Below, one piece after another: positions 1 to 64,000 of a stretch of 64,000 bases of DNA. Both the position numbers and the translations under genes were made by a program. The first letter of the stretch is position 1. Each line of letters opens with the position of its first letter. The DNA is from Streptococcus suis (GTDB lineage Bacteria > Bacillota > Bacilli > Lactobacillales > Streptococcaceae). The notes beneath the pieces are model-generated. The model was not told the DNA's origin. It was given only the letters and a program-made list of their open reading frames with translations, and made no database searches. The stretch is from the NCBI GenBank assembly GCA_024583055.1, contig CP102145.1, forward strand, positions 2,092,662-2,156,661, given 5' to 3'.

Positions 1-84
1 ACCTTATTTTGGTTTTGGCGGACCAGTCGCCTGTTCAAAAAAATGTGGCAGACCACCCTTTATTATCTTGATAACAAATCTTAG
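1..84 (+). CDS. 3' end of an upstream ORF (partial, uncertain)
   Basis: Frame 1 is open from the window edge to a TAG at 82-84, and a terminator starts at the next base, as expected for a gene end. The 27 visible residues are basic and aromatic (they end in YYLDNKS) and could be the cytoplasmic tail of a membrane protein. The stretch is too short to tell a real C-terminus from chance, and no family is recognised. Confidence 0.3.
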   Translation, partial: TLFWFWRTSRLFKKMWQTTLYYLDNKS

Positions 85-107
85 CATCAGCCTTGCTGAT
101 GTTTTTT
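85..107 (+). terminator. Rho-independent terminator
   Basis: A 7-bp stem (CATCAGC / GCTGATG) with a 3-nt loop is followed by six T. It separates the upstream gene from rsmD. Confidence 0.8.
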
Positions 108-141
108 CAACTGTGTTTTAAGGAAAAGATTGGTTGTTTTG

Positions 142-150
142 TGCTATAAT
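142..150 (+). promoter_or_regulatory. Extended -10 promoter of rsmD
   Basis: TGCTATAAT is a perfect extended -10, without a clear -35. The ATG lies 7 nt after the hexamer, so the predicted start of transcription nearly coincides with the start codon and there is no room for a Shine-Dalgarno site. Confidence 0.7.
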
Positions 151-157
151 AGACCCT

Positions 158-697
158 ATGAGAATTGTATCAGGAAACTATGGCGGACGGCTCCTCAGGA
201 CCTTAGATGGCAAGACGACACGACCGACTTCGGACAAGGTTCGTGGAGCCATGTTCAATATGATTGGTCCCTATTTTGAAGGTGGGCGAGTGCTGGATTT
301 GTATGCTGGTAGCGGTGGCTTGTCCATTGAGGCAGTATCTCGGGGCATGGATGAGGCGGTCTTGGTCGAACGTGATCGCAAGGCCCAGGCCATTATCCGA
401 GAAAATATAGTCATGACCAAGGAGGAAGGTAAGTTCCGTCTCTTGCCCACGGAGGCCCGTCAGGCCTTGACTCAACTGGAAGGAGTCTTTGACCTGGTCT
501 TTCTGGATCCGCCCTATGCGGAGCAGGAGATTGAGGCAATGGTCACTGAACTCTGCCAGCGAAAACTTCTGTCCGAGGATGTCATGGTGGTTTGCGAGAC
601 GGATAAATCTGTCACACTTCCTGAAGAAATCGCAGAGCTGGGCATCTGGAAGGAAAAAGTCTACGGAATAAGTAAGGTAACAGTCTATGTCAGATAA
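158..697 (+). CDS. rsmD: 16S rRNA (guanine(966)-N(2))-methyltransferase RsmD
   Basis: Class I SAM-dependent methyltransferase of 179 aa, which in the family methylates G966 of 16S rRNA during 30S assembly. The SAM-binding loop DLYAGSGG lies near residues 47-54 and the catalytic DPPY motif of N-methyltransferases near 117-120. An in-frame ATG 24 nt upstream would sit before the -10 box, so ATG 158 is the better start. The mRNA is likely leaderless. The 3' end overlaps coaD by 11 nt, giving a cotranscribed rsmD-coaD-sepM unit, an arrangement common in Firmicutes. Confidence 0.95.
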
Positions 698-1175
698 AAT
701 TGGAATGTTTACAGGCTCCTTTGATCCCATTACCAAGGGACATTTGGACATTATCGAACGGGCCAGTAGCCTTTTTGACAGGCTTTATGTGGGGATTTTT
801 TACAATCCCAATAAAAATGGTCTCTTTACTGGTCAAGAGCGGCTGGACTTATTGGAGAAGGTCTTTGCCAAAGATGAGAAGATTCAGGTCTTTCTAGCGG
901 GTCAAGAGCTGGTGGTCGATGCAGCCCATGAACGGGGAGTGACCCATATTGTCCGCGGTTTGCGCAATGGGATTGACCTGGAATATGAGGCCAATTTTGA
1001 TTATTTCAATCGCCAGTTGGCCCCAGACTTGGAGACGGTATATTTGATTTCCAAGCCGGAATACCGCAATATTTCGTCCAGCCAAATCCGTGAACTGATA
1101 GCCTACAAGCAGGATATTAGTCCTTATGTGCCCGAGCTTGTTAGTAAGGAAATAGAAAAACATGAAAAAAAATAA
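687..1175 (+). CDS. coaD: Phosphopantetheine adenylyltransferase
   Basis: CoaD transfers AMP from ATP to 4'-phosphopantetheine, making dephospho-CoA, the penultimate step of coenzyme A synthesis. The 162 aa length is typical. Visible motifs are the N-terminal nucleotidyltransferase signature [10 protein letters not shown] (a T/HxGH motif) at residues 10-19 and the C-terminal ISSSQIR motif near 129-135 that contacts ATP. The gene overlaps rsmD by 11 nt and sepM by 14 nt, suggesting translational coupling. Confidence 0.97.
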
Positions 1176-2199
1176 AGGTCTCATTTTAATTTTATCTATC
1201 ATTTTAGGAGTACTCTTGCTCTGGTTTACGGTCTTTGTTCCCCTGCCCTATTATATCGAGAGTCCTGGCGGAGCTATGGATGTGCAACAGGTCCTGACGG
1301 TTAATGAGGAAGAGGACAAGAAGGACGGTTCTTATGAGTTTACCTATGTCTCTGTTCAGCAGGCAACGGCTCTGCAGCTGCTCTTTGCCCAATTTGATCC
1401 CTATGCGGATATTACTTCGGCTGAGGAGATGACGGGAGGAGCAGACAGCGAGGAATATTTCCGGATTGCGCAATTTTACATGGAAACTTCGCAGAATATG
1501 GCCAAATACCAGGGATTAACCTTGGCCAAAAAAGATGTTGAAATGGATTTCTTTGGGGTCTATGTGCTTGATTTGGCGGAGGATTCGACCTTTAAGGACG
1601 TTCTCAAGATTGCGGATACGGTTGTCAGTATCAATGGCAAGACCTTTGAGTCGTCGCCTGATTTGATTAAGTATGTCAGCGGTTTGGAACTGGGCAGTCC
1701 TGTGACGGTGGGCTATGTGACAAACGGTCAGGAAAAATCAGCTGACGGTAAGATTATCAAGCTGGTCAATGGAAAAAATGGTATCGGGATTACCCTGGTG
1801 GACCACACAGAGGTCAAGTCCTCAGTACCTATTGACTTCCAGACGGGCAATATCGGCGGTCCTAGTGCAGGTCTCATGTTCACTTTGGCTATCTATACCC
1901 AGCTGGCTGAGCCAGATTTAAGGGATGGCCGGACCATTGCAGGAACGGGAACCATTGAGCAGGACGGCAAGGTCGGCGATATTGGCGGGGCGGACAAGAA
2001 GGTCCTATCTGCTGCCAAGGCCGGTGCCAGCATCTTCTTTGTTCCTAATAATCCTGTGGATAAGGAAATCCTAAAAGAAAATCCAGATGCCAAGACCAAC
2101 TATGAGGAGGCCAAGGAGGCTGTAGAGAAAGCGGGAGTAGACATCGAGGTCGTACCTGTCAAAACAGTCCAAGATGCCATTGATTATTTAAAGAAATAG
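1162..2199 (+). CDS. sepM: Membrane-anchored PDZ / Lon-type serine protease (SepM/YlbL family)
   Basis: The 345-aa protein has one N-terminal membrane segment (about residues 7-27), a PDZ domain (about 130-200) and a C-terminal Lon-like protease domain. The catalytic Ser is in GGPSAG (Ser235) and the Lys in IGGADKK (Lys280 by family pattern). In S. mutans, SepM trims the competence pheromone outside the cell; a role in peptide maturation here is inference from family. The gene follows coaD with a 14-nt overlap and is closed by a terminator. Confidence 0.88.
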
Positions 2200-2206
2200 A
2201 GTTTGT

Positions 2207-2231
2207 GGAGTAACCTAGTTGCTCCTTTTTT
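2207..2231 (+). terminator. Terminator after sepM
   Basis: An 8-bp stem GGAGTAAC / GTTGCTCC (one T-G wobble) with a 3-nt loop is followed by six T. It ends the rsmD-coaD-sepM operon. Confidence 0.85.
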
Positions 2232-2290
2232 CTTAAAATTGTCAGAAATTTCTTTGAAAACTGATAGGAGGAGCATTCCTGTTAAAATCA

Positions 2291-2299
2291 TGGTATAAT
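2291..2299 (+). promoter_or_regulatory. Extended -10 promoter of yutD
   Basis: TGGTATAAT lies 43 nt upstream of the yutD ATG, downstream of the sepM terminator. Confidence 0.65.
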
Positions 2300-2342
2300 G
2301 GTAAGGTTAGAATGTATGAGAAACCAATAGAATGGAGGCCCA

Positions 2343-3014
2343 ATGAAAAAAGAAATTACACCAGAAATGTATAACTACAACAAGTATCCTGGTCCTAGTT
2401 TTGCTCGGGTTGGGGACAAGGTTGTCTCTGAAAATATCGAGTTGGACTTGCTAGAAAATCACAAGGATGCCTTTGACCAGACCATTTTCGGTCAACGCTT
2501 TTCCCAGCTTATGCTCAAGTTTGACTATATTGTGGGCGACTGGGGCAATGAACAATTGCGTCTCAAGGGATTCTACAAGGATGATAAGACGGTCAAGTCT
2601 GACTTGAAAATCGGTCGCTTGGATGACTATCTGACCGAGTTTTGTAATTTTGGTTGTGCTTATTTTGTCTTGGAAAATCCAAATCCACAGGAGCTGCCTG
2701 AAGAGGTGGAGGACAGACCACGTCGTAAGCGGAGCCGGTCTCGTAACCGCAATCGCAACCAGCAGCGGACGGAGCATATTTCCCATAAGGAACAACAAAA
2801 GGCTCAACCGGAGAAGAAGGGGCGGGACAATCGTGCCAAGTCCAACCGGAATGACCGTAAGAAGGTGGTGCGCCAGGATAAGGTGGCAGACCAGTCTCGG
2901 CACTTTACGGTACACCATGATAAGAAAGCTGGCAAGCAGGCGCCCAAGCAGGAGCGTAGACAAGCATCGGATGCCAAAGAGACCAAGCGTAGTTTTGTCA
3001 TTCGTCAGAAGTAG
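2343..3014 (+). CDS. yutD: YutD family protein with basic C-terminal tail
   Basis: The first ~120 residues match the YutD/DUF1027 family, a small globular domain of unknown function in Firmicutes. From about residue 125 to the end (223 aa) the protein is low-complexity and very rich in Arg, Lys, Gln and Asn ([11 protein letters not shown] and similar), as in RNA-binding tails. The last residues, SFVIRQK, resemble the end of CshA in this window (GFVIRNK). The gene sits 8 nt before rlmN, so a link to ribosome or RNA work is plausible but inferred. The start is supported by a GGAGG site at 2335-2339. Confidence 0.85.
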
Positions 3015-3022
3015 GGAGAAAC

Positions 3023-4135
3023 ATGAAACCATCAATTTATTCATTTAGCCAGGCCAATTTGGTGGACTGGATTTTAGAAAATGGCGAGAAGAAATTCCGC
3101 GCAACTCAGATTTGGGAGTGGCTCTACCGTTCGCGGGTTCAGTCCTTTGAAGAGATGACCAATTTGCCCAAATCTTTGATTGAAAAACTGGAGGAGAACT
3201 TTGTTGTCAATCCTTTGAAACAGCGGATTGTGCAGGAGTCAAAAGACGGTACGATTAAATACCTGTTCGAGTTGCCAGACGGCATGCTGATTGAGACGGT
3301 GCTCATGCGTCAGCACTACGGTTTGTCTGTCTGTGTGACGACCCAGGTCGGCTGTAATATCGGATGTACCTTCTGTGCCTCTGGTCTCATACCCAAGCAA
3401 CGGGACTTGACCAGTGGTGAAATTGTGGCTCAAATCATGCTGGTGCAGAAATATTTGGACGAACGTGGACAGAGTGAACGTGTCAGCCACATCGTTGTCA
3501 TGGGGATTGGTGAACCGCTGGATAATTACGATAACGTCATGACTTTCTTGCGGGTTGTCAATGATGACAAGGGGCTGGCTATCGGTGCCCGTCACATTAC
3601 TGTGTCGACGTCTGGCTTGGCACCAAAAATCAAGGATTTTGCCCGCGAAGGCGTTCAGGTCAACCTGGCCGTGTCCCTTCACGCGCCAAATAATGACCTA
3701 CGTTCCAGCATCATGCGCATCAACCGTAAGTACCCTATTGAGGTTTTGTTTGAGGCGATTGAGGATTATATCCAAACGACCAACCGTCGCGTGACCTTCG
3801 AGTACATCATGCTCAATGAAGTGAATGACGGTTTGGAACAGGCTCAGGAATTGGCAGACTTGACCAAGAATATCCGCAAATTGTCCTATATCAACCTGAT
3901 TCCTTACAATCCGGTATCTGAGCATGACCAGTACAGCCGGTCGACCCGTGAGCGGACCCTTGCCTTCTTTGACCTGCTTAAGAAAAATGGGGTCAACTGT
4001 GTCGTTCGTCAAGAGCATGGCACGGATATTGATGCCGCTTGTGGTCAGCTGCGTTCCAATACGCTCAAGAAAGACCGTGAAAAGGCGCGTGCCCGCATCG
4101 CTGCAGCCAAGGCCAAGGCAGGTATTCAGGCATGA
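3023..4135 (+). CDS. rlmN: 23S rRNA / tRNA (adenine C2)-methyltransferase RlmN
   Basis: Radical SAM enzyme of 370 aa that methylates C2 of A2503 in 23S rRNA and A37 of some tRNAs. The [4Fe-4S] cysteines are Cys111, Cys115 and Cys118 (CNIGCTFC); the methyl-carrying Cys is near 340 in DAACGQL. The GEPLDN motif is present. The gene lies 8 nt after yutD and overlaps the VanZ-like gene by 4 nt (ATGA), so the three form an operon. Confidence 0.96.
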
Positions 4136-4650
4136 GAAGATTATTCCTCAGTGACGGCAATTTGACTGGTCTTGGAAGAAAGATATACAAAATCTTAGCT
4201 GGAGCCTATGCTCTGGCTATTGTTTTCATGTGTTTCCTCCCGCAGTCCTGGTATCCCCAGTACAAGGATTTTTCCACTCCGGGCATCATCCAGGTCGGGC
4301 GCCTCTATTTTCTGCCGGTTCCCTTTAATAGCATCGTCAACGGTGACAAGGTCGACAGTCTGGCGGATTTGGGCTGGATTTTCCTGCAAAATGCCACCAA
4401 TATTTTCCTGCTCTTTCCTCTCGTTTTGGCTCTTGTTTTTCTTTTTGAAAAATGGCGGAGCCTTCGAGCAGCTGCCCTCTATAGTTTTTGTATCAGCCTC
4501 TTTATTGAGTGCACCCAACTCTTGTTGGATCTTCTGATTGATGCCGGCCGTGTCTTTGAAATTGATGACCTCTGGACCAATACGCTGGGTGGTGTGTTGG
4601 CTTACCTGTTCTATCGGTTCTGGTACCGTATCTATAAGCAGAAGAAATAA
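4132..4650 (+). CDS. VanZ-like membrane protein
   Basis: The 172-aa protein has about four hydrophobic segments and the VanZ-family pattern: an early FLPQSWYP loop, then [14 protein letters not shown], a conserved ECTQL Glu (about residue 126), and a C-terminal [10 protein letters not shown] motif. VanZ lowers teicoplanin binding in Tn1546, but chromosomal relatives in streptococci have no settled role. It is translationally coupled to rlmN by a 4-nt overlap. A second VanZ-like gene lies at 60818-61396. Confidence 0.85.
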
Positions 4651-4694
4651 AATGAATGATTATTCGGATTTTTCAGAAAATTCCGCAAAAACCA

Positions 4695-4723
4695 TTGACT
4701 GCTTTCATATAATCTTGTAAAAT
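4695..4723 (+). promoter_or_regulatory. Orphan sigma-A promoter
   Basis: TTGACT, a 17-bp spacer and TAAAAT form a near-consensus promoter just after the VanZ-like gene. The only downstream gene on this strand before the terminator would be a tiny ORF; the next gene, nadE, is on the other strand. Confidence 0.6.
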
Positions 4724-4729
4724 ATGTAT

Positions 4730-4865
4730 AATTAATCAAATGACTTACGGGATTTGGTTAGTGGATGAAATAATGATGGGATTCCTTGAATATTCGTGCA
4801 TGTTTATTCGTCTTGTTTCATAGAAAAACCTCACTGTTTAGCTGTTACAGTGAGGTTTTTTTCTG
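4730..4865 (+). ncRNA. Candidate small RNA between vanZ-like gene and nadE
   Basis: The predicted transcript starts near 4730 from the promoter at 4695-4723 and ends at the strong hairpin at 4824-4860. It is about 130 nt and holds no convincing ORF; one 16-codon frame from about 4771 (MMGFLEYSC...) lacks a good ribosome site. No RNA family was recognised. Confidence 0.4.
4824..4865 (+). terminator. Bidirectional terminator
   Basis: The perfect 14-nt arms AAAAACCTCACTGT / ACAGTGAGGTTTTT flank a 9-nt loop. Poly-A before and poly-T after allow it to act on both strands, ending the candidate sRNA (+) and nadE (-). Confidence 0.85.
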
Positions 4866-4878
4866 TGTTTCAAGTGAT

Positions 4879-5703
4879 TTATTTCCAAAAATCGTCAAAT
4901 ACCGTAATCGGTAGGTGGCGTTTGTGTTCTGTTTTTTTCCACCAGCCTTCGATGATTTCTTGGGCCTGGGCGTCGATGGTTTTTCCCTCTAGATAATCAT
5001 CAATCTGATCATAGGTCACGCCGAGGGCTACTTCATCTGCCAGACCAGGCTTGTTTTCCTCCAAATCAGCCGTAGGAATTTTATCATAGAGCTTGCGGTC
5101 CGAACCGAGAGCAGCCAAGAGCTGCTTGCCTTGACGCTTGTTGAGGCGGAAGAGTGGGAGAATGTCTGCACCGCCATCGCCATGCTTGGTGAAAAAGCCT
5201 GTAATATTTTCTGCGGCATGGTCGGTTCCGATAACGGCACCCTTGCGTTCGCCAGCGACAGCGTATTGGGCAATCATCCGCATGCGGGCCTTGGCATTTC
5301 CCTTGTTAAAATCAGACATTGGCAGGCCAGTCGCTTTGACGGCATCTGCTATAGCATCCGTCGCATCCTTGATATTGATGGTCAGGCTGACATCTGGCTG
5401 AATGAAAGCAAGAGCGGCTTGGGCGTCGGATTCATCAGCCTGAACGCCATAAGGGAGACGAATCGCTATGAATTGGTAGTCCTCATCTCCTGTCTCAGCC
5501 CGCATTTCTTCCATGGTTAATTGGGCCAGGCGACCAGCCAAGGTCGAATCTTGACCGCCAGAGATGCCCAGAACATAGGTTTTTAGGAAGGGGTGTTTTT
5601 TCAGGTAATCCTTGAGAAATTGGATAGACGTACGGATTTCTTCTTGTGGATCAATTTCGGGCTTGACGCCCAGCTGTTGGATAATCGTTTTTTGTAAGGA
5701 CAT
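4879..5703 (-). CDS. nadE: NH3-dependent NAD+ synthetase
   Basis: NadE amidates deamido-NAD with ammonia and ATP, the last step to NAD. The 274 aa length is usual for the ammonia-dependent form without a glutaminase domain. The PP-loop SGGQDST is near residues 49-55, and the conserved [22 protein letters not shown] block is present. It lies 11 nt after pncB, so the pair forms an NAD salvage operon. Confidence 0.96.
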
Positions 5704-5714
5704 AGGAGCCTCTC

Positions 5715-7175
5715 TTATATAGATTTTGCTTGACTTTGCTTGCGAATGCGATGGATGAGGTCCATCTTGTTATCCCAGACATCTTGGGCAAGGTCAACAG
5801 GGTAGAGCTGTGGATTGAGTACGCGCTTGTATTCGTCCCAGAGTTGGTCAATTTCTTGGTTGGCATAGGATTGAATATCCGCCAAACTTGGTAATTCATA
5901 GACCTGCTTGCCTTCTTCAAAAATAGGAACCAAGAGCGGACGAGCCTCAAAATTCTCAATCGTCTTTTTGATATAGGTGTAGGTCGGGTGGAACATGTAG
6001 ATGCTGTCCATCTTGGTCACATCTGTGTCGGCAAAAGTAATATAATCGCCTTCTGACTTGCCTTTTTCCTTAGAAGTAATGCGCCAAACCTGTTTTTTAC
6101 CCGGGGTAGACACTTTTTCTGCGTTGGACGATAGTTTGATTGTGTCACGCATGACTCCATTTTCCTCTTCGATGGCAACAATCTTGTAGACAGCACCGAG
6201 AGCTGGTTGGTCGTAGGCTGTAATCAATTTTGTTCCGACACCCCAGACATCAATTTTAGCCTTCTGCATCTTGAGGTTGAGGATGGTATTTTCATCCAAG
6301 TCGTTAGAAGCGTAAATCTTGGCTTCAGTAAAACCAGCGTCGTCCAGCTGTTGACGGACTTTTTTAGAAATGTAGGCCATGTCACCAGAGTCAATACGAA
6401 CACCTTTGAAATTGATTTTGTCGCCCATTTCCTTGGCGACACGGATAGCGGCTGGCACACCAACACGGAGGGTATCGTAGGTATCGACCAAGAAAACGCA
6501 ATCCTTATGAGTCTCTGCATAGGCCTTGAAGGCTTGATAATCGTCGCCATAGGTTTGAACCAAGGCATGAGCATGGGTACCAGCTACAGGAATGCCAAAT
6601 ATTTTGCCGGCTCGGACGTTGGAAGTGGCTGAAGCACCACCGATAAAGGCTGCGCGTGTTCCCCAGATGGCTGCATCCATTTCTTGGGCCCGGCGTGTCC
6701 CGAATTCCATCAAGGGTTCGTCCTCGATAACGGCTTTAATGCGACGGGCCTTGGTAGCAATCAAGGTCTGGTAGTTGACGATATTCAAAATAGCCGTTTC
6801 AATCAATTGGCACTGAGCCAGCGGTCCCTCAACCTGCATAATCGGTTCATTGGCGTATACCAAATCCCCTTCCTTGGCTGAACGAAGGCTCAACTTCATC
6901 TCTAAATTGGCTAAATAATCCAGAAAATCCTCTGGATAGCCCAATTCGGTCAAGTAGTCAATATCTGTCTGGCTAAAGGTCAGGTTGTTAAGATAGTGGA
7001 CAACCCGCTCTAGCCCTGCAAAGACTGCGTAGCCATTTTCAAAGGGTTGCTTACGGAAATACACTTCAAAAACCGCCCTTTTATTGTGAATGTTTTGCTT
7101 GAAGTAGACCTGCATCATATTGATTTGATAGAGGTCGGTGTGCATGGTCAGGCTGTCGTCTGTATATAGAGTCAT
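5715..7175 (-). CDS. pncB: Nicotinate phosphoribosyltransferase
   Basis: PncB joins nicotinate to PRPP to make nicotinate mononucleotide, the entry to the Preiss-Handler route that NadE completes. The 486-aa protein starts at ATG 7175 (MTLYTDDS), which has an AAAGGAG site; an upstream in-frame extension is not family-like. Recognisable blocks include [22 protein letters not shown] and RIDSGDMAY (phosphoribosyl-binding). With nadE and no visible de novo genes, this suggests dependence on nicotinate salvage, though other genes may lie elsewhere. Confidence 0.96.
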
Positions 7176-7212
7176 GGTATTCTCCTTTGCTAACAATAAT
7201 ATCATTATAACA

Positions 7213-7236
7213 AAAAAATCGGGAAAACCCGATTTA
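7213..7236 (-). terminator. Terminator after prepilin peptidase gene
   Basis: AAATCGGG and CCCGATTT around a 4-nt loop form a perfect 8-bp stem with a T-run on the minus strand. It separates the peptidase gene from pncB. Confidence 0.8.
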
Positions 7237-7878
7237 AAGAACAATAGTCACCAAAATACTGGCCAAAAAGAGGAAGGGGACATAGGGCAGGGACCGAGAT
7301 TTAAAGATGTAGAAGATAGCCAGACCCAGGAGGGAGCTGATTTGGACAATCCAGAGAATTTCGGTAAAGCCAAAAAGCAGGGATAGGCTGGCTAGATAGA
7401 GGAAGTCGCCTGAGCCGATAGACTTGGACATTTTTTCTGTCACAAAGGCTAGGACCAAAAAGCCACAGAAGAGCCAATTGAGTTGAGATAAGATTAGGGC
7501 TACAAGGGTAAAGACCAACCAGACCATGAAGGGATATTCCTGGTGTTTGATGTCATAAATAGTCAAGACCAGGCCGCCAAGGACCAGCACCATTTCCATA
7601 AGGGAAAGGACTTGAAAATGGCAGAGCAGGACCAAGAGACCAGACAAGACTTCCAGTCCCAGATACCAATAAGGGATTTTGGCTCTGCAGTAGCGGCATT
7701 TGGATTTGGTCAGGACTTGGGAAACAATGGGAATCAAATCCCAGGCCTTGAGCCTACGCTTGCAGGCATTGCAGTGGCTGGCAGGTGCAACGATAGATTG
7801 CTCGGGAAACCGGTCGATGACCAGACCGAGGAAGGAACCGATAGAGGCTCCAAGGAAAAATAAGATAATTGCTTTCAT
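7234..7878 (-). CDS. Type IV prepilin peptidase (A24), competence ComC/CilC
   Basis: Membrane aspartyl protease of 214 aa that cleaves and N-methylates prepilins, needed for the ComG transformation pilus in streptococci. The start is ATG 7878 (MKAIILFFLG); the longer reading lacks a ribosome site. The N-terminal zinc-type domain has CNAC and CRYC, then come several membrane segments with the active-site aspartates in DIKHQEYP and the GSGD motif. The symbol is left blank because comC also names the pheromone gene. No perfect ComX box was found. Confidence 0.9.
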   Translation of the reverse strand: MKAIILFFLGASIGSFLGLVIDRFPEQSIVAPASHCNACKRRLKAWDLIPIVSQVLTKSKCRYCRAKIPYWYLGLEVLSGLLVLLCHFQVLSLMEMVLVLGGLVLTIYDIKHQEYPFMVWLVFTLVALILSQLNWLFCGFLVLAFVTEKMSKSIGSGDFLYLASLSLLFGFTEILWIVQISSLLGLAIFYIFKSRSLPYVPFLFLASILVTIVL

Positions 7879-7930
7879 ACCTATTAGTTCGCAAATGGGA
7901 GAGGAAAATGAGATATTTTTTAAAATTTTT

Positions 7931-8749
7931 TTACAAAATTTCGATGGTGCTTTGGACAATGCCAAAGGTAATGAGAGAATTTCGTATGTTTGCTTTGGTC
8001 TTGTCTGCTACAGCAGGATTTGTTAGTTTGACCGTCACTGTCGCACAATGGTCATATCCATCCATGGTCCAGACATTTAGCTGAGTGATTTCGTGAACAT
8101 TTTCAAGAGCCAGGAGGACTCCTTTAACTTCTTCAAGATTTACTCCTTGCGGACTGGTTTCAAGTAAAATCTTAACATTGTTCCAAGCTTTTGGCAGGGC
8201 TTTGGAGAGGATGAAGATAGCAATACCGAGTGAGAGTAATGGGTCTAGAAAGTACCAATCAGTGAATTGAAGAATGATGGAAACAAGGATGACCGCCAGC
8301 CATCCCAAAATATCCTCTAAAAAGTGTAAGCTGAGAATGGATTCATTATGGCTATGGCCATTTTTTACAATACGAGAAGCAAAGAAATTGATGATGACAG
8401 CGATAATCCCAAGTATCAGCATCCCATCCTGATTGACAGGCTGGGGATGGAAAAGATTGGGAATGTTTTCTACAAGGATCAAGCTGGAGCCGATAATCAG
8501 AATGCTGGAAGTCAAGAGAGCAGCCAAAATATTCCATCTCTTGTAGCCAAAAGGATAGAACTTGTCAGCAGGTTTATTGGCATAGGTTTGCATGATGGCA
8601 GAGCTTCCGATGGCGAGGGCGTCACCCAAATCATGAACAGCATCTGCTAAGATGGCGCTGGAACCAAAGAGCCAGCCAAAGATAAACTCGATGATAGAAA
8701 AGCTGAGATTGAGGAGAAAAGCGATAAATGTATTTTTAGAAGATGACAT
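7931..8749 (-). CDS. Cation diffusion facilitator (CDF) metal efflux transporter
   Basis: The 272-aa protein starts at MSSSKNTF (ATG 8749, AAGGGA site upstream). Six membrane helices carry the CDF metal sites, with ADAVHDLGD in helix 2 and HFLEDILGW in helix 5, followed by a cytoplasmic C-terminal domain. The HxxxD and HxxxD pattern is typical of zinc-type exporters of the CzcD/ZitB group. It is divergent from a TetR-type gene, which suggests local control; the substrate metal is not determined. Confidence 0.88.
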   Translation of the reverse strand: MSSSKNTFIAFLLNLSFSIIEFIFGWLFGSSAILADAVHDLGDALAIGSSAIMQTYANKPADKFYPFGYKRWNILAALLTSSILIIGSSLILVENIPNLFHPQPVNQDGMLILGIIAVIINFFASRIVKNGHSHNESILSLHFLEDILGWLAVILVSIILQFTDWYFLDPLLSLGIAIFILSKALPKAWNNVKILLETSPQGVNLEEVKGVLLALENVHEITQLNVWTMDGYDHCATVTVKLTNPAVADKTKANIRNSLITFGIVQSTIEIL

Positions 8750-8824
8750 GAGATTCCCTTTCTGTGTTATACTGTTTATAGGTTTATTATGTACTGTAAT
8801 GAGCCGAAAAACTAGAAACAAGAG

Positions 8825-8855
8825 AAACGGTTTGTCTTTTTCTGAACAAATTGTT
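8825..8855. promoter_or_regulatory. Candidate TetR operator region
   Basis: The 121-bp divergent region holds two small inverted repeats, AAAC-G-GTTT (8825-8833) and AACAA-A-TTGTT (8845-8855), just before the regulator start. Both are short, so binding is only suggested by position. Confidence 0.3.
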
Positions 8856-8870
8856 TGAAATGTACGAAAA

Positions 8871-9389
8871 ATGGATAGACGAATTGCAAAAACAAAAAGA
8901 GCTATTTTTCAGGCTTTTTTGACCTTATTAAATGATAAAGGTTATGATGACATGCGCGTGCAGGATGTTATTGACCTGGCAGATGTGGGGCGTTCCACTT
9001 TCTATGCCCACTATGCCAGTAAAGAGGCTCTTTTGGAAGAACTTTGTCATGACCTCTTTCACCACTTATTTACAGGTCGTGAAGATGCGGATGTGAAGAC
9101 TTTGTTGGCTCATATTTTCAAACACTTTCGAACCAATCAAGACCGAGTTGCCAGCCTTTTATTGTCCCGCAATGCCTATTTTCTAAGAGAACTGGAAGCG
9201 GAGCTGAAACACGACATTTTTCCAAAAGTGGTTGAAGACTACATGCAGGGCAAGGGGAATCTTCCAGAGGATTTGCTGGTACATTTTGTTGTGACCACTT
9301 TTGTGGAGACGGTCAGCTGGTGGTTGCAGCAACGCAAAAAGGTGGACGAAGCCACCTTGACCGAATATTATGTAAGATTATTAGCTTAA
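8871..9389 (+). CDS. TetR/AcrR family transcriptional regulator
   Basis: The 172-aa protein has an N-terminal TetR helix-turn-helix (residues 5-50, including VQDVIDLADVGRSTFYAHYASKEAL) and a short C-terminal ligand domain of the type found in DhaS-like regulators. It lies head-to-head with the CDF transporter, the usual arrangement for a local repressor. In S. pneumoniae a TetR-type SczA activates czcD for zinc resistance; whether this is the same regulator is inference. Confidence 0.85.
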   Translation: MDRRIAKTKRAIFQAFLTLLNDKGYDDMRVQDVIDLADVGRSTFYAHYASKEALLEELCHDLFHHLFTGREDADVKTLLAHIFKHFRTNQDRVASLLLSRNAYFLRELEAELKHDIFPKVVEDYMQGKGNLPEDLLVHFVVTTFVETVSWWLQQRKKVDEATLTEYYVRLLA

Positions 9390-9398
9390 GGAGTGAAA

Positions 9399-9941
9399 AT
9401 GCTTAGACCTTTACACATGGCTCATGCCTTTTTAGAAGAGATTTTAACAGACCAGGACCTAGCGGTCGATGCGACTATGGGAAATGGCCATGACACGCTA
9501 TTTTTAGCCCAGCGAGCAGGAAAAGTTGTGGCCTTTGATATTCAGGAACAAGCCCTGACCACAACAGCTGAAAAACTAGAAAAAGCTGGCTTGACCAATG
9601 CCAAATTGGTTTTGTCAGGGCACGAAAATTTAGACCAGTATGTGGATGAATGCAAGGCAGCAATTTTTAATCTAGGCTATTTACCGTCAGCGGATAAATC
9701 GGTCATCACCCTACCTGATACGACCTTGGAGGCCATTCAAAAAGTCCTGGACTGCCTGGTGGTAGGTGGCCGTCTAGCTATCATGATTTACTATGGTCAT
9801 GAGGGTGGAAGTAGAGAAAAGGATGCTGTGCTGGACTTTGTGAAAGGATTGGACCAGACTGTCTTTACAGCCATGCTCTACCAGCCCCTCAATCAGGTCA
9901 ATACACCGCCATTTTTGGTCATGGTAGAACGGATGAAATAG
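9399..9941 (+). CDS. mnmM: tRNA mnm5s2U-type methyltransferase MnmM (YtqB family)
   Basis: Class I SAM methyltransferase of the YtqB/rRNA_methylase family, 180 aa. YtqB relatives (MnmM) methylate nm5s2U34 in tRNA in Gram-positive bacteria, replacing the MnmC step. The SAM loop DATMGNGHD lies near residues 25-33 and an FNLGYLPS motif replaces the usual NPPY. ATG 9399 is preferred: an in-frame GTG at 9393 overlaps the AAGGAG site (9388-9393), which is correctly spaced only for the ATG. It follows the TetR gene by 9 nt. Confidence 0.85.
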   Translation: MLRPLHMAHAFLEEILTDQDLAVDATMGNGHDTLFLAQRAGKVVAFDIQEQALTTTAEKLEKAGLTNAKLVLSGHENLDQYVDECKAAIFNLGYLPSADKSVITLPDTTLEAIQKVLDCLVVGGRLAIMIYYGHEGGSREKDAVLDFVKGLDQTVFTAMLYQPLNQVNTPPFLVMVERMK

Positions 9942-9966
9942 TTTAGTGTTATCCTACTGAGAAAGC

Positions 9967-9973
9967 GGAGGTG
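9967..9973 (+). promoter_or_regulatory. Strong Shine-Dalgarno without a matching ATG
   Basis: GGAGGTG is correctly spaced (5 nt) for a start at 9979, but the codon there is ATC. The first usable start, TTG 9997, is 23 nt from the site. Confidence 0.6.
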
Positions 9974-9996
9974 ATTTTATCAGTCATACATTTATC

Positions 9997-11979
9997 TTGA
10001 TACTCTTATTGATTTTATTGATTGTGTCCAATACCCTTTATAGGCTCAATCCAAAACTGCCCCTGCCCTTTGTCCAGCTGCTCTTGGGGGTCCTGGTCGG
10101 TGCCTTGTTTGGTGACGAGACTGTGGGGATTGACGCCGGGCTTTTCCTGGCCCTGGTCATTGCTCCTCTCAACTTCCGTGAGGGACAGGAGAGTGATATT
10201 GAGAGTTTGAAGCGACATAAGTCCACTATTGCTTACTTGATTTTTCCTCTGGTCTTTTTGACCACTCTGGCTATTGGTGGCTTGGCAGGTTATCTTCTCC
10301 CTGTGGAAATTCCCCTGCCACTTAGCTTTGCCCTGGGAGCTGCCTTAGCTCCGACGGATGCTGTGGCCTTTCTGGCCTTGTCCAAACGCTTTAAGTTTCC
10401 CAAGAAGTTAGAAGAAATCCTGACCCTGGAAGGCTTGCTCAACGACGCGAGTGGCCTTGTTGCCTTCCAATTTGCCATCCTGGCCTTGACGACCGGGACC
10501 TTTTCCCTCCTGCAGGCCAGTGGGCAATTGGTCTGGGTTTTGCTTGCTGGTGCCCTTGTTGGCTTACTCTTTGTATTCTTGCACCGAGCGGCCGTTTCTA
10601 TTCTGGAAAAATTAGATGCGGCTGATGTTGCTGGGGTCCTCTTGCTGGAAATCTCCTTGCCTCTCTTGGCCTATCTAGTAGCTAGTTATCTAGGCGGGTC
10701 AGGCATTATCGCCGTCGTGATTGCTGGTCTTTTCCAGTCCAAGCAATTGAAGAAAATGTCCCTCTTTGATGCGCGTGTCAACCGAGTGACGTTCATTATC
10801 TGGGAAACCTTGAGCTTTATTCTCAATGGCTTTGTCTTTATCGTTTTTGGTTATGAATTTACCCGGATTGTCCAGCCGGCCTTGAAGAATCCCTTCATCA
10901 GTAATGCTTGGCTGATGACGACGGTCTTGGTCTTGACTGCCAGTCTCTTTCTGGTTCGATTTGTGGGTATTTTCCTGTTGAAATTAGTCAAGAAATCTGG
11001 CGATTACCAACTAAAGAACCTGCTTATCTTGACCTTTTCTGGAATGAAGGGCTCGGTTTCCATAGCAACCATTCTCCTGCTGCCGGAAGTGGATCAGACA
11101 ACCTACAGTCTCATCCTCTTTACGGTCGGCATGGTTACCCTCTTTAGTTTCCTGACCGGTCTCCTTGTCCTGCCCCTTTTAGCAGAACCTCGAACAGAGG
11201 CGACCATCCCAGAAGGTCCCGCACGCTTGGCGATTTTGAAGGAAGTGATTGATGTCTTAGAAATAGATGTGGAGCATGCCAACAATCCTAGTACTATCTA
11301 TGCAGTTATCGGTCAATACTATAAGCGGATGGAAAATCTGCAACGCCAGCTCATTCCTGTGGAGCGACGACGTGAAGTTGCCAAATTACGCTTGAAAATC
11401 CTAGAAATTGAACGAGCTGGTCTTGAAAAACGGTTTGAAGAGGGCCTGTTGGATATGTCTTCCTACCGGATTTACCAATCCTATCTCAGCGAAATGGAGC
11501 AGGACATCAACCGAGACTTGGTAGCTACCTGGACCTATCTCTTTATGATTGGTCGCCGGGTCCTGGCCAAGTGGTACCATGAATGGGTGGAATTGGTGAA
11601 AAACAAGGGACGATGGATGAAAGCTGACAATCAACATGGTCATCCAGACCTGTCAGATTTGTTTATTGCAAATACGGTTGATATCATTGCCTTCCTCAAT
11701 AGTTGCCAGTCAAACTATCCCAAGGACTATCTGACTATTCTCAAGCGCTACCGGGTCTACCAGTCCCAGCTTGTCTTGGCTGGGGTTCGAGTAGAAGACC
11801 TGATTGGTCGTCTCAAACCGGATAATTTGGAGGATTTGCTGCGAGGATTTTACTTGGAAAGGAAGATTGTGGCGGAATACGAGGCAGATCAGCTCATTTC
11901 TGATCAGGTTGCCAAGGACCTGCGCCGCAATATCAACCAGCTGGAAAGCTACAGTTTACGGGAATTTGATTCATTTTAA
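9997..11979 (+). CDS. Na+/H+ antiporter, CPA1 family (NhaP/YjcE type)
   Basis: About 12 hydrophobic segments in the first ~400 residues, with GAALAPTDAVAFLAL and EGLLNDASGLVAFQ as the ion-binding blocks of CPA1 antiporters, then a ~260-residue cytoplasmic C-terminal region. It would exchange Na+ (or K+) for H+ and affect pH and salt tolerance. TTG 9997 is the first allowed start. The frame is open back through ATC 9979, which has the ideal ribosome-site spacing, so the native start may have been ATG there. Length is 660 aa from TTG, or 666 from 9979. Confidence 0.88.
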   Translation: MILLLILLIVSNTLYRLNPKLPLPFVQLLLGVLVGALFGDETVGIDAGLFLALVIAPLNFREGQESDIESLKRHKSTIAYLIFPLVFLTTLAIGGLAGYLLPVEIPLPLSFALGAALAPTDAVAFLALSKRFKFPKKLEEILTLEGLLNDASGLVAFQFAILALTTGTFSLLQASGQLVWVLLAGALVGLLFVFLHRAAVSILEKLDAADVAGVLLLEISLPLLAYLVASYLGGSGIIAVVIAGLFQSKQLKKMSLFDARVNRVTFIIWETLSFILNGFVFIVFGYEFTRIVQPALKNPFISNAWLMTTVLVLTASLFLVRFVGIFLLKLVKKSGDYQLKNLLILTFSGMKGSVSIATILLLPEVDQTTYSLILFTVGMVTLFSFLTGLLVLPLLAEPRTEATIPEGPARLAILKEVIDVLEIDVEHANNPSTIYAVIGQYYKRMENLQRQLIPVERRREVAKLRLKILEIERAGLEKRFEEGLLDMSSYRIYQSYLSEMEQDINRDLVATWTYLFMIGRRVLAKWYHEWVELVKNKGRWMKADNQHGHPDLSDLFIANTVDIIAFLNSCQSNYPKDYLTILKRYRVYQSQLVLAGVRVEDLIGRLKPDNLEDLLRGFYLERKIVAEYEADQLISDQVAKDLRRNINQLESYSLREFDSF

Positions 11980-12012
11980 TAGTGGGCTCGTAAGCTAATT
12001 CAAATAAACAGC

Positions 12013-12038
12013 AAAAAACCAGGTTTTCCTGGTTTTTT
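12013..12038. terminator. Bidirectional terminator
   Basis: Perfect 11-nt arms AAAAAACCAGG / CCTGGTTTTTT with a 4-nt loop lie between two convergent genes and touch the stop of the minus-strand ABC gene. Confidence 0.9.
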
Positions 12039-12819
12039 AGTCTAATATTGGCTTGATAAAAATCCGTTCCTCCCCGAGTTCAATCAGTTCGACCTGATTG
12101 CCATAGAAGTCACCCAAAAGTTCAGGCGTCAGGATTTTCTCCTTTGGTCCTTGGGTCAAAACCTTGCCTTCCTTGAGCAGGAGGACATGGCTGAAGTTGC
12201 TGGTGATTTCCTCCGCATGGTGGGTCACAAAGATGATAGCAGGCGCCGTCGGTAGCTGACAGATATGGTCGATATGCTGGAGTAGGCGCTCACGAGCCAA
12301 GAGGTCCAGACCAACCGTTGCCTCGTCCAAAATCAAAATTGCTGGATTTTCCATAAGACTGCGGGCAATCAACAGCAGCTGACGCTCCCCCTGCGACAGA
12401 CTAGCATAGGTCCGCCCAATCAAATGCCCCGCACGAATTTCCCGCAACATGGCTGTGGCCTCATCGATTTCTGCCTGACCGTATTCCTTGTAAAGAATGG
12501 AGGACTTATACTTTCCTGTCAGGACAATCTGCTCTGCCGTCAGGTCGATAGGAAAACGTTCGGCTAGAAAGGAGCCAACCACACCGATTTTTGTACGGAG
12601 GCTGGGGATGTCCCCTCTGCCAAATTCAACTCCGAGAACAGTCAGGTCCCCAGACGATTTCCAAAATTCTGCCATGAGAATGCGTAGCAGTGTAGATTTT
12701 CCAGCCCCGTTGAGACCCAGGATGGCCCAGCGCTCACCTTCCTTGAATTCCCAGTTGATGTCCTCTAGTAAGTTTTTACCCTGTCTGCGGTAGCTGACAT
12801 TTTTCATTGAAATAATCAT
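12037..12819 (-). CDS. ABC transporter ATP-binding protein (YlmA-like)
   Basis: Single ABC ATPase domain of 260 aa: Walker A GLNGAGKST (about 38-46), signature LSQGERQ, Walker B ILILDEAT and the H-loop THHAEE. The start at ATG 12819 has GGAGAAGGG before it. The signature and layout are like YlmA, an orphan ATPase with no permease partner nearby, and none is adjacent here. Its substrate or partner cannot be read from the sequence. Confidence 0.88.
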   Translation of the reverse strand: MIISMKNVSYRRQGKNLLEDINWEFKEGERWAILGLNGAGKSTLLRILMAEFWKSSGDLTVLGVEFGRGDIPSLRTKIGVVGSFLAERFPIDLTAEQIVLTGKYKSSILYKEYGQAEIDEATAMLREIRAGHLIGRTYASLSQGERQLLLIARSLMENPAILILDEATVGLDLLARERLLQHIDHICQLPTAPAIIFVTHHAEEITSNFSHVLLLKEGKVLTQGPKEKILTPELLGDFYGNQVELIELGEERIFIKPILD

Positions 12820-12897
12820 AACCCTTCTCCTCATCTTTTTGACTATTTTACCACAGAATGAAAGGTTCAGCACATTTCTAGCAAATTTTAGAAATTG

Positions 12898-12906
12898 TGG
12901 TATAAT
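12898..12906 (+). promoter_or_regulatory. Extended -10 promoter
   Basis: TGGTATAAT lies 39 nt before the CorC-type gene, in the divergent gap to the ABC ATPase gene. Confidence 0.6.
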
Positions 12907-12945
12907 AGGAATGCTATAACTTTTATTTTAGGAGACATTCATATC

Positions 12946-14283
12946 ATGGAAGACCCCGGTAGTCAGACCATTTACATTCAATTACTTGTTTTGCTCTTGT
13001 TGACCCTGCTCAACGCCTTTTTCTCGGCTTCAGAGATGGCCCTGGTGTCACTCAACCGCTCTCGTGTGGAGCAGAAGGCAGCCGAGGGGGAGAAGAAGTA
13101 CATTCGCCTGGTTTCCGTCTTGGAAAATCCAAATAACTTCTTATCGACCATACAAGTCGGCATCACCTTCATCTCCATTCTTTCGGGTGCAAGTTTGGCT
13201 AGTGATTTAGGTGCGATTTTGGCCCAGTGGCTGGGCGATTCGGCTACAGCTCAGACAGTTGGCTATTGGTTGGCTCTGGCACTTTTGACTTTTATTTCCA
13301 TTGTCCTTGGTGAGCTTTATCCCAAGCGGATTGCCATGAATATGAAGGAAAATCTAGCAGTTGTGACGGCTCCTGTCATTATTTTTCTTGGCAAGATTGT
13401 CAGCCCCTTTGTCTGGCTGCTTTCAGCTGCGACTAACCTGATTAGCCGTATCACGCCTATGAATTTTGATGATGCGGATGACCAGATGACCCGTGACGAG
13501 ATTGAGTACATCTTGACCAAGAGCGAGCAGACCTTGGATGCGGAAGAAATCGAGATGCTGCAGGGGATTTTCAATCTGGACGAGCTCATGGCCCGTGAGG
13601 TTATGGTTCCTCGTACCGATGCTTTCATGGTGGATATTGATGATGAAATTGACGCCATTATGGCTGAAATTCTCAAGCAAAACTTTTCTCGTATCCCAGT
13701 CTACGAAGGCGATAAGGACAATGTGATTGGCCTGATTCATACAAAGAAAATCTTGGCGGAAGGCTTTACCAACGGCTTTGATAATCTCAAGATTCGCCGC
13801 ATCATGCAAGAACCTCTCTTCGTACCGGAGACAATTTTTGTGGATGATTTGCTCAAGGCCCTTCGCAATACCCAAAACCAAATGGCTATTTTGCTGGACG
13901 AATACGGTGGCGTTGCTGGTCTTGCTACCTTGGAAGACCTTCTGGAAGAAATTGTCGGTGAAATCGATGATGAGACCGATAAGACAGAAGTCTTTGTCCG
14001 TGAAATTGCAGACAATACCTTTATCGTTCAGGGGAATATGACCCTCAACGACTTCAATGAACATTTTGATATGGAGTTGGAGAGCGATGATGTGGATACC
14101 ATTGCCGGCTATTATCTGACAGGTGTGGGTACCATTCCAAGCCAGGAGGAAAAAGTTTCCTTTGAGGTGGACAGCAAGGGCCACCACCTGGTTCTCAGCA
14201 ATGATAAGGTGAAAAATGGTCGTGTGACCAAGCTGAAGATTCTTATCACACCGATTGAAGAAGATTCAAACGAGAAGGATTAG
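12946..14283 (+). CDS. CNNM / CBS / CorC_HlyC domain membrane protein (hemolysin-like)
   Basis: The 445-aa protein has an N-terminal CNNM (DUF21) membrane domain of three to four helices (about 10-180), two CBS repeats (about 215-335) and a C-terminal CorC_HlyC domain (about 350-440). CNNM/CorC proteins take part in Mg2+ or Co2+ export; the hemolysin name is historical. ATG 12946 (MEDPGSQT) is preferred over an upstream in-frame ATG close to the -10 box, with AGGAG at 12930-12934. Confidence 0.88.
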   Translation: MEDPGSQTIYIQLLVLLLLTLLNAFFSASEMALVSLNRSRVEQKAAEGEKKYIRLVSVLENPNNFLSTIQVGITFISILSGASLASDLGAILAQWLGDSATAQTVGYWLALALLTFISIVLGELYPKRIAMNMKENLAVVTAPVIIFLGKIVSPFVWLLSAATNLISRITPMNFDDADDQMTRDEIEYILTKSEQTLDAEEIEMLQGIFNLDELMAREVMVPRTDAFMVDIDDEIDAIMAEILKQNFSRIPVYEGDKDNVIGLIHTKKILAEGFTNGFDNLKIRRIMQEPLFVPETIFVDDLLKALRNTQNQMAILLDEYGGVAGLATLEDLLEEIVGEIDDETDKTEVFVREIADNTFIVQGNMTLNDFNEHFDMELESDDVDTIAGYYLTGVGTIPSQEEKVSFEVDSKGHHLVLSNDKVKNGRVTKLKILITPIEEDSNEKD

Positions 14284-14304
14284 GAAACTAGTCCTTCTTT
14301 TTTT
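14274..14304 (+). terminator. Terminator overlapping the stop of the CorC-type gene
   Basis: GAAGGATTAG and CTAGTCCTTC form a 10-bp stem (one wobble) around a GAAA tetraloop followed by seven or more T. The stop codon TAG is part of the 5' arm. Confidence 0.85.
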
Positions 14305-14362
14305 GCATTTTTATCGGAAATAGGCTAGACTAATAGCTTATTAAGAAACGTGGAGAAGTGCT

Positions 14363-14878
14363 ATGAGAAATTTGGTTGTATTTTTGCATTCGTCAGTAGA
14401 CGGCATGGTTGAGGGACCAAATGGTACCATGGATATTGGCTTTGTAGCTTATAATGAAGAATTGGAGGCGGTAGCCAATCAGGTCCTGTCTACTGTCGAT
14501 ACAATCCTGTGGGGACTCAAGACCTATGAGATGATGTATGGCTACTGGCCGACTATGCTGGACAATCCTGATGCTAGTGACCATGAGAGAAATCATGCTG
14601 CCTGGATTGAGAAGGTTGAAAAGTTGGTCTGCTCGACCAGCCTAGAGAAAGCAGGTTGGAACAATACGAGCTTGCTTAAAGGTGACATTGTTTGACAGTT
14701 GAAGCAGCTAAAAATGCAAGAAGGTGGAGATATTCTGGTCTTGGTGAGCTCACGTCTGGCTAAATTTCTCATGGAAGAAGGCCTAGTAGATGTATTGAAA
14801 TTAAGCATTTCTCCTGTATCTTTCGGTGGTGGATTCCGTCTTTTGGAGGGGATTACAGCAGAATTTCAGCTTCAATAG
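14363..14878 (+). pseudogene. DHFR/RibD-like reductase family protein, interrupted by one nonsense codon
   Basis: The reading frame begins MRNLVVFLHSSVDGMVEG and runs to TAG 14876-14878, a normal length (171 codons) for this family. A TGA at 14693-14695 (after LLKGDIV) splits it; the frame resumes directly with QLKQLKMQEGGDILVLVSS and reaches SFGGGFRLLEG, the family's C-terminal glycine motif (usually GGG.PLF). There is no frameshift, so the lesion is a single nonsense change. The first 110 aa alone would lack half of the fold. The family reduces pterin- or riboflavin-like substrates; the real substrate is unknown. Confidence 0.75.
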
Positions 14879-14963
14879 AGCCAGGTTCTGAAGTCTGGCG
14901 TGCTGGCTGTGACTTATGAGATAAAATAAAAATCCTGAATATAGGATTTTAAATAAAATTTGG

Positions 14964-14997
14964 TAAAAAGAAGAGGCATCCCGATTGGAATGCCTTT
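14964..14997 (-). terminator. Terminator after rplS
   Basis: On the minus strand GGCATTCC and GGGATGCC form an 8-bp stem (one wobble) around a 4-nt loop, followed by TCTTCTTTTT. Confidence 0.8.
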
Positions 14998-15029
14998 TTC
15001 TACCGATTAAGCTAGCCTCTGGGACTATC

Positions 15030-15377
15030 TTAACGACGGATTTCTTTGATACGAGCTGCTTTACCTTGAAGAGCACGCAAGTAGTACAATTTAGCACGAC
15101 GTACTTTACCGTAACGAACAACCTCAATCTTGTCAACACGTGGAGTGTGGATTGGGAATGTACGTTCAACACCTACACCACCAGAGATTTTACGTACAGT
15201 GTACATTTCTGAGATGCCTTGGCCTTTACGAGAGATAACAACACCCTCGAAAATCTGGATACGTTCGCGGTTACCTTCGACAACCTTAGCGTGAACACGT
15301 ACAGTGTCACCAGGACGGAAAGAAGGGATGTCAGTGCGAAGTTGACCTTCTGTCAAACTTTGGATCAATGGATTCAT
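15030..15377 (-). CDS. rplS: 50S ribosomal protein L19
   Basis: L19, 115 aa, sits at the 30S-50S interface. The sequence has the family blocks [16 protein letters not shown] near the start and [20 protein letters not shown] at the end. It is a single-gene unit with its own promoter (15464-15492), an ~80-nt leader and a terminator at 14964-14997. Confidence 0.98.
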
Positions 15378-15457
15378 TTTTTTCTCCTATCTTTGTCAAT
15401 CATAGGTGCTTTTAAACCCAGCGGATAAACTGTATTTTTGTGCGTCCATTACACACG
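15378..15457 (-). promoter_or_regulatory. L19 5' leader (candidate autoregulatory RNA)
   Basis: The predicted rplS transcript begins near 15457 and has an ~80-nt leader before the ATG. L19 leader RNAs are described in Firmicutes. The region holds short complementary segments, but I did not derive a full consensus fold, so the assignment rests on position and length. Confidence 0.4.
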
Positions 15458-15463
15458 AAAAAT

Positions 15464-15492
15464 ATTCTACCTTATTTTGATAGATTTGTAAA
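15464..15492 (-). promoter_or_regulatory. rplS promoter
   Basis: On the minus strand: -35 TTTACA, 17-bp spacer, -10 TAGAAT. The rest of the 349-bp gap to cshA holds the divergent cshA promoter and leader; nothing else was seen. Confidence 0.75.
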
Positions 15493-15608
15493 GTAATATG
15501 CTGGATCTTAGAAAAAAGTGAAAGAAGGATGGGCTCGGTTTTGGGACAAATCATGAAAACGTATTATTTATATTTTCAAGGTAAATCCCAACCTTTCTCT
15601 CGGGTTTG

Positions 15609-15617
15609 TGTTATACT
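15609..15617 (+). promoter_or_regulatory. Extended -10 promoter of cshA
   Basis: TGTTATACT lies about 110 nt upstream of the cshA start, leaving a ~100-nt leader. Confidence 0.6.
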
Positions 15618-15687
15618 GGATAAGTTGCAAGTCTGATGTCGGCTCGTTCGCGACCGATAGAATGTATTGTTACAAAAAAAGCCGTAT

Positions 15688-15708
15688 AAGACAGCTTCGC
15701 ACTGTCTT
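15688..15708 (+). promoter_or_regulatory. Hairpin in the cshA 5' leader
   Basis: A perfect 7-bp stem AAGACAG / CTGTCTT with a 7-nt loop lies 18 nt before the TTG start and about 9 nt before the ribosome site. No T-run follows, so it is not a terminator; it could affect translation or stability of the helicase mRNA. Confidence 0.5.
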
Positions 15709-15726
15709 GTTAGAAAAGAGAAAACA

Positions 15727-17298
15727 TTGAAATTTACAGATTTACAGTTGTCAGAAGACATTTTGCTTGCCGTTGAGAAGGCGGGGTTTGAAACACCATC
15801 ACCTATCCAAGAGCAGACCATTCCGCTTGCTCTTGAAGGCAAAGATGTGATTGGTCAGGCACAGACAGGTACAGGGAAAACTGCAGCTTTTGGTCTGCCA
15901 ACCCTCAACAAGATTGATATCGACAATCAAGCTGTCCAAGCCTTGATTATTGCCCCAACACGTGAGTTGGCGGTGCAAAGTCAGGAAGAACTCTTCAAAT
16001 TTGGTCGTGAAAAGGGTGTAAAAGTTCGCTCTGTTTACGGCGGTTCTAGCATTGAAAAACAAATCAAGGCCCTCCGTTCAGGTGCCCATATCGTAGTCGG
16101 TACACCAGGTCGTCTCTTGGACTTGATTAAGAGAAAGGCTCTCAAGCTTGACGGTGTTGAAACCCTCATTCTTGACGAAGCGGATGAAATGCTCAATATG
16201 GGCTTCTTGGATGATATTGAAGCCATCATAGAACGTGTGCCAGCAAGTCGCCAGACCCTTCTATTTTCTGCGACCATGCCTGAGCCAATCAAGCGTATCG
16301 GTGTCAAGTTCATGAAAGAGCCTGAGCACGTTAAAATTGCGGCCAAGGAATTGACCAACGTCAACGTGGATCAATACTATATCCGTGTCAAAGAGAATGA
16401 AAAATTTGACACCATGACTCGCCTCATGGATGTTGATCAGCCAGAATTGTCTATCGTCTTCGGTCGTACCAAACGCCGTGTCGATGAATTGACTCGTGGA
16501 CTCAAACTGCGTGGTTTCCGTGCGGAAGGGATTCACGGAGATTTGGATCAAAATAAACGCCTGCGTGTTATCCGCGATTTCAAGGGAGATCAAATTGATG
16601 TTCTCGTTGCGACAGACGTTGCAGCGCGTGGATTGGATATTTCAGGTGTGACACATGTCTACAACTACGATATTCCACAAGACCCTGAAAGTTACGTACA
16701 CCGTATCGGTCGTACAGGTCGTGCTGGCCAGTCTGGTCAATCGATCACCTTTGTTTCGCCAAATGAAATGGGTTACTTGGCTATCATCGAAGATTTGACC
16801 AAGAAGCGTATGAAGGGGCTCAAGCCTGCGACAGCTGAAGAGGCATTTGAAGCCAAGAAAAAAGTTGCTCTGAAAAAGATTGAGCGTGACTTCGCAGACG
16901 AGGCTATTCGTGGAAACTTTGATAAGTTTAAGAAAGACGCAGTTAAGTTGGCGGCCGAATTTACCCCTGAAGAGCTTGCTCTATATGTACTCAGCCTGAC
17001 CGTACAAGATCCAGATAGCTTGCCAGAAGTGGAAATCGCGCGTGAAAAACCACTGCCATTCAAGTTTGCTCCTGGTCAAGCCAAGGGCAAGGGTGGACGT
17101 GGAGGTCGCGACCGTGATCGTGGTGGCCGTCGTGACGGTGACCGAAATCGTGATCGTGGAGGACGCCGTGGAGACCGCAACCGTCGCGAAGACAAGTTCA
17201 AACGTGACAACCGCCGTCAAGACAACAAAAAACCACACCAACGCACCTCAAGTGAAAAGCAAACAGGCTTTGTAATTCGCAATAAGGGTGAGAGATAA
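15727..17298 (+). CDS. cshA: DEAD-box RNA helicase CshA
   Basis: ATP-dependent RNA helicase of 523 aa that takes part in RNA decay and cold adaptation. Motifs in order: Q-motif FETPSPIQEQ, Walker A AQTGTGKT, PTRELA, DEAD, SAT, then HRIGRTGRAG. The C-terminus is a long Arg/Gly/Asp tail (RGGRDRDRGGRRDGD and similar) that ends FVIRNKGER. The start is TTG 15727 (MKFTDLQLS), which matches the family N-terminus; a longer frame is not conserved-looking. The 5' leader is about 100 nt with a hairpin. Confidence 0.95.
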   Translation: MKFTDLQLSEDILLAVEKAGFETPSPIQEQTIPLALEGKDVIGQAQTGTGKTAAFGLPTLNKIDIDNQAVQALIIAPTRELAVQSQEELFKFGREKGVKVRSVYGGSSIEKQIKALRSGAHIVVGTPGRLLDLIKRKALKLDGVETLILDEADEMLNMGFLDDIEAIIERVPASRQTLLFSATMPEPIKRIGVKFMKEPEHVKIAAKELTNVNVDQYYIRVKENEKFDTMTRLMDVDQPELSIVFGRTKRRVDELTRGLKLRGFRAEGIHGDLDQNKRLRVIRDFKGDQIDVLVATDVAARGLDISGVTHVYNYDIPQDPESYVHRIGRTGRAGQSGQSITFVSPNEMGYLAIIEDLTKKRMKGLKPATAEEAFEAKKKVALKKIERDFADEAIRGNFDKFKKDAVKLAAEFTPEELALYVLSLTVQDPDSLPEVEIAREKPLPFKFAPGQAKGKGGRGGRDRDRGGRRDGDRNRDRGGRRGDRNRREDKFKRDNRRQDNKKPHQRTSSEKQTGFVIRNKGER

Positions 17299-17303
17299 AG
17301 TTG

Positions 17304-17332
17304 AAACTGCTTCCTAATTGGAGCAGTTTTTG
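17304..17332 (+). terminator. Terminator after cshA
   Basis: AAACTGCT and AGCAGTTT form an 8-bp stem followed by TTTTTG. The T-run overlaps the extended -10 element of the next gene. Confidence 0.85.
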
Positions 17333-17339
17333 TTATACT
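17331..17339 (+). promoter_or_regulatory. Extended -10 promoter of the leader peptide / GNAT unit
   Basis: TGTTATACT sits inside the terminator tail of cshA; the predicted start is near 17346. Confidence 0.55.
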
Positions 17340-17366
17340 AGAAGTAGTAAAACAGGAGGGTTGACC

Positions 17367-17405
17367 ATGGGCATTTTGACAATGGATAAAGCCTTTGTAT
17401 TCTAA
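17367..17405 (+). CDS. 12-codon leader peptide (MGILTMDKAFVF)
   Basis: A tiny ORF with a near-perfect ribosome site AGGAGGG (17354-17360, 6-nt spacing). Its last codons GCC TTT GTA TTC form the 5' arm of a hairpin whose 3' arm contains the ribosome site of the GNAT gene; the TAA stop lies in the loop. This is the layout of translational attenuators such as those before cat and erm genes. The peptide itself matches no arrest sequence I recall. A ribosome paused at or ending on this ORF would open the hairpin. Confidence 0.65.
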   Translation: MGILTMDKAFVF

Positions 17406-17420
17406 AAAACAATACAAAGG
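17392..17420 (+). promoter_or_regulatory. Ribosome-site-sequestering hairpin (translational attenuator)
   Basis: CCTTTGTATT (17392-17401) and AATACAAAGG (17411-17420) are a perfect 10-bp inverted repeat with a 9-nt loop. The 3' arm takes up the AAAGG part of the AAAGGAG site (17417-17423) that serves ATG 17429. There is no T-run, so this is translational rather than transcriptional control. Confidence 0.75.
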
Positions 17421-17428
17421 AGAAAGAC

Positions 17429-17848
17429 ATGATTACTTACAAACAAAATCCTCAACTCGACTTTCAAGCAGTCATTGAAATCTATGATTCAGTTGGTTGG
17501 ACAAATTATACTGACCGGCCTACCATGTTACAGAAGGCCTTGGAACATAGTCTGCTCGTTCTTGCGGCCTTTGACGGTGACCGTCTAGTGGGTCTCTTGC
17601 GAGCAGTTGGTGACGGGCAATCAATCGTTTTTATTCAGGACATCTTGGTTCTGCCAACCTATCAACGACAAGGGATTGGGCGTCATCTTTTGGAACAGGT
17701 CATTGCCTATTTCCCAGGTATTTATCAGCTTCATCTCTTGACGGACAATACTGAGAAAACACGGTCTTTTTATGAGGAACTTGGCTTTACAGCTGTTGAA
17801 AGATTGGACTGTGTTGCTTATACTTATGTAAAATTAAGAACAATTTAG
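17429..17848 (+). CDS. GNAT family N-acetyltransferase
   Basis: The 139-aa protein has the GNAT acetyl-CoA loop QRQGIGRHLL (about residues 89-98) after DILVLPTY, and the family's C-terminal FYEELGFTAVE block. The substrate is not readable from the sequence. Its ribosome site is held in a hairpin behind a leader ORF, as is usual for inducible antibiotic-resistance genes, so an antibiotic or a toxic amine are possible substrates by inference. It is a single gene ended by the palindrome at 17855-17876. Confidence 0.88.
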   Translation: MITYKQNPQLDFQAVIEIYDSVGWTNYTDRPTMLQKALEHSLLVLAAFDGDRLVGLLRAVGDGQSIVFIQDILVLPTYQRQGIGRHLLEQVIAYFPGIYQLHLLTDNTEKTRSFYEELGFTAVERLDCVAYTYVKLRTI

Positions 17849-17854
17849 AAATGG

Positions 17855-17876
17855 AGAGGCTGGTCGACCAGCCTCT
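17855..17876 (+). terminator. GC-rich palindrome, probable weak terminator
   Basis: A perfect 22-bp palindrome (half-site AGAGGCTGGTC) lies 7 nt after the GNAT stop. The following tract TTGCTTTG is poor in T, so termination may be partial. Confidence 0.5.
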
Positions 17877-17956
17877 TGCTTTGAGCAGATAATTTGAATT
17901 TCAAATCAAAAAGAGTAGAATATAATTATCAATAGTTAGTAACACGGAGAAAAACA

Positions 17957-18568
17957 ATGGCAAGTCTATTAATCGTAAAAGCCCACCCACTTGATGCCCA
18001 AAAATCCTACGCCTTACGAGCCTTGGAAGAGTTTCAAACTCGTTACGCCAGTTTGCACCCAGAAGATCAGATAGAAGTAGTGGATGTTTTTGAAGACCAG
18101 ATTCCAGCCTTGGACAAATCCTTGTTAGCGGCTATGGGAGCAGCTAAAAAAGGCGAGAATATTAGTCCTGAACAAGCAAAGCAATTGGACCGTTACAATG
18201 CCTTGACCCAGCAATTTCTTGCAGCTGATAAGATTGTCGTCGTCAATCCTCTCTGGAATCTCAATGTGCCAAGTCAGTTGGTATCTTGGGTCAATACCAT
18301 CAATGTAGCAGGCCTGACCTTTAAGTATGGTTCAGAAGGCTCTATCGGTTTGGTCAAGGACAAAAAGCTCCTGCACATCCAGTCCAATGGTGGTGTTTAT
18401 GCAGGTCAGGATCCAGCTGCCCAGTACATCAAGTCTATCTTTGAATTTTTAGGCTTTGAAGATATTCATCAAGTCTTTATCGAAGGGCAATCGGCTGATC
18501 CGAGCCAGGCTCAGGCTATTTTTGAAGAGGCAATGGCTAAAATTGATCGGATTTTAGAAAGATTTTAA
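17957..18568 (+). CDS. azoR: FMN-dependent NADH:quinone reductase / azoreductase
   Basis: The 203-aa protein is a flavodoxin-fold reductase of the AzoR/YhdA group that moves two electrons from NADH via FMN to quinones or azo compounds. Family features: the N-terminal VKAHPLDAQKSYALR phosphate loop, NPLWNLNVPSQL around residue 97, and the HIQSNGGVYAG block. Start ATG 17957 has a GGAG site 8 nt upstream. It is a single-gene unit with a terminator. Confidence 0.88.
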   Translation: MASLLIVKAHPLDAQKSYALRALEEFQTRYASLHPEDQIEVVDVFEDQIPALDKSLLAAMGAAKKGENISPEQAKQLDRYNALTQQFLAADKIVVVNPLWNLNVPSQLVSWVNTINVAGLTFKYGSEGSIGLVKDKKLLHIQSNGGVYAGQDPAAQYIKSIFEFLGFEDIHQVFIEGQSADPSQAQAIFEEAMAKIDRILERF

Positions 18569-18571
18569 ACC

Positions 18572-18606
18572 AAAACCTCGACCTATTTGGGTCGAGGTTT
18601 TTTTGT
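18572..18606. terminator. Bidirectional terminator
   Basis: AAAACCTCGACC and GGTCGAGGTTTT arms with a short loop and T-runs on both strands lie between convergent azoR and the GIY-YIG gene; the hairpin runs into the 3' end of the latter. Confidence 0.9.
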
Positions 18607-18855
18607 CATTTCTGCGATGTAGTCTAACTTGCTCTGCCGACTGCGTTTCTTAAACAAAGCCTCGGCAGACATGGCTTCCTGCTTGCTGGAAAAGGCTTCT
18701 TGGTAGACCAGGCTGACAGGCAAGCGTGCGCGGGTGTACTTGGCCCCTTTCCCACGATTATGGGTAGCAAGCCGCTTCTCCACATCAGTCGTATAGCCAG
18801 TATAAAGACTCCCGTCGGCACATTCCAAGACATAAAAGTAGGCCTTATTTTCCAT
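18583..18855 (-). CDS. GIY-YIG domain protein (UPF0213/YhbQ family)
   Basis: Small single-domain GIY-YIG nuclease-like protein of 90 aa starting at [12 protein letters not shown]. The degenerate GIY (YFYVLEC) and YIG (LYTGYT) motifs are followed by the conserved Arg of [17 protein letters not shown]. Relatives YhbQ/YazA have structure-specific nuclease activity, but the physiological role is unclear. It overlaps trmN6 by 11 nt, so both are co-translated. Confidence 0.88.
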
Positions 18856-19594
18856 AATAAATCTCACGAATGGCAGAAGTGTAGTCGCCGTTTTCCTCAT
18901 GGACAACCAGAGGTGGCAGGATGTGTAGCCCATCTACCGATCCGTCCTTGATCGCCTCAATCAGTAACATATTGGCCTCCTTGCTGGCCTTGGGATAGAC
19001 AAACTGGATGCGTTTGGGAGCTAGTTTGTAGGTTCTCAGCGTGTCCAAAATATCTAAAAATCGGTCGGGTCTGTGGACCATGGCCAAGCGACCATTGGAC
19101 TTGAGCACCTGTTGGGCCACCTGACAAATGCTGTCTAGGTTGGTCGCAATCTCGTGTCTGGCTAGAAGATAATGCTCGCTTTCATTTAGGTTTGACTCTT
19201 TATCTACCTTGAAGTAGGGAGGATTGCAGAGCATCAAATCAACCTTGGACCGCAGATCATACTGGGGTAGATTTGCCAAGTCATCATTGATAACGGAAAG
19301 TTGTTCCTCCAGACCGTTGAGGACAATGGAACGGCGGTTCATATCCGCCAAGCGTTCCTGTAATTCAACCTGAATAATCTGGGCCTTGGTGCGTGTAGAG
19401 GCAAAGAGCCCCACCGCCCCATTTCCGCTACAAAGATCAACAATTAGCCCCTTCTGAGCAGGCATTTTTGGAAAGCGAGAGAGGAGGACGCTGTCAATCG
19501 AGTAGCTAAAAACCTCCCGATTTTGAATAATCTGAACATCTGTCGAGAAGAGCTGGTCAATCCGCTCTCCGTCTAATAAAACTGGATTGTGCAT
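18845..19594 (-). CDS. tRNA1(Val) (adenine(37)-N6)-methyltransferase-like (TrmN6/YfiC family)
   Basis: SAM-dependent N6-adenine methyltransferase of 249 aa. The SAM loop [11 protein letters not shown] lies at about 52-62 and the catalytic NPPYF at about 124-128. In E. coli, YfiC methylates A37 of tRNA1-Val; Firmicutes homologues (YabB) sit next to a GIY-YIG gene as here. The exact target base in streptococci is inferred. Confidence 0.88.
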
Positions 19595-19690
19595 GAGATT
19601 ATTATAGCATATCGCAGGCTGTTTAGGTGGAGAAGGAAATACGGAGGTCTAGATTTTTCTTTCAAATGGATTTTTTAAAACAAGTTTGTT

Positions 19691-19700
19691 TACAATTGTA
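19691..19700. promoter_or_regulatory. cop box 1 (CopY operator)
   Basis: TACAATTGTA fits the CopY consensus TACANNTGTA exactly and overlaps the -35 region of the copA promoter. Confidence 0.8.
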
Positions 19701-19716
19701 GTCAATTGTTGTACAA

Positions 19717-19722
19717 TATAAT
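19717..19722 (+). promoter_or_regulatory. -10 element of the copA promoter
   Basis: TATAAT lies between the two cop boxes. The -35 region overlaps cop box 1 and is weak. Confidence 0.6.
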
Positions 19723-19732
19723 TACAAATGTA
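19723..19732. promoter_or_regulatory. cop box 2 (CopY operator)
   Basis: TACAAATGTA matches TACANNTGTA and covers the predicted transcription start of copA, directly after the -10. Confidence 0.8.
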
Positions 19733-19749
19733 GTCAAAGGAGAAATTCT

Positions 19750-22206
19750 ATGAAAAAAATGACCCTGCCTGTTCAAGGAATGACCTGTGCCACCTGTGCC
19801 TTGACGGTCGAGAAGGCTGTCGGGAAATTAGTAGGAGTAGAGGAAGCCAGCGTCAATTTGGCAACTGAAAAATTGAGTGTCAGTTTTGATGAAAATGTCT
19901 TGAGCCTTAGCGACATTGGTCATGCAGTTGAAAAGGCTGGTTATGGCTTGGTCCGCAACCTTATCACAGAAACCTATGCTATTGAGGGCATGACCTGTGC
20001 TTCCTGTGCCATGACGGTAGAAAAGGCGCTAGGGAAACTGGCTGGTATGGAAGAAGTGGCTGTCAATCTGGCAACGGAAAAGGCAACGATGACATATGAC
20101 AAGGATCGCTTAGATGCAGCTGCGATTCTGTCTGCCGTTGAAAAAGCTGGCTACAAGGCTGTCTTGCCACAAACAAATTCGCTTGTTACAGCTGTCGATA
20201 GTAAGGAACAACATCAATCAGATTTGTGGTCCCGTTTTATCTGGTCAACTGTGTTCACCCTGCCCTTACTCTATATCGCCATGGGGCCAATGTTACCGGG
20301 TGGTGGTTTACCTTTACCTGCCTTTCTTCATCAACCCTTGACTTTCGCCTTGGTTCAACTATTTCTGACTCTGCCGGTCATGTATATTGGGCGCGCCTTC
20401 TATCAAAAAGGTTTTAAGACACTGTTTGCAGGCCATCCCAATATGGACAGCTTGATTGCGGTGGGAACTAGCGCAGCTCTTGTGCAAGGTCTGATTATGA
20501 CGGTTCTGATTGCGAGAGGTCAGGCGGATCTGTCGCATGGGCACCCCGAGCTCTATTTCGAGTCTGCCGCTGTGATTTTAACCTTGATTACCCTTGGGAA
20601 ACACATGGAGGCCCTGTCCAAAGGATGGACGTCCGATGCCATCAAGAAATTGATGAACCTAGCTCCTAAGACAGCCAGACTAATCCGCGACGGGCAAGAA
20701 ATCACCCTTCCCTTGGAACAAGTCCAAGTTGGGGATGTCTTGCAGGTCCGTCCGGGTGAACAAATTCCAGTTGACGGAAAAGTTCTCCAAGGTCAATCGA
20801 CCGTGGATGAGTCTATGCTGACGGGAGAAAGTTTGCCGGTCAAAAAAGCAGTCGGTGATAGCGTAGTGGGTGCCACACTCAATCAGCATGGTGCCTTTCA
20901 AATGCAAGCGACCAAGGTTGGAGCAGATACGACTCTGGCACAAATTATTCGGCTGGTCGAAGAGGCACAGGGTTCTAAAGCGCCCATTGCCCAGCTGGCT
21001 GACCGTGTTTCAGCGGTTTTTGTGCCGATTGTTATGGTCCTGGCCCTCCTATCTGGGTTAGCATGGTGGACCTTGGGGCAAGAGCCTTGGATTTTCTCTC
21101 TTTCCATCACTATTTCAGTGCTGGTCATTGCCTGTCCTTGTGCTCTGGGGCTTGCGACACCGACGGCTATTATGGTCGGGACTGGTAAGGGGGCGGAAAA
21201 TGGTCTCCTCTTTAAGTCTGGTCAAGCCGTTGAGGTCCTTCAAAAGGTCAACACCATCGTTTTCGACAAGACGGGAACCATTACCCAAGGCAAACCTCAA
21301 GTGACGGACATGACAGTTTTCAGTTCTGCCACTGAGGAAGAAGTTCTCCAGCTGGCAGCAAGTGCGGAGCAATACTCTGAGCATCCGCTGGCTCAAGCCC
21401 TGCTCAAATCCGCAGAGGACGCTGGATTATCTCTTCTCCCTAGTCAGGATTTCCAAGCCCTTTCCGGTCGCGGTTTGTCGGTGAAAATAGCAGAGCAGAC
21501 TATTTTGTTGGGCAATGAAAAGCTGATGAAGGAGTCTGGGATTGCGCTTGGCTCTGCCATTGCGACAGCAGAAACCTACGCCAACCAAGCCAAGACGCCT
21601 GTCTATCTGGCAGCAGACGGACACTTGTTGGTAGTCATTGCCATTGCTGACCAAGTAAAACCATCCAGTCACGCAGCCATCCAGGCTTTGCACCAGATGG
21701 GATTGGAAGTGGTCATGCTGACAGGGGACAATGAGAAAACAGCTCAGGCCATTGCTGACCAAGTGGGAATTGACACCGTCATCAGCCAAGTCTTGCCAGA
21801 GGATAAGGCCAATCAGGTCAAGCTCCTACAAGCCCAAGGCAAGCAGGTAGCTATGGTCGGAGACGGCATCAATGATGCTCCTGCCTTGGCCCAAGCCGAG
21901 GTTGGTATTGCCATTGGTTCTGGTACTGATGTCGCTATCGAAACGGCAGACTTGGTTCTCATGCACAGTGATTTGATGGATGTTCCTAAGGCTGTTCGAC
22001 TGAGCCAATTGACCATGAAAACCATCAAGCAAAATCTCTTCTGGGCCTTTGCCTACAATGTCATCGGCATTCCGATTGCCATGGGCCTCCTCCATCTCTT
22101 CGGCGGTCCCCTTCTCAATCCAATGCTGGCTGGAGCAGCCATGGCCCTCAGCTCTGTATCTGTCCTGCTCAATGCCCTGCGTTTGCGGACCAGAAAATTG
22201 ATTTAA
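19750..22206 (+). CDS. copA: Copper-exporting P1B-type ATPase CopA
   Basis: The 818-aa pump moves Cu(I) out across the membrane with ATP. There are two N-terminal heavy-metal domains (GMTCATC at 10-16, GMTCASC near 79-85), then the actuator TGES, the membrane CPC motif ([11 protein letters not shown]), phosphorylation site DKTGT, and GDGINDAP. Two cop boxes at the promoter indicate CopY repression relieved by copper. Neither copY nor copZ is adjacent, unlike the usual copYAZ operon of streptococci, so the repressor must act from elsewhere. Confidence 0.96.
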
Positions 22207-22302
22207 GCAAATTTGTGTCAATCTCTACATCTTTAGTCAAATTAGTGGTAATTTTTTCAAAAAACGCTTACAATGGGTATAGCAATCGGAAGGAGATTGA
22301 AA

Positions 22303-22788
22303 ATGACGACATTTATTGGAAAAGAAGTGACCCTAGTAGGTCCACGTTTGCAGGTTGGTGACAAGGCGCCTGACTTTGTCCTCATGGACAATGAACTCAA
22401 TCTCAAGAGTCTCAAGGACTATGGCAAGAAGACTAAGATTATCAGCGTCGTGCCGTCCATTGATACAGGTATTTGTGATACCCAGACCCGCCGTTTCAAT
22501 GAAGAGCTGGCTGGCAAGGAAGACACAGTGGTTATCACGGTTTCTGTCGACCTGCCATTTGCCCAAAAGCGTTGGTGTGGAAATTCTGGTCTGGAGTCTG
22601 CAGTGACCCTGTCCGACTATTATGACCATGCCTTTGGAAAATCCTATGGTCTTCTCATGCAGGAGTGGAACCTCTTGGCGCGTGCGGTCTTTGTCCTCAA
22701 TGCCGACAATGAAATCACCTACGTAGAATACCTGGATAATGTCAACGAACACCCAGACTATGAAGCGGCTTTGGAGGCTGTTAAATAA
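22303..22788 (+). CDS. tpx: Thiol peroxidase
   Basis: Atypical 2-Cys peroxiredoxin, 161 aa, which reduces hydroperoxides with electrons from thioredoxin. The peroxidatic Cys58 is in [14 protein letters not shown] and the resolving Cys92 in [11 protein letters not shown] 22303 has a GGAG site; the ten-codon upstream extension lacks one. The last ~22 codons and the terminator are repeated at 29474-29580, on the far side of the accessory island. Confidence 0.96.
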
Positions 22789-22825
22789 AAGAATATATCG
22801 GTGCCGGAACAGGCATCGTTTTTTT
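22719..22825 (+). repeat. Left direct repeat: tpx 3' end plus terminator
   Basis: The 107-bp segment from CTACGTAGAATACC through the tpx stop and its hairpin recurs at 29474-29580 with 5 mismatches by eye. It marks the left border of the island. Confidence 0.9.
22799..22825 (+). terminator. tpx terminator
   Basis: CGGTGCC and GGCATCG (one wobble) around GGAACA are followed by seven T. Confidence 0.9.
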
Positions 22826-22916
22826 AACGCTTTAATTATCCTGCTAGAAATTTATTGTGAAGATAGGTTGTGATAAGAGGGGATGTTCATGATTTAGGAT
22901 GAAACGAAGAGATAAC

Positions 22917-22953
22917 ATACATATTCTGATATAGATTTTATAAATAATATGCA
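22917..22953. promoter_or_regulatory. Operator-like element copy 1 (before regulator gene)
   Basis: ATACATATTC... with arms CATATT (22920-22925) and AATATG (22946-22951). Nearly the same sequence lies at 24027-24063 before the peptide operon. The inner ATTTTA-AAA core is also shared. It ends about 50 bp before the -10 of the regulator gene. Confidence 0.55.
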
Positions 22954-23025
22954 AATGGATATTTTTATTGTCTTTAAAATTCATAAGTGCTAGAATAGTT
23001 GTATAATACGAGTGAGGTAACAACA

Positions 23026-23892
23026 ATGACTATACAACTAGGCTCTAGGTTAAAACAAAAAAGAAAAGAGATGAAATTATCTCAGAAAGAATTGGCAGAA
23101 GGTGTATGTAAACAAGGTCAAATTAGTAGAATTGAGAGTGGCGCTTATACTCCTGGTTCTGAGTTGCTTTTTGAATTATCAAAGAAACTAAATGTTTCAA
23201 TGAATTACTTTTTTGAAGACACTGTTTCTGAGCAGAAAGAGGAGTTAGCAGAATTCAAAACTGTTGTACGAAATTTCTTAGTCCATAGAGACTACCAAGG
23301 ACTACGATATGTTTATGAATTGGAGTCTAATAATAAACATCGTTTATCGGTAGCAAATCAATTATACTTAGAGTGGATAGGTGGATTAGTCGATTTTTAT
23401 TTTTATGATAAAAAGGAGGAAGCTATATCTAAAATGGAATATCTACTTGAACAATTGGAGAGTTCTAATTTATTTTTTTTACAAGTATCAAATACACTCC
23501 TAAATTTTTATTTTGATGTTAATGATGGAGAATTATTTGATGTACAATTTGAAAGACTGACAGAAAAAACGGATAATTTTCAACCTATCACGATTGAAGA
23601 ATTGGAATTAAAAATTAAACTTCAATATAACATTTCACGTTACCTGTGGCTAAAGAAGGATTACATCCAAGCTATAGCTAGCATCACAACGGCCATCGAA
23701 TTTTGTAGGTCACACAGGAGCTATTATTCCTTACCCGATTTATTTTGTTTACTAGGTAATGTCCATGAAGAACTTGGAAATACAGAGAGTGCGAAACAAC
23801 ATTTTCGTCAGGCATATTTTTTATATAAATTGGATGCTAACCGTCAAATGGAATTGAATCTGGAGCGATATATAGAAGAAGACAAAATCTAG
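23026..23892 (+). CDS. PlcR/TprA-like (RRNPP) transcriptional regulator
   Basis: The 288-aa protein has an N-terminal HTH_3 domain (residues 4-62, including LSQKELAEGVCKQGQISRIESG) followed by about 220 helical residues with TPR-like repeats (for example LLGNVHEELGNTESAKQHFRQAYFLY near the end). This is the architecture of RRNPP regulators that bind imported signalling peptides (PlcR, TprA, Rgg). Start ATG 23026 has a GAGG site. Its -10 TATAAT is at 23002-23007. It lies upstream of, and in the same direction as, a Phr-like peptide gene and the bacteriocin-like operon, which it probably controls. Confidence 0.85.
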   Translation: MTIQLGSRLKQKRKEMKLSQKELAEGVCKQGQISRIESGAYTPGSELLFELSKKLNVSMNYFFEDTVSEQKEELAEFKTVVRNFLVHRDYQGLRYVYELESNNKHRLSVANQLYLEWIGGLVDFYFYDKKEEAISKMEYLLEQLESSNLFFLQVSNTLLNFYFDVNDGELFDVQFERLTEKTDNFQPITIEELELKIKLQYNISRYLWLKKDYIQAIASITTAIEFCRSHRSYYSLPDLFCLLGNVHEELGNTESAKQHFRQAYFLYKLDANRQMELNLERYIEEDKI

Positions 23893-23946
23893 GAATCCCA
23901 ATGACCTAAAGATTGGCAAGAGTTGATAGTAGATAAGTATATATTT

Positions 23947-23994
23947 AAACGCAGGGAATCAGCCAATTTGCTAACATGATTTCTGCGTTTTTAA
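23947..23994 (+). terminator. Terminator after the regulator gene
   Basis: AAACGCAG..AATCA and TGATT.CTGCGTTT arms (14-15 nt, small bulge) are followed by a T-run. It isolates the regulator from the peptide operon. Confidence 0.8.
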
Positions 23995-24026
23995 TTTGCA
24001 AAATTCTTTTAATTATACTGCTAAAA

Positions 24027-24063
24027 ATACATATTCGAATATAATTTTAAAAAATATGAATTT
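24027..24063. promoter_or_regulatory. Operator-like element copy 2 (before peptide operon)
   Basis: ATACATATTCGAATATA... with arms CATATT (24030-24035) and AATATG (24053-24058), plus a perfect 12-bp palindrome ATATTCGAATAT (24031-24042). It ends just upstream of the -35 at 24077, a position typical of activator sites. Confidence 0.6.
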
Positions 24064-24076
24064 TTTATTTTTTATA

Positions 24077-24105
24077 TTGACAAGATAAAAGAGTTATGAT
24101 AAACT
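24077..24105 (+). promoter_or_regulatory. Promoter of the peptide operon
   Basis: -35 TTGACA, 17-bp spacer, extended -10 TGATAAACT; start of transcription near 24112. Confidence 0.75.
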
Positions 24106-24127
24106 ACAAATGAAAGGGGTTACAAAA

Positions 24128-24256
24128 ATGAAAAAGAAAGATTATATTAAAATTGTTCAACTTTTAATTTTGCTTTTAACCTTATTGATTTTTATTAATA
24201 ATAAAGTGATTTTGAACGGAATTGATCCAGGTGCCTTAAATATTTACTTTAAATAG
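24128..24256 (+). CDS. 42-aa Phr-like pheromone candidate
   Basis: Short ORF with an AAAGGGG site 5 nt upstream. MKKKDYIK is followed by a hydrophobic stretch (IVQLLILLLTLLIFI), then a C-terminal tail NNKVILNGIDPGALNIYFK. This is the shape of exported pro-pheromones of RRNPP regulators. The NGIDPG part resembles the NGLDVG core of pneumococcal PhrA (recalled, not aligned), the ligand of TprA. It is the first gene after the regulated promoter, as a positive-feedback signal would be. It could instead be a small membrane subunit. Confidence 0.6.
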   Translation: MKKKDYIKIVQLLILLLTLLIFINNKVILNGIDPGALNIYFK

Positions 24257-24276
24257 GGTTAGGATGGTGAGGTAGT

Positions 24277-24867
24277 ATGAAGCAAAGGTGTTATTTTATT
24301 TGGTTAATGGGAATAGTTGCCCTTTTTATAATAGGCCTTTGTGTGAAAATGTATGAGGATAAAGGTAATACTACTTCTCAAGTACAAGAAGTTGCTATTC
24401 GGGAAGTTGAGAAAGAATTTGTGCAATATAAGGAAATTTGGGAAGGAACTACATTCCCAACACTTTCGGTAAGAGATAAAGAGGAGCAGACGATTGTATT
24501 TACATCAGAATTAAAGAAACCAAAATTATATGTTATGTGGGCTAGTTGGTGTTCAGATTGTCAAAGAGAGCTACCAGTAATTGAAAAAATCTATAGTACT
24601 TATAAGGATGATATTGACTTTGTTTTAATTGATTTAGTTGGTTTTCGTGATGAAACAGTTGAAAAAGCTCTAAACTATTATAATGACAATAAGTTTACTT
24701 TTCCTATTTATTTTGACGTGGATCAAACTGTGGTTAATAGTTTAGAATTAAAAGCTATACCAACGCTTTATTTTGTAAATTCTAACAATCAAATTGAAAA
24801 AATATTCATTGAGACGGTTGATGAGGATTCTTTGAATAGAGAAATTTCTAAATTGGCTAATAGTTAG
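24277..24867 (+). CDS. Membrane-anchored thioredoxin-like (TlpA/ResA type) protein
   Basis: The 196-aa protein has an N-terminal membrane anchor (about 8-24) and an extracytoplasmic thioredoxin fold with the active site WCSDC (Cys92, Cys95) and the cis-Pro loop KAIPTLYF. TlpA-like proteins act on disulfides outside the membrane. Placed 20 nt after the Phr-like ORF and 49 nt before two Cys-containing precursor genes, it most likely forms or corrects their disulfide. Start ATG 24277 has a GAGG site. Confidence 0.85.
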   Translation: MKQRCYFIWLMGIVALFIIGLCVKMYEDKGNTTSQVQEVAIREVEKEFVQYKEIWEGTTFPTLSVRDKEEQTIVFTSELKKPKLYVMWASWCSDCQRELPVIEKIYSTYKDDIDFVLIDLVGFRDETVEKALNYYNDNKFTFPIYFDVDQTVVNSLELKAIPTLYFVNSNNQIEKIFIETVDEDSLNREISKLANS

Positions 24868-24916
24868 TTTTCAATTTTAAAAAGTGACAGCATATCAATA
24901 AAGAGGAGACAGTATC

Positions 24917-25015
24917 ATGAAAAAACTTACTAAATTACAAAAAATGTTTATAGTAGCTGGTCGTTTTTGCATTATCGGATTTCCAGGTGGTGGTGGATTC
25001 CTTTGTTGGGATTAA
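24917..25015 (+). CDS. Cys-peptide precursor 1 (bacteriocin- or signal-like)
   Basis: 32 codons with a GAGGAG site 9 nt upstream. A 15-residue leader, MKKLTKLQKMFIVAG, ends in AG with hydrophobic residues at -4 and -12, matching the double-glycine-type pattern cut by C39 peptidases. The predicted mature peptide is RFCIIGFPGGGGFLCWD (17 aa), with Cys at 3 and 15. The second gene downstream has a leader of the same length and the same GFLCWD end. No known bacteriocin family is recognised. Confidence 0.8.
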   Translation: MKKLTKLQKMFIVAGRFCIIGFPGGGGFLCWD

Positions 25016-25047
25016 TAAAAATTAGTTAATAAAATAAGAGGTGTGCC

Positions 25048-25143
25048 ATGAGAAAATTGAATATGGAAGAAAAAACAAAAATAACAGCTGGTCAAATTTG
25101 TCTATACTATTGGTATGGAATCGGTTTCCTTTGCTGGGATTAG
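25048..25143 (+). CDS. Cys-peptide precursor 2 (paralogue of precursor 1)
   Basis: 31 codons with an AGAGGTG site 5 nt upstream. Leader MRKLNMEEKTKITAG (15 aa, AG end, Leu at -12, Ile at -4), predicted mature peptide QICLYYWYGIGFLCWD (16 aa) with Cys at 3 and 14. The core is aromatic where precursor 1 is glycine-rich, but both begin x-x-Cys and end GFLCWD. The pair looks like a two-component or variant peptide set with one disulfide loop each. Confidence 0.8.
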   Translation: MRKLNMEEKTKITAGQICLYYWYGIGFLCWD

Positions 25144-25185
25144 TTTACATGGTTCCGTTCACCAAATAATTTAATAACTTGACTG

Positions 25186-25223
25186 GTCGATAGTTTGTCA
25201 CTTTTCTATCGACTTTTCTTTTT
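25186..25223 (+). terminator. Partial terminator between precursors and transporter genes
   Basis: GTCGATAG and CTATCGAC (8 bp) around a 12-nt loop are followed by TTTTCTTTTT. It lies between precursor 2 and the ABC genes, where partial read-through would give more precursor than transporter mRNA. Confidence 0.7.
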
Positions 25224-25234
25224 AGGAGGTTGCT

Positions 25235-26134
25235 ATGGCAAATACATTATTAAATGTTACAGCAGTATCCAAAACTTACGGAAAGCAAAAAGTTTTAGAT
25301 AATATTAGTTTTGATATTAACTGTAGAGAAATTTGTGGTCTAGTGGGAGAAAATGGTGCTGGAAAGACTACTTTAATTCGAATTCTTGCAGGATTGATTT
25401 CGAGTAATTCTGGTGAAATAAGCGGTTTAGAGAGTCAAGCTGTTTCCTGTATAGTAGAATCACCTGCTCTGTATCCCCATTTATCTGCAGGCGACAATCT
25501 TCGTGTTCAAATGATAGGTTTAGGAATCGGAGCGGATAAAGACAAAGTCAAAAATCTATTACGTATGGTTGGACTTGAGGGTGTAGACTCTAAGAAAAAA
25601 GTGAAAGATTTTTCTCTTGGAATGAAGCAACGTTTAGCAATTGCACTAGCGATTTGTGATTGGCCCAAACTACTTATATTAGATGAGCCAATAAATGGTC
25701 TGGACCCTGTAGGAATTAAGGAAATTCGTGAGATTCTTCTGCTTTTGAAAAATGAGTATCGTATGACCATTCTAGTTTCAAGTCATATCTTGTCTGAATT
25801 AGACTTGCTAGTTGATAAGTATATTATCATGAGCAAAGGAAAAGTGTTGCAAATAATCCAAAAAGATGCCTTGCAAAACCTACTCCAAACCAAACGGATC
25901 GTTAGAGTGGATAAGGAGTATGAAGCGCTTGAAGTGTTACTTTCCGAGGGAATTGAGGCGATAGTGACCGACGAAGGAATAGAGCTTTCAGAAATTGGGA
26001 AATCGACCAGCTGGATTATTGATTGCTTACGGAAAAAAGGTATTCAAATTGAGGAAATCATTAAATTTCAACCGAGTTTTGAATCCTATTATCTATCTTT
26101 GATTACAAGAGAGGAGGTTCCTCATGTTCCATAA
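25235..26134 (+). CDS. ABC transporter ATP-binding protein (BcrA/LanF-like)
   Basis: The 299-aa ATPase has Walker A GENGAGKTT (about 38-46), signature FSLGMKQRL, Walker B LLILDEP and a C-terminal extension typical of BcrA-type ATPases. These pair with ABC-2 permeases to protect producers from their own bacteriocins or to export peptides. It overlaps the permease gene by 11 nt and has an AGGAGG site. Immunity is the favoured role by context. Confidence 0.9.
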   Translation: MANTLLNVTAVSKTYGKQKVLDNISFDINCREICGLVGENGAGKTTLIRILAGLISSNSGEISGLESQAVSCIVESPALYPHLSAGDNLRVQMIGLGIGADKDKVKNLLRMVGLEGVDSKKKVKDFSLGMKQRLAIALAICDWPKLLILDEPINGLDPVGIKEIREILLLLKNEYRMTILVSSHILSELDLLVDKYIIMSKGKVLQIIQKDALQNLLQTKRIVRVDKEYEALEVLLSEGIEAIVTDEGIELSEIGKSTSWIIDCLRKKGIQIEEIIKFQPSFESYYLSLITREEVPHVP

Positions 26135-26831
26135 AGTGAAATCAGACTTTTATAGGATATGGAAAGAAAGGAGTTTAATTTTTCCAGTCTCTCTGGTGAT
26201 TCTTTTAGGAGTACTCTTCGCTTATCTGATGAGAGAAACTGATGGACAAGGAGGTATTACGATTATTTTATCTTCAGTGGCAGGGTTTATTCCTCTATTC
26301 TTCTCAAGTGCTTGTAATCTAGTCTGGGGAGAAGAATTTACCAATCGCACCATTAATCATGCAATCATAAAAAGCTCCTCTCGTTTTTCAGTTTACTTTT
26401 ATAAATTGTTTGAAACCTTGTCCCTGTGTTTTGCATATATGCTTTTACTATTTTTTACAGTAATTGTATGTAGAATTTTTTTGAATGGACAAGTAGATGT
26501 GGGTGATGCATTTGACCTGCTCATTAAGCAGTTGCCATTTCATCTCTGTTTTTCGCTACTATGTCTGTTTATTTTTCAGTATGTAGATAAGATTTATCAA
26601 GCCTACCTTATTTATACCATGATTGTCTTGATGTTTGATAATTTAGTCTCGTATGTAACAACAAGTCTCTTGGCAAATGATGTCTTTTCTCATTTCTTTC
26701 TTTTTAATCAGGTAAAGTTAATCACTAATCAAACAGAATTTTTTACTCCGTCTAGTCTGATTGCATTGATATTTAGTGTTGTCTATTTATTGAGTTCGTA
26801 CTTACTTTTTTCTAGTAGGGAGTTTAAATAG
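26124..26831 (+). CDS. ABC-2 type permease
   Basis: The 235-aa protein has six hydrophobic segments with the ABC-2 layout (a first helix after the short basic start KVKSDFYRIWKERS, then a loop GEEFTNRTINHAI that often contacts the ATPase). It is coupled to the upstream ATPase gene and so forms the membrane part of a LanFEG/BcrAB-like transporter. No sequence detail reveals the substrate. Confidence 0.85.
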   Translation: MFHKVKSDFYRIWKERSLIFPVSLVILLGVLFAYLMRETDGQGGITIILSSVAGFIPLFFSSACNLVWGEEFTNRTINHAIIKSSSRFSVYFYKLFETLSLCFAYMLLLFFTVIVCRIFLNGQVDVGDAFDLLIKQLPFHLCFSLLCLFIFQYVDKIYQAYLIYTMIVLMFDNLVSYVTTSLLANDVFSHFFLFNQVKLITNQTEFFTPSSLIALIFSVVYLLSSYLLFSSREFK

Positions 26832-26850
26832 TTTAAGGAGGGCACTTGTA

Positions 26851-27417
26851 ATGAAAAAAATAATTCCATTTTTCATTTTAATCATTACTTTTTTAGGAGT
26901 TGCGATTTACCTAAGTTTAGAGAGTGACAAAACAGATGTAGAGATTGCTAAGTCTTGGACTGTAACAAGCAAAGAAATTAATACGATTGAAATCTATGGT
27001 AGTGAGCAGCCTTTTGAACTTGAAATTGTGGAAACTGAGCAAGAAGTGACGACGATTAGTTTGACAGGGAAAATTTCTGAAGCAGCAATGTCAACACTTG
27101 AGAAGGCAGATATTAGTGAAAACGATGCTTACATACCATTGGGTAAAAAGGGTTTTAAGTTAGTTACCGTAGCAAGTGGGAAGAGTAGTTTAAAAGCAAA
27201 AATTGAATTGGCAAAGGGTGCTACTTTTAAAGAAGTTTATGTTGATACATGGAACGGTACTGTAGATATTACTCTGCCTAGAAGTTACGATGGAAGTTAT
27301 GATGTCAAGTTGAATAGCGGGGCGAAGTTACTAGAAGTTCCTGAAGAAGGAGCTAATAAGGCAAGTATCCTCAAAATAGATGCCTATGCCGATGTTAGCA
27401 TCAGAAAGGGTGATTAG
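26851..27417 (+). CDS. Membrane-anchored DUF4097-like protein
   Basis: The 188-aa protein has one N-terminal membrane segment (about 3-23) and an extracellular region of repeated beta-strands (VDITLPRSYDGSYDVKLNSGA) like DUF4097 adhesin-type domains, as found in LiaG. There is no lipobox. In a peptide-secretion operon it could be an immunity or sensing protein, but this is context only. AAGGAGGG site upstream; 1 nt separates it from the next gene. Confidence 0.65.
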   Translation: MKKIIPFFILIITFLGVAIYLSLESDKTDVEIAKSWTVTSKEINTIEIYGSEQPFELEIVETEQEVTTISLTGKISEAAMSTLEKADISENDAYIPLGKKGFKLVTVASGKSSLKAKIELAKGATFKEVYVDTWNGTVDITLPRSYDGSYDVKLNSGAKLLEVPEEGANKASILKIDAYADVSIRKGD

Positions 27418-27418
27418 G

Positions 27419-29440
27419 ATGATTACTCATCATAAACAGGTATCCATGTTGGATTGTGGCTTGGCTTGTATCAAGACGGTCTTGTCTTATTATGATATAT
27501 TTCCAGAGAATATTGACACAATTTTTGATGTAAAAAATGATCAAGGTATGTCCTTGTTAGATATTGAAGAGACTTTGAGTCAATTCCATATAAAATCTGA
27601 TTCATTTCAAGTGGAGCAGGTGGAAAAATTAAAACAGCTAGAATTCCCAGCTATTGCAGTTGTAAACAGAGGCGGGTTATCGCACTATATTGTTTTACTG
27701 GGCTATAATGAAGGTTCTTTCACCATGTCTGACCCCGAGCAAGTATCTTTTAGTCATATAAGTTTTAATGACTTTTTGTCGCAATTTTCAGGAATTGTTC
27801 TAATACCAACTGGAAATAAAAAGATATTGCCAAAGTTTGAAAGTATCATCAAAAATGGAGATAAGGTAGATCTATATCGTAAGTTTATTGGAACTATACC
27901 TAGAGCACAGAAAATCACTTTGTGGTGCTATGGTATTCTAAAGCTTGTCTTACCAATTATGATGTCATTGGTGCTTCAATTTATAGTCGGTAATATTTTT
28001 TCGATGCCTATTAATAATCAAATTTTCATCGTTGTAATTGTTTTATGCGGTTTATTAATTTTCAAATTGATTTCCAGCTTAGAGATAAAATTAAAAACTG
28101 AAATTGAAAACAAGCTCATGAGAGAGGTCTTATATGACTACTATGTCGATAAAATAGAGAAATTTGACACGACTAAAAATTATGATTATGTTATGGGATA
28201 TTTTTGGAATTTATTATCTTCTATTTCAGGTATTTTTCAAAAATTCTATCTGAATATTTACATTTCAATTTTATTATTTTCCCTCGGAATATTAGGGTGT
28301 CTTGATTTTAAAATTTTTTTGGTGACACTTGTATCGCTTGTTTTCCTTTTTATCTATAACAGGTATCGGTTGATAGAAGTCGAAAATAATCAACGTAACA
28401 TGGTTGCTAAAAGTTCAAATTTTACCTATTTGGTAGAAAGTTCTTTAGATGGTATTTATGATATTTTAACCTTTGATAAGGTTGATGATTTTAAGGAGGA
28501 ATTTGAACGTAGAATTGATGAGTTGTTGCAAGTAAAATTAGATTCAGCTGTGTTAAACACAGAAATTGCGACATCTGTCCAACTATTTACAGTTTTTACA
28601 ACTAGTTTTCTCTTATTATCTTCGCATTTATATTTTACAAGCTCATCCATACTCGTTTTTTCCAACATTGTATTATTGTTATTGTTACTATCAACTATTT
28701 TACAACCTCTTCTAACTAATTTGGTCTCTTACTACAAGTCAAAATATTCACTAGATTTTATTACTTTTGAAAACGCAATGATTGAGAAAGAAGTGGAAAA
28801 TCAACGTATTGGTATTGACACAATTGAAATAATTGAATTAAAACAATTGTCTATCAAATTTGATGAAAAAGTTGTTTTTCAAAATTTATCCTTTACAATG
28901 GAAAAAGGAAATATTTATTTGATAGAAGGAGATAATGGGGCGGGTAAATCGACATTAATAAAAGTGTTGCAAGGTATTTTAAGTCCCACATCAGGTGAAT
29001 TATGTTTAAATGAGAAAACGTTTGGAACTTTAAAATATACAGATATAACACAATATGTTAGTAGCTACTCAAACGAATATAGATTGTTTGCTGGAACAGT
29101 GATGCATAATATGTACTTTGATTTATTTACAAATTCTCATATAAATAAATTTGATTTCAATAGATTTTTAGGATTACATCATAATTATCAAGTAAATTCT
29201 CAAGGGAAAAATTTATCTTTGGGTCAGCAACAACGATTATTGATATTGAGAGCCATGGTCCAAAAAAATAAGCAGGTTTTTGTATTTGATGAGCCAACTA
29301 GTAATTTGGATGAGCAATCTAGAAAAGAATTTATACAGATGCTATTAGAATTAAAAGAATCAGGAAAAATAATTTGTATCATTTCACATGACAAGGATTT
29401 ACAGTCAATTGCAACAGATACAATATGTCTAAGTAAGTAG
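27419..29440 (+). CDS. C39-peptidase ABC exporter (PCAT, bacteriocin processing)
   Basis: The 673-aa protein fuses an N-terminal C39 cysteine protease (Gln7, Cys13 in DCG, His89 in LSHY, Asp105 in SDPE), a membrane domain of about six helices (180-440) and an ABC ATPase (Walker A EGDNGAGKST, signature LSLGQQQ, Walker B VFVFDEPTS). Such PCATs cut the leader after a double-glycine-type site while exporting the peptide. The ATG 27419 start is favoured because the protease motif begins at once. It is the last gene of the island operon and most likely processes precursors 1 and 2. Confidence 0.93.
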   Translation: MITHHKQVSMLDCGLACIKTVLSYYDIFPENIDTIFDVKNDQGMSLLDIEETLSQFHIKSDSFQVEQVEKLKQLEFPAIAVVNRGGLSHYIVLLGYNEGSFTMSDPEQVSFSHISFNDFLSQFSGIVLIPTGNKKILPKFESIIKNGDKVDLYRKFIGTIPRAQKITLWCYGILKLVLPIMMSLVLQFIVGNIFSMPINNQIFIVVIVLCGLLIFKLISSLEIKLKTEIENKLMREVLYDYYVDKIEKFDTTKNYDYVMGYFWNLLSSISGIFQKFYLNIYISILLFSLGILGCLDFKIFLVTLVSLVFLFIYNRYRLIEVENNQRNMVAKSSNFTYLVESSLDGIYDILTFDKVDDFKEEFERRIDELLQVKLDSAVLNTEIATSVQLFTVFTTSFLLLSSHLYFTSSSILVFSNIVLLLLLLSTILQPLLTNLVSYYKSKYSLDFITFENAMIEKEVENQRIGIDTIEIIELKQLSIKFDEKVVFQNLSFTMEKGNIYLIEGDNGAGKSTLIKVLQGILSPTSGELCLNEKTFGTLKYTDITQYVSSYSNEYRLFAGTVMHNMYFDLFTNSHINKFDFNRFLGLHHNYQVNSQGKNLSLGQQQRLLILRAMVQKNKQVFVFDEPTSNLDEQSRKEFIQMLLELKESGKIICIISHDKDLQSIATDTICLSK

Positions 29441-29473
29441 TATTTGATTGAATTTGTACAAACTCATCCAGTT

Positions 29474-29580
29474 CTACGTAGAATACCTGGACAATGTCAA
29501 CGAACACTCAGACTATGATGCGGCTTTGGAAGCTGTTAAATAAAAGAATATAACGGTGCCGGAACAGGCATCGTTTTTTT
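29474..29580 (+). repeat. Right direct repeat: second tpx 3' end plus terminator
   Basis: Repeats 22719-22825 with 5 mismatches. Two change the encoded tail (Pro to Ser, Glu to Asp) and two are synonymous. It still has the stop codon and the hairpin (29554-29581), which now serve as terminator for the PCAT operon. Confidence 0.9.
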
Positions 29581-29586
29581 TGCTAG

Positions 29587-29611
29587 CAAAAAACCACCAT
29601 TGTCGAGGTGG
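29587..29611 (-). terminator. Terminator of the minus-strand ABC operon
   Basis: CCACC / GGTGG with an 8-nt loop and a T-run on the minus strand, directly after the 29613 gene. Confidence 0.7.
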
Positions 29612-29612
29612 C

Positions 29613-30494
29613 TTATTTTAGCTTATATCTTTGTAGGACTTTAGCAGTTGCTAATCGGATAAAGGTCAGATAGCAACCTATCACTCCAGCCATTAGCAGC
29701 AGGAGTTTCTGTAATTCTTCCCTGATAGATATGGTAGATAGAGTATTTGTGCCGACTAGTAGAGGATAGTTTTCTTGGAAGGTAAATTGGAACTGATGTG
29801 CCAGTATAAGTAGCATGAACAGGATGAGAGCATAGATAGCAACTTGTAGGAGAAAAGCAAGTAAGGTCAGGCTAGTGGCATATTGACTAGGAGTTAGTCC
29901 GTTGATAAAGAGGAGACCACGATGTTTGGAAAGGTCGGTCATGAGGAGCCAGACTATCAAAGAGCAGATGACAAGGGGGATGATATAGATACTGGTAGGA
30001 AGAAGTTGCAAGAAGGTCATATAAAAGTCCTTGGGAGCAGTAGAGTAGTGAAAAGTAAGAGCTTGCTCTAGAACTTTTTTATAGACTGTGATACGTTCTG
30101 CCAGTTCGCCGCTCGTAAAATGATTGACTCTATTTCCCTTTGCCTCCCAGTTTTGCAAGGTCTGGTAGAGTTCTAACTCCGTTTCCAATACCTCCTGACT
30201 TTTTCCTTGGATATGTTCCTTTTCTAAGTAGGTGGTCGCCAGTTCCAAGAGTTTTTTATAATAATCCGTGCTTTCCTGGTCTAAGGCTTGGGCTTCATTA
30301 CCGTCAGAGTACAAGAACATTTCAGCTTCTTTTTTGACTTGTATGATACGGGCTCGATCCTCAAAGCGCAGGTTTTCGGACTCTAGGACATTCCGATAGG
30401 ACAGGGCAAATGGGATAAGGGCGATAGCGGTTATCAGGGATAGAAAAATAGCATTGCGTCTCAGTCGTAGGATGAAAAGGGACAGTAGCTTCAT
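29613..30494 (-). CDS. ABC transporter permease, ABC-2 like (C-terminal of operon)
   Basis: The 293-aa protein has one N-terminal helix, a ~130-residue extracytoplasmic charged region and a cluster of five or six helices, as in the ABC-2/bacteriocin-type permeases. It ends a three-gene operon with an ATPase and another permease of the same design. Spacing to the ATPase is 12 nt. It lies outside the repeat-bounded island and its base composition is like the chromosome. Confidence 0.75.
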   Translation of the reverse strand: MKLLSLFILRLRRNAIFLSLITAIALIPFALSYRNVLESENLRFEDRARIIQVKKEAEMFLYSDGNEAQALDQESTDYYKKLLELATTYLEKEHIQGKSQEVLETELELYQTLQNWEAKGNRVNHFTSGELAERITVYKKVLEQALTFHYSTAPKDFYMTFLQLLPTSIYIIPLVICSLIVWLLMTDLSKHRGLLFINGLTPSQYATSLTLLAFLLQVAIYALILFMLLILAHQFQFTFQENYPLLVGTNTLSTISIREELQKLLLLMAGVIGCYLTFIRLATAKVLQRYKLK

Positions 30495-30506
30495 TGTCAG
30501 ACCTCC

Positions 30507-31367
30507 CTATTCAAATAGTTCTTTATAAATCTCTTCGGACTGGTGTTCCTGAAGTGTAATATCCAGAATTTCCACCTGACACGTCATGACTTGCTCTAGG
30601 TAGAAATGCAGACTATGAACACTGGTATCTACCTGAATGCTATCATTGACCAAAGTCAATCCATTTACTTGTCTAAGTTTCTGATAAACTGTCTGATTGT
30701 CACTAGTCTGAACGGCATATTGTCGCCCAACCTGTTCCAGTTTTCGCTGGATGATTTTTCCTTGTTTGAGAAAGAGCAGTTGGTCGGTTAGTTGATCCAC
30801 TTCGTTTAATTGGTGGGAAGACACGATAATGGTTGAGCCATTCTTGGCTAGTTTCTGGAGCAGTTTTCGGGTTTGAATGTAGCTGGTCGGGTCCAAGCCG
30901 TTCAAGGGTTCATCCAAGAGCATGACCTGGGGCTTGTTCATAATACCGATAGCCAGCAGGAGATGTTGCTTCATTCCCAGGGAATAATTTTTGACAGGGA
31001 TCTTCACGTAATCACGGATACCGATTTCTTGGATGACTTCCTCAATCCGCTCTTTTGGTAAATCTTGGATAGTTTGGACCAGTCGCAAATGCTCCAGCCC
31101 TGTCAATTCAGGGTAGAGGACCCGGTTGTCCTGCAGGTAGGCAAAGGTTCGATAGATAGTTGGGTCATTGTGCTTCTTACCGCTTATAGAAATCTCTCCC
31201 GAATCAAAGGTTTGCAGATTGGCAATGCAGTCTAGGAGGGTAGTTTTTCCAGAACCGTTTGGTCCAATCAAGGCCCAGATCCCAGGCTCCACCAGTTCTA
31301 GGTTTAGCTGGTCTAGTATTTTCTTTTTCCCGTAGGATTTACATAGCTTGTGAATGGATAATCGCAT
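30507..31367 (-). CDS. ABC transporter ATP-binding protein
   Basis: The 286-aa ATPase has Walker A GPNGSGKTT, signature YSLGMKQHL, Walker B VMLLDEPLNGLDP and the H-loop SSHQLNE, followed by a C-terminal extension as in CcmA/BcrA-type ATPases. It lies 2 nt downstream of one permease gene and 12 nt upstream of the other, so the three products probably assemble as one transporter. The substrate is unknown. Confidence 0.9.
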   Translation of the reverse strand: MRLSIHKLCKSYGKKKILDQLNLELVEPGIWALIGPNGSGKTTLLDCIANLQTFDSGEISISGKKHNDPTIYRTFAYLQDNRVLYPELTGLEHLRLVQTIQDLPKERIEEVIQEIGIRDYVKIPVKNYSLGMKQHLLLAIGIMNKPQVMLLDEPLNGLDPTSYIQTRKLLQKLAKNGSTIIVSSHQLNEVDQLTDQLLFLKQGKIIQRKLEQVGRQYAVQTSDNQTVYQKLRQVNGLTLVNDSIQVDTSVHSLHFYLEQVMTCQVEILDITLQEHQSEEIYKELFE

Positions 31368-31369
31368 GG

Positions 31370-32587
31370 TTAGACCTCACTTTTTCTTGTCAGGAGATAG
31401 AATTGCAAGCAATAGATGAGCAGGTTACTGATGAGAAGAACCGTAAAGACTTTTGGAATGCTGTATCCTGTTAATTGATGGTGGATGATAGCACTTCCGT
31501 CTGCCAGATTGCCTGCATTCCAAAGGCTGAATGGATTGAAGATATGGGGATAGAAGTTGGCAGAGATGACAAGTCCCAGTGTGACAACCAGTCCAGCCAG
31601 TCCATTTTTTAAGACTCTAGCCAAGGTCTGTGCCAGTCCCAGCAAAAATAGAAGGTAGAGATAGTGCATACCACAGGCCAGCAAGATGACTTGATAAATA
31701 GGTTTGATAGTTGTGGTGATAAAACTGTAAGCCAGTCCCCTACTGCTATAGGTGGTGACGGGATAGATCCAGCTACTATTACCATTTAGCAAAAAAGCGA
31801 TGAGAAAATGGCTCAGATAGAGGGTGAGAAAGAGGGCGGTATACAGTGTCAGGAAGGCTAGGTATTTATTGGTTGTAATTCGAATTCTAGTCAGCCCTAG
31901 GGTCTGTAAAAGGCGAATCTGTCGGCTAGTTCCCTGCTGGTCTTTGATGAAAAAATTGGTGAAAGCCAGGAGAAAGAGGGGAAGGGTGATGACAAGGCCT
32001 AGCTGTTTTTGACTCTGCCAGATTTCGTGACTGGTTCCTTTTAAGGCCTGCTGGCCCAGGCTCTTGACGATTTCTCTATCTGTTGGTGTTTGGGGATGTT
32101 CAAAGGCTGTTAGGTAAAGCTCAGTTGGAAAGGCTGAGGGTATCTCCTTTTCTAGCAGATACTTGGAAATCAAGAAAGTATTTTCGATGGTTTGTGGGGT
32201 AAATTCATAGCTTTGATAGGCAAAGCTGCTGTATTGTCCATCCTGCTGATAGTGCTGGATATTTTTCTCATAAAAATAGGTCCAGTCCTCCTTCTTGACC
32301 GCCTCAATCTCCTTTTGGTAGTTGGCAATATAGTCTGTAAAAAATGTTTGTTCAGCCTGATAATCTTCTTGACTGAGGGCTTGTTTCTGATACTGTGTTT
32401 CTAAATCTTGAATGATGTTTTCAAAATTTTGGATAGACTGTTCATAGTTCTGGATGACCTTTAATTTAGCTTGCCGATTGTGATAACCTGCTAGAAAGGA
32501 ACTAGACAGGATAGTCATCAGCATGACCAAGATAGCGACCAAGTTTTTCTTGCTACGGAAAAATAGCTTACCTTCAATTTGAAACAT
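31370..32587 (-). CDS. ABC transporter permease (first gene of operon)
   Basis: The 405-aa protein has an N-terminal helix, a ~170-residue extracytoplasmic segment rich in Gln/Glu and predicted coiled coil (YEQSIQNFENIIQDLETQYQKQ), then about five helices. The layout equals the 29613 permease, suggesting a heterodimer. The promoter is at 32647-32675. Confidence 0.78.
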   Translation of the reverse strand: MFQIEGKLFFRSKKNLVAILVMLMTILSSSFLAGYHNRQAKLKVIQNYEQSIQNFENIIQDLETQYQKQALSQEDYQAEQTFFTDYIANYQKEIEAVKKEDWTYFYEKNIQHYQQDGQYSSFAYQSYEFTPQTIENTFLISKYLLEKEIPSAFPTELYLTAFEHPQTPTDREIVKSLGQQALKGTSHEIWQSQKQLGLVITLPLFLLAFTNFFIKDQQGTSRQIRLLQTLGLTRIRITTNKYLAFLTLYTALFLTLYLSHFLIAFLLNGNSSWIYPVTTYSSRGLAYSFITTTIKPIYQVILLACGMHYLYLLFLLGLAQTLARVLKNGLAGLVVTLGLVISANFYPHIFNPFSLWNAGNLADGSAIIHHQLTGYSIPKVFTVLLISNLLIYCLQFYLLTRKSEV

Positions 32588-32646
32588 AGATACCTCCAGG
32601 GGAGAAATGGTGAAGGGATAGTTGAATAAATGTGTTATTTTCTACT

Positions 32647-32675
32647 ATTATAATATCAACATAAATATAAATCAA
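32647..32675 (-). promoter_or_regulatory. Promoter of the minus-strand ABC operon
   Basis: On the minus strand: -35 TTGATT, 17-bp spacer, -10 TATAAT. Confidence 0.7.
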
Positions 32676-32692
32676 GGAATTGTACAAATAAC

Positions 32693-32721
32693 TTGAATAT
32701 CTTTGACAAATTTGATATACT
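32693..32721 (+). promoter_or_regulatory. Promoter of the 32749 gene
   Basis: -35 TTGAAT, 17-bp spacer, extended -10 TGATATACT. It is divergent from the ABC operon promoter, 18 bp away. Confidence 0.65.
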
Positions 32722-32748
32722 AAATTCATCAAAAAAGGAGGGTCTTTT

Positions 32749-33084
32749 ATGGAAAAGACACAGATTATTCAGGATGTTTTGGCCCTCATTCAAGACTTGA
32801 ATCGGGCCTTCCAAGCAGACAAACGAGGAACAGCTGATGAGCAACGGTTCCAACATAATTTGACAGAGACGACACGCATATTGTCGGAGGCAGAGTCTGT
32901 TACCAATTCTGAGCTGATTGCGATTGAGAAATTTTATCGTTCGACCAGTTTTCTAGTTGGATTAGGCAATCTACGATTGAGTGAAACCAGCAGGCAGGCT
33001 TGGCGGGCCTTTGACCGCTATTACTACCAAACCATCAGAGAAGAACTCAAACTCTATGGCGGCTCTGCTATTGCCCAAGTGTAA
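32749..33084 (+). CDS. Hypothetical protein, small, helical
   Basis: A 111-aa soluble protein with heptad-like helices and no membrane segment, signal or motif I recognise. It has a good AGGAGG site. It lies 88 nt before a MacB-type ABC operon that has its own promoter, so it may be independent. Function unknown. Confidence 0.75.
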   Translation: MEKTQIIQDVLALIQDLNRAFQADKRGTADEQRFQHNLTETTRILSEAESVTNSELIAIEKFYRSTSFLVGLGNLRLSETSRQAWRAFDRYYYQTIREELKLYGGSAIAQV

Positions 33085-33116
33085 AAGATGAAGGAGAGGG
33101 TAAAAACCCTCTTTTG

Positions 33117-33125
33117 TGCTATAAT
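33117..33125 (+). promoter_or_regulatory. Extended -10 promoter of the MacB-type operon
   Basis: TGCTATAAT, 47 nt before the ATPase ATG. Confidence 0.65.
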
Positions 33126-33172
33126 AAGTAGTAAGAATACAGTTGTTAGGAAGAGAAGTAGCGAGGTGTACC

Positions 33173-33874
33173 ATGTCTTATATCCAAGTAATCAATTCGT
33201 CGAAATACTACCAAATGGGGGATGCCACCATTGTGGCAAATGACGGTGTGTCCTTTGAGATTGAAAAGGGAGAGCTGGTCATCATTCTTGGTTCGTCTGG
33301 TGCGGGAAAATCCACTCTGCTCAATATTTTGGGTGGTATGGACTCGGCTGATGAGGGGCAAATTCTGATTGACGGCGTTGATATTGCCCAATTGACCAGT
33401 CACCAGCTGACCAATTACCGCCGAGATGATGTGGGATTTGTCTTCCAATTCTACAATTTAGTGGCTAATTTAACGGCCAAAGAAAATGTAGAGCTGGCAG
33501 CGGAAATCGTCCAGGATGCCCTGGATGCGGAAGAGGTCTTGGAGCAGGTTGGCCTGGGTCATCGAATCAATAATTTTCCAGCCCAGCTGTCAGGCGGTGA
33601 GCAACAACGTGTGGCCATTGCCCGTGCTGTTGCCAAGAAACCTAAAATTCTCCTCTGTGATGAACCAACTGGCGCTCTGGACTATCAAACAGGTAAGCAG
33701 GTCTTGCAAATCCTGCAAGATATGTCCCGCAAGCAGGGGGCAACGGTGATTATCGTGACCCACAATAGTTCCCTAGCCCCTATTGCAGACAGAGTGATTC
33801 GAATGCGGGATGCCCGTGTGCATGAGATTATTCTCAATCCTCATCCCCAGGACATCGCCAGTCTGGAGTACTAG
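33173..33874 (+). CDS. ABC transporter ATP-binding protein (MacB/LolD type)
   Basis: The 233-aa ATPase has Walker [10 protein letters not shown] (about 42-50), Q-loop, signature LSGGEQQRV, Walker [13 protein letters not shown], the typical LolD/MacB group features. Start ATG 33173 has a GAGG site; ten upstream in-frame codons lack one. It is 9 nt before the FtsX-like permease, its sure partner. Confidence 0.92.
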
Positions 33875-33883
33875 GAGGTGGCT

Positions 33884-36800
33884 ATGAAAAAGAAGGTTTA
33901 TTGGAAGGACATTGGTCAGGCCCTGACGACTTCCAAGGGGCGTTTCCTGTCTATCTTTAGTCTCATGATGCTGGGAGCTCTTGCTCTGACAGGGCTCAAG
34001 GTCACGGCCCCAAATATGGAGAGAACTGCCCAGGCGTATTTGCAAGAGCATCAAACCATGGACTTGGCCGTCCTATCTGGTCTGGGAATTTCTCGGGATG
34101 ACATCAAGGAGCTAGAGTCCGTCGAGGGTGCGCGGGTTGAGGCTGGATATTTTAAGGATGTGACTCTTGAAAAGGACCAGGCAGTTCGCCTCTTTTCGGC
34201 CAGTCCGACCATTTCAGGCTATCAGCTCTTGGAAGGAAATTTTCCCAAGCAAAAAGACGAAATTGCCCTGTCACCCTCGCTTCAATCATCCTTCAAAATC
34301 GGTGACATGATAGACATGACTGAGCCAAACAAGGGTGGAACCATTCTCACGCAAAACCAGTTCAAGGTAGTTGGCTTTGTGGCCTCTTCGGAAATCTTGG
34401 ACAACACGACCATGGGTCTGGCCTCTAGCGGCAATGGACAGCTGGCTGGCTACGGTCTGGTCATGGAAGAAGCCTTCGACTCGGACGTTTACACCATCGC
34501 CCGGATCCGCTACGATGATTTGGCAGGCTTGGATTATGCCAGTCCAGCCTATGAAGACAAGTTGGAGCAGCACCAGGAAGACTTGGAAAAGCTCCTGTCT
34601 GATAACGACGAGCTCCGTTTGGCCAGCATCCAGTCGGAAGGCCAGGAAGAGATTGCCAAGGGAGAGCAGAATATTTCTAAGGCCAAGGCTGATTTGGAAA
34701 AGGCAGAGCAGGACCTCCAGTCTGGTAAAGAGCAGCTGGAAACGGGTAGGTCAGAATTTGCCCGTGGCAGAGCCAAGATTATCCAATCTGAAGCAGAATT
34801 GCAAGCGGCCTATGACCAACTCATGGTCAGCAAGGCCCAATTAGAAGCCAGCAAAGCAGAGTTGGATGCCAGCAAGCTCCAGCTGGACCAGACAGGTGCC
34901 TTCCTAGAAGAAAACTATGTCCAGCTGGAAGTATCTGCCAATCAGCTTAACCAGGCCAAGGCCCAGCTGGATGCAGACCTAGAAAAATTGGATCCCAATG
35001 CTGCGGATTACGACACAGCCTATCAGACCTACATGTCAGGCTACAGCCTCTACCAAGCTAAGTTAGGCGAGTACGAGGCAGGTCTTGCCAGCTTCAATGA
35101 ATGGAACGCCCAGCACCAAGCAGGGCTAGCCCAATACCAGGCGGGTCTGGCCCAATACGAGCAAGGTCTGGCAGCCTATCAGGCTGGTTTCGCTGATTAT
35201 GAATGGGGGGCTAGTCTTCTGGAATCATCCAGTCTGACCCTCAATCAAGAGGCTCTCCGTCTCAATCAGGCGGATCAGGACTTGAACCAGGTCCAAGCAG
35301 AGCTCAGCAACAAAAAAGCAGATGCCACCAAGGACATCAAGGAGGTCGAGGATGAATTGGCCCATGCCAAGGAAGACTTGACCAAGCTGGAGAAATCACC
35401 CTATCAGGTCTTTACTCGGTCCAGCCTACCAGGTGGAGACGGCTATACGACCTACAGCAATGCTACTCGCTCTATTGCCGCAGTGGGTAATGTCTTTCCA
35501 GTAGTCCTCTATCTGGTAGCGGCCCTGGTTACCTTTACTACTATGGCTCGATTTGTCGATGAGGAGCGCAGCCAGTCGGGTCTCTTCAAGGCCCTGGGCT
35601 ACACCAACCGTCAGATTATGACCAAGTTCATCCTCTATGGTCTAGGTGCCGGTCTATTGGGCACCTTGGTTGGTATTTTGGCAGGCAATTTCGTCCTGTC
35701 GCCTATGATTTCGGATATCATCACCAAGACCACGGTGATTGGCCCTGCCAAGCTCCATTTCTATCCCCTCTGGACCCTGCTAGCCCTGGTCCTGTCCCTC
35801 ATTTCCTCGGTCCTGCCGGCCTATCTGGTGGTCCACCGGGAACTCAAGGAAAAGCCAGCCCATTTGCTCCTACCCAAACCTCCAGCAGTGGGTTCCAAGA
35901 TTCTTTTGGAGAAGTGGCAGGCAGTCTGGTCCCGTCTCAGCTTTACTCACAAGGTGACGGCCCGCAATATCTTCCGCTACAAGCTCCGCATGCTCATGAC
36001 CATCTTTGGCGTGGCCGGCACCGTCGCCCTCCTCTTTGGCGGTCTGGGGATTCGCTCCTCTATCTCTGGGGTGGTCGATCGCCAGTTTGGAGACCTGCTC
36101 CATTATGACCTACTGGTGGTGGAAAATGGCAGAGCTTCTGAGGAGGACTTGGACAAGTTGACTGCCTTTCTCCAGTCAAACCAGGTCCGCCAGTCCTTGC
36201 CAATTGCCTTTGAACAGACCAATCAGACCCTGCAGATTGGCGATGTGAGAAAAAAACTGTCTGTCGGTATCTATGTGACGGACAGAGAGGATATAGGAAA
36301 ACTGGTCAGCCTGGAAAATAAGGCTGGTCAGTCCATCCAGCTTAGTGGCAGGGGCATTGTCCTAACGGAAAAACTGGCCCAGCTCTACGGTGTCGGAAGG
36401 GGTGATAAGCTCAAGCTGACTCTGGAAGATGAGCAAGTGACCGTCCGTGTGGCCGATGTAGCCGAGATGTATGCAGGTCACTTCATCTATATGACGGACG
36501 CCTACTATGAGCAGGTGACGGGCAAGCGGCGGACGGCTAATGGCTATCTGGTCCAGCTCAAGCAGGGGCAAGTCGACCAGGTCCAAGATACAGCCAGTCA
36601 GCTCCTAGCCATGCCTGGAGTCAAGAGTCTGGTGCAAAATACTTCGCTCATGAACATGCTGACGGCCATGGCAGGCTCCTTGCAGTCGGTCATGACCATC
36701 TTAGTGGTTCTCTCTATCCTGCTGGGCTTGGTCATCCTCTACAATCTGACCATCATCAACATGTCCGAGCGAATCCGGGAGCTGTCTACCATTCGGGTGC

Positions 36801-37081
36801 TGGGCTTCCACAATAAGGAAGTGACCATGTATATCTACCGGGAAACCATTGCCCTGTCCTTGATTGGCGTGCTGGTCGGTCTGGTATCAGGTTTTTACCT
36901 GCACCGCCTGCTCCTGGCCATGATTGGCTCAGACTCCATTCGCTTTAATCCTCATGTGGGTGCAGAAGTCTACATCATCCCTGTCCTAGCCATAGTGGGC
37001 ATTCTGGCAGGCCTGGGCTGGTATGTCAACCACCAGCTCAGAAAGGTCGATATGCTGGAAGCCCTCAAGTCAGTGGAGTAG
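33884..37081 (+). CDS. Large FtsX/MacB-like ABC permease with coiled-coil domain
   Basis: The 1065-aa permease begins at ATG 33884 (AGGAGGT 5 nt upstream; an in-frame GTG at 33878 overlaps this site). One helix (about 20-42) is followed by a ~490-residue extracytoplasmic region with a long coiled coil and a short repeat (AQYQAGLAQYEQGLAAYQAG, about residues 415-434), then the FtsX core of three helices, a second extracytoplasmic domain and three final helices. Such transporters act in mechanotransmission or export; no substrate is evident. Confidence 0.9.
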   Translation: MKKKVYWKDIGQALTTSKGRFLSIFSLMMLGALALTGLKVTAPNMERTAQAYLQEHQTMDLAVLSGLGISRDDIKELESVEGARVEAGYFKDVTLEKDQAVRLFSASPTISGYQLLEGNFPKQKDEIALSPSLQSSFKIGDMIDMTEPNKGGTILTQNQFKVVGFVASSEILDNTTMGLASSGNGQLAGYGLVMEEAFDSDVYTIARIRYDDLAGLDYASPAYEDKLEQHQEDLEKLLSDNDELRLASIQSEGQEEIAKGEQNISKAKADLEKAEQDLQSGKEQLETGRSEFARGRAKIIQSEAELQAAYDQLMVSKAQLEASKAELDASKLQLDQTGAFLEENYVQLEVSANQLNQAKAQLDADLEKLDPNAADYDTAYQTYMSGYSLYQAKLGEYEAGLASFNEWNAQHQAGLAQYQAGLAQYEQGLAAYQAGFADYEWGASLLESSSLTLNQEALRLNQADQDLNQVQAELSNKKADATKDIKEVEDELAHAKEDLTKLEKSPYQVFTRSSLPGGDGYTTYSNATRSIAAVGNVFPVVLYLVAALVTFTTMARFVDEERSQSGLFKALGYTNRQIMTKFILYGLGAGLLGTLVGILAGNFVLSPMISDIITKTTVIGPAKLHFYPLWTLLALVLSLISSVLPAYLVVHRELKEKPAHLLLPKPPAVGSKILLEKWQAVWSRLSFTHKVTARNIFRYKLRMLMTIFGVAGTVALLFGGLGIRSSISGVVDRQFGDLLHYDLLVVENGRASEEDLDKLTAFLQSNQVRQSLPIAFEQTNQTLQIGDVRKKLSVGIYVTDREDIGKLVSLENKAGQSIQLSGRGIVLTEKLAQLYGVGRGDKLKLTLEDEQVTVRVADVAEMYAGHFIYMTDAYYEQVTGKRRTANGYLVQLKQGQVDQVQDTASQLLAMPGVKSLVQNTSLMNMLTAMAGSLQSVMTILVVLSILLGLVILYNLTIINMSERIRELSTIRVLGFHNKEVTMYIYRETIALSLIGVLVGLVSGFYLHRLLLAMIGSDSIRFNPHVGAEVYIIPVLAIVGILAGLGWYVNHQLRKVDMLEALKSVE

Positions 37082-37106
37082 AATTTATTTGATGAAACCT
37101 TCAGGA

Positions 37107-37136
37107 AGTCCTAGCAGCCTAGCTAGGATTTTTCTT
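37107..37136 (+). terminator. Terminator after the FtsX-like gene
   Basis: TCCTAGC and GCTAGGA form a 7-bp stem with a 6-nt loop, then a T-rich tract. Confidence 0.85.
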
Positions 37137-37174
37137 TTTCCAGCCCTCCCCAGCCCGCCAAAACCTCCTTTTCA

Positions 37175-37183
37175 TGCTATAAT
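37175..37183 (+). promoter_or_regulatory. Extended -10 promoter of polA
   Basis: TGCTATAAT ends 6 nt before the polA ATG, which puts the predicted transcription start on the start codon itself. Confidence 0.7.
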
Positions 37184-37189
37184 AGACCT

Positions 37190-39826
37190 ATGAATAAAAA
37201 CAAGCTTTTACTAATCGACGGCTCTTCTGTAGCCTTCCGTGCTTTCTTTGCACTCTACAACCAAATTGACCGTTTTAAGAGTCCGACTGGGCTCCACACC
37301 AACGCGATTTATGGCTTTAACCTCATGTTGGACCACATGATGAAGCGGGTCCAGCCGACCCACATTGTGGTGGCATTTGACGCTGGTAAGACCACCTTCC
37401 GGACGGAGATGTACGCTGACTACAAGGCGGGCCGGGCCAAGACTCCAGACGAATTCCGCGAGCAGTTCCCTTTTATCCGCCAGATGCTGGATGCCATGGG
37501 GGTCATGCACTATGAGCTGGCACAGTACGAGGCAGATGATATTATCGGTACCTTGGACAAAATGGCAGAGCGGATAGACACTCCTTTTGATGTAACCATT
37601 GTCAGCGGTGACAAGGACTTGATCCAGCTGACAGATGAAAATACGGTTGTGGAGATTTCCAAGAAAGGCGTGGCAGAATTTGAGGAATTTACCCCAGCCT
37701 ACCTCATGGAAAAAATGGGGATTACCCCAGCCCAGTTTATCGACCTCAAGGCCCTCATGGGGGATAAGTCGGATAATATCCCTGGCGTGACTAAAATCGG
37801 TGAAAAGACGGGTCTCAAGCTCCTCATTGAACACGGCAGCTTAGAGGGGATTTACGAAAATATCGACAGCATGAAGGCCTCCAAGATGAAGGAAAACCTC
37901 ATCAACGACAAGGACCAGGCCTTCCTGTCTAAGACCCTTGCGACCATTGATACCAATGCTCCGATTGAAATTGGCCTGGACGACATTGCCTACACTGGTC
38001 CAAATATTGAGGAGCTGGCTCAATTCTACGATGACATGGGCTTTAAGCAACTCCGGGCCCAGCTGGGAGTGACCGAGACCCAAGAGGAAGTAGTACTGGA
38101 TTTCCAAACGGTTACAGATGTGACGGCTGATATGCTTAAGAAGGACCAGTTCTTCTATTTTGAGATTCTAGGTGAAAATTACCACCGAGAGGAAATTGTT
38201 GGCCTGGCCTGGGGCGATAAGGACGGGATTTATGTCGGTGGTCCAGAATTACTGGACAGCCCTATCCTACGTGATTTCTTGGAACATCAGACTATTAAGA
38301 CCTATGATTTCAAGCGTGGTAAGGTTCTCTTGGCTAGAAAGAGCCTGAACCTCCCTCTTGGCAGCTTTGACAGTCGCTTGGCCAAGTATCTCCTGTCAAC
38401 AGTTGAGGACAATACCTTGACCACCATCGCCAACCTCTACGGTCAGACTAGCTTGGTGCCAGATGAGGCGGTCTATGGTAAGGGAGCCAAATTGGCCCTA
38501 CCAGCCCGTGAGGAATTCTTCTCGCATCTGGCTCGTAAGGTCCAGGTCTTGATTGAGACCGAGCAAGCTATGCTGGCAAAACTCGAAGAACATGAGCAAT
38601 TGGAGCTCTTCTACGAGATGGAATTGCCCCTGGCGGATGTCCTTGCCAAGATGGAAATTTCCGGTATCAAGGTAGAAAAAGAGACTCTCCAAGCCATGCA
38701 GGCTGAAAATGAAGTCTTGATAGAGCAGCTGACCAAGGAAATCTATGAATTAGCTGGTCAAGAATTTAATATCAATTCGCCTAAGCAGCTGGGCACCATT
38801 CTCTTTGAGGATATGGGCCTACCATTGGAATACACTAAAAAGACCAAGACGGGCTATTCAACGGCCGTTGATGTCCTGGAGCGTCTGGCGCCTATTGCCC
38901 CAGTCGTGTCGAAAATTTTGGAATACCGTCAGATTAGCAAGCTCCAGTCTACCTATGTCATTGGCTTGCAGGATGCTATCCTAGCAGATGACAAGATTCA
39001 CACCCGCTATGTCCAGGACCTGACCCAGACAGGGCGTCTGTCTTCAACAGATCCCAACCTGCAGAATATCCCGGTCCGCCTGGAGCAGGGTCGTCTCATT
39101 CGTAAGGCCTTTGTGCCTTCGCTTGAGGATAGTGTACTCTTGGCATCGGATTATTCTCAGATTGAATTGCGGGTCTTGGCGCATATTTCTCAAGATGAGC
39201 ACCTGATTGAAGCCTTCAAACGAGGCGATGATATCCATACTTCAACAGCTATGCGGGTCTTTGGCATTGAAAAAGCAGAAGATGTGACAGCAAATGACCG
39301 CCGCAATGCCAAGGCTGTCAACTTTGGTGTGGTCTACGGCATTTCTGACTTCGGACTTTCTAACAACCTCGGAATCACGAGAAAAGAGGCTAAGAATTAC
39401 ATCGATACCTATTTCGAACGCTTCCCTGGTATCAAGAATTACATGGAGACCATCGTTCGCGAGGCGCGTGACAAGGGCTTTGTAGAAACCATCTACAAGC
39501 GCCGTCGAGAATTACCAGATATTAACTCTCGCAACTTCAACGTCCGAAATTTTGCCGAGCGAACAGCCATCAACTCTCCAATCCAAGGATCCGCTGCTGA
39601 TATCCTCAAGGTGGCTATGATTAACTTGGACAAGGCCCTGACTGAGGCTGGTCTATCTACCCGCATGCTCCTTCAGGTCCATGATGAGATTGTTTTGGAG
39701 GTACCAATGGCAGAGCTGGAAAGGGTCAAAGCCATGGTCAAGGAGACCATGGAAAGCGCCATTGCCCTGTCTGTGCCACTGATTGCGGACGAAAATGCCG
39801 GTCAGACCTGGTATGAAGCTAAATAA
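37190..39826 (+). CDS. polA: DNA polymerase I
   Basis: The 878-aa polymerase fills Okazaki gaps and repairs DNA. The 5'-3' exonuclease domain is intact (DGSSVAFRAFFAL, DAGKTTFR, EADDIIGT, SGDKDLIQL). The middle 3'-5' exonuclease-like part lacks the acidic motif set, as in other Gram-positive Pol I. The polymerase part has DYSQIELR, RRNAKAVNFGVVYG (O-helix) and VHDEIVLE. No ribosome site precedes the ATG, consistent with a leaderless mRNA. Confidence 0.97.
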   Translation: MNKNKLLLIDGSSVAFRAFFALYNQIDRFKSPTGLHTNAIYGFNLMLDHMMKRVQPTHIVVAFDAGKTTFRTEMYADYKAGRAKTPDEFREQFPFIRQMLDAMGVMHYELAQYEADDIIGTLDKMAERIDTPFDVTIVSGDKDLIQLTDENTVVEISKKGVAEFEEFTPAYLMEKMGITPAQFIDLKALMGDKSDNIPGVTKIGEKTGLKLLIEHGSLEGIYENIDSMKASKMKENLINDKDQAFLSKTLATIDTNAPIEIGLDDIAYTGPNIEELAQFYDDMGFKQLRAQLGVTETQEEVVLDFQTVTDVTADMLKKDQFFYFEILGENYHREEIVGLAWGDKDGIYVGGPELLDSPILRDFLEHQTIKTYDFKRGKVLLARKSLNLPLGSFDSRLAKYLLSTVEDNTLTTIANLYGQTSLVPDEAVYGKGAKLALPAREEFFSHLARKVQVLIETEQAMLAKLEEHEQLELFYEMELPLADVLAKMEISGIKVEKETLQAMQAENEVLIEQLTKEIYELAGQEFNINSPKQLGTILFEDMGLPLEYTKKTKTGYSTAVDVLERLAPIAPVVSKILEYRQISKLQSTYVIGLQDAILADDKIHTRYVQDLTQTGRLSSTDPNLQNIPVRLEQGRLIRKAFVPSLEDSVLLASDYSQIELRVLAHISQDEHLIEAFKRGDDIHTSTAMRVFGIEKAEDVTANDRRNAKAVNFGVVYGISDFGLSNNLGITRKEAKNYIDTYFERFPGIKNYMETIVREARDKGFVETIYKRRRELPDINSRNFNVRNFAERTAINSPIQGSAADILKVAMINLDKALTEAGLSTRMLLQVHDEIVLEVPMAELERVKAMVKETMESAIALSVPLIADENAGQTWYEAK

Positions 39827-39839
39827 GAAAGGAAATAAC

Positions 39840-40589
39840 GTGAAAAAATCAATTCTTCTACTTGCCTTGTTTAGTGTGATTCTCGTTGGCTGTGGCCAGA
39901 AGAAAGAAAACAAGGGAACCAATCCTTCGGGTGATGATTTCTCAACTCAATTGCCTATTTTAAAAGAAAAACAAGACACCACAAATGAACAGTTCAATGT
40001 TCTTGTCAATGTCCCAGTCGTTGCTGTCAATGACAATCCGCCAGCTGATGAGACGCAAAAAGGTCACAAGATACATGCGGCCAACAATGGTGTTGCGGAA
40101 CGTGATGAAAACGGCAATATCAAAGAAAATTGGCGCTACTACGATGTGCCTGCCAACTGGACCATCAATAAAGAAAACACAGAAGATGAGACCCTAGCTG
40201 CGGTTTACGATGTCAAGGAAGGCGCTAACAACTACATGGTTCAACTCTACAATATCAATGCTTTCAACAAGTCACCACTGGAAGAAGGTGTTAACATGAA
40301 CGAAGAAGAGTTGGCTGCCCGTATGGCGGAAACCAACCACAATTTCATTGAGCAGTCAGTTGTGATCATCAATGACCAGGAGTGGAAGGCCGGTCGTCAG
40401 ATTATGAACGATCAAAAAATGGCCCGCCTGACCTTCTATCGGATGGAATCAACTGGAGAGTATGATGATTCTGTTGTTGTAGGCTCTATCTACTACTCGT
40501 TGGATCCAGGCTTGGACAAGGACCGGACAGCACTCAAGAAAGCTATCGGTCAGCTTAAGGATGTAGTTTATTCCCTTTCTAAGAAATAA
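39840..40589 (+). CDS. Putative lipoprotein of unknown function
   Basis: The 249-aa protein starts at GTG 39840 with an AAGAAAGGA site. A signal peptide with lipobox LVGC places the modified Cys near residue 19, followed by a Lys/Asn/Gly-rich linker. The rest is soluble and extracellular with no domain I recognise. It follows polA by 13 nt, likely by read-through rather than function. Confidence 0.82.
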   Translation: MKKSILLLALFSVILVGCGQKKENKGTNPSGDDFSTQLPILKEKQDTTNEQFNVLVNVPVVAVNDNPPADETQKGHKIHAANNGVAERDENGNIKENWRYYDVPANWTINKENTEDETLAAVYDVKEGANNYMVQLYNINAFNKSPLEEGVNMNEEELAARMAETNHNFIEQSVVIINDQEWKAGRQIMNDQKMARLTFYRMESTGEYDDSVVVGSIYYSLDPGLDKDRTALKKAIGQLKDVVYSLSKK

Positions 40590-40608
40590 GAATACTCAGA
40601 GGACGACT

Positions 40609-40875
40609 ATGATGTAAGAATGGCTGCAAACACGGACCTATGGGCAAATGATTCTGTTGGGAGTAGGACTTACATTTCTGAGCTTCCTACTGGCAAGTCT
40701 GACCAAGATGGCCTATCTGGCCAATATAGGTCTGGCTGCTACGGCAGTTTTGGTGGCCCTCTTTCCCCAAATGCCAGGTCGTTCGATACTGAGCAAGAGA
40801 GAAGTCAGGCTTATCCGCCCGGTGTGCCTGCTTGCCCTCTTGATTTTCCTATTTGTCTATCATTATCACTCTTAA
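40609..40875 (+). pseudogene. Small membrane protein, start region broken by nonsense codon
   Basis: After a GAGGA site, ATG ATG is followed at once by TAA (40615-40617); the frame then reads EWLQTRTYGQMILLG and continues to 40875 with two or three hydrophobic segments. The natural start seems to be 40609 with a Lys-like codon changed to TAA. An internal ATG at 40648 (75 aa) could still be used, but has no ribosome site. The intact product would be about 88 aa. Confidence 0.6.
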
Positions 40876-40887
40876 AAGGAGGTAGTT

Positions 40888-41322
40888 ATGACCTATTCTT
40901 TTCAAAATCCAGATCAGAATGTCATCTTTGATTATCTGAGAAACGCCAAGACCATTGCGGTTGTGGGCTTGTCTACTCGTGAGGATGCCACATCCTATCG
41001 GGTTTCCAAGCTCATGCAGGAGGCTGGTTATAAGATTATTCCTGTTAATCCGACGGCAGTTGGCCAAACCATTCTTAGTGAGCCAGTCTATGCTAGTCTG
41101 CTGGATATTGACCAGCCGATTGACATTGTCGATATTTTCCGTCGCAGTGAATTCTTGCCCGATGTAGCGCGTGAATTTATCCAAACAGATGCTAAAATAT
41201 TTTGGGCTCAGCTGGGCTTGGAGAGCCAAGAAGCAGAAGAGATCCTGCGTCAGGCTGGGCGCTCTGCCATTGTCATGAACAAGTGCATCAAGATTGAATA
41301 CTTGGCCATGACAGGAGCATAG
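40888..41322 (+). CDS. CoA-binding domain protein (YccU-like)
   Basis: The 144-aa protein is a single Rossmann-type CoA-binding domain. Visible motifs: AVVGLSTREDATSYRVSKLM near residue 20 and NPTAVGQTILSEPVYASLLDI. Family members bind CoA in vitro, but the role is unknown. AAAGGAGG site upstream; it follows the broken membrane gene by 12 nt. Confidence 0.9.
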   Translation: MTYSFQNPDQNVIFDYLRNAKTIAVVGLSTREDATSYRVSKLMQEAGYKIIPVNPTAVGQTILSEPVYASLLDIDQPIDIVDIFRRSEFLPDVAREFIQTDAKIFWAQLGLESQEAEEILRQAGRSAIVMNKCIKIEYLAMTGA

Positions 41323-41342
41323 TAGTAACTGAGAACATAAAT

Positions 41343-41381
41343 AAAAAGCGATGCCGCAAGTGTGAGCGGATATCGCTTTTT
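41343..41381. terminator. Bidirectional terminator
   Basis: AAAAAGCGAT and ATCGCTTTTT arms with inner CCGC/GCGG pairing separate convergent genes. Confidence 0.85.
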
Positions 41382-41392
41382 GAATGGTCGAA

Positions 41393-42247
41393 TTATATTG
41401 ATTTGGTACTTTTTTCTTCCAGAATAGCCTGATAGAAATAAATCTGGGCAGTCTTGTGATAGGGAAGAACATAGAAATCCGCAAGTCCGCCGGTGATAAT
41501 GATCAAGATAAACCAACCCAAGAAGCTCAAATCCAAGAGGAATCGTTTCCATTTGTAGCCCTTCATCAATTGACGGCTTTCATTCAAAATGGCTCTGGCA
41601 CTGGTATAAGTGTCCTCTTCCAAGCGTTGGAAGAGAATGTTCTCAGCCTGGGAATAGGCATAGACCTGTGGCAAATAGATGGCCAGACCAATGCAAATCA
41701 GGAACAAACCAGCAATAAAAACCAAAAAGCCGATAGCTATCATGCCAGTCAGGCTTTCCTGTACTTCAACCGAGTTGGCTTGAAGCAGTTCTGCGGACAG
41801 GTTGCCGATGAGGATACTAGACCCTAGCAGCAAGAAGGCACCGATGTAGAAGATCAAGCCCCAGAGAATGAGCAGGATTGTTTTTAAACTGAAAACCGCC
41901 AAGAATTTTCCAAATGATGGATGGCTGAAGATAGCTAGGCTATCAGAAAGTTTCCCTGTCGCTTTTTTGTCCAACATCAATAGGAATAGGCTGTAGGAGA
42001 CGGAGAGCAGCAGAAGGGCAAGGAGCAACCTGTAGAAGCTTGTAAATCCTAAAATGGACAGTAGGTAATAAATGCTAGCCTGGGTGTCCTGGCTAATGTC
42101 TGCAACACGCTCCATATCTGTCTGGGAATTTGTAAATAGATTGATCAGCAGAGTGAGCAGGACAGGAAGCAAAACGATTTTAAAGCTAGTAGGATTCCTT
42201 CTCAGGCTCAGGCGAGCTTTTTGGCGAATAGATGATAGTGTAAACAT
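41393..42247 (-). CDS. DUF975 family membrane protein
   Basis: The 284-aa integral membrane protein has six hydrophobic segments and the DUF975 pattern (ARLSLRRNPTSFK at the start, YSQAENILFQRLEEDTYTSARAILNESRQLMKGYKW near residue 200). Start ATG 42247 has an AAAGGAAGG site; upstream frame is spurious. Function unknown. Confidence 0.85.
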   Translation of the reverse strand: MFTLSSIRQKARLSLRRNPTSFKIVLLPVLLTLLINLFTNSQTDMERVADISQDTQASIYYLLSILGFTSFYRLLLALLLLSVSYSLFLLMLDKKATGKLSDSLAIFSHPSFGKFLAVFSLKTILLILWGLIFYIGAFLLLGSSILIGNLSAELLQANSVEVQESLTGMIAIGFLVFIAGLFLICIGLAIYLPQVYAYSQAENILFQRLEEDTYTSARAILNESRQLMKGYKWKRFLLDLSFLGWFILIIITGGLADFYVLPYHKTAQIYFYQAILEEKSTKSI

Positions 42248-42381
42248 AAAGCCTTCCTTTCTTCCATATTTTAACACAGTTTCAAGTGACAAGAAAGGTA
42301 AATTTTGATAGACTAGATTAGTTGCAGGCTCAGTGGAGCCCTGTTGATTTTCCCAGGACTGTTTTTCCTGGTAGGAGGTAA

Positions 42382-43530
<1,149 letters not shown>

Positions 43531-43536
43531 TCAAGT

Positions 43537-43923
43537 ATGAATGTAATTCTTAAAAGAGCGGGTCTGATATTAGGGACTTTGTTGGTATCGATGAGTCTCC
43601 CTTTCATATTTTGGCTCCTTTATTTAGTCGAAAACTGGCTAATTTTACTACTTATTATTGCTACGCTAGTTGGAAATGCCTTGATTTATAGATTTTTATA
43701 TCACTATTGGACCAAAGGTATTTATGTTATTTTTTTCATTTTGGCATCCAGCTATTTATATATGATGTACTTGAGTAACAGAGCTGAGATAGAAGATGCA
43801 ACTATCATTGCTATATATGGACTTGCTTTCGTAATAATACCACTTCTTATCAATGTTATTGCTATTCTTGTTATTCTAATGATCCATGCTTTTCGACTAT
43901 TAACAACTTTTCTAAAAAAATAG
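43537..43923 (+). CDS. Small integral membrane protein, unknown
   Basis: A 128-aa protein made almost wholly of four hydrophobic segments, 6 nt after tgt. It has no motif I recognise and is richer in A and T than tgt. A terminator follows. Confidence 0.7.
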   Translation: MNVILKRAGLILGTLLVSMSLPFIFWLLYLVENWLILLLIIATLVGNALIYRFLYHYWTKGIYVIFFILASSYLYMMYLSNRAEIEDATIIAIYGLAFVIIPLLINVIAILVILMIHAFRLLTTFLKK

Positions 43924-43933
43924 GTAAGTAAAT

Positions 43934-43968
43934 GACCTCCTACAAAATAGTAGGAGGTTCTCTTTTTA
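43934..43968. terminator. Terminator between tgt unit and pepQ
   Basis: CCTCCTAC and GTAGGAGG around a 6-nt loop, then TTCTCTTTTT on the plus strand. Confidence 0.8.
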
Positions 43969-45051
43969 TACATCAAAATACAAGAGTTCTTTAGGCGTTT
44001 TGGTAAAGACATTAAAGCCGTTCTCGGTCACATGACCGCAATCCTCAATGCGGACGCCGACCTTGCCCGGAATGTAGATACCTGGCTCAACAGAGAAACA
44101 CATGCCCTCTTGAATAACCAAATCATTGCCTTCCATGATAGATGGAAATTCATGAACGCTCATTCCCAAACCGTGGCCCAGGCGGTGGTTGAAATACTCA
44201 CCATAACCAGATTTTTCAATAACAGAGCGAGCAGCATAGTCAATTTCACCAGCAGTCACACCGGGTTTAATCATCTCGACAGCTGCCATGTGGGCCTCTA
44301 AACAGAGATTGTAAATGTCTTTTTTGAATTGATCAGGCTGACCGACCGCAATTGTCCGTGTCATATCAGAAGTGTAGCCTAGCGTTTCTACGCCCAAGTC
44401 AAACAAAAGCAGGGCATTGTTTTCAATCTTATTAGTAGCGGGAATGCCGTGAGGATTAGCTGCATTATTACCGGTCAAGACCATGGTATCGAAACTCATT
44501 TTTGAAATGCCTTGTTTTTTCATTTCAAATTCAATCTGGGCGATAATGTCGGTTTCTGTGACATTCAAGGAAATGTTGTCAAATCCGACCTGCATGGCCT
44601 TATCCGCAAATTCACCTGCGATAAACATTTTTTCAATTTCATCGCGGGATTTAATCAATTTCATGGTATTGATCAGCGGAGTGATGTCTGAGAAAGGCTG
44701 ATTAAAAATAGACTGGAGACCGTGGTAGCGGGTCAAATTCATATTGTCAAATTCAGCACCGATTGTCTTGAAGGCCTTGTTTGGCAGACTTGCCTGGATG
44801 ATTTTCCAAGGATTTTCAGAATCCATGTAGCCAGTTACGGGGAATGAAACAGTTGCACGAGCGCGCTCGACATCGAGAGCTGGTAGGAAGAGGAGCGGTT
44901 CATGGTCTGGCATGACAAAGAGGAACATGTGGCGTTCGTGTGGGTCAGCGTGATAGCCGGTCAGGTAGTAGATACTGGAAGGATCTGAGAAAATGGCCAA
45001 TTCAAGTTGATTGTTTTCTAGGTAATCTTGCACATATTGTAATTTAGACAT
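43966..45051 (-). CDS. pepQ: Xaa-Pro dipeptidase PepQ
   Basis: Metal-dependent proline dipeptidase (M24), 361 aa from ATG 45051, chosen since the AAAGG site fits it better than the ATG at 45057 (only one or two nt away). The metal ligands are in LFDLGVETLGYTSDMTR, HRLGHGLGM and the final EPGIYIPGKVGVRIED. The divergent pepQ-ccpA arrangement is conserved in lactic-acid bacteria; the cre sites between them may control both. Confidence 0.95.
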   Translation of the reverse strand: MSKLQYVQDYLENNQLELAIFSDPSSIYYLTGYHADPHERHMFLFVMPDHEPLLFLPALDVERARATVSFPVTGYMDSENPWKIIQASLPNKAFKTIGAEFDNMNLTRYHGLQSIFNQPFSDITPLINTMKLIKSRDEIEKMFIAGEFADKAMQVGFDNISLNVTETDIIAQIEFEMKKQGISKMSFDTMVLTGNNAANPHGIPATNKIENNALLLFDLGVETLGYTSDMTRTIAVGQPDQFKKDIYNLCLEAHMAAVEMIKPGVTAGEIDYAARSVIEKSGYGEYFNHRLGHGLGMSVHEFPSIMEGNDLVIQEGMCFSVEPGIYIPGKVGVRIEDCGHVTENGFNVFTKTPKELLYFDV

Positions 45052-45166
45052 AGGCATACCTTTCTTTTGATGATAAGAAAAATGAAATTTTCGTTTATTA
45101 TATGGACTATTGTTTCAAAAAATCAAAAAATTTGCAAGTCCTAGCGAAAAAAGTCCTATTTTTCTC

Positions 45167-45195
45167 TTGAAAGTGTTTACAAAAAGTGATACACT
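45167..45195 (+). promoter_or_regulatory. ccpA promoter with overlapping cre site
   Basis: -35 TTGAAA (45167-45172), 17-bp spacer, extended -10 TGATACACT. The sequence TGAAAGTGTTTACA (45168-45181) fits the cre consensus except for one base of the central CG and covers the -35, implying autoregulation. Confidence 0.6.
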
Positions 45196-45204
45196 ATAAG
45201 AGAG

Positions 45205-45221
45205 TGAAAGCGTAATTTTCA
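45205..45221. promoter_or_regulatory. Second cre-like inverted repeat before ccpA
   Basis: TGAAA-GCGTAAT-TTTCA, downstream of the -10, is cre-like (TGAAAGCG half-site) but with a 3-nt longer spacing than the consensus. Confidence 0.4.
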
Positions 45222-45252
45222 TAGAAAAAGAAAGGTGAAAGGAAACACAAAT

Positions 45253-46257
45253 ATGTTGAATACTGATGATACGGTAACGATATATGACGTTGCCCGCGAA
45301 GCTGGGGTCTCTATGGCGACCGTTTCCCGCGTTGTAAATGGAAATAAGAACGTTAAGGAAAATACCCGCAAAAAAGTCTTAGAGGTCATCGAGCGCTTGG
45401 ATTACCGTCCTAACGCCGTTGCCCGTGGTTTGGCCAGCAAGAAGACGACGACTGTTGGTGTGGTTATCCCAAATATTGCTAACGCCTACTTTGCAACCCT
45501 GGCTAAGGGGATTGATGATATTGCTGATATGTATAAGTATAATATCGTCCTTGCCAATAGCGATGAGAACGATGAAAAAGAGATTAATGTGGTCAACACC
45601 CTCTTTTCAAAACAGGTGGATGGTATCATTTTCATGGGCTACCATTTGACAGATAAGATTCGGGCGGAGTTTTCTCGTTCACGTACACCGATCGTTCTGG
45701 CTGGTACAGTTGATTTGGAAAAACAATTGCCGAGCGTTAACATTGACTACGCTGCAGCAAGCAAGGATGCGGTTACCCTGTTGGCTAAAAACAACAAGAA
45801 AATCGCCTTTGTATCTGGACCGTTGGTTGATGATATCAATGGCAAGGTCCGCTTTGCTGGTTATAAGGATGGCTTGCAAGAAGCGGGCTTGGACTTTAGC
45901 GAAGGCCTAGTCTTTGAATCTAAGTATAAGTATGAAGAGGGCTATGCCCTTGCTGAACGTATCTTGAACGCAGGTGCGACGGCAGCCTTGGTGGCAGAAG
46001 ATGAAATTGCAGCAGGTCTCTTGAATGGTATTTCAGACAAGGGTCTCAGCGTTCCAGAAGATTTTGAAATCATTACAAGCGATGATTCACTGGTGACCAA
46101 GTTTACACGACCTAACCTGACTTCTATCAATCAGCCATTGTATGATATTGGTGCCATTGCCATGCGGATGCTGACCAAAATCATGCACAAGGAAGAATTG
46201 GAAAACCGTGAAGTCATTCTGAATCACGGCATTAAGGTTCGCAAATCTACCAAATAG
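45253..46257 (+). CDS. ccpA: Catabolite control protein A
   Basis: LacI-family global regulator of carbon catabolite repression, 334 aa. The HTH is VTIYDVAREAGVSMATVSRVVNG (residues 8-30) with hinge RPNAVARGLASKKT; the periplasmic-binding-like domain binds HPr-Ser-P. Start ATG 45253 with an AAAGGA site. It acts at cre sites such as those before its own gene and glgP in this window. Confidence 0.97.
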   Translation: MLNTDDTVTIYDVAREAGVSMATVSRVVNGNKNVKENTRKKVLEVIERLDYRPNAVARGLASKKTTTVGVVIPNIANAYFATLAKGIDDIADMYKYNIVLANSDENDEKEINVVNTLFSKQVDGIIFMGYHLTDKIRAEFSRSRTPIVLAGTVDLEKQLPSVNIDYAAASKDAVTLLAKNNKKIAFVSGPLVDDINGKVRFAGYKDGLQEAGLDFSEGLVFESKYKYEEGYALAERILNAGATAALVAEDEIAAGLLNGISDKGLSVPEDFEIITSDDSLVTKFTRPNLTSINQPLYDIGAIAMRMLTKIMHKEELENREVILNHGIKVRKSTK

Positions 46258-46265
46258 TTCAAAGG

Positions 46266-46297
46266 ATCCGGACGAGCTTCCGGATTTTTTATTTTTT
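46266..46297 (+). terminator. Terminator after ccpA
   Basis: ATCCGG and CCGGAT with an 8-nt loop and a long T-rich tail. Confidence 0.85.
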
Positions 46298-46328
46298 CAG
46301 GGATAGCTTCCTATTCCTGATAAAAATG

Positions 46329-46337
46329 TGTTATAAT
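46329..46337 (+). promoter_or_regulatory. Extended -10 promoter
   Basis: TGTTATAAT, 155 nt before the 46493 gene. Confidence 0.65.
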
Positions 46338-46343
46338 GAATAT

Positions 46344-46492
46344 TATTAAACCGAAATCTAACTAGGCTAGAAGTGTAAGTGGACATCAGGTTTTCAATTT
46401 TCAGCTAAGGATGGGAAATGTTCTTGCTGAGATGAGGAGTTTCCTTTTGCGACTAGTCTTGATGTTCTAAAATATAAAAATGGAGGTGACCT
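46344..46492 (+). promoter_or_regulatory. Long structured 5' leader, no ORF
   Basis: About 150 nt with possible closing stem GGACATCA (46380-46387) / TGATGTTC (46461-46468) and inner stems TCAGC/GCTGA and GGAAA/TTTCC. It ends with GGAGGTGACCT before ATG 46493. No T-run is present, so any control would be of translation. It matches no riboswitch I recognise. Confidence 0.45.
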
Positions 46493-47167
46493 ATGACCAA
46501 GCCAGTTCCACCGTCAATCTTGTCAGATTTGCGCCAGGATATTGTGCAGATGCCTAATATTATCAAAGAATGTAGCGGTATCATGATTTACGGACGCAGA
46601 ATCCGCTCGATTTTGTTTACGACGGATGTTGCGATTATTGCCAATCATAATGCGGACGCTGTGTTAGCAGTCTATCCTTTTACGCCTAGTCCAGCTATCC
46701 TGAAGAGCATCATGCTGGTAGCTTCAGTTCCTGTACTTGCAGGTGTGGGTGGTGGCTTGACCACAGGTCTCCGCTCTGCTAATATGAGCCTCTTTTCCGA
46801 ATCAGAAGGTGCCTATGCGGTTGTTGTCAATGGTCCGACCAATGTCGATACTATACAGGAAATCAACAAGGTTGTGGATATTCCTATCATCTATACGGTA
46901 GTTTCTGAGAAATCAAATATTAAGGCCCGGATTGAGGCTGGTGTTGATATTCTCAATGTTTCTTGTGGAGCAGATACTGCGCGGGTTGTGGCCAAGATTC
47001 GTCAAGATTTCCCCGAATTTCCGATTATTGCAACAGGCGGTCCGACCGAAGACAGCATTCGCGCAGTCATCGAGGCTGGAGCGAATGCGGTTACCTACAC
47101 GGCACCTAGTAATGGGGAATTGTTCAAAGCCAAAATGGAAAAATACCGTAAGCACGCAGCAGATTAA
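46493..47167 (+). CDS. TIM-barrel protein of unknown function
   Basis: The 224-aa protein looks like a (beta/alpha)8 barrel: hydrophobic strands alternate with helices and the C-terminal PIIATGGPTEDSI and GANAVTYTAPS match phosphate-binding loops of the ThiE/TrpF/IMPDH kind. A single Cys in NVSCGAD is near residue 161. I know of no confirmed function; similar proteins are annotated as hydrolases. The long leader suggests metabolite control. Confidence 0.7.
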   Translation: MTKPVPPSILSDLRQDIVQMPNIIKECSGIMIYGRRIRSILFTTDVAIIANHNADAVLAVYPFTPSPAILKSIMLVASVPVLAGVGGGLTTGLRSANMSLFSESEGAYAVVVNGPTNVDTIQEINKVVDIPIIYTVVSEKSNIKARIEAGVDILNVSCGADTARVVAKIRQDFPEFPIIATGGPTEDSIRAVIEAGANAVTYTAPSNGELFKAKMEKYRKHAAD

Positions 47168-47174
47168 TCCAGTC

Positions 47175-47203
47175 TTGCAATCCTTTCCCTTCTAGGTTAC
47201 AAT
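47175..47203 (+). promoter_or_regulatory. tRNA-Arg promoter
   Basis: -35 TTGCAA, 17-bp spacer, -10 TACAAT, with the start of transcription about 5 nt before the tRNA. Confidence 0.75.
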
Positions 47204-47214
47204 AGAAGGGTAAC

Positions 47215-47286
47215 CTTCCCTTAGTTAAATGGATATAACAAATTCCTCCTAAGAATTAGTTGCAGGTTCGATTCCTGCAGGGGAGA
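47215..47286 (+). tRNA. tRNA-Arg (anticodon CCT)
   Basis: A full cloverleaf can be drawn: acceptor CTTCCCT/AGGGGAG (one T-G pair), D-stem GTTA/TAAC, anticodon stem AATTC/GAATT with loop CTCCTAA, T-stem GCAGG/CCTGC with loop TTCGATT, discriminator A. The CCA end is not encoded. It reads AGG codons. A terminator follows and no integrated element lies at its 3' end. Confidence 0.93.
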
Positions 47287-47299
47287 TAGATACGACTTG

Positions 47300-47329
47300 A
47301 GAAACGTTGTCAAATCAGCGTTTCTTTTT
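47300..47329 (+). terminator. Terminator after tRNA-Arg
   Basis: AGAAACG and CGTTTCT arms, then TTTTT. Confidence 0.8.
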
Positions 47330-47377
47330 GAATTTTTGAGAAAGAAAAAAGCCTACTAATCAGACTTTTTTACCTAT

Positions 47378-48562
47378 TCAATGAATTTGTTGCCCGTAGA
47401 TGGTTTGTTTACGGTTGAGGAAATAAGCGACTCCGAGCACAGGTAGGGCAAATGGAAGAATGGCAGAACCGAACACCTCGTAGCTAATCAAAATAGGAGC
47501 AAGGAGTGTATTGGTCGCAGTGCCAAATACAGCACAATAACCTAGTGCAGCAACCAATTCTGGTGGGAGACCAAGCCACTGTGCCAAAACAAGTCCTGCA
47601 CTTGCACCGATGGCAAAGAGTGGGGTGACTTCACCGCCTTGGAAACCTGCAATTAAGCACAAGCAGGTAAAGACCAACTTGAGTAGCCAGTCATAAGCAA
47701 AAATTGTATTTCCAGATAGACTAGCCTCAATTAAATTAGTCCCCAAACCAGAATAGCGACCGAGGTGTGCTAAATAGAGAAAGAGCGAGAGTAACAAGCC
47801 CAGTGCAAGCATTCTCCAGTAAGGATTGGGAAGAATAGTAGATATTTCTGCTTTGGCATGTGTGAGGATCCAAGCGAAGCAGTTACCGATCAGTCCGAGA
47901 CAGATGGCCACTAACATCCACTTGAATAGATCTTCAAATTGGAAGGGAAAAGCTGACAGGGAATGGCTGAATTTTTCCAAGCCTAGCCAATGCGAGGTAG
48001 AAGAGGCGATGATAGCAGCAAGGAGACAGTAAGGCAGGGCAACCCAAGAAATGCTCCCGACCACCAAGACCTCGACAGCAAATAAACTAGCTGCCAAAGG
48101 CGTTTGAAAGAGCCCAGCAAAGCCAGCAGCCATCCCAATTTGTGTCATAGTGTCTTTAGGAAGTGCGCTTTTCCAGTGCTTACCCAGCCAGTGCGACATG
48201 CTGGCACCCAATTGAACAGCGACCCCCTCGCGTCCTACTGATGCGCCAACCAGATGTCCCAGCCAAGTGGTTGTGGTAATCAGTGGGATTAGAATAGGGG
48301 GAATAGTGGTGTCTTGTCCTTGTCCTGCCTGAAACACCAAATTCATCCCAGCTTGGACGGATTTCCCCCATTTTTGATAGACAAAGATGATGAGAAGTCC
48401 AGCAAGACTGAGCAAGGGAATGAGGTAGGAGAAGTAATCGGTACGGATAGTGCCTATAGCCAACAAGACTCTGCCAAAAATTGTTTCAATCACTCCTGCG
48501 GCGAGACCAATGATAAGGGAAAAGAGACTGAGCTGTCCAGTGCGTGAAATCTTGTTATTCAT
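47378..48562 (-). CDS. ClC family chloride channel / antiporter
   Basis: The 394-aa protein has ten or more helices and the ClC filter block GREGVAVQLGAS with the gating Glu. The GSGIP loop of canonical ClC proteins is replaced by AGQGQDTTIP, so its ion specificity is uncertain (Cl-, or another halide). Start ATG 48562 overlaps the end of the chorismate mutase gene by 8 nt. Confidence 0.88.
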   Translation of the reverse strand: MNNKISRTGQLSLFSLIIGLAAGVIETIFGRVLLAIGTIRTDYFSYLIPLLSLAGLLIIFVYQKWGKSVQAGMNLVFQAGQGQDTTIPPILIPLITTTTWLGHLVGASVGREGVAVQLGASMSHWLGKHWKSALPKDTMTQIGMAAGFAGLFQTPLAASLFAVEVLVVGSISWVALPYCLLAAIIASSTSHWLGLEKFSHSLSAFPFQFEDLFKWMLVAICLGLIGNCFAWILTHAKAEISTILPNPYWRMLALGLLLSLFLYLAHLGRYSGLGTNLIEASLSGNTIFAYDWLLKLVFTCLCLIAGFQGGEVTPLFAIGASAGLVLAQWLGLPPELVAALGYCAVFGTATNTLLAPILISYEVFGSAILPFALPVLGVAYFLNRKQTIYGQQIH

Positions 48563-48830
48563 AGTCAGCCAATTTTTCCGCCTGGTAGGCCCTGGACCGG
48601 GCCATAATGTCACTGAAAGTTGCGACAATGGCAGAGCGGTAAGCTGGATTTTCCACCAGGCTACCGACTCTATCTAGAACAGCTTGTTCGCGGCTGGCAT
48701 CCAGGACTGGCTTTCCAGTCGCACGTTTGTAGGCTGTGACCTGATCGACCAACTCCATGCGTTGTTCCAGTAAGCTGACAAGTTGGCAGTCCAAGTCGTT
48801 AATGTCTTTCCGAATGTCTTCTAATAGCAT
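48555..48830 (-). CDS. Chorismate mutase (AroQ type)
   Basis: The 91-aa helical protein has the AroQ pattern: RKDINDLDCQLVSLLEQRM, KRATGKPVLDASREQAVLDRV. It turns chorismate into prephenate for Phe/Tyr synthesis. Start ATG 48830 has a GGAG site. It is upstream of the ClC gene in one operon, an arrangement kept in streptococci although the functional tie is unclear. Confidence 0.93.
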   Translation of the reverse strand: MLLEDIRKDINDLDCQLVSLLEQRMELVDQVTAYKRATGKPVLDASREQAVLDRVGSLVENPAYRSAIVATFSDIMARSRAYQAEKLADYE

Positions 48831-48848
48831 CCCATTCTCCTTTAAGAA

Positions 48849-49158
48849 AACCAGTAACACCTGTTACTGGTTGAGTTTGTAAACAAAGTCTCTTTTCGGA
48901 CTTTCCTGAGGTGATGTCGGACGGTAGCGACTTCCTTCGGAATTCCATACCTAGTCATTGAGCCTAAGGTCTCAATGACTCCGAACGCTAGAAACGACAA
49001 CGTTTCTAGCGTTTTCATCACAGCAGAAAGTCCCGACTTAAGGCTCACTCCGCTCGCGAAATAAACTTAATTTTTATTTTTCTTAGCAGAGCTACTCAGT
49101 TTATTTATCCAGAGTTTAGTTTGTCTACGTTCTGAACCAGTAACACCTGTTACTGGTT
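48849..49158. repeat. Palindrome-flanked intergenic repeat element (MITE-like)
   Basis: Two identical 24-bp hairpins (arms AACCAGTAAC / GTTACTGGTT, loop ACCT) lie at 48849-48872 and 49135-49158. The 262 bp between holds a third perfect 13-bp inverted repeat, AACGCTAGAAACG (48984-48996) with its complement at 49001-49013. No transposase is encoded. The 343-bp gap between the chorismate mutase and flavodoxin genes consists almost wholly of this element. I recall this filler as multi-copy in S. suis. Confidence 0.65.
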
Positions 49159-49173
49159 ATTTTGTTCTGCATC

Positions 49174-49626
49174 TTAATCTAATTTTGCGGCTAAATCGCT
49201 GGCAAATTTTTCCAAGTTAACGATGTCTTCGTCTTCAGCAGCCAGGTCTACCTTGACATTTTCAGCACCTTTGACCGCACCACGTGACCCCAACATAGTG
49301 TCGAAATCATCTACCGCACTACAGAAATCATCATAGAAGGTATCGCCAGAACCACAGACACCGTAGACCTTACCAGTCAAGTCCAGGTCAGCTAGGTCAG
49401 CGTAGAAATCAATGATTTCATCTGGCAATTCACCGTCGCCACCATAAGAATAAGTATAGGTCGCAACGACAATTAAGTCAGCATCTAGGATTTCTTCCGT
49501 CTCAATTGTGGTACATTCATGAACCTGTACCTCCAAACCTAATTCCTCTAGTTTGCTAGCTACGATATCCGCAATTTCTTCTGTGTTACCAGTCATACTA
49601 GCGTAAACAATTTTTGCTAGTGCCAT
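49174..49626 (-). CDS. Flavodoxin
   Basis: The 150-aa FMN electron carrier has the phosphate loop ASMTGNTEEIA (residues 8-18), the FMN-ring loop TYTYSYGGDGELPDE and GSGDTFYDDF. It is strongly acidic, as expected. Start ATG 49626 (MALAKIVYAS) with a GGAGG site. It lies upstream of chorismate mutase, separated by the repeat element. Confidence 0.95.
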   Translation of the reverse strand: MALAKIVYASMTGNTEEIADIVASKLEELGLEVQVHECTTIETEEILDADLIVVATYTYSYGGDGELPDEIIDFYADLADLDLTGKVYGVCGSGDTFYDDFCSAVDDFDTMLGSRGAVKGAENVKVDLAAEDEDIVNLEKFASDLAAKLD

Positions 49627-49721
49627 AATTTCCTCCAAGTTACATAGTAATCCCATTATACCACACTCCCTTATTTTTCAAAAGGGGGAGATTGTGCTAA
49701 AATATTGGGAAAGGAGTTGCT

Positions 49722-50666
49722 ATGACTATTACTACAGATATTTTAGAAACCATTAAGAAGTACGACACTATTATTATTCACCGTCACCAGCGGCCAGACC
49801 CAGATGCCATTGGTAGTCAGGTGGGTTTGAAGAAATTATTGCAGGTCAATTTTCCTGAAAAAAACGTCAAGGCGACAGGTGTGGATGAACCAACCCTGGC
49901 TTGGCTGGCTAGCATGGACTCAGTCGCAGATGAGGAGTATCACGGAGCCTTGGTCATCGTGACAGACACGGCCAATACGCCGCGAGTGGATGACAATCGC
50001 TATACCACTGGGGATTTTCTCATCAAAATCGACCACCATCCAAACGAAGAGCCTTACGGTGACCTGCTCTGGGTCAACACAGCTGCCAGCTCTTGTAGCG
50101 AAATGATTACGGAGTTTGCTCTGGGCAACAACCTCAAACTAGACGGGGAAATCGCCCGCCTGCTTTACGCAGGGATTGTCGGTGATACGGGTCGTTTCCT
50201 TTACCCTGCGACGACTGCTCGCACCTTTGAAATTGCGGCCCGCCTGCGTCAGGAGGACTTTGATTTTACCCGGATGAGCCGCCAAATGGACACCATTGAC
50301 TACAAGATTGCCAAGCTGACAGGCTATGTCTATGACCATTTAGAGGTGGATGAACATGGTGCTGCTCGGGTGACCTTGACCCGTGCCACTCTTGAAAAAT
50401 ACGGCGTGACAGATGCGGAAACCTCCTTTATCGTTGGCGCTCCGGGTCGTATCGGTGATGTCCAGTCCTGGGGGATTTTTGTGGAACAAGCCGATGGTAA
50501 CTACCGTGTCCGTCTCCGCAGCAAGTATATTCCTATTTCGGCTATTGCCCAGCGACATGACGGCGGGGGGCATCCATTAGCCAGCGGTGCTAATTCCTAT
50601 TCCCTAGCCGAAAATGAAGCCATTTATCAAGAAATCCAGCAGGTTGTCCGAGATGCAAGTAAGTAG
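49722..50666 (+). CDS. DHH phosphoesterase (NrnA / pApA phosphodiesterase type)
   Basis: The 314-aa protein has a DHH domain (HRHQRPDPDAIGSQ, DTANTPRVDD, KIDHHPN, GDTGRF) and a DHHA1 domain with GGGHPLASGA. NrnA degrades nanoRNA and pAp; streptococcal Pde2 of this family cuts pApA from c-di-AMP turnover. Which role dominates cannot be read here. It overlaps apbE by 14 nt. Confidence 0.92.
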   Translation: MTITTDILETIKKYDTIIIHRHQRPDPDAIGSQVGLKKLLQVNFPEKNVKATGVDEPTLAWLASMDSVADEEYHGALVIVTDTANTPRVDDNRYTTGDFLIKIDHHPNEEPYGDLLWVNTAASSCSEMITEFALGNNLKLDGEIARLLYAGIVGDTGRFLYPATTARTFEIAARLRQEDFDFTRMSRQMDTIDYKIAKLTGYVYDHLEVDEHGAARVTLTRATLEKYGVTDAETSFIVGAPGRIGDVQSWGIFVEQADGNYRVRLRSKYIPISAIAQRHDGGGHPLASGANSYSLAENEAIYQEIQQVVRDASK

Positions 50667-51681
50667 CAGAAGCGTCCGTCTCATGGGGACGGTCATTGAA
50701 ACCAAGATTTGGCATGAGAATCCTGAGCCAATTTTAGACCAGGTGGAAAACCTCCTTATTCTGTACAAGGACCGTTTTTCAGCCAATGACCTGACTTCGG
50801 AACTCATGGAAGTCAATCTCAATGCAGGTATACAGGCGGTTCCTGTTGCAGAGGATTTGTACGAACTGATCAAGCTGGGCAAGGAACACAGCCTGGCTGA
50901 CAAGAGTTTTCTCAATATCACCATTGGTCCGCTGGTCCAGACCTGGCGGATTGGTTTTTCCGATGCCAAGCTGCCTAGTCAGGAAGAAATTGATAAAAAA
51001 CTGGCTATCATTGACCCCGCTGATATTGAATTGGACGATGAGGACATGCTGGTCTATCTGAAAAAAGAGGGCATGGCCATTGACCTGGGAGCCTTAGCCA
51101 AGGGCTATGTGGCAGACCGCATCGTCGAATTTTTGGAGCGAATGGGTGTGACTGCTGGCTTGATTAACCTGGGTGGCAATGTAAAGACATTTGGACAGGC
51201 ACCTCATAATCCTGATGGTAACTGGCTTATCGGTATTCAGGATCCTGGAAAAGAACGAGGGCAGAACATCTTGGTTCTGCAAATCATTCAAGAATCGGTG
51301 GTCACCTCTGGCATTTACGAAAGGAGCCTAACGGTTGAAGGCAAGACCTATCACCATATCCTCAGTCCGCAGACAGGCTATCCCATTGCCTCTGAACTGG
51401 CCAGTATTTCCATTGTCTCCAAGCGGTCAGTCGATGGCGAGATTTGGACCACACGTCTCTTTGGTCAGTCCATGGCTGAGATTTACAGGACGGTTTGCCA
51501 GACGGAGGGTATTGAGGCTGTTATGATTGGCCTGGATGGCAAGGTTTTTGTGACGCCGGGATTGGTGGACAGGGTTGTGGCTGGGAAACAGCATTTGTCA
51601 GACGGTTTGGCCAGCCCTTCAAGAGGTGGTTTTGGGGCGCGTGTGACTTCGGATGTGGCCTCCGGAGCCTCTGCTTTGTAA
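50653..51681 (+). CDS. apbE: FAD:protein FMN transferase (ApbE family)
   Basis: ApbE moves FMN from FAD onto a Ser/Thr of target flavoproteins. The 342-aa protein has the MGTVIE start motif, AIDLGALAKGYVAD, GGNVKTFG and the SGIYER/HHILSPQTGYP block. No signal peptide or lipobox is visible, unlike the usual extracytoplasmic form, so a cytosolic target is likely. Start ATG 50653 lies within the end of nrnA. Confidence 0.93.
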   Translation: MQVSSRSVRLMGTVIETKIWHENPEPILDQVENLLILYKDRFSANDLTSELMEVNLNAGIQAVPVAEDLYELIKLGKEHSLADKSFLNITIGPLVQTWRIGFSDAKLPSQEEIDKKLAIIDPADIELDDEDMLVYLKKEGMAIDLGALAKGYVADRIVEFLERMGVTAGLINLGGNVKTFGQAPHNPDGNWLIGIQDPGKERGQNILVLQIIQESVVTSGIYERSLTVEGKTYHHILSPQTGYPIASELASISIVSKRSVDGEIWTTRLFGQSMAEIYRTVCQTEGIEAVMIGLDGKVFVTPGLVDRVVAGKQHLSDGLASPSRGGFGARVTSDVASGASAL

Positions 51682-51792
51682 AATGTTGAGAAAATAGGGG
51701 AAAAGACTTGCAAGTCTGCCTAACTTTTGGTAAACTTAAATGGTTATAATCTATGGCTCGGAAAGAGACCATGGCAGAAAGGAATTTTTATA

Positions 51793-52053
51793 ATGAAAAA
51801 AGATATCCATCCAGAATATCGCACTGTTGTCTTCATGGACACAACTACTGGTTACAAGTTCCTTAGCGGTTCTACTAAGAACTCTAATGAAACTGTTGAG
51901 TTTGAAGGTGAAACTTACCCATTGATCCGTGTGGAAATTTCATCAGATTCACACCCATTCTATACTGGACGTCAAAAATTCACTCAAGCAGACGGCCGCG
52001 TGGACAAGTTCAACAAAAAATACGGTCTCAAAGACGCAAACGCTGCGAACTAA
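51793..52053 (+). CDS. rpmE2: 50S ribosomal protein L31 type B
   Basis: The 86-aa L31 starts [16 protein letters not shown] and lacks the CxxC zinc motif of type A, so it is the zinc-independent form. It has DSHPFYTG and [19 protein letters not shown] box at 51745-51750 gives a short leader; a terminator follows. Confidence 0.95.
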
Positions 52054-52069
52054 GAGAAACATTGATTTT

Positions 52070-52102
52070 AAGCCTTTTCCGAGTTTCGGAGAGGGCTTTT
52101 TT
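52070..52102 (+). terminator. Terminator after rpmE2
   Basis: AAGCC..TCCGA / CGGA..GGCTT stem with a T-run. Confidence 0.8.
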
Positions 52103-52207
52103 GTGCGCGTGATTGCCATTTTGATTGCTCTAGACTATAGTTAGCCAGCCGCATCTGCGATTTTTGATAGGAATCTTGGGTTTGATAAAATACGGTGCGT
52201 TATTTTC

Positions 52208-52216
52208 TGCTATAAT
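52208..52216 (+). promoter_or_regulatory. Extended -10 promoter of rodA
   Basis: TGCTATAAT, 31 nt before the ATG, here followed by a normal AGGAG site. Confidence 0.65.
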
Positions 52217-52247
52217 AGTAGAAGATTAGATTTAGAAAGCAGGAGAC

Positions 52248-53486
52248 ATGAGCACTCGAAAGATTGATTTAGATAATCGGATTGATTACGGTCTGATATT
52301 ACCTGTATTTTTACTATTGTTGATAGGTATCTTATCCCTCTATATCGCCGTTAGCATTGATTTTCCGGAAAAACTGGTGCGGATAGTCGGCCAGCAGCTG
52401 CTGTGGATTGCCTTAGGTATCAGTTTAGCCTTCCTAGTTATGTTCTTTTCCAATAAGTTTTTATGGAAAATGGCTCCGCTTCTTTATATGTTGGGACTGG
52501 GATTGATGATTTTGCCTCTCTATTATTTTAGTCCAGAGCTAGTTGCCTCTACAGGGGCTAAAAACTGGGTAACGGTCAGTGATATGACACTGTTTCAACC
52601 GTCGGAATTCATGAAGATTTCCTACATTGTCATGTCAGCCAGATTGATTGTCAGCTTTCAACAGCGGAATCCAGTGCGGCAGTTAAAGGAAGATTTTCGT
52701 CTGATTGCCTTTCTGACCCTCTTGACCTTACCAGTCTTGGGCTTGCTTTATCTACAGCGAGATTTGGGGACTTCTTTGGTTTTCGTAGCCATATACGGTG
52801 GCATGTTGCTCCTGTCGGGAATTTCCTGGAAAATTTTATTACCAGCCGTCTTGACAGCTGTCGTCTTGGTCGGAGTTTTTCTGCTGATATTCATTAGTCC
52901 TGGTGGGCGATCCTTCCTTCATAATCTGGGGATGGACACCTATCAAATCAACCGAATTTTGGGCTGGCTAGATCCCTTTGAAAATGCCCAATCAACGACC
53001 TATCAGCAAGCCCAAAGCTTGATTGCGATTGGCAGTGGCGGTCTGACGGGTATCGGCATCAATAAAACCAATCTGCTGATTCCTGTTCGCGAAAGTGACA
53101 TGATTTTCACAGTTATTGCAGAAGATTTTGGATTTATCGGAGCCTCGGTGGTCATTGCGCTCTATCTGCTCTTGATCTATCGCATGCTGAAAATAACTGT
53201 CGAGTCCAACAATCGTTTTTACACCTATATTTCGACAGGTTTCATTGTCATGTTGCTCTTTCACGTCTTTGAAAATATCGGTGCAGCAACAGGTATCTTG
53301 CCTCTGACCGGGATTCCCTTGCCTTTCATATCTCAGGGTGGGTCTTCTATGGTTTCCAACTTGATTGGCATTGGCCTGATATTATCCATGAGTTACCAAT
53401 TTACCTTGTTTGACGAGGCTCAGACTCGCCAAGCATCATCCTATAAGAAAATCACGATAAAGCGTGTAGAAAGAAGGGAAAAATGA
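52248..53486 (+). CDS. rodA: SEDS peptidoglycan polymerase RodA
   Basis: The 412-aa membrane protein has ten hydrophobic segments and SEDS motifs (FQPSEFMKI, YLQRDLGTSLVF, IPVRESDMIFTVIAEDFGFIG, GIPLPFISQGGSSM). RodA makes glycan strands with PBP2b in lateral (peripheral) wall growth. The divisome FtsW is the close alternative; the short linker and gene context favour RodA. It overlaps the DJ-1 gene by 4 nt. Confidence 0.9.
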   Translation: MSTRKIDLDNRIDYGLILPVFLLLLIGILSLYIAVSIDFPEKLVRIVGQQLLWIALGISLAFLVMFFSNKFLWKMAPLLYMLGLGLMILPLYYFSPELVASTGAKNWVTVSDMTLFQPSEFMKISYIVMSARLIVSFQQRNPVRQLKEDFRLIAFLTLLTLPVLGLLYLQRDLGTSLVFVAIYGGMLLLSGISWKILLPAVLTAVVLVGVFLLIFISPGGRSFLHNLGMDTYQINRILGWLDPFENAQSTTYQQAQSLIAIGSGGLTGIGINKTNLLIPVRESDMIFTVIAEDFGFIGASVVIALYLLLIYRMLKITVESNNRFYTYISTGFIVMLLFHVFENIGAATGILPLTGIPLPFISQGGSSMVSNLIGIGLILSMSYQFTLFDEAQTRQASSYKKITIKRVERREK

Positions 53487-54025
53487 AAAAAGTAGCGGTT
53501 TTATTTGCAGAAGGTTTTGAAGAAATCGAAGCCCTGACACCGGTTGATGTCCTTCGTCGGGCCAATATGGATTGCCAGATGGTTGGCTTGACCAGCCAGA
53601 CGGTGACAGGTTCTCATGGGATTCCTGTTCAGACTGATTCTGTCTTTGATGGCGATTTGTCAGCCTATGATTTGATTGTCCTGCCAGGCGGTATGCCAGG
53701 GGCGACCAATCTACGTGACAAATCTGGTTTGATTGAGGAATTGAAAACTCAAGCTGCGGCTGGTAAATTTGTGGCAGCAATCTGTGCGGCACCCATTGTT
53801 TTAGAGAGAGCGGAGCTTCTCAAGGACCGTCATTTTACCTGTTATCCAGGCATGGAAGAGCAGATTGCCTCAGGGATTCACCAGACGGATGAGGTGGTTG
53901 TCGATGGCAATATCGTGACCAGTCGAGGTGCGGGAACCAGTCTGCCATTTGCCTATAAACTTGTTGAGTTGCTGGGTGGTGACGGTCAAGCACTTGCGCA
54001 GACCATGGTTTACCAACAGGGCTAG
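53483..54025 (+). CDS. DJ-1/PfpI family protein (YajL/ThiJ type)
   Basis: The 180-aa protein has the flavodoxin-like DJ-1 fold: Glu in EEIEALTP, the nucleophile Cys in AAICAAP (about residue 103). Members act as deglycases, chaperones or redox sensors; the thiazole-synthesis name is historical. It follows rodA with 4-nt overlap and precedes rpiA by 23 nt. Confidence 0.9.
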   Translation: MKKVAVLFAEGFEEIEALTPVDVLRRANMDCQMVGLTSQTVTGSHGIPVQTDSVFDGDLSAYDLIVLPGGMPGATNLRDKSGLIEELKTQAAAGKFVAAICAAPIVLERAELLKDRHFTCYPGMEEQIASGIHQTDEVVVDGNIVTSRGAGTSLPFAYKLVELLGGDGQALAQTMVYQQG

Positions 54026-54048
54026 TTAAGAAAGCAAAGGAGTAAACT

Positions 54049-54723
54049 ATGTCAAATTTGAAAGAACAAGTTGGGATTAAGGCAGCTGAATTTGTCACGG
54101 ACGGGATGATTGTGGGCCTGGGAACAGGGTCGACTGCCTATTATTTCGTCCAGGAAATCGGTCGCCGGGTCCAGGAAGAAGGTTTGGACATCATCGGTGT
54201 AACGACTTCGCATGCCACAGCGAAACACGCTGCTTCACTGGGGATTCCTCTGAAGAATATTGATGAGGTGGATTATGTTGACTTGACGGTGGACGGAGCA
54301 GATGAAGTAGACGGAGCTTTTAACGGCATCAAGGGTGGCGGTGCAGCCCTGCTCATGGAAAAGGTCGTTGCCAGCTATTCCAAGGACTCTATCTGGATTG
54401 TCGATGAAAGCAAGCTAGTGGAAACACTCGGAGCCTTCAAACTGCCGGTTGAAGTGGTTCAATACGGTTCTGAAAATCTTTTCCGACTGTTTGAGAAGAA
54501 GGGCTATCGTCCAAGTTTCCGTATGAAGGACGGCCAGAAATTGGTGACCGATATGCAGAATTTCATCATTGACCTGGATTTGCAACGAATTTTGGATACG
54601 CTTGCTTTGGCCAATGAACTGGACCACACAGTTGGAGTAGTAGAGCACGGTCTCTTCATCAACTTGATTTCAAGAGTCATCGTGGGAACAGCAGAAGGTC
54701 CTAAAATCCTTACTAAAGAATAG
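54049..54723 (+). CDS. rpiA: Ribose-5-phosphate isomerase A
   Basis: RpiA interconverts ribose-5-P and ribulose-5-P. The 224-aa protein has [12 protein letters not shown] at about 24-35, DGADEVD and KGGGAAL. AAGGAG site 7 nt before the ATG. Just before the deo operon, whose ribose-1-P is turned into ribose-5-P by DeoB, it joins nucleoside breakdown to the pentose phosphate pathway. Confidence 0.97.
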
Positions 54724-54731
54724 TTGAAAAC

Positions 54732-54765
54732 GCTTCTCATTTTTTTATAAAATGAGAGCTTTTTT
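54732..54765 (+). terminator. Terminator after rpiA
   Basis: GCTTCTCATTTT and AAAATGAGAGC stem followed by six T. Confidence 0.85.
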
Positions 54766-54766
54766 A

Positions 54767-54775
54767 TGTTATAAT
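54767..54775 (+). promoter_or_regulatory. Extended -10 promoter of the deoB operon
   Basis: TGTTATAAT lies 40 nt before the deoB ATG, directly after the rpiA terminator. Confidence 0.65.
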
Positions 54776-54815
54776 TAAAAGACGAACGTTTATTTTAAAA
54801 AAAAAGGAGAGCAAT

Positions 54816-56027
54816 ATGCCTAAATTTAAACGTATTCATCTGATTGTCCTGGATTCTGTGGGAATCGGTGCGGCGCCAGATGCCAACAACTTTACCAATG
54901 CAGGCGTGCCAGACGGTGCATCAGACACCTTGGGACACATTTCAAAAACAGTCGGCTTGGATGTGCCAAATATGGCTAAACTGGGCCTCGGCAATATCCC
55001 TCGTGAAACACCTCTGAAAACAGTTCCTGCCGAGGAAAATCCGACAGGTTATGCGACAAAATTGGAAGAAGTATCACTTGGTAAGGATACTATGACGGGC
55101 CACTGGGAAATCATGGGCCTCAACATTACCGAGCCTTTCGATACTTTCTGGAATGGTTTCCCTGAGGAAATTTTGACCAAAATCGAAGAATTTTCAGGTC
55201 GTAAGGTCATCCGCGAGGCCAATAAACCTTACTCTGGAACGGCTGTGATTGATGATTTTGGTCCTCGTCAAATGGAAACTGGGGAGCTCATCATTTACAC
55301 CTCAGCAGACCCTGTTCTTCAGATTGCCGCTCATGAGGACATTATTCCGCTTGAGGAGCTTTATCGCATCTGTGAGTACGCGCGTTCTATTACCTTAGAA
55401 CGTCCAGCCCTTCTGGGTCGTATCATTGCCCGTCCTTATGTTGGTGAGCCTGGTAACTTTACCCGCACGGCCAACCGCCACGACTATGCCGTTTCTCCAT
55501 TTGAGCCAACTGTTCTTAATAAACTGGCAGATGCTGGTATCTCGACCTACTCTGTTGGTAAAATTAGCGATATTTTCAACGCCTCAGGCATTACCAACGA
55601 CATGGGCCACAACAAAAATAATAACCACGGTGTCGATACCCTCTTGACAACCATGGGTCTGGCTGAGTTTGAGACAGGATTCTCCTTCACCAATCTGGTG
55701 GATTTTGATGCCAACTTTGGTCACCGCCGTGATGCCAAGGGCTACCGTGATTGCTTGCATGAGTTTGATGCTCGCTTGCCAGAGATTATTGCTGCCATGC
55801 GTGAGGACGACCTGCTCCTCATCACAGCTGACCATGGGAATGACCCGACCTATGTCGGTACGGACCATACTCGTGAGTACATCCCGCTCTTGGCTTACAG
55901 CCCCTCCTTTACCGGCAACGGCTTGATTCCACAGGGACATTTTGCGGATATTTCGGCGACCATTGCTGAAAACTTCGGTGTGGACAATGCCATGATTGGG
56001 GAGTCATTCTTGGATAAATTAGTCTAA
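54816..56027 (+). CDS. deoB: Phosphopentomutase
   Basis: DeoB moves phosphate between C1 and C5 of (deoxy)ribose. The 403-aa Mn2+-enzyme of the alkaline phosphatase superfamily has [11 protein letters not shown] at the start, KDTMTGHWE with the phosphorylated Thr (about residue 92), [13 protein letters not shown] and ADHGNDPTY. It starts the salvage operon deoB-arsC-like-punA-deoD-HIRAN; the next gene overlaps its stop by 1 nt. Confidence 0.97.
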
Positions 56028-56383
56028 TGGAAAAAGTAACCGTTTATTACAATCCCGATTGTAGCAAGTGCAAGAAATTGCGGGTCCTTCTCGCTCATCA
56101 AGATCTGGAAGTGACCTGGGTTAATTATCTGGAAAATCCCCTGTCCAAAGCAGATTTGGAAAGGATTTTGGCTAAAATGGATGCCCAGCCTTCCCAGCTT
56201 ATCCGCCTGACACAGGACGATTTTGCAGGAAAATCCGAGCCAGAAATTCTGGAACTCATGGTAGCAGACCCCAGTCTTGTCAACAGACCCATTATCGAGC
56301 GAGAAAGTACCGCTTTTCTCTGCAGACCGCTGGACGGAATCGTAGAAAAAATGCCAGAATACGACTGGTCAAGATATTTGTAA
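56027..56383 (+). CDS. ArsC/Spx-family thioredoxin-fold protein
   Basis: The 118-aa protein has CSKCKK near residues 12-17 and the PLSKADLERIL, NRPIIER features of glutaredoxin-type ArsC. True ArsC uses one N-terminal Cys with distant Args; the CxxC here is more Spx/YffB-like. No arsenic genes are near, so arsenate reduction is doubtful. It sits inside a nucleoside salvage operon. Confidence 0.82.
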   Translation: MEKVTVYYNPDCSKCKKLRVLLAHQDLEVTWVNYLENPLSKADLERILAKMDAQPSQLIRLTQDDFAGKSEPEILELMVADPSLVNRPIIERESTAFLCRPLDGIVEKMPEYDWSRYL

Positions 56384-56394
56384 AAGGAGAAATT

Positions 56395-57204
56395 ATGTCA
56401 CTATTAGAAAAAATCAATGAAACAAAGGCTTTTTTAGAAGAAAAAGGCTTGATTAAGCCAGAATTTGGCTTGATTTTGGGCTCAGGTTTGGGCGAATTGG
56501 CAGAAGAAGTAGAAAATGCGATTGTCATCGACTATGCTGACATTCCAAACTGGGGCAAGTCAACAGTTGTAGGCCACGCTGGTAAGTTGGTTTATGGAGA
56601 TTTGGCAGGTCGCAAGGTTTTGGCTCTTCAAGGTCGATTCCACTTCTACGAAGGAAATCCGATGGAAGTTGTGACTTTCCCAGTCCGTGTCATGAAAGCT
56701 CTTGGTTGTGAAGGCGTGATTGTTACTAATGCTGCAGGTGGTATCGGTTACGGTCCAGGTACCCTCATGGCTATTACAGACCACATCAACATGACGGGAC
56801 AAAATCCTTTGATTGGCGAAAACTTGGAAGAGTTCGGACCACGTTTCCCAGATATGTCCAACGCCTATACCAAAGAATACCGTGAGAAAGCTCATGCCGT
56901 TGCGGAAAAATTGGGCATCAAGTTGGACAATGGTGTCTACCTCGGTGTGACAGGACCTACCTACGAAACACCAGCTGAAATCTTGGCCTTCAAGACCATG
57001 GGTGCCCATGCAGTTGGTATGTCAACTGTTCCAGAAGTTATCGTGGCAGCTCACTCTGGCATGAAAGTCTTGGGTATTTCTGCTATCACAAACTTTGCGG
57101 CTGGTTTCCAATCCGAACTCAACCACGAAGAAGTGGTAGAAGTAACCGAGCAAATCAAAGGCAACTTCAAAGGCTTGGTCAAGGCTATCTTGGCGGAGTT
57201 GTAA
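56395..57204 (+). CDS. punA: Purine-nucleoside phosphorylase (PNP-I)
   Basis: The 269-aa trimeric-type PNP splits inosine and guanosine with phosphate. Motifs: LGSGLGELA (phosphate site, about 30-38), GHAGKL, GRFHFYEG, TNAAGG and the EVIVAAHSGMKVLGISAITN block. AAAGGAG site; second phosphorylase gene deoD follows by 35 nt with a distinct (hexameric) family. Confidence 0.96.
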   Translation: MSLLEKINETKAFLEEKGLIKPEFGLILGSGLGELAEEVENAIVIDYADIPNWGKSTVVGHAGKLVYGDLAGRKVLALQGRFHFYEGNPMEVVTFPVRVMKALGCEGVIVTNAAGGIGYGPGTLMAITDHINMTGQNPLIGENLEEFGPRFPDMSNAYTKEYREKAHAVAEKLGIKLDNGVYLGVTGPTYETPAEILAFKTMGAHAVGMSTVPEVIVAAHSGMKVLGISAITNFAAGFQSELNHEEVVEVTEQIKGNFKGLVKAILAEL

Positions 57205-57239
57205 GAATTTGAATATAGAATAATAAAGAGGTACAATAC

Positions 57240-57953
57240 ATGTCTATCCATATTTCTGCAAAACCAGGTGAGATTGCAGATAAGATTTTGCTTCCTGGTG
57301 ACCCACTCCGTGCTAAATTTATCGCTGAAAACTTCCTTGAAGACGCTGTGTGCTTCAACGAGGTCCGCAATATGTTCGGCTACACAGGTACTTATAAGGG
57401 CCACCGTGTTTCTGTCATGGGAACTGGTATGGGGATGCCATCCATTTCCATCTACGCCCACGAGCTCATCAACGAATACGGTGTGAAAAAATTAATCCGC
57501 GTTGGAACCGCGGGCTCACTGAGTGCTGATGTTCATGTTCGTGAATTGGTCTTGGCGCAAGCAGCTGCAACCAACTCTCGTATGATTAATATTGATTGGC
57601 CGGAATATGACTTGCCACAAATTGCAAGTTTCAACCTTTTGGATAAGGCATATCATATTGCTAAAGACCTTAATTTGACAACGCATGTCGGCAATGTCTT
57701 GTCTTCAGACAGTTTCTACTCGCCTAAGCTTTTCAGCCGTAATTTGGAACTTGGTCAAATCGGTGTCAAAGCGGTTGAAATGGAAGCAGCAGCCCTCTAC
57801 TATCTGGGTGCTAAATTCGGTGTCCAAACCCTAGCTATCATGACCATTTCTGATAGCTTGGTCAATTCAGATGAGGATACAACGGCAGAAGAACGCCAAA
57901 ATACCTTCACAGACATGATGAAGGTTGGTCTGGAAACCTTGATTGCGGAATAG
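57240..57953 (+). CDS. deoD: Purine-nucleoside phosphorylase DeoD type
   Basis: The 237-aa hexameric PNP accepts adenosine as well as 6-oxopurine nucleosides. Motifs: [13 protein letters not shown] (about 19-31), [25 protein letters not shown] and the catalytic Asp in TISDSL. GAGG site. With punA the cell can salvage both adenine and guanine/hypoxanthine nucleosides. Confidence 0.97.
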
Positions 57954-57990
57954 GCCGGACTAAGGAGTAACTTGTGATAAGGAGGAATGT

Positions 57991-58338
57991 ATGACATTTG
58001 CACACTTTGAACCAACTCGAAATGTAGAAGATTTTCACTTGGCAGGATTTGCTTATTATGACGGATTAGATGTTGTCGAAGAGTTAAAATTGGGAACTTC
58101 TCTAGATTTACTGGCTGAACCAACTAATCCTTATGATTCAGAAGCGGTGCTTATTCTTTATCGGGGGAAGAAATTGGGCTACATTCCAAAATACAAGAAC
58201 AGTTTAATCAGCCGGATGCTTTTTTATGGACACGGGGATATTTTGGAAGCTCGCGTTCAAATGATTGATTTGACGGAACATCCTGATCGTCAACTACGCG
58301 TGGTTGTTAAGTTTAAGGACAATCGTCCGACAGCCTAA
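57991..58338 (+). CDS. Stand-alone HIRAN domain protein
   Basis: A 115-aa single HIRAN domain (HLAGFAYYDG, LAEPTNPYDSEAVLILYRGKKLGYIPKYKN). In other proteins HIRAN binds 3' DNA ends at stalled forks; stand-alone bacterial copies lack a known job. It has a strong AAGGAGG site and ends the deo operon before a terminator. Confidence 0.85.
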   Translation: MTFAHFEPTRNVEDFHLAGFAYYDGLDVVEELKLGTSLDLLAEPTNPYDSEAVLILYRGKKLGYIPKYKNSLISRMLFYGHGDILEARVQMIDLTEHPDRQLRVVVKFKDNRPTA

Positions 58339-58382
58339 ATCAGTAGACAGAGAAGTTATCAGGTTAATCTGTAACCGTTTGA

Positions 58383-58430
58383 AAGACGAACTAAGTTCTA
58401 TTTGTATGGAACTTAGCTTGTCTTTTTTTG
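58383..58430 (+). terminator. Terminator after the deo operon
   Basis: Long stem AAGAC..CTAAGTTC / GAACTTAG..GTCTT, 10-nt loop, then seven T. Confidence 0.85.
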
Positions 58431-58440
58431 TTTTTTAGTG

Positions 58441-58469
58441 TATAATAGAAAACGGTTACAAATAGTAAC
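58441..58469 (+). promoter_or_regulatory. glgP promoter with cre site
   Basis: TATAAT at 58441-58446 is followed at once by AGAAAACGGTTACA (58447-58460), which fits the cre consensus except for the first base and covers the transcription start. GTTAC-AAATA-GTAAC (58455-58469) is an added inverted repeat that may bind a MalR-like regulator. Confidence 0.6.
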
Positions 58470-58519
58470 GAAATAAACATGAACACTTACATATATTAGT
58501 TTCATTTAGGAGATTAGGA

Positions 58520-60796
58520 ATGATTAATTTACAAAATTTTGTTCAGTCTATGTATGCTAAACGTATCGAGGACTGTTCAGACTATGAACTATACTATGCT
58601 TTGCTCGCATTTACCAAGCAACAAAGTGAGGCAAAATACACCAATGAGCAGAAGAAAAAAGTATATTACATTTCTGCGGAATTCTTGATTGGTAAACTCT
58701 TGTCCAACAACCTGATTAACTTAGGTGTCTATGACGAGGTGAAGAGCCAATTAGCTGCTGCTGGTAAGGACTTGATTGCCATTGAAGATGTCGAAATGGA
58801 GCCATCTCTTGGTAACGGTGGTTTGGGTCGTTTGGCCGCCTGCTTCCTTGATTCCATTGCTAGCCTTGGTCTCAACGGAGATGGTGTCGGATTGAACTAC
58901 CACTTCGGACTTTTCCGTCAGTTGTTCGAATACCACCAGCAATCTGCAGTGCCAAACGAGTGGATTACACCCCGTTCTTGGTTGACAGAATCCCCAATTT
59001 CTTACCAAGTGCCATTTGCTAACTTTACCTTAACTTCTAAGTTGTACGATATCGATGTGCCAGGTTATAAGACTGAGCGGAAGAACCGTTTGCGTTTGTT
59101 TGACCTTGGTTCAGTTGATGACAATATTATTTATGATGGCATTGAGTTTGATAAGGAAGACATTTTCCGTAACTTAACCCTTTTCCTTTATCCAGATGAT
59201 TCGACAGATGAGGGTAAAGTTCTCCGTATCTTCCAGCAATATTTCATGGTATCCAACGCAGCTCAACTCTTGATTGATGAAGCGGTTGCCAAAGGGTCAA
59301 ACCTCCATGACTTGCCTGATTACGCTGTGGTTCAAATCAACGATACACACCCATCACTTGTCATTCCAGAATTGATTCGTCTCTTGGAACTTCGTGGCAT
59401 TTCCTTTGATGAGGCAATCGAAATTGTCAAGAAAATGACTGCTTATACCAACCATACAATCTTGTCTGAAGCCCTTGAAAAATGGCCACTGGATTTCTTG
59501 AACCGTGTGGTGCCTCACTTGGTGCCATTTATCGAGGAGTTGGACCGCCGTGCAAAAGAAGTGAAAAATGATCCAGCGGTTAATATCATCGATGAGCATG
59601 GTCGTGTCCACATGGCCCACATGGATATTCACTACGGCTACTCTATCAACGGTGTAGCAGCCCTTCATACTGAGATTTTGAAGACTTCTGAGTTAAAAGC
59701 CTTCTACGAGCTTTACCCAGAGAAATTTAACAACAAGACTAACGGTATCACCTTCCGCCGTTGGCTCATGCATGCTAACCCAAGATTGGCTAGCTATCTT
59801 GATGGACTACTTGGACATGGCTACCACCATGATGCTAGCGAGTTGGAAAAACTATTAGAATATAAGAATGACAAGGAATTAAAATCTTGGTTAGAAAAAA
59901 CCAAGCAGCACAACAAGCGTAAACTACAACGTCATATTGCCAAAACTCAAGGTGTACATGTCAATCCTGAATCCATCTTTGATGTGCAAATCAAGCGCAT
60001 GCACGAGTACAAGCGTCAACAGATGAATGTCCTCTATGTTATCCATAAGTATTTGGATATCAAGGCGGGTAATATTCCAACTCGTCCATTGACTGTTTTC
60101 TTTGGAGGAAAAGCAGCTCCAGCCTATACAACAGCTCAAGATATTATCCACTTGATTTTGGTCTTGTCACAGGTTATCAAAAATGATCCAGAAGTAGCAC
60201 CACACTTGCAGCTGGTTATGATTGAAAACTATAACGTAACAGAAGCTAGCTTTATCATTCCAGCGGCAGATATTTCAGAGCAGATTTCTCTTGCTTCCAA
60301 GGAAGCATCTGGTACTGGTAACATGAAATTCATGCTCAACGGTGCCTTAACTATCGGTACAGATGATGGTGCCAATGTGGAAATTCATGAGTTGGTAGGT
60401 GATGAAAACATCTACATCTTCGGTCAAGATAGCCAAACTGTTATTGACCACTATGCAAATGGAACTTACCATCCATATGCCTTCTACGAACGAGATGCTA
60501 TCCGTCCATTGATCGATTTCATCACATCTGATACCATTCGTCATGCTGGTGGTATTGATGAACGCCTCTGGCGCTTGCAGGACAACCTCAAGCATAATGA
60601 CCACTTCATGACCTTATTAGACTTAGAAGACTACATTGAAACCAAGGAAAGAATGTTGGCAGACTACGAAGACCGTGACAGCTGGTTGGATAAGGTTATC
60701 GTCAACATTGCCAAAGCAGGTTTCTTCTCATCAGACCGTACCATTCAACAGTACAACGAAGACATTTGGCATTTGGAAGCTAAGGAAATAAAATAA
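58520..60796 (+). CDS. Glycogen / maltodextrin phosphorylase
   Basis: The 758-aa PLP enzyme releases glucose-1-P from alpha-glucans. Motifs: [15 protein letters not shown] near 95, the PLP lysine block [28 protein letters not shown] near 595-622. The streptococcal length and lack of N-terminal allosteric extension fit a MalP/GlgP. No malQ or glg genes are adjacent. The cre site indicates CcpA repression in glucose. Confidence 0.95.
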
Positions 60797-60799
60797 ATT

Positions 60800-60827
60800 A
60801 AAAATGACCTTGCGGGGTCATTTTTTC
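60800..60827. terminator. Bidirectional terminator
   Basis: AAAATGACC and GGTCATTTT arms with a short loop lie between convergent glgP and the VanZ-like gene. Confidence 0.85.
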
Positions 60828-61396
60828 TGTATTCTATTTTTGAAAGCTTGAGTGATTGCACATTGTCCCAAGAAGTTTCCAAGGGCAAAGCCAGAGGTGT
60901 TCAGAAAGATGTCGCCAAGGTCAAAGAAGCCTAGTGAAAAGAAGAATTGACAAGCTTCAACTAGCAATATGGCACCTACAAAGAGAGAAAGTTTTTTCCA
61001 AGAAAATGAAAAAAGTAATCCAAATGGCAAAAAGAGCAGGAAGTTGAATACCACTATAGCTGGATTGAGAAATAGGTCTTGGGAGAAGGTGCTAAGGAGG
61101 TCCCAGTTGACACCTCTGACGCCCATGCTTTTGAAAAAGAGAAGATAGACTAGCAGAAGCCCGTAGCAAGCGTAGAAAAACCAAAGTGTCAGTCGCGAAA
61201 TATGGGGCTTATAGACAAGTCGAAATAGGGTAAAGCAAAATCCGGTCATTAACAGGATTGCGGCAAGTGTCGGCCAAAAATCAACCGTCATGAAAATGGT
61301 CGTGAACTGGTAAAAGAGAAAGGTCATGAAGAGCCAGCGACAGAGCAAAAATGACAGGATCAGGTTAATACAGTCATAGATAGCTTCTTTTCTCAT
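60818..61396 (-). CDS. VanZ-like membrane protein (second copy)
   Basis: The 192-aa protein has six hydrophobic segments with the VanZ pattern (NFLLFLPFGLLFSF, a conserved Glu in LLVEACQFFF and DLGDIFLNTSG). Compared with the 4132 copy it has two extra N-terminal segments. Single gene; role unknown. Confidence 0.82.
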   Translation of the reverse strand: MRKEAIYDCINLILSFLLCRWLFMTFLFYQFTTIFMTVDFWPTLAAILLMTGFCFTLFRLVYKPHISRLTLWFFYACYGLLLVYLLFFKSMGVRGVNWDLLSTFSQDLFLNPAIVVFNFLLFLPFGLLFSFSWKKLSLFVGAILLVEACQFFFSLGFFDLGDIFLNTSGFALGNFLGQCAITQAFKNRIQKK

Positions 61397-61477
61397 AGAA
61401 GGCCTCCTTTTTATTTCATTATATCATTATTTGAGGGGGGGGGGTAAAGGCTGTAAAAAATATTTTTATAGACAGTG

Positions 61478-61486
61478 TGCTATAAT
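61478..61486 (+). promoter_or_regulatory. Extended -10 promoter of hemW
   Basis: TGCTATAAT ends 7 nt before the ATG, so the transcript probably starts at the codon. Confidence 0.7.
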
Positions 61487-61493
61487 AGTTGGT

Positions 61494-62630
61494 ATGAAAA
61501 AACGACCGACATCTGCCTATATCCACATTCCATTTTGTACCCAAATTTGTTACTACTGTGACTTTTCCAAGGTTTTTATTAAGAATCAGCCTGTTGAAGA
61601 GTATTTAGCGGCTCTTATGGAAGAGGTCAAGTTTTATAACCTGCCTACTCTTAAGACCCTCTATATCGGAGGCGGAACACCGTCGGCTCTATCGGCAGAA
61701 CAGTTGGACTACCTCCTGACCAATATGGAGGATCTGCTGGACTTGTCACAGGTGGAAGAATTCACTATCGAGGCCAATCCAGGTGACTTGACGGCGGATA
61801 AGATTGCGGTTCTGAAAAAGTCCAAGTGTAATCGGGTGTCGCTGGGGGTCCAGACCTTTGATGACCGTATGCTGAAAAAAATCGGTCGTAGCCACAACCA
61901 AGCTCAGATTTATGAAACCATTGCAGCTCTCAAGGAAGCGGGTTTTTACAACATTTCCATCGACCTGATTTATGCCCTTCCTGGTCAGACTATGGAACAG
62001 GTGGTCGATAATGTCGCAAAGGCTTTGGAGTTGGATATTCCCCACATGAGCCTCTATAGCTTGATTTTGGAGAATCACACGGTCTTCATGAACCGCCAAC
62101 GTCGTGGCAATCTGCATCTGCCCAACGAAGATGTAGAGTCCGATATGTTCGACTACATTCTTCAAGAGTTGGAGAAAAACGGCTTCGAGCATTATGAGAT
62201 TTCCAACTTCACCAAGCCTGGTTTTGAAAGCCGCCACAACCTCATGTACTGGGACAACTCCGAGTATTACGGTTTGGGGGCAGGGGCTTCAGGCTACATC
62301 GACGGCATGCGCTACCGCAACCGCGGCCCCATCCAGCACTACCTCAAGTCCATCCGTGAAAAAGGCCATTCCCGCCTGCACGAAGAGTTTCTTAGCAAAA
62401 ACGAGCAGATGGAAGAAGAGATGTTTTTAGGGCTACGGAAAAAAACTGGCGTGTCCATCGAGCGATTCGAGGAGAAGTTTGGCATTTCCTTTGAAGACCG
62501 CTATGGTCATGTGGTCAAAGACTTGAAAAATGAAGGTCTTATACAAGAAGAAGACCGTTGGCTTCGGATGACCAAAAAAGGATTGTTTCTTGGCGACACA
62601 GTTGCCGAACGTTTCATTATAGAAGATTAG
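61494..62630 (+). CDS. hemW: Radical SAM heme chaperone HemW-like
   Basis: The 378-aa radical SAM protein has the CTQICYYCDF cluster motif (Cys-x3-Cys-x2-Cys, about residues 17-24) and the HemN/HemW C-terminal domain. HemW members bind heme and do not oxidise coproporphyrinogen; the third motif of HemN (extra Cys) is missing. ATG 61494 is chosen over an upstream frame that would begin before the -10 box. No ribosome site is present. Confidence 0.93.
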   Translation: MKKRPTSAYIHIPFCTQICYYCDFSKVFIKNQPVEEYLAALMEEVKFYNLPTLKTLYIGGGTPSALSAEQLDYLLTNMEDLLDLSQVEEFTIEANPGDLTADKIAVLKKSKCNRVSLGVQTFDDRMLKKIGRSHNQAQIYETIAALKEAGFYNISIDLIYALPGQTMEQVVDNVAKALELDIPHMSLYSLILENHTVFMNRQRRGNLHLPNEDVESDMFDYILQELEKNGFEHYEISNFTKPGFESRHNLMYWDNSEYYGLGAGASGYIDGMRYRNRGPIQHYLKSIREKGHSRLHEEFLSKNEQMEEEMFLGLRKKTGVSIERFEEKFGISFEDRYGHVVKDLKNEGLIQEEDRWLRMTKKGLFLGDTVAERFIIED

Positions 62631-62642
62631 AAAGAGGACACA

Positions 62643-63383
62643 ATGGGACTAACCTACCAAGAAAATTTCACCATTCCCTTTGATATGTGTGATGTGAAGC
62701 AGGCTGTCAAACTGCCTGACTTGATTTCCTACTGTCTTGGTGTGTCAGGTCGGCAGTCAGAGGAACTAGAGCGCAGTGACCTCTATGTTTTTCAGGAATT
62801 TGGCTTGATTTGGGTGGTGACAGACTATGAACTGACCATTCAAGGCCTACCTAAATACAATGAAACCATTATCATTAAAACAGAAGCGGTTGCCTACAAT
62901 AAGTTTTTCTGTCATCGGATGTTCTATATCTACGATGCAGCAGGCAAGCTTTTGTTGGACATTCTCTGCTATTTTGTCCTGATTGATTTTAAAACTCGCA
63001 AGCTGGCGCCTGTGCCAGCAGCCTTGATTGCTCCTTATCAGTCTGAGCAGGTCAAGAAATTGCCTCGGGCACCTAAGTATCAGCTCTTGGAAAATCCGTC
63101 TGTACAAGAATTTCCTGTTCGCTATTTTGATTTGGATATGAATGGGCATGTCAATAATGGCAAGTACCTGGAATGGATGTATGAAGCACTGGGCTATGAT
63201 TTTCTGCTCTGCCATGTCCCTAAAAAAATCCAACTCAAGTATCTCAAGGAGGTAGAGGCAACTAGCTTGGTGAGTTCACGCATGGTGGAAAAAGCTAGTG
63301 TCAGCCAGCATGAGATTGTGGTAGATGGGCATATACATGCGCAAGCTGTCATAGAGTGGAGGGAACGTCATGTCGCAGGATAA
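62643..63383 (+). CDS. Acyl-ACP thioesterase
   Basis: The 246-aa double hot-dog protein of the FatA/FatB family has the catalytic DLDMNGHVNNGKYLEW block (Asp, Asn, His) in the C-terminal half. It frees fatty acids from ACP. GAGG site; it follows hemW by 12 nt and overlaps the NUDIX gene by 14 nt. Confidence 0.92.
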   Translation: MGLTYQENFTIPFDMCDVKQAVKLPDLISYCLGVSGRQSEELERSDLYVFQEFGLIWVVTDYELTIQGLPKYNETIIIKTEAVAYNKFFCHRMFYIYDAAGKLLLDILCYFVLIDFKTRKLAPVPAALIAPYQSEQVKKLPRAPKYQLLENPSVQEFPVRYFDLDMNGHVNNGKYLEWMYEALGYDFLLCHVPKKIQLKYLKEVEATSLVSSRMVEKASVSQHEIVVDGHIHAQAVIEWRERHVAG

Positions 63384-63690
63384 GTGGTTGGAATGGGCCG
63401 TACGTTTACAAGCCTTGGCTCAGACAGGCTTGGCCTATGGAAAAGATGTTTATGACATGGAACGATTTGAGGAAATCAGACAGATTGCGGCGGAGATGTT
63501 AGTAGAACCGTCTGGGCAGCCCTTGGAAGTAGTGAAAGACTTATTTTGCAATGAAACAGGCTATCAGACACCCAAGCTGGATACCCGCGCAGCTATTTTC
63601 CAAGAGGATAAAATCCTACTGGTCCAGGAAAACGATGGGCTCTGGTCCTTACCAGGTGGGGATTGTGTCATAATAATGACAGGTGCTTAA
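63370..63690 (+). pseudogene. NUDIX hydrolase, 3' part lost at an insertion junction
   Basis: The first ~96 residues are a normal NUDIX4-type start (MSQDKWLEWAVRLQALAQTG, then DTRAAIFQEDKILLVQENDGLWSLPGG). Right after SLPGG, where the GX5EX7REUXEE Nudix box should follow, the frame changes to DCVIIMTGA and stops. The catalytic Glu residues are absent, so the product is inactive. The break lies near 63658-63662. Nudix (mutT) genes are recalled as an integration site of streptococcal ICEs. Confidence 0.8.
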
Positions 63691-63779
63691 AACGCTGTCA
63701 AATCAAGGATTTGAGTGTTCTACAATCTGTCATTAAGGAGGAAAAATTTATTTTTTGTTTATAATATCATATCGCACAA

Positions 63780-63815
63780 GCGAGAACATTTTAATAAGTG
63801 TTCTCGTTTTTTTAT
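63780..63815 (+). terminator. Terminator hairpin upstream of the last ORF
   Basis: CGAGAACA and TGTTCTCG form an 8-bp stem followed by seven T. A TATAAT at 63760-63765 lies before it, so it may terminate that transcript early, ahead of the ORF at 63831. Confidence 0.7.
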
Positions 63816-63830
63816 TTTAAGGAGGAATTC

Positions 63831-63998
63831 ATGCAAAAGAAGGAAAAATCATCACGCCAAATCGTGATGTGCCATCTCGTGGCTATTTTAGGAGTTGATA
63901 TTGAGAAAGCAACTCATCTGGTTGATGAATTGGAACAAGTAGGTTTAATCCGATTTGATGAATTCGGAAATGTTGGACTTTTAGTCTTGGAGGGATAA
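63831..63998 (+). CDS. Small hypothetical protein (55 aa)
   Basis: MQKKEKSSRQIVMCHLVAILGVDIEKATHLVDELEQ and so on; helical, winged-helix-like in pattern. AAGGAGG site at 63821-63827 supports the start and the stop is inside the window. I recall similar short ORFs near the ends of streptococcal integrative elements. Function unknown. Confidence 0.6.
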   Translation: MQKKEKSSRQIVMCHLVAILGVDIEKATHLVDELEQVGLIRFDEFGNVGLLVLEG

Positions 63999-64000
63999 TC

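Follow-up and report, generated by a model that had tools for sequence, protein, structure and literature searches.

The DNA analysed here, called the window throughout, is a stretch of 64,000 nucleotides from a Streptococcus genome of 2.19 Mb, and it carries two adjacent, very small genes, pepA and pepB, which probably encode ultra-short class II-type bacteriocins with a single disulfide, belonging to a new family and accompanied by C39 export, oxidation and an immunity formed by an ABC pair and the protein orf188. In other words, one disulfide would turn each product into a ring, and the bacteria would probably use these peptides to attack one another. The genes, their conservation, the selection acting on them, their cassette, the arrays and the remnants described below can be read directly in the genomes. 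In the order in which they lie along the window, the features concerned are:

23026..23892, forward strand: RNPP-type transcription regulator (HTH and TPR; PF01381, PF18768, PF13181)
24077..24105, forward strand: promoter-like TTGACA-17-TAAACT with TG before the second hexamer (motif scan)
24128..24256, forward strand: hydrophobic ORF of 42 aa with ribosome site GAAAGGGG and no convincing family match
24277..24867, forward strand: trx, membrane-anchored TlpA/ResA-like thioredoxin with a CSDC motif (PF00085, PF08534, PF00578)
24917..25015, forward strand: pepA, 32-aa precursor with a 15-aa leader, MKKLTKLQKMFIVAG, and then the core RFCIIGFPGGGGFLCWD
25048..25143, forward strand: pepB, 31-aa precursor with a 15-aa leader, MRKLNMEEKTKITAG, and then the core QICLYYWYGIGFLCWD
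25186..25223, forward strand: hairpin GTCGATAG/CTATCGAC in the pepB-abcA spacer, with a T-rich run behind it (folding energy -11.9 kcal/mol, z -2.58)
25235..26134, forward strand: abcA, ABC ATPase; nearest NCBIfam model TIGR03740 (lantibiotic-protection ATPase)
26124..26831, forward strand: abcB, membrane permease paired with abcA, assigned from position and co-conservation
26851..27417, forward strand: orf188, predicted to combine a single N-terminal membrane helix with a beta-rich domain of putative-adhesin type
27419..29440, forward strand: C39 peptidase-containing ABC exporter (PF03412, E 4.7e-20; PF00005), its start codon overlapping the end of orf188

The initial annotation had claimed two adjacent tiny ORFs with good ribosome sites, and these are present exactly so, to the residue, preceded by GAGGAG (pepA) and GAGGTG (pepB). 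The leaders have 15 residues each, both with AG at the cleavage side; the cores have 17 residues in pepA and 16 in pepB, with one cysteine at position 3 and the other third from the end, and the terminus GFLCWD is identical in the two, all of which agrees with that first description. The span from cysteine to cysteine, both counted, is 13 residues in pepA and 12 in pepB, and the [M+H]+ values computed for the oxidised cores are 1842.85 and 2040.90. For the oxidised 12-residue core of E. termitis, which that species encodes six or seven times, the computed value is 1376.63. In the search of Streptococcus genomes pepA matches the family profile with E 2.2e-17, and identical copies of the pepB core occur in 6 further genomes. 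A loose pattern for such peptides occurs 2 times in the window, where dinucleotide-preserving shuffles give 0.42 on average; since 6 of 100 shuffles reach at least two, this pattern is not decisive by itself; what excludes a chance origin is conservation in 14 of 284 genomes, purifying selection, and the presence of the same neighbour genes across genera. By this comparison of genomes, pepA and pepB are to be taken as real genes. A 31-bp repeat found elsewhere in the same genome turned out to be the ribosome site of an unrelated lipoprotein-like ORF.

Those 14 of the 284 Streptococcus genomes are the ones clearly matched (E <= 2.4e-9) by a five-peptide profile, and a second profile of 15 rows returned the same 14 (E <= 1.3e-9). 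Ten of them carry peptides of the window type, with cores mostly ending in CWD or CWS, and the other four (G055, which is S. sciuri, G045, G314 and G255) carry a 12-residue core, for example WVCIGWGFICWG; the relatives of trx at 94–96% identity are named Streptococcus suis. When 395 genomes of the order were searched, 11 enterococcal genomes were positive, 10 of them at E <= 6e-6 and one, G569, more weakly (E 4.3e-4), the latter being confirmed by reading its array; the carriers include Enterococcus sp. DIV0212c, E. termitis, E. quebecensis and a record labelled E. faecalis 13-SD-W-01, with E. crotali (L101) as one more. Among 398 genomes of the class there was 1 further carrier, G844, from another family of Bacilli, with six copies. 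The scan of named genomes used an alignment of CGDC-thioredoxins (A5), and thus detects only loci that have that protein and misses the window type.

Most of the 129 of 284 genomes that match at E <= 10 were set aside as too weak, the best value after the 14 being 0.002 (in G055, with stops) and the next 0.02. The same applies to the weak matches in G088, G097, G013, G076 and G051, two of which lie inside long frames and none of which has a cassette; to G925 in the class search, where a stop falls within the match and there is no cassette; and to G221, also a weak match of the class search, which was not taken as a member. G516, G481 and G530 have C39 and thioredoxin-like genes, but their peptides show different Cys patterns, and they were left outside the counts. 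Among plasmids, the cassette DNA found no match and the window exporter none at E <= 1e-30; the enterococcal exporter matched one Weissella plasmid at 27%. On a Weissella hellenica plasmid (L116:5807-5932) an unannotated ORF of 41 aa, with a 15-residue leader ending in AG and a 26-residue core with two cysteines, lies directly 5′ of a C39 exporter and a thioredoxin gene. More distant candidates, which share the leader style but differ in their Cys patterns and have C39 and thioredoxin-like genes close by, were seen at L091:8334-8438, L092:8136-8285 and L093:7986-8096 (E. larvae, E. moraviensis and G530).

The anatomy of the family was read from an alignment (A7) of 31 rows and 27 distinct cores, which omits duplicate cores, the expanded-leader copy of G014, the long-leader copies of L089, single-Cys copies, the six copies of G844, and L091–L093. 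In its 31 rows the glycine at leader position 15 and the two cysteines are invariant, and the leader has 15 residues in 30; it ends in AG in most members and in GG in some enterococcal ones. The 27 distinct cores are 12–23 residues long. With both cysteines counted, sixteen of them have a Cys-Cys span of 12 residues, four a span of 13, five a span of 8 and two a span of 19, the span of the one three-Cys core (G255) being taken from its first two cysteines. Side-chain charges go from -1 to +3, that is, from neutral to mildly cationic, and the oxidised masses computed for four cores are about 1,376–2,040 Da. Nine pairwise comparisons of peptide copies gave dN/dS of 0.06–0.39, indicating purifying selection, by the Nei-Gojobori method on 27–39 codons per gene, hence rough values, with one pair saturated at synonymous sites. 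A Shine-Dalgarno-like motif stands 5′ of 58 of the 66 copies checked, and AAGGG-type sites in seven of the other eight.

The route from precursor to product is probably as follows. The exporter would remove the 15-residue leader by a cut of its C39 domain behind AG, and would export the cores of 17 and 16 residues; outside, the anchored thioredoxin-like protein, or another in the cell, would join both cysteines into one intramolecular disulfide, giving a hydrophobic ring of 12–13 residues with a short Trp-containing tail; these ring peptides would kill neighbours, and the ABC pair together with orf188 would protect the producer. Relatives would follow the same plan, with spans of 8 or 19 residues, and in enterococci with many tandem copies. 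Both the cut after AG by the C39 transporter and the single disulfide loop had been foreseen from the letters of the window, and the comparison favours them as likely: the leader has 15 residues in 30 of the 31 rows, G15 and both cysteines are invariant there, and oxidoreductase genes recur in the cassettes. The family, its arrays, the immunity-like genes and the remnants lay outside that first description. The cleavage site, the disulfide, the killing, the immunity role and the joint action of pepA and pepB are inferred. As regards the last, the window encodes two different peptides, and G141, G114 and G223 encode two or three, which points to a two-peptide system for this branch; since single-core loci exist, this arrangement is no rule.

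Concerning the neighbouring genes, the best solved relative of trx is 5um7 (E 6.9e-30), which we take to be the structure of SdbA, and trx would probably be a disulfide oxidoreductase. The exporter peptidase keeps Gln6, the DCG motif and the His in 13 of 13 sequences, with Asp or Asn at the third catalytic position. A further full-length relative of C39-type transporters, at 23% identity and in a 724-aa frame, was observed on the second contig of the same genome (G000:C2:4354-6354, L043). The match of abcA to TIGR03740 (E 6.3e-60, 202.6 bits) is below the cut-off of 309.75, and its role would be self-immunity; abcB has no Pfam or NCBIfam match. The AlphaFold2 model of orf188 has a pLDDT of 87.5, and its best Foldseek match (E 1e-6) is to putative adhesins, with low TM-scores of 0.32–0.41 among the nine best; it would act as an immunity accessory. 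The promoter-like motif is no commoner than chance (8 sites found, 8.2 expected), and its weight therefore rests on its position and on its retention in six relatives. The 42-aa ORF could possibly encode a pheromone precursor or a small membrane protein.

Upstream of the cassette, at 19750-22206, there is a gene for a copper-type P-ATPase with two CxxC motifs, and from this neighbour it might be thought that the peptides stay reduced and bind a metal or a redox partner through their two thiols, the ABC pair moving the loaded peptide. We find this hardly credible: the P-ATPase neighbourhood is a chromosomal site shared by six relatives and is absent from the other loci mapped, oxidoreductase genes recur in the cassettes, and the residues between the cysteines vary at a constant span. 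An oxidised, ring-closed peptide remains the preferred reading.

The cassette is recognizable well beyond the window. In the enterococcal loci mapped (ten of eleven, G493 having been read for peptides only), abcA, abcB, orf188, the C39 exporter and two small CxxC thioredoxin-like proteins are present in 10 of 10. Among streptococci, the full set of the window, with trx, recurs in G141 and G114; in G055 and G045 two PedC/BrcD-like thioredoxins replace the TlpA-like one, those of G055 matching TIGR01295 below its cut-off (E 1.4e-8 and 2.5e-9); G223 has no trx in the fetched stretch and a split abcA; G314 has both exporter and abcA split, its cassette being in decay; and the G255 locus ends at the contig end. 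In G844, abcA, abcB, orf188 and C39 are present with no thioredoxin in the fetched stretch, and TlpA-like proteins are encoded elsewhere in the genomes of G844, G223 and G298.

The strongest support for weapons and protection comes from six close relatives (G301, G148, G298, G297, G296 and G014) that have the cassette at the same chromosomal place as the window. The check proposed with the initial annotation, that both ORFs should be kept in relatives, had a divided outcome: the family is conserved, but these six lack the first ORF and have the second without its ribosome site, with its core kept. All six share one junction, where the leader of the 42-aa ORF runs directly into the pepB start. 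They thus lack the 42-aa ORF, trx, pepA and the ribosome site of pepB but retain the promoter-like site; G296 additionally has no pepB start codon. This junction is probably a deletion, as trx and the two kinds of peptide stand in the same order in G141 and G114; less probably, the window acquired these genes. Of the remnants, four have no exporter gene at the locus, one has a truncated and one a whole exporter gene. The regulator, abcA, abcB and orf188 are open in all six, 95.7–98.3% identical to those of the window, with dN/dS of 0.07–0.15 for abcA, abcB and orf188, which indicates purifying selection. The remnants thus have the look of immunity-only loci, and this is the best argument for killing by the peptides and protection by the ABC pair and orf188. 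Immunity-only “cheater” bacteriocin loci have been described among the pneumococcal blp loci, according to passages of PMC4517551. The cluster counts would point the same way as the remnants (orf188, 204 sequences on 2 listed contigs; trx, 20 and 7 on 16 and 4), with little weight, as the columns disagree.

One property of the remnants does not follow from a pure cheater model, in which pepB is expected to be silent: its divergence is low. The pepB core has diverged by 0.65% and the 91-nt spacer by 1.1%, against 10.5% in the upstream DNA and 3.3% in abcA; in the four exporter-less remnants the values are 1.0% for the core, 1.1% for the spacer, 11.8% upstream and 3.5% for abcA. Window 25063-25234, which comprises the pepB core and the spacer up to abcA, is the best-conserved DNA of the stretch in a comparison with L050-L055. 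The cause may be recombination, a role as cis-acting leader, or the use of another transporter for export.

As a cis-acting leader, the remnant pepB core and hairpin would regulate abcA, for example through a stalled ribosome that opens the terminator under stress from a related peptide. The low divergence just given is in its favour, also in the four genomes without exporter, as is the hairpin with its T-run, which is attenuator-like; the same 28-nt hairpin, bar one position, appears in G223 (window 25186-25213 and L061:8688-8715), where the cassette proteins are only 39–49% identical to those of the window; the window's genome has only one copy of it. Between the peptide genes and the next gene there is a hairpin with a T-run in the streptococcal loci examined, of which only the window's was folded; the terminator scan, which takes loops of 3–8 only, found no terminator there. 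We nevertheless hold this leader to be very improbable: with the ribosome site lost, translation of pepB in the remnants is doubtful, the enterococcal arrays stand after all the cassette genes, and recombination could account for a locally low divergence.

In the enterococcal genomes the peptide genes form arrays of 2–10 tandem copies per row, located after all the cassette genes, with cores that differ widely inside one array and some that are identical: seven copies share one core in G421, five to six in G566, five in G542, and four each in G501 and G402. In G566 the normal start region of one copy is lost. Three arrays (DIV0212c, G542, G584) contain a member with the family leader and a single cysteine (L086:7629-7736, L087:8145-8255, L088:9758-9865), perhaps a partner peptide; the core of these members is KILAPASSWWLYQVLCGSWK or a near copy. 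In E. quebecensis (L089:8248-9406) two-Cys peptides of the AGCRFVWNGWGFFCRK and WKCVINIWGLGFICN types alternate, with leaders of about 41–42 aa. Downstream of the arrays, at L086:9438-13998 and in the corresponding parts of L087 and L088, there are genes that by eye resemble an agr-type signalling set: a 198–204 aa protein, long membrane proteins and a 239-aa regulator-like protein.

Some observations speak against the bacteriocin reading. Bacteriocins are usually cationic, and these cores are neutral to mildly cationic; further points against are (i) the AG of most leaders, off the double-glycine consensus; (ii) the lack of a local thioredoxin in G223 and G844, the single-Cys members of the arrays and the three-Cys core of G255; and (iii) the split abcA of G223, the split exporter and abcA of G314, and the low pepB divergence in the remnants. 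RNPP regulators bind linear peptides taken up through permeases. If the peptides were no weapons, they could be pheromones closed by a disulfide, which leave the cell through the C39 transporter and are detected by a receptor whose gene lies elsewhere: C39 exporters also transport pheromones, an RNPP regulator adjoins the peptide genes, neutral cores would suit a signal, and multi-copy arrays could raise its dose. In addition, the pneumococcal rtg locus, as described in passages of PMC7595303, combines a regulator of the Rgg type with a C39 exporter and with several double-glycine peptides whose function is unclear. We judge such a signal unlikely, because the window cassette has no histidine kinase, the known ligands of RNPP regulators are linear, the cores of one array differ widely, and a signal would not explain why six relatives without the machinery still keep abcA, abcB and orf188 under selection.

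A bolder version of the bacteriocin reading, to which we lend only tentative credence, sees here an undescribed and widespread class of gene-encoded disulfide macrocycles, with spans of 8, 12, 13 and 19 residues and no modification enzyme, diversified as arrays of up to ten genes behind a fixed set of exporter, oxidoreductase and immunity; the neutral rings would hit a specific target instead of forming pores, and the remnants would keep the immunity together with the core and hairpin as a sensor leader.

If the bacteriocin reading is true, streptococci and enterococci would make a whole set of natural ring peptides, some only 12 residues long, that ORF finders and family models have missed. 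Such rings would be accessible by ordinary solid-phase synthesis and air oxidation, making activity, target and immunity directly testable; the arrays would offer a natural series of variants on a constant scaffold, and the remnants a natural experiment in which immunity was kept after production was lost.

With regard to class membership, the precursors are small, with leaders of the GG/GA/AG type; a C39 exporter with its catalytic residues is encoded in the cluster, the five exporter-less remnants excepted; and there is no modification enzyme in the window cassette, which was scanned, nor in the other loci, as judged from ORF maps and comparison of the cassette proteins. The absence of lanthionine, radical-SAM and lasso genes noticed at the outset holds among the Pfam and NCBIfam matches listed for the nine window cassette ORFs, where no lanthipeptide, sactipeptide or lasso modification enzyme appears. 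A candidate for dedicated immunity is the set of abcA, abcB and orf188, which the remnants keep under selection. As also anticipated, pepA and pepB lie outside known families, neither being matched by a Pfam or NCBIfam model; of eight peptides, NCBIfam matched none and Pfam none above cut-off, a 56-aa peptide having two unrelated sub-threshold Pfam matches. This 56-aa long-leader form has only two database relatives, both called hypothetical protein. The YGNGV-type N-terminal motif that the abstract of PMC3546714 gives for the pediocin-like class IIa is absent from the 27 distinct cores. The leader type and the conserved Cys pair also set the peptides apart from RNPP pheromones of the SHP/Phr type, which have hydrophobic precursors handled by Sec or PptAB and a linear product, and for which the 42-aa ORF (24128-24256) would be a better candidate than pepA or pepB. 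In the titles and abstract beginnings of the open-access PubMed Central literature, with subscription papers outside this scope, no description of such peptides was found, and the family is apparently undescribed so far; the supplement of a bacteriocin survey that, in the part seen, combined short-ORF calling, models of known domains and BAGEL4 (PMC10134562) could hold them. In summary, the system would work like class II bacteriocins, with putative activity, and departs from membership only in the match to known families.

Several known systems share parts of this plan. Like the window, the pneumococcal rtg locus places several double-glycine peptides together with a C39 exporter and a regulator of the RRNPP family, and the passages of PMC7595303 describing it mention neither a disulfide oxidoreductase nor an immunity-type ABC. 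SdbA of Streptococcus gordonii forms disulfides in secreted proteins and, in passages of PMC5112981, has an indirect effect on bacteriocins via CiaRH. It is a general enzyme, in contrast to the window trx, which is encoded within the cassette. The accessory family PedC/BrcD has relatives in the G055 locus. To our knowledge bactofencin A does not occur in tandem arrays. According to passages of PMC5465099, bactofencin A and pediocin PA-1 share a cluster plan of structural and immunity genes, an ABC transporter and a thioredoxin-like accessory protein, helpful in E. coli without being essential; bactofencin A has one intramolecular disulfide, as proposed here, at 2,782 Da against about 1,376–2,040 Da for the four oxidised cores computed here, and with a different sequence.

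Together with bactofencin A and pediocin PA-1, the closest precedent is gallocin A (GllA1/GllA2), a class IIb bacteriocin of Streptococcus gallolyticus, in which, as stated in passages of PMC10100652, the disulfide is essential and the thioredoxin-like gene blpT is needed; like the window system, it has double-glycine leaders, a C39-type exporter, an intramolecular disulfide and a thioredoxin-domain gene. The gallocin peptides form helical hairpins (PMC10100652), and for this reason cannot be 12–23 residues long like the cores described here. Finally, gallocin immunity depends on one small protein, whereas in the present family that role would fall to an ABC pair and an orf188-like protein.
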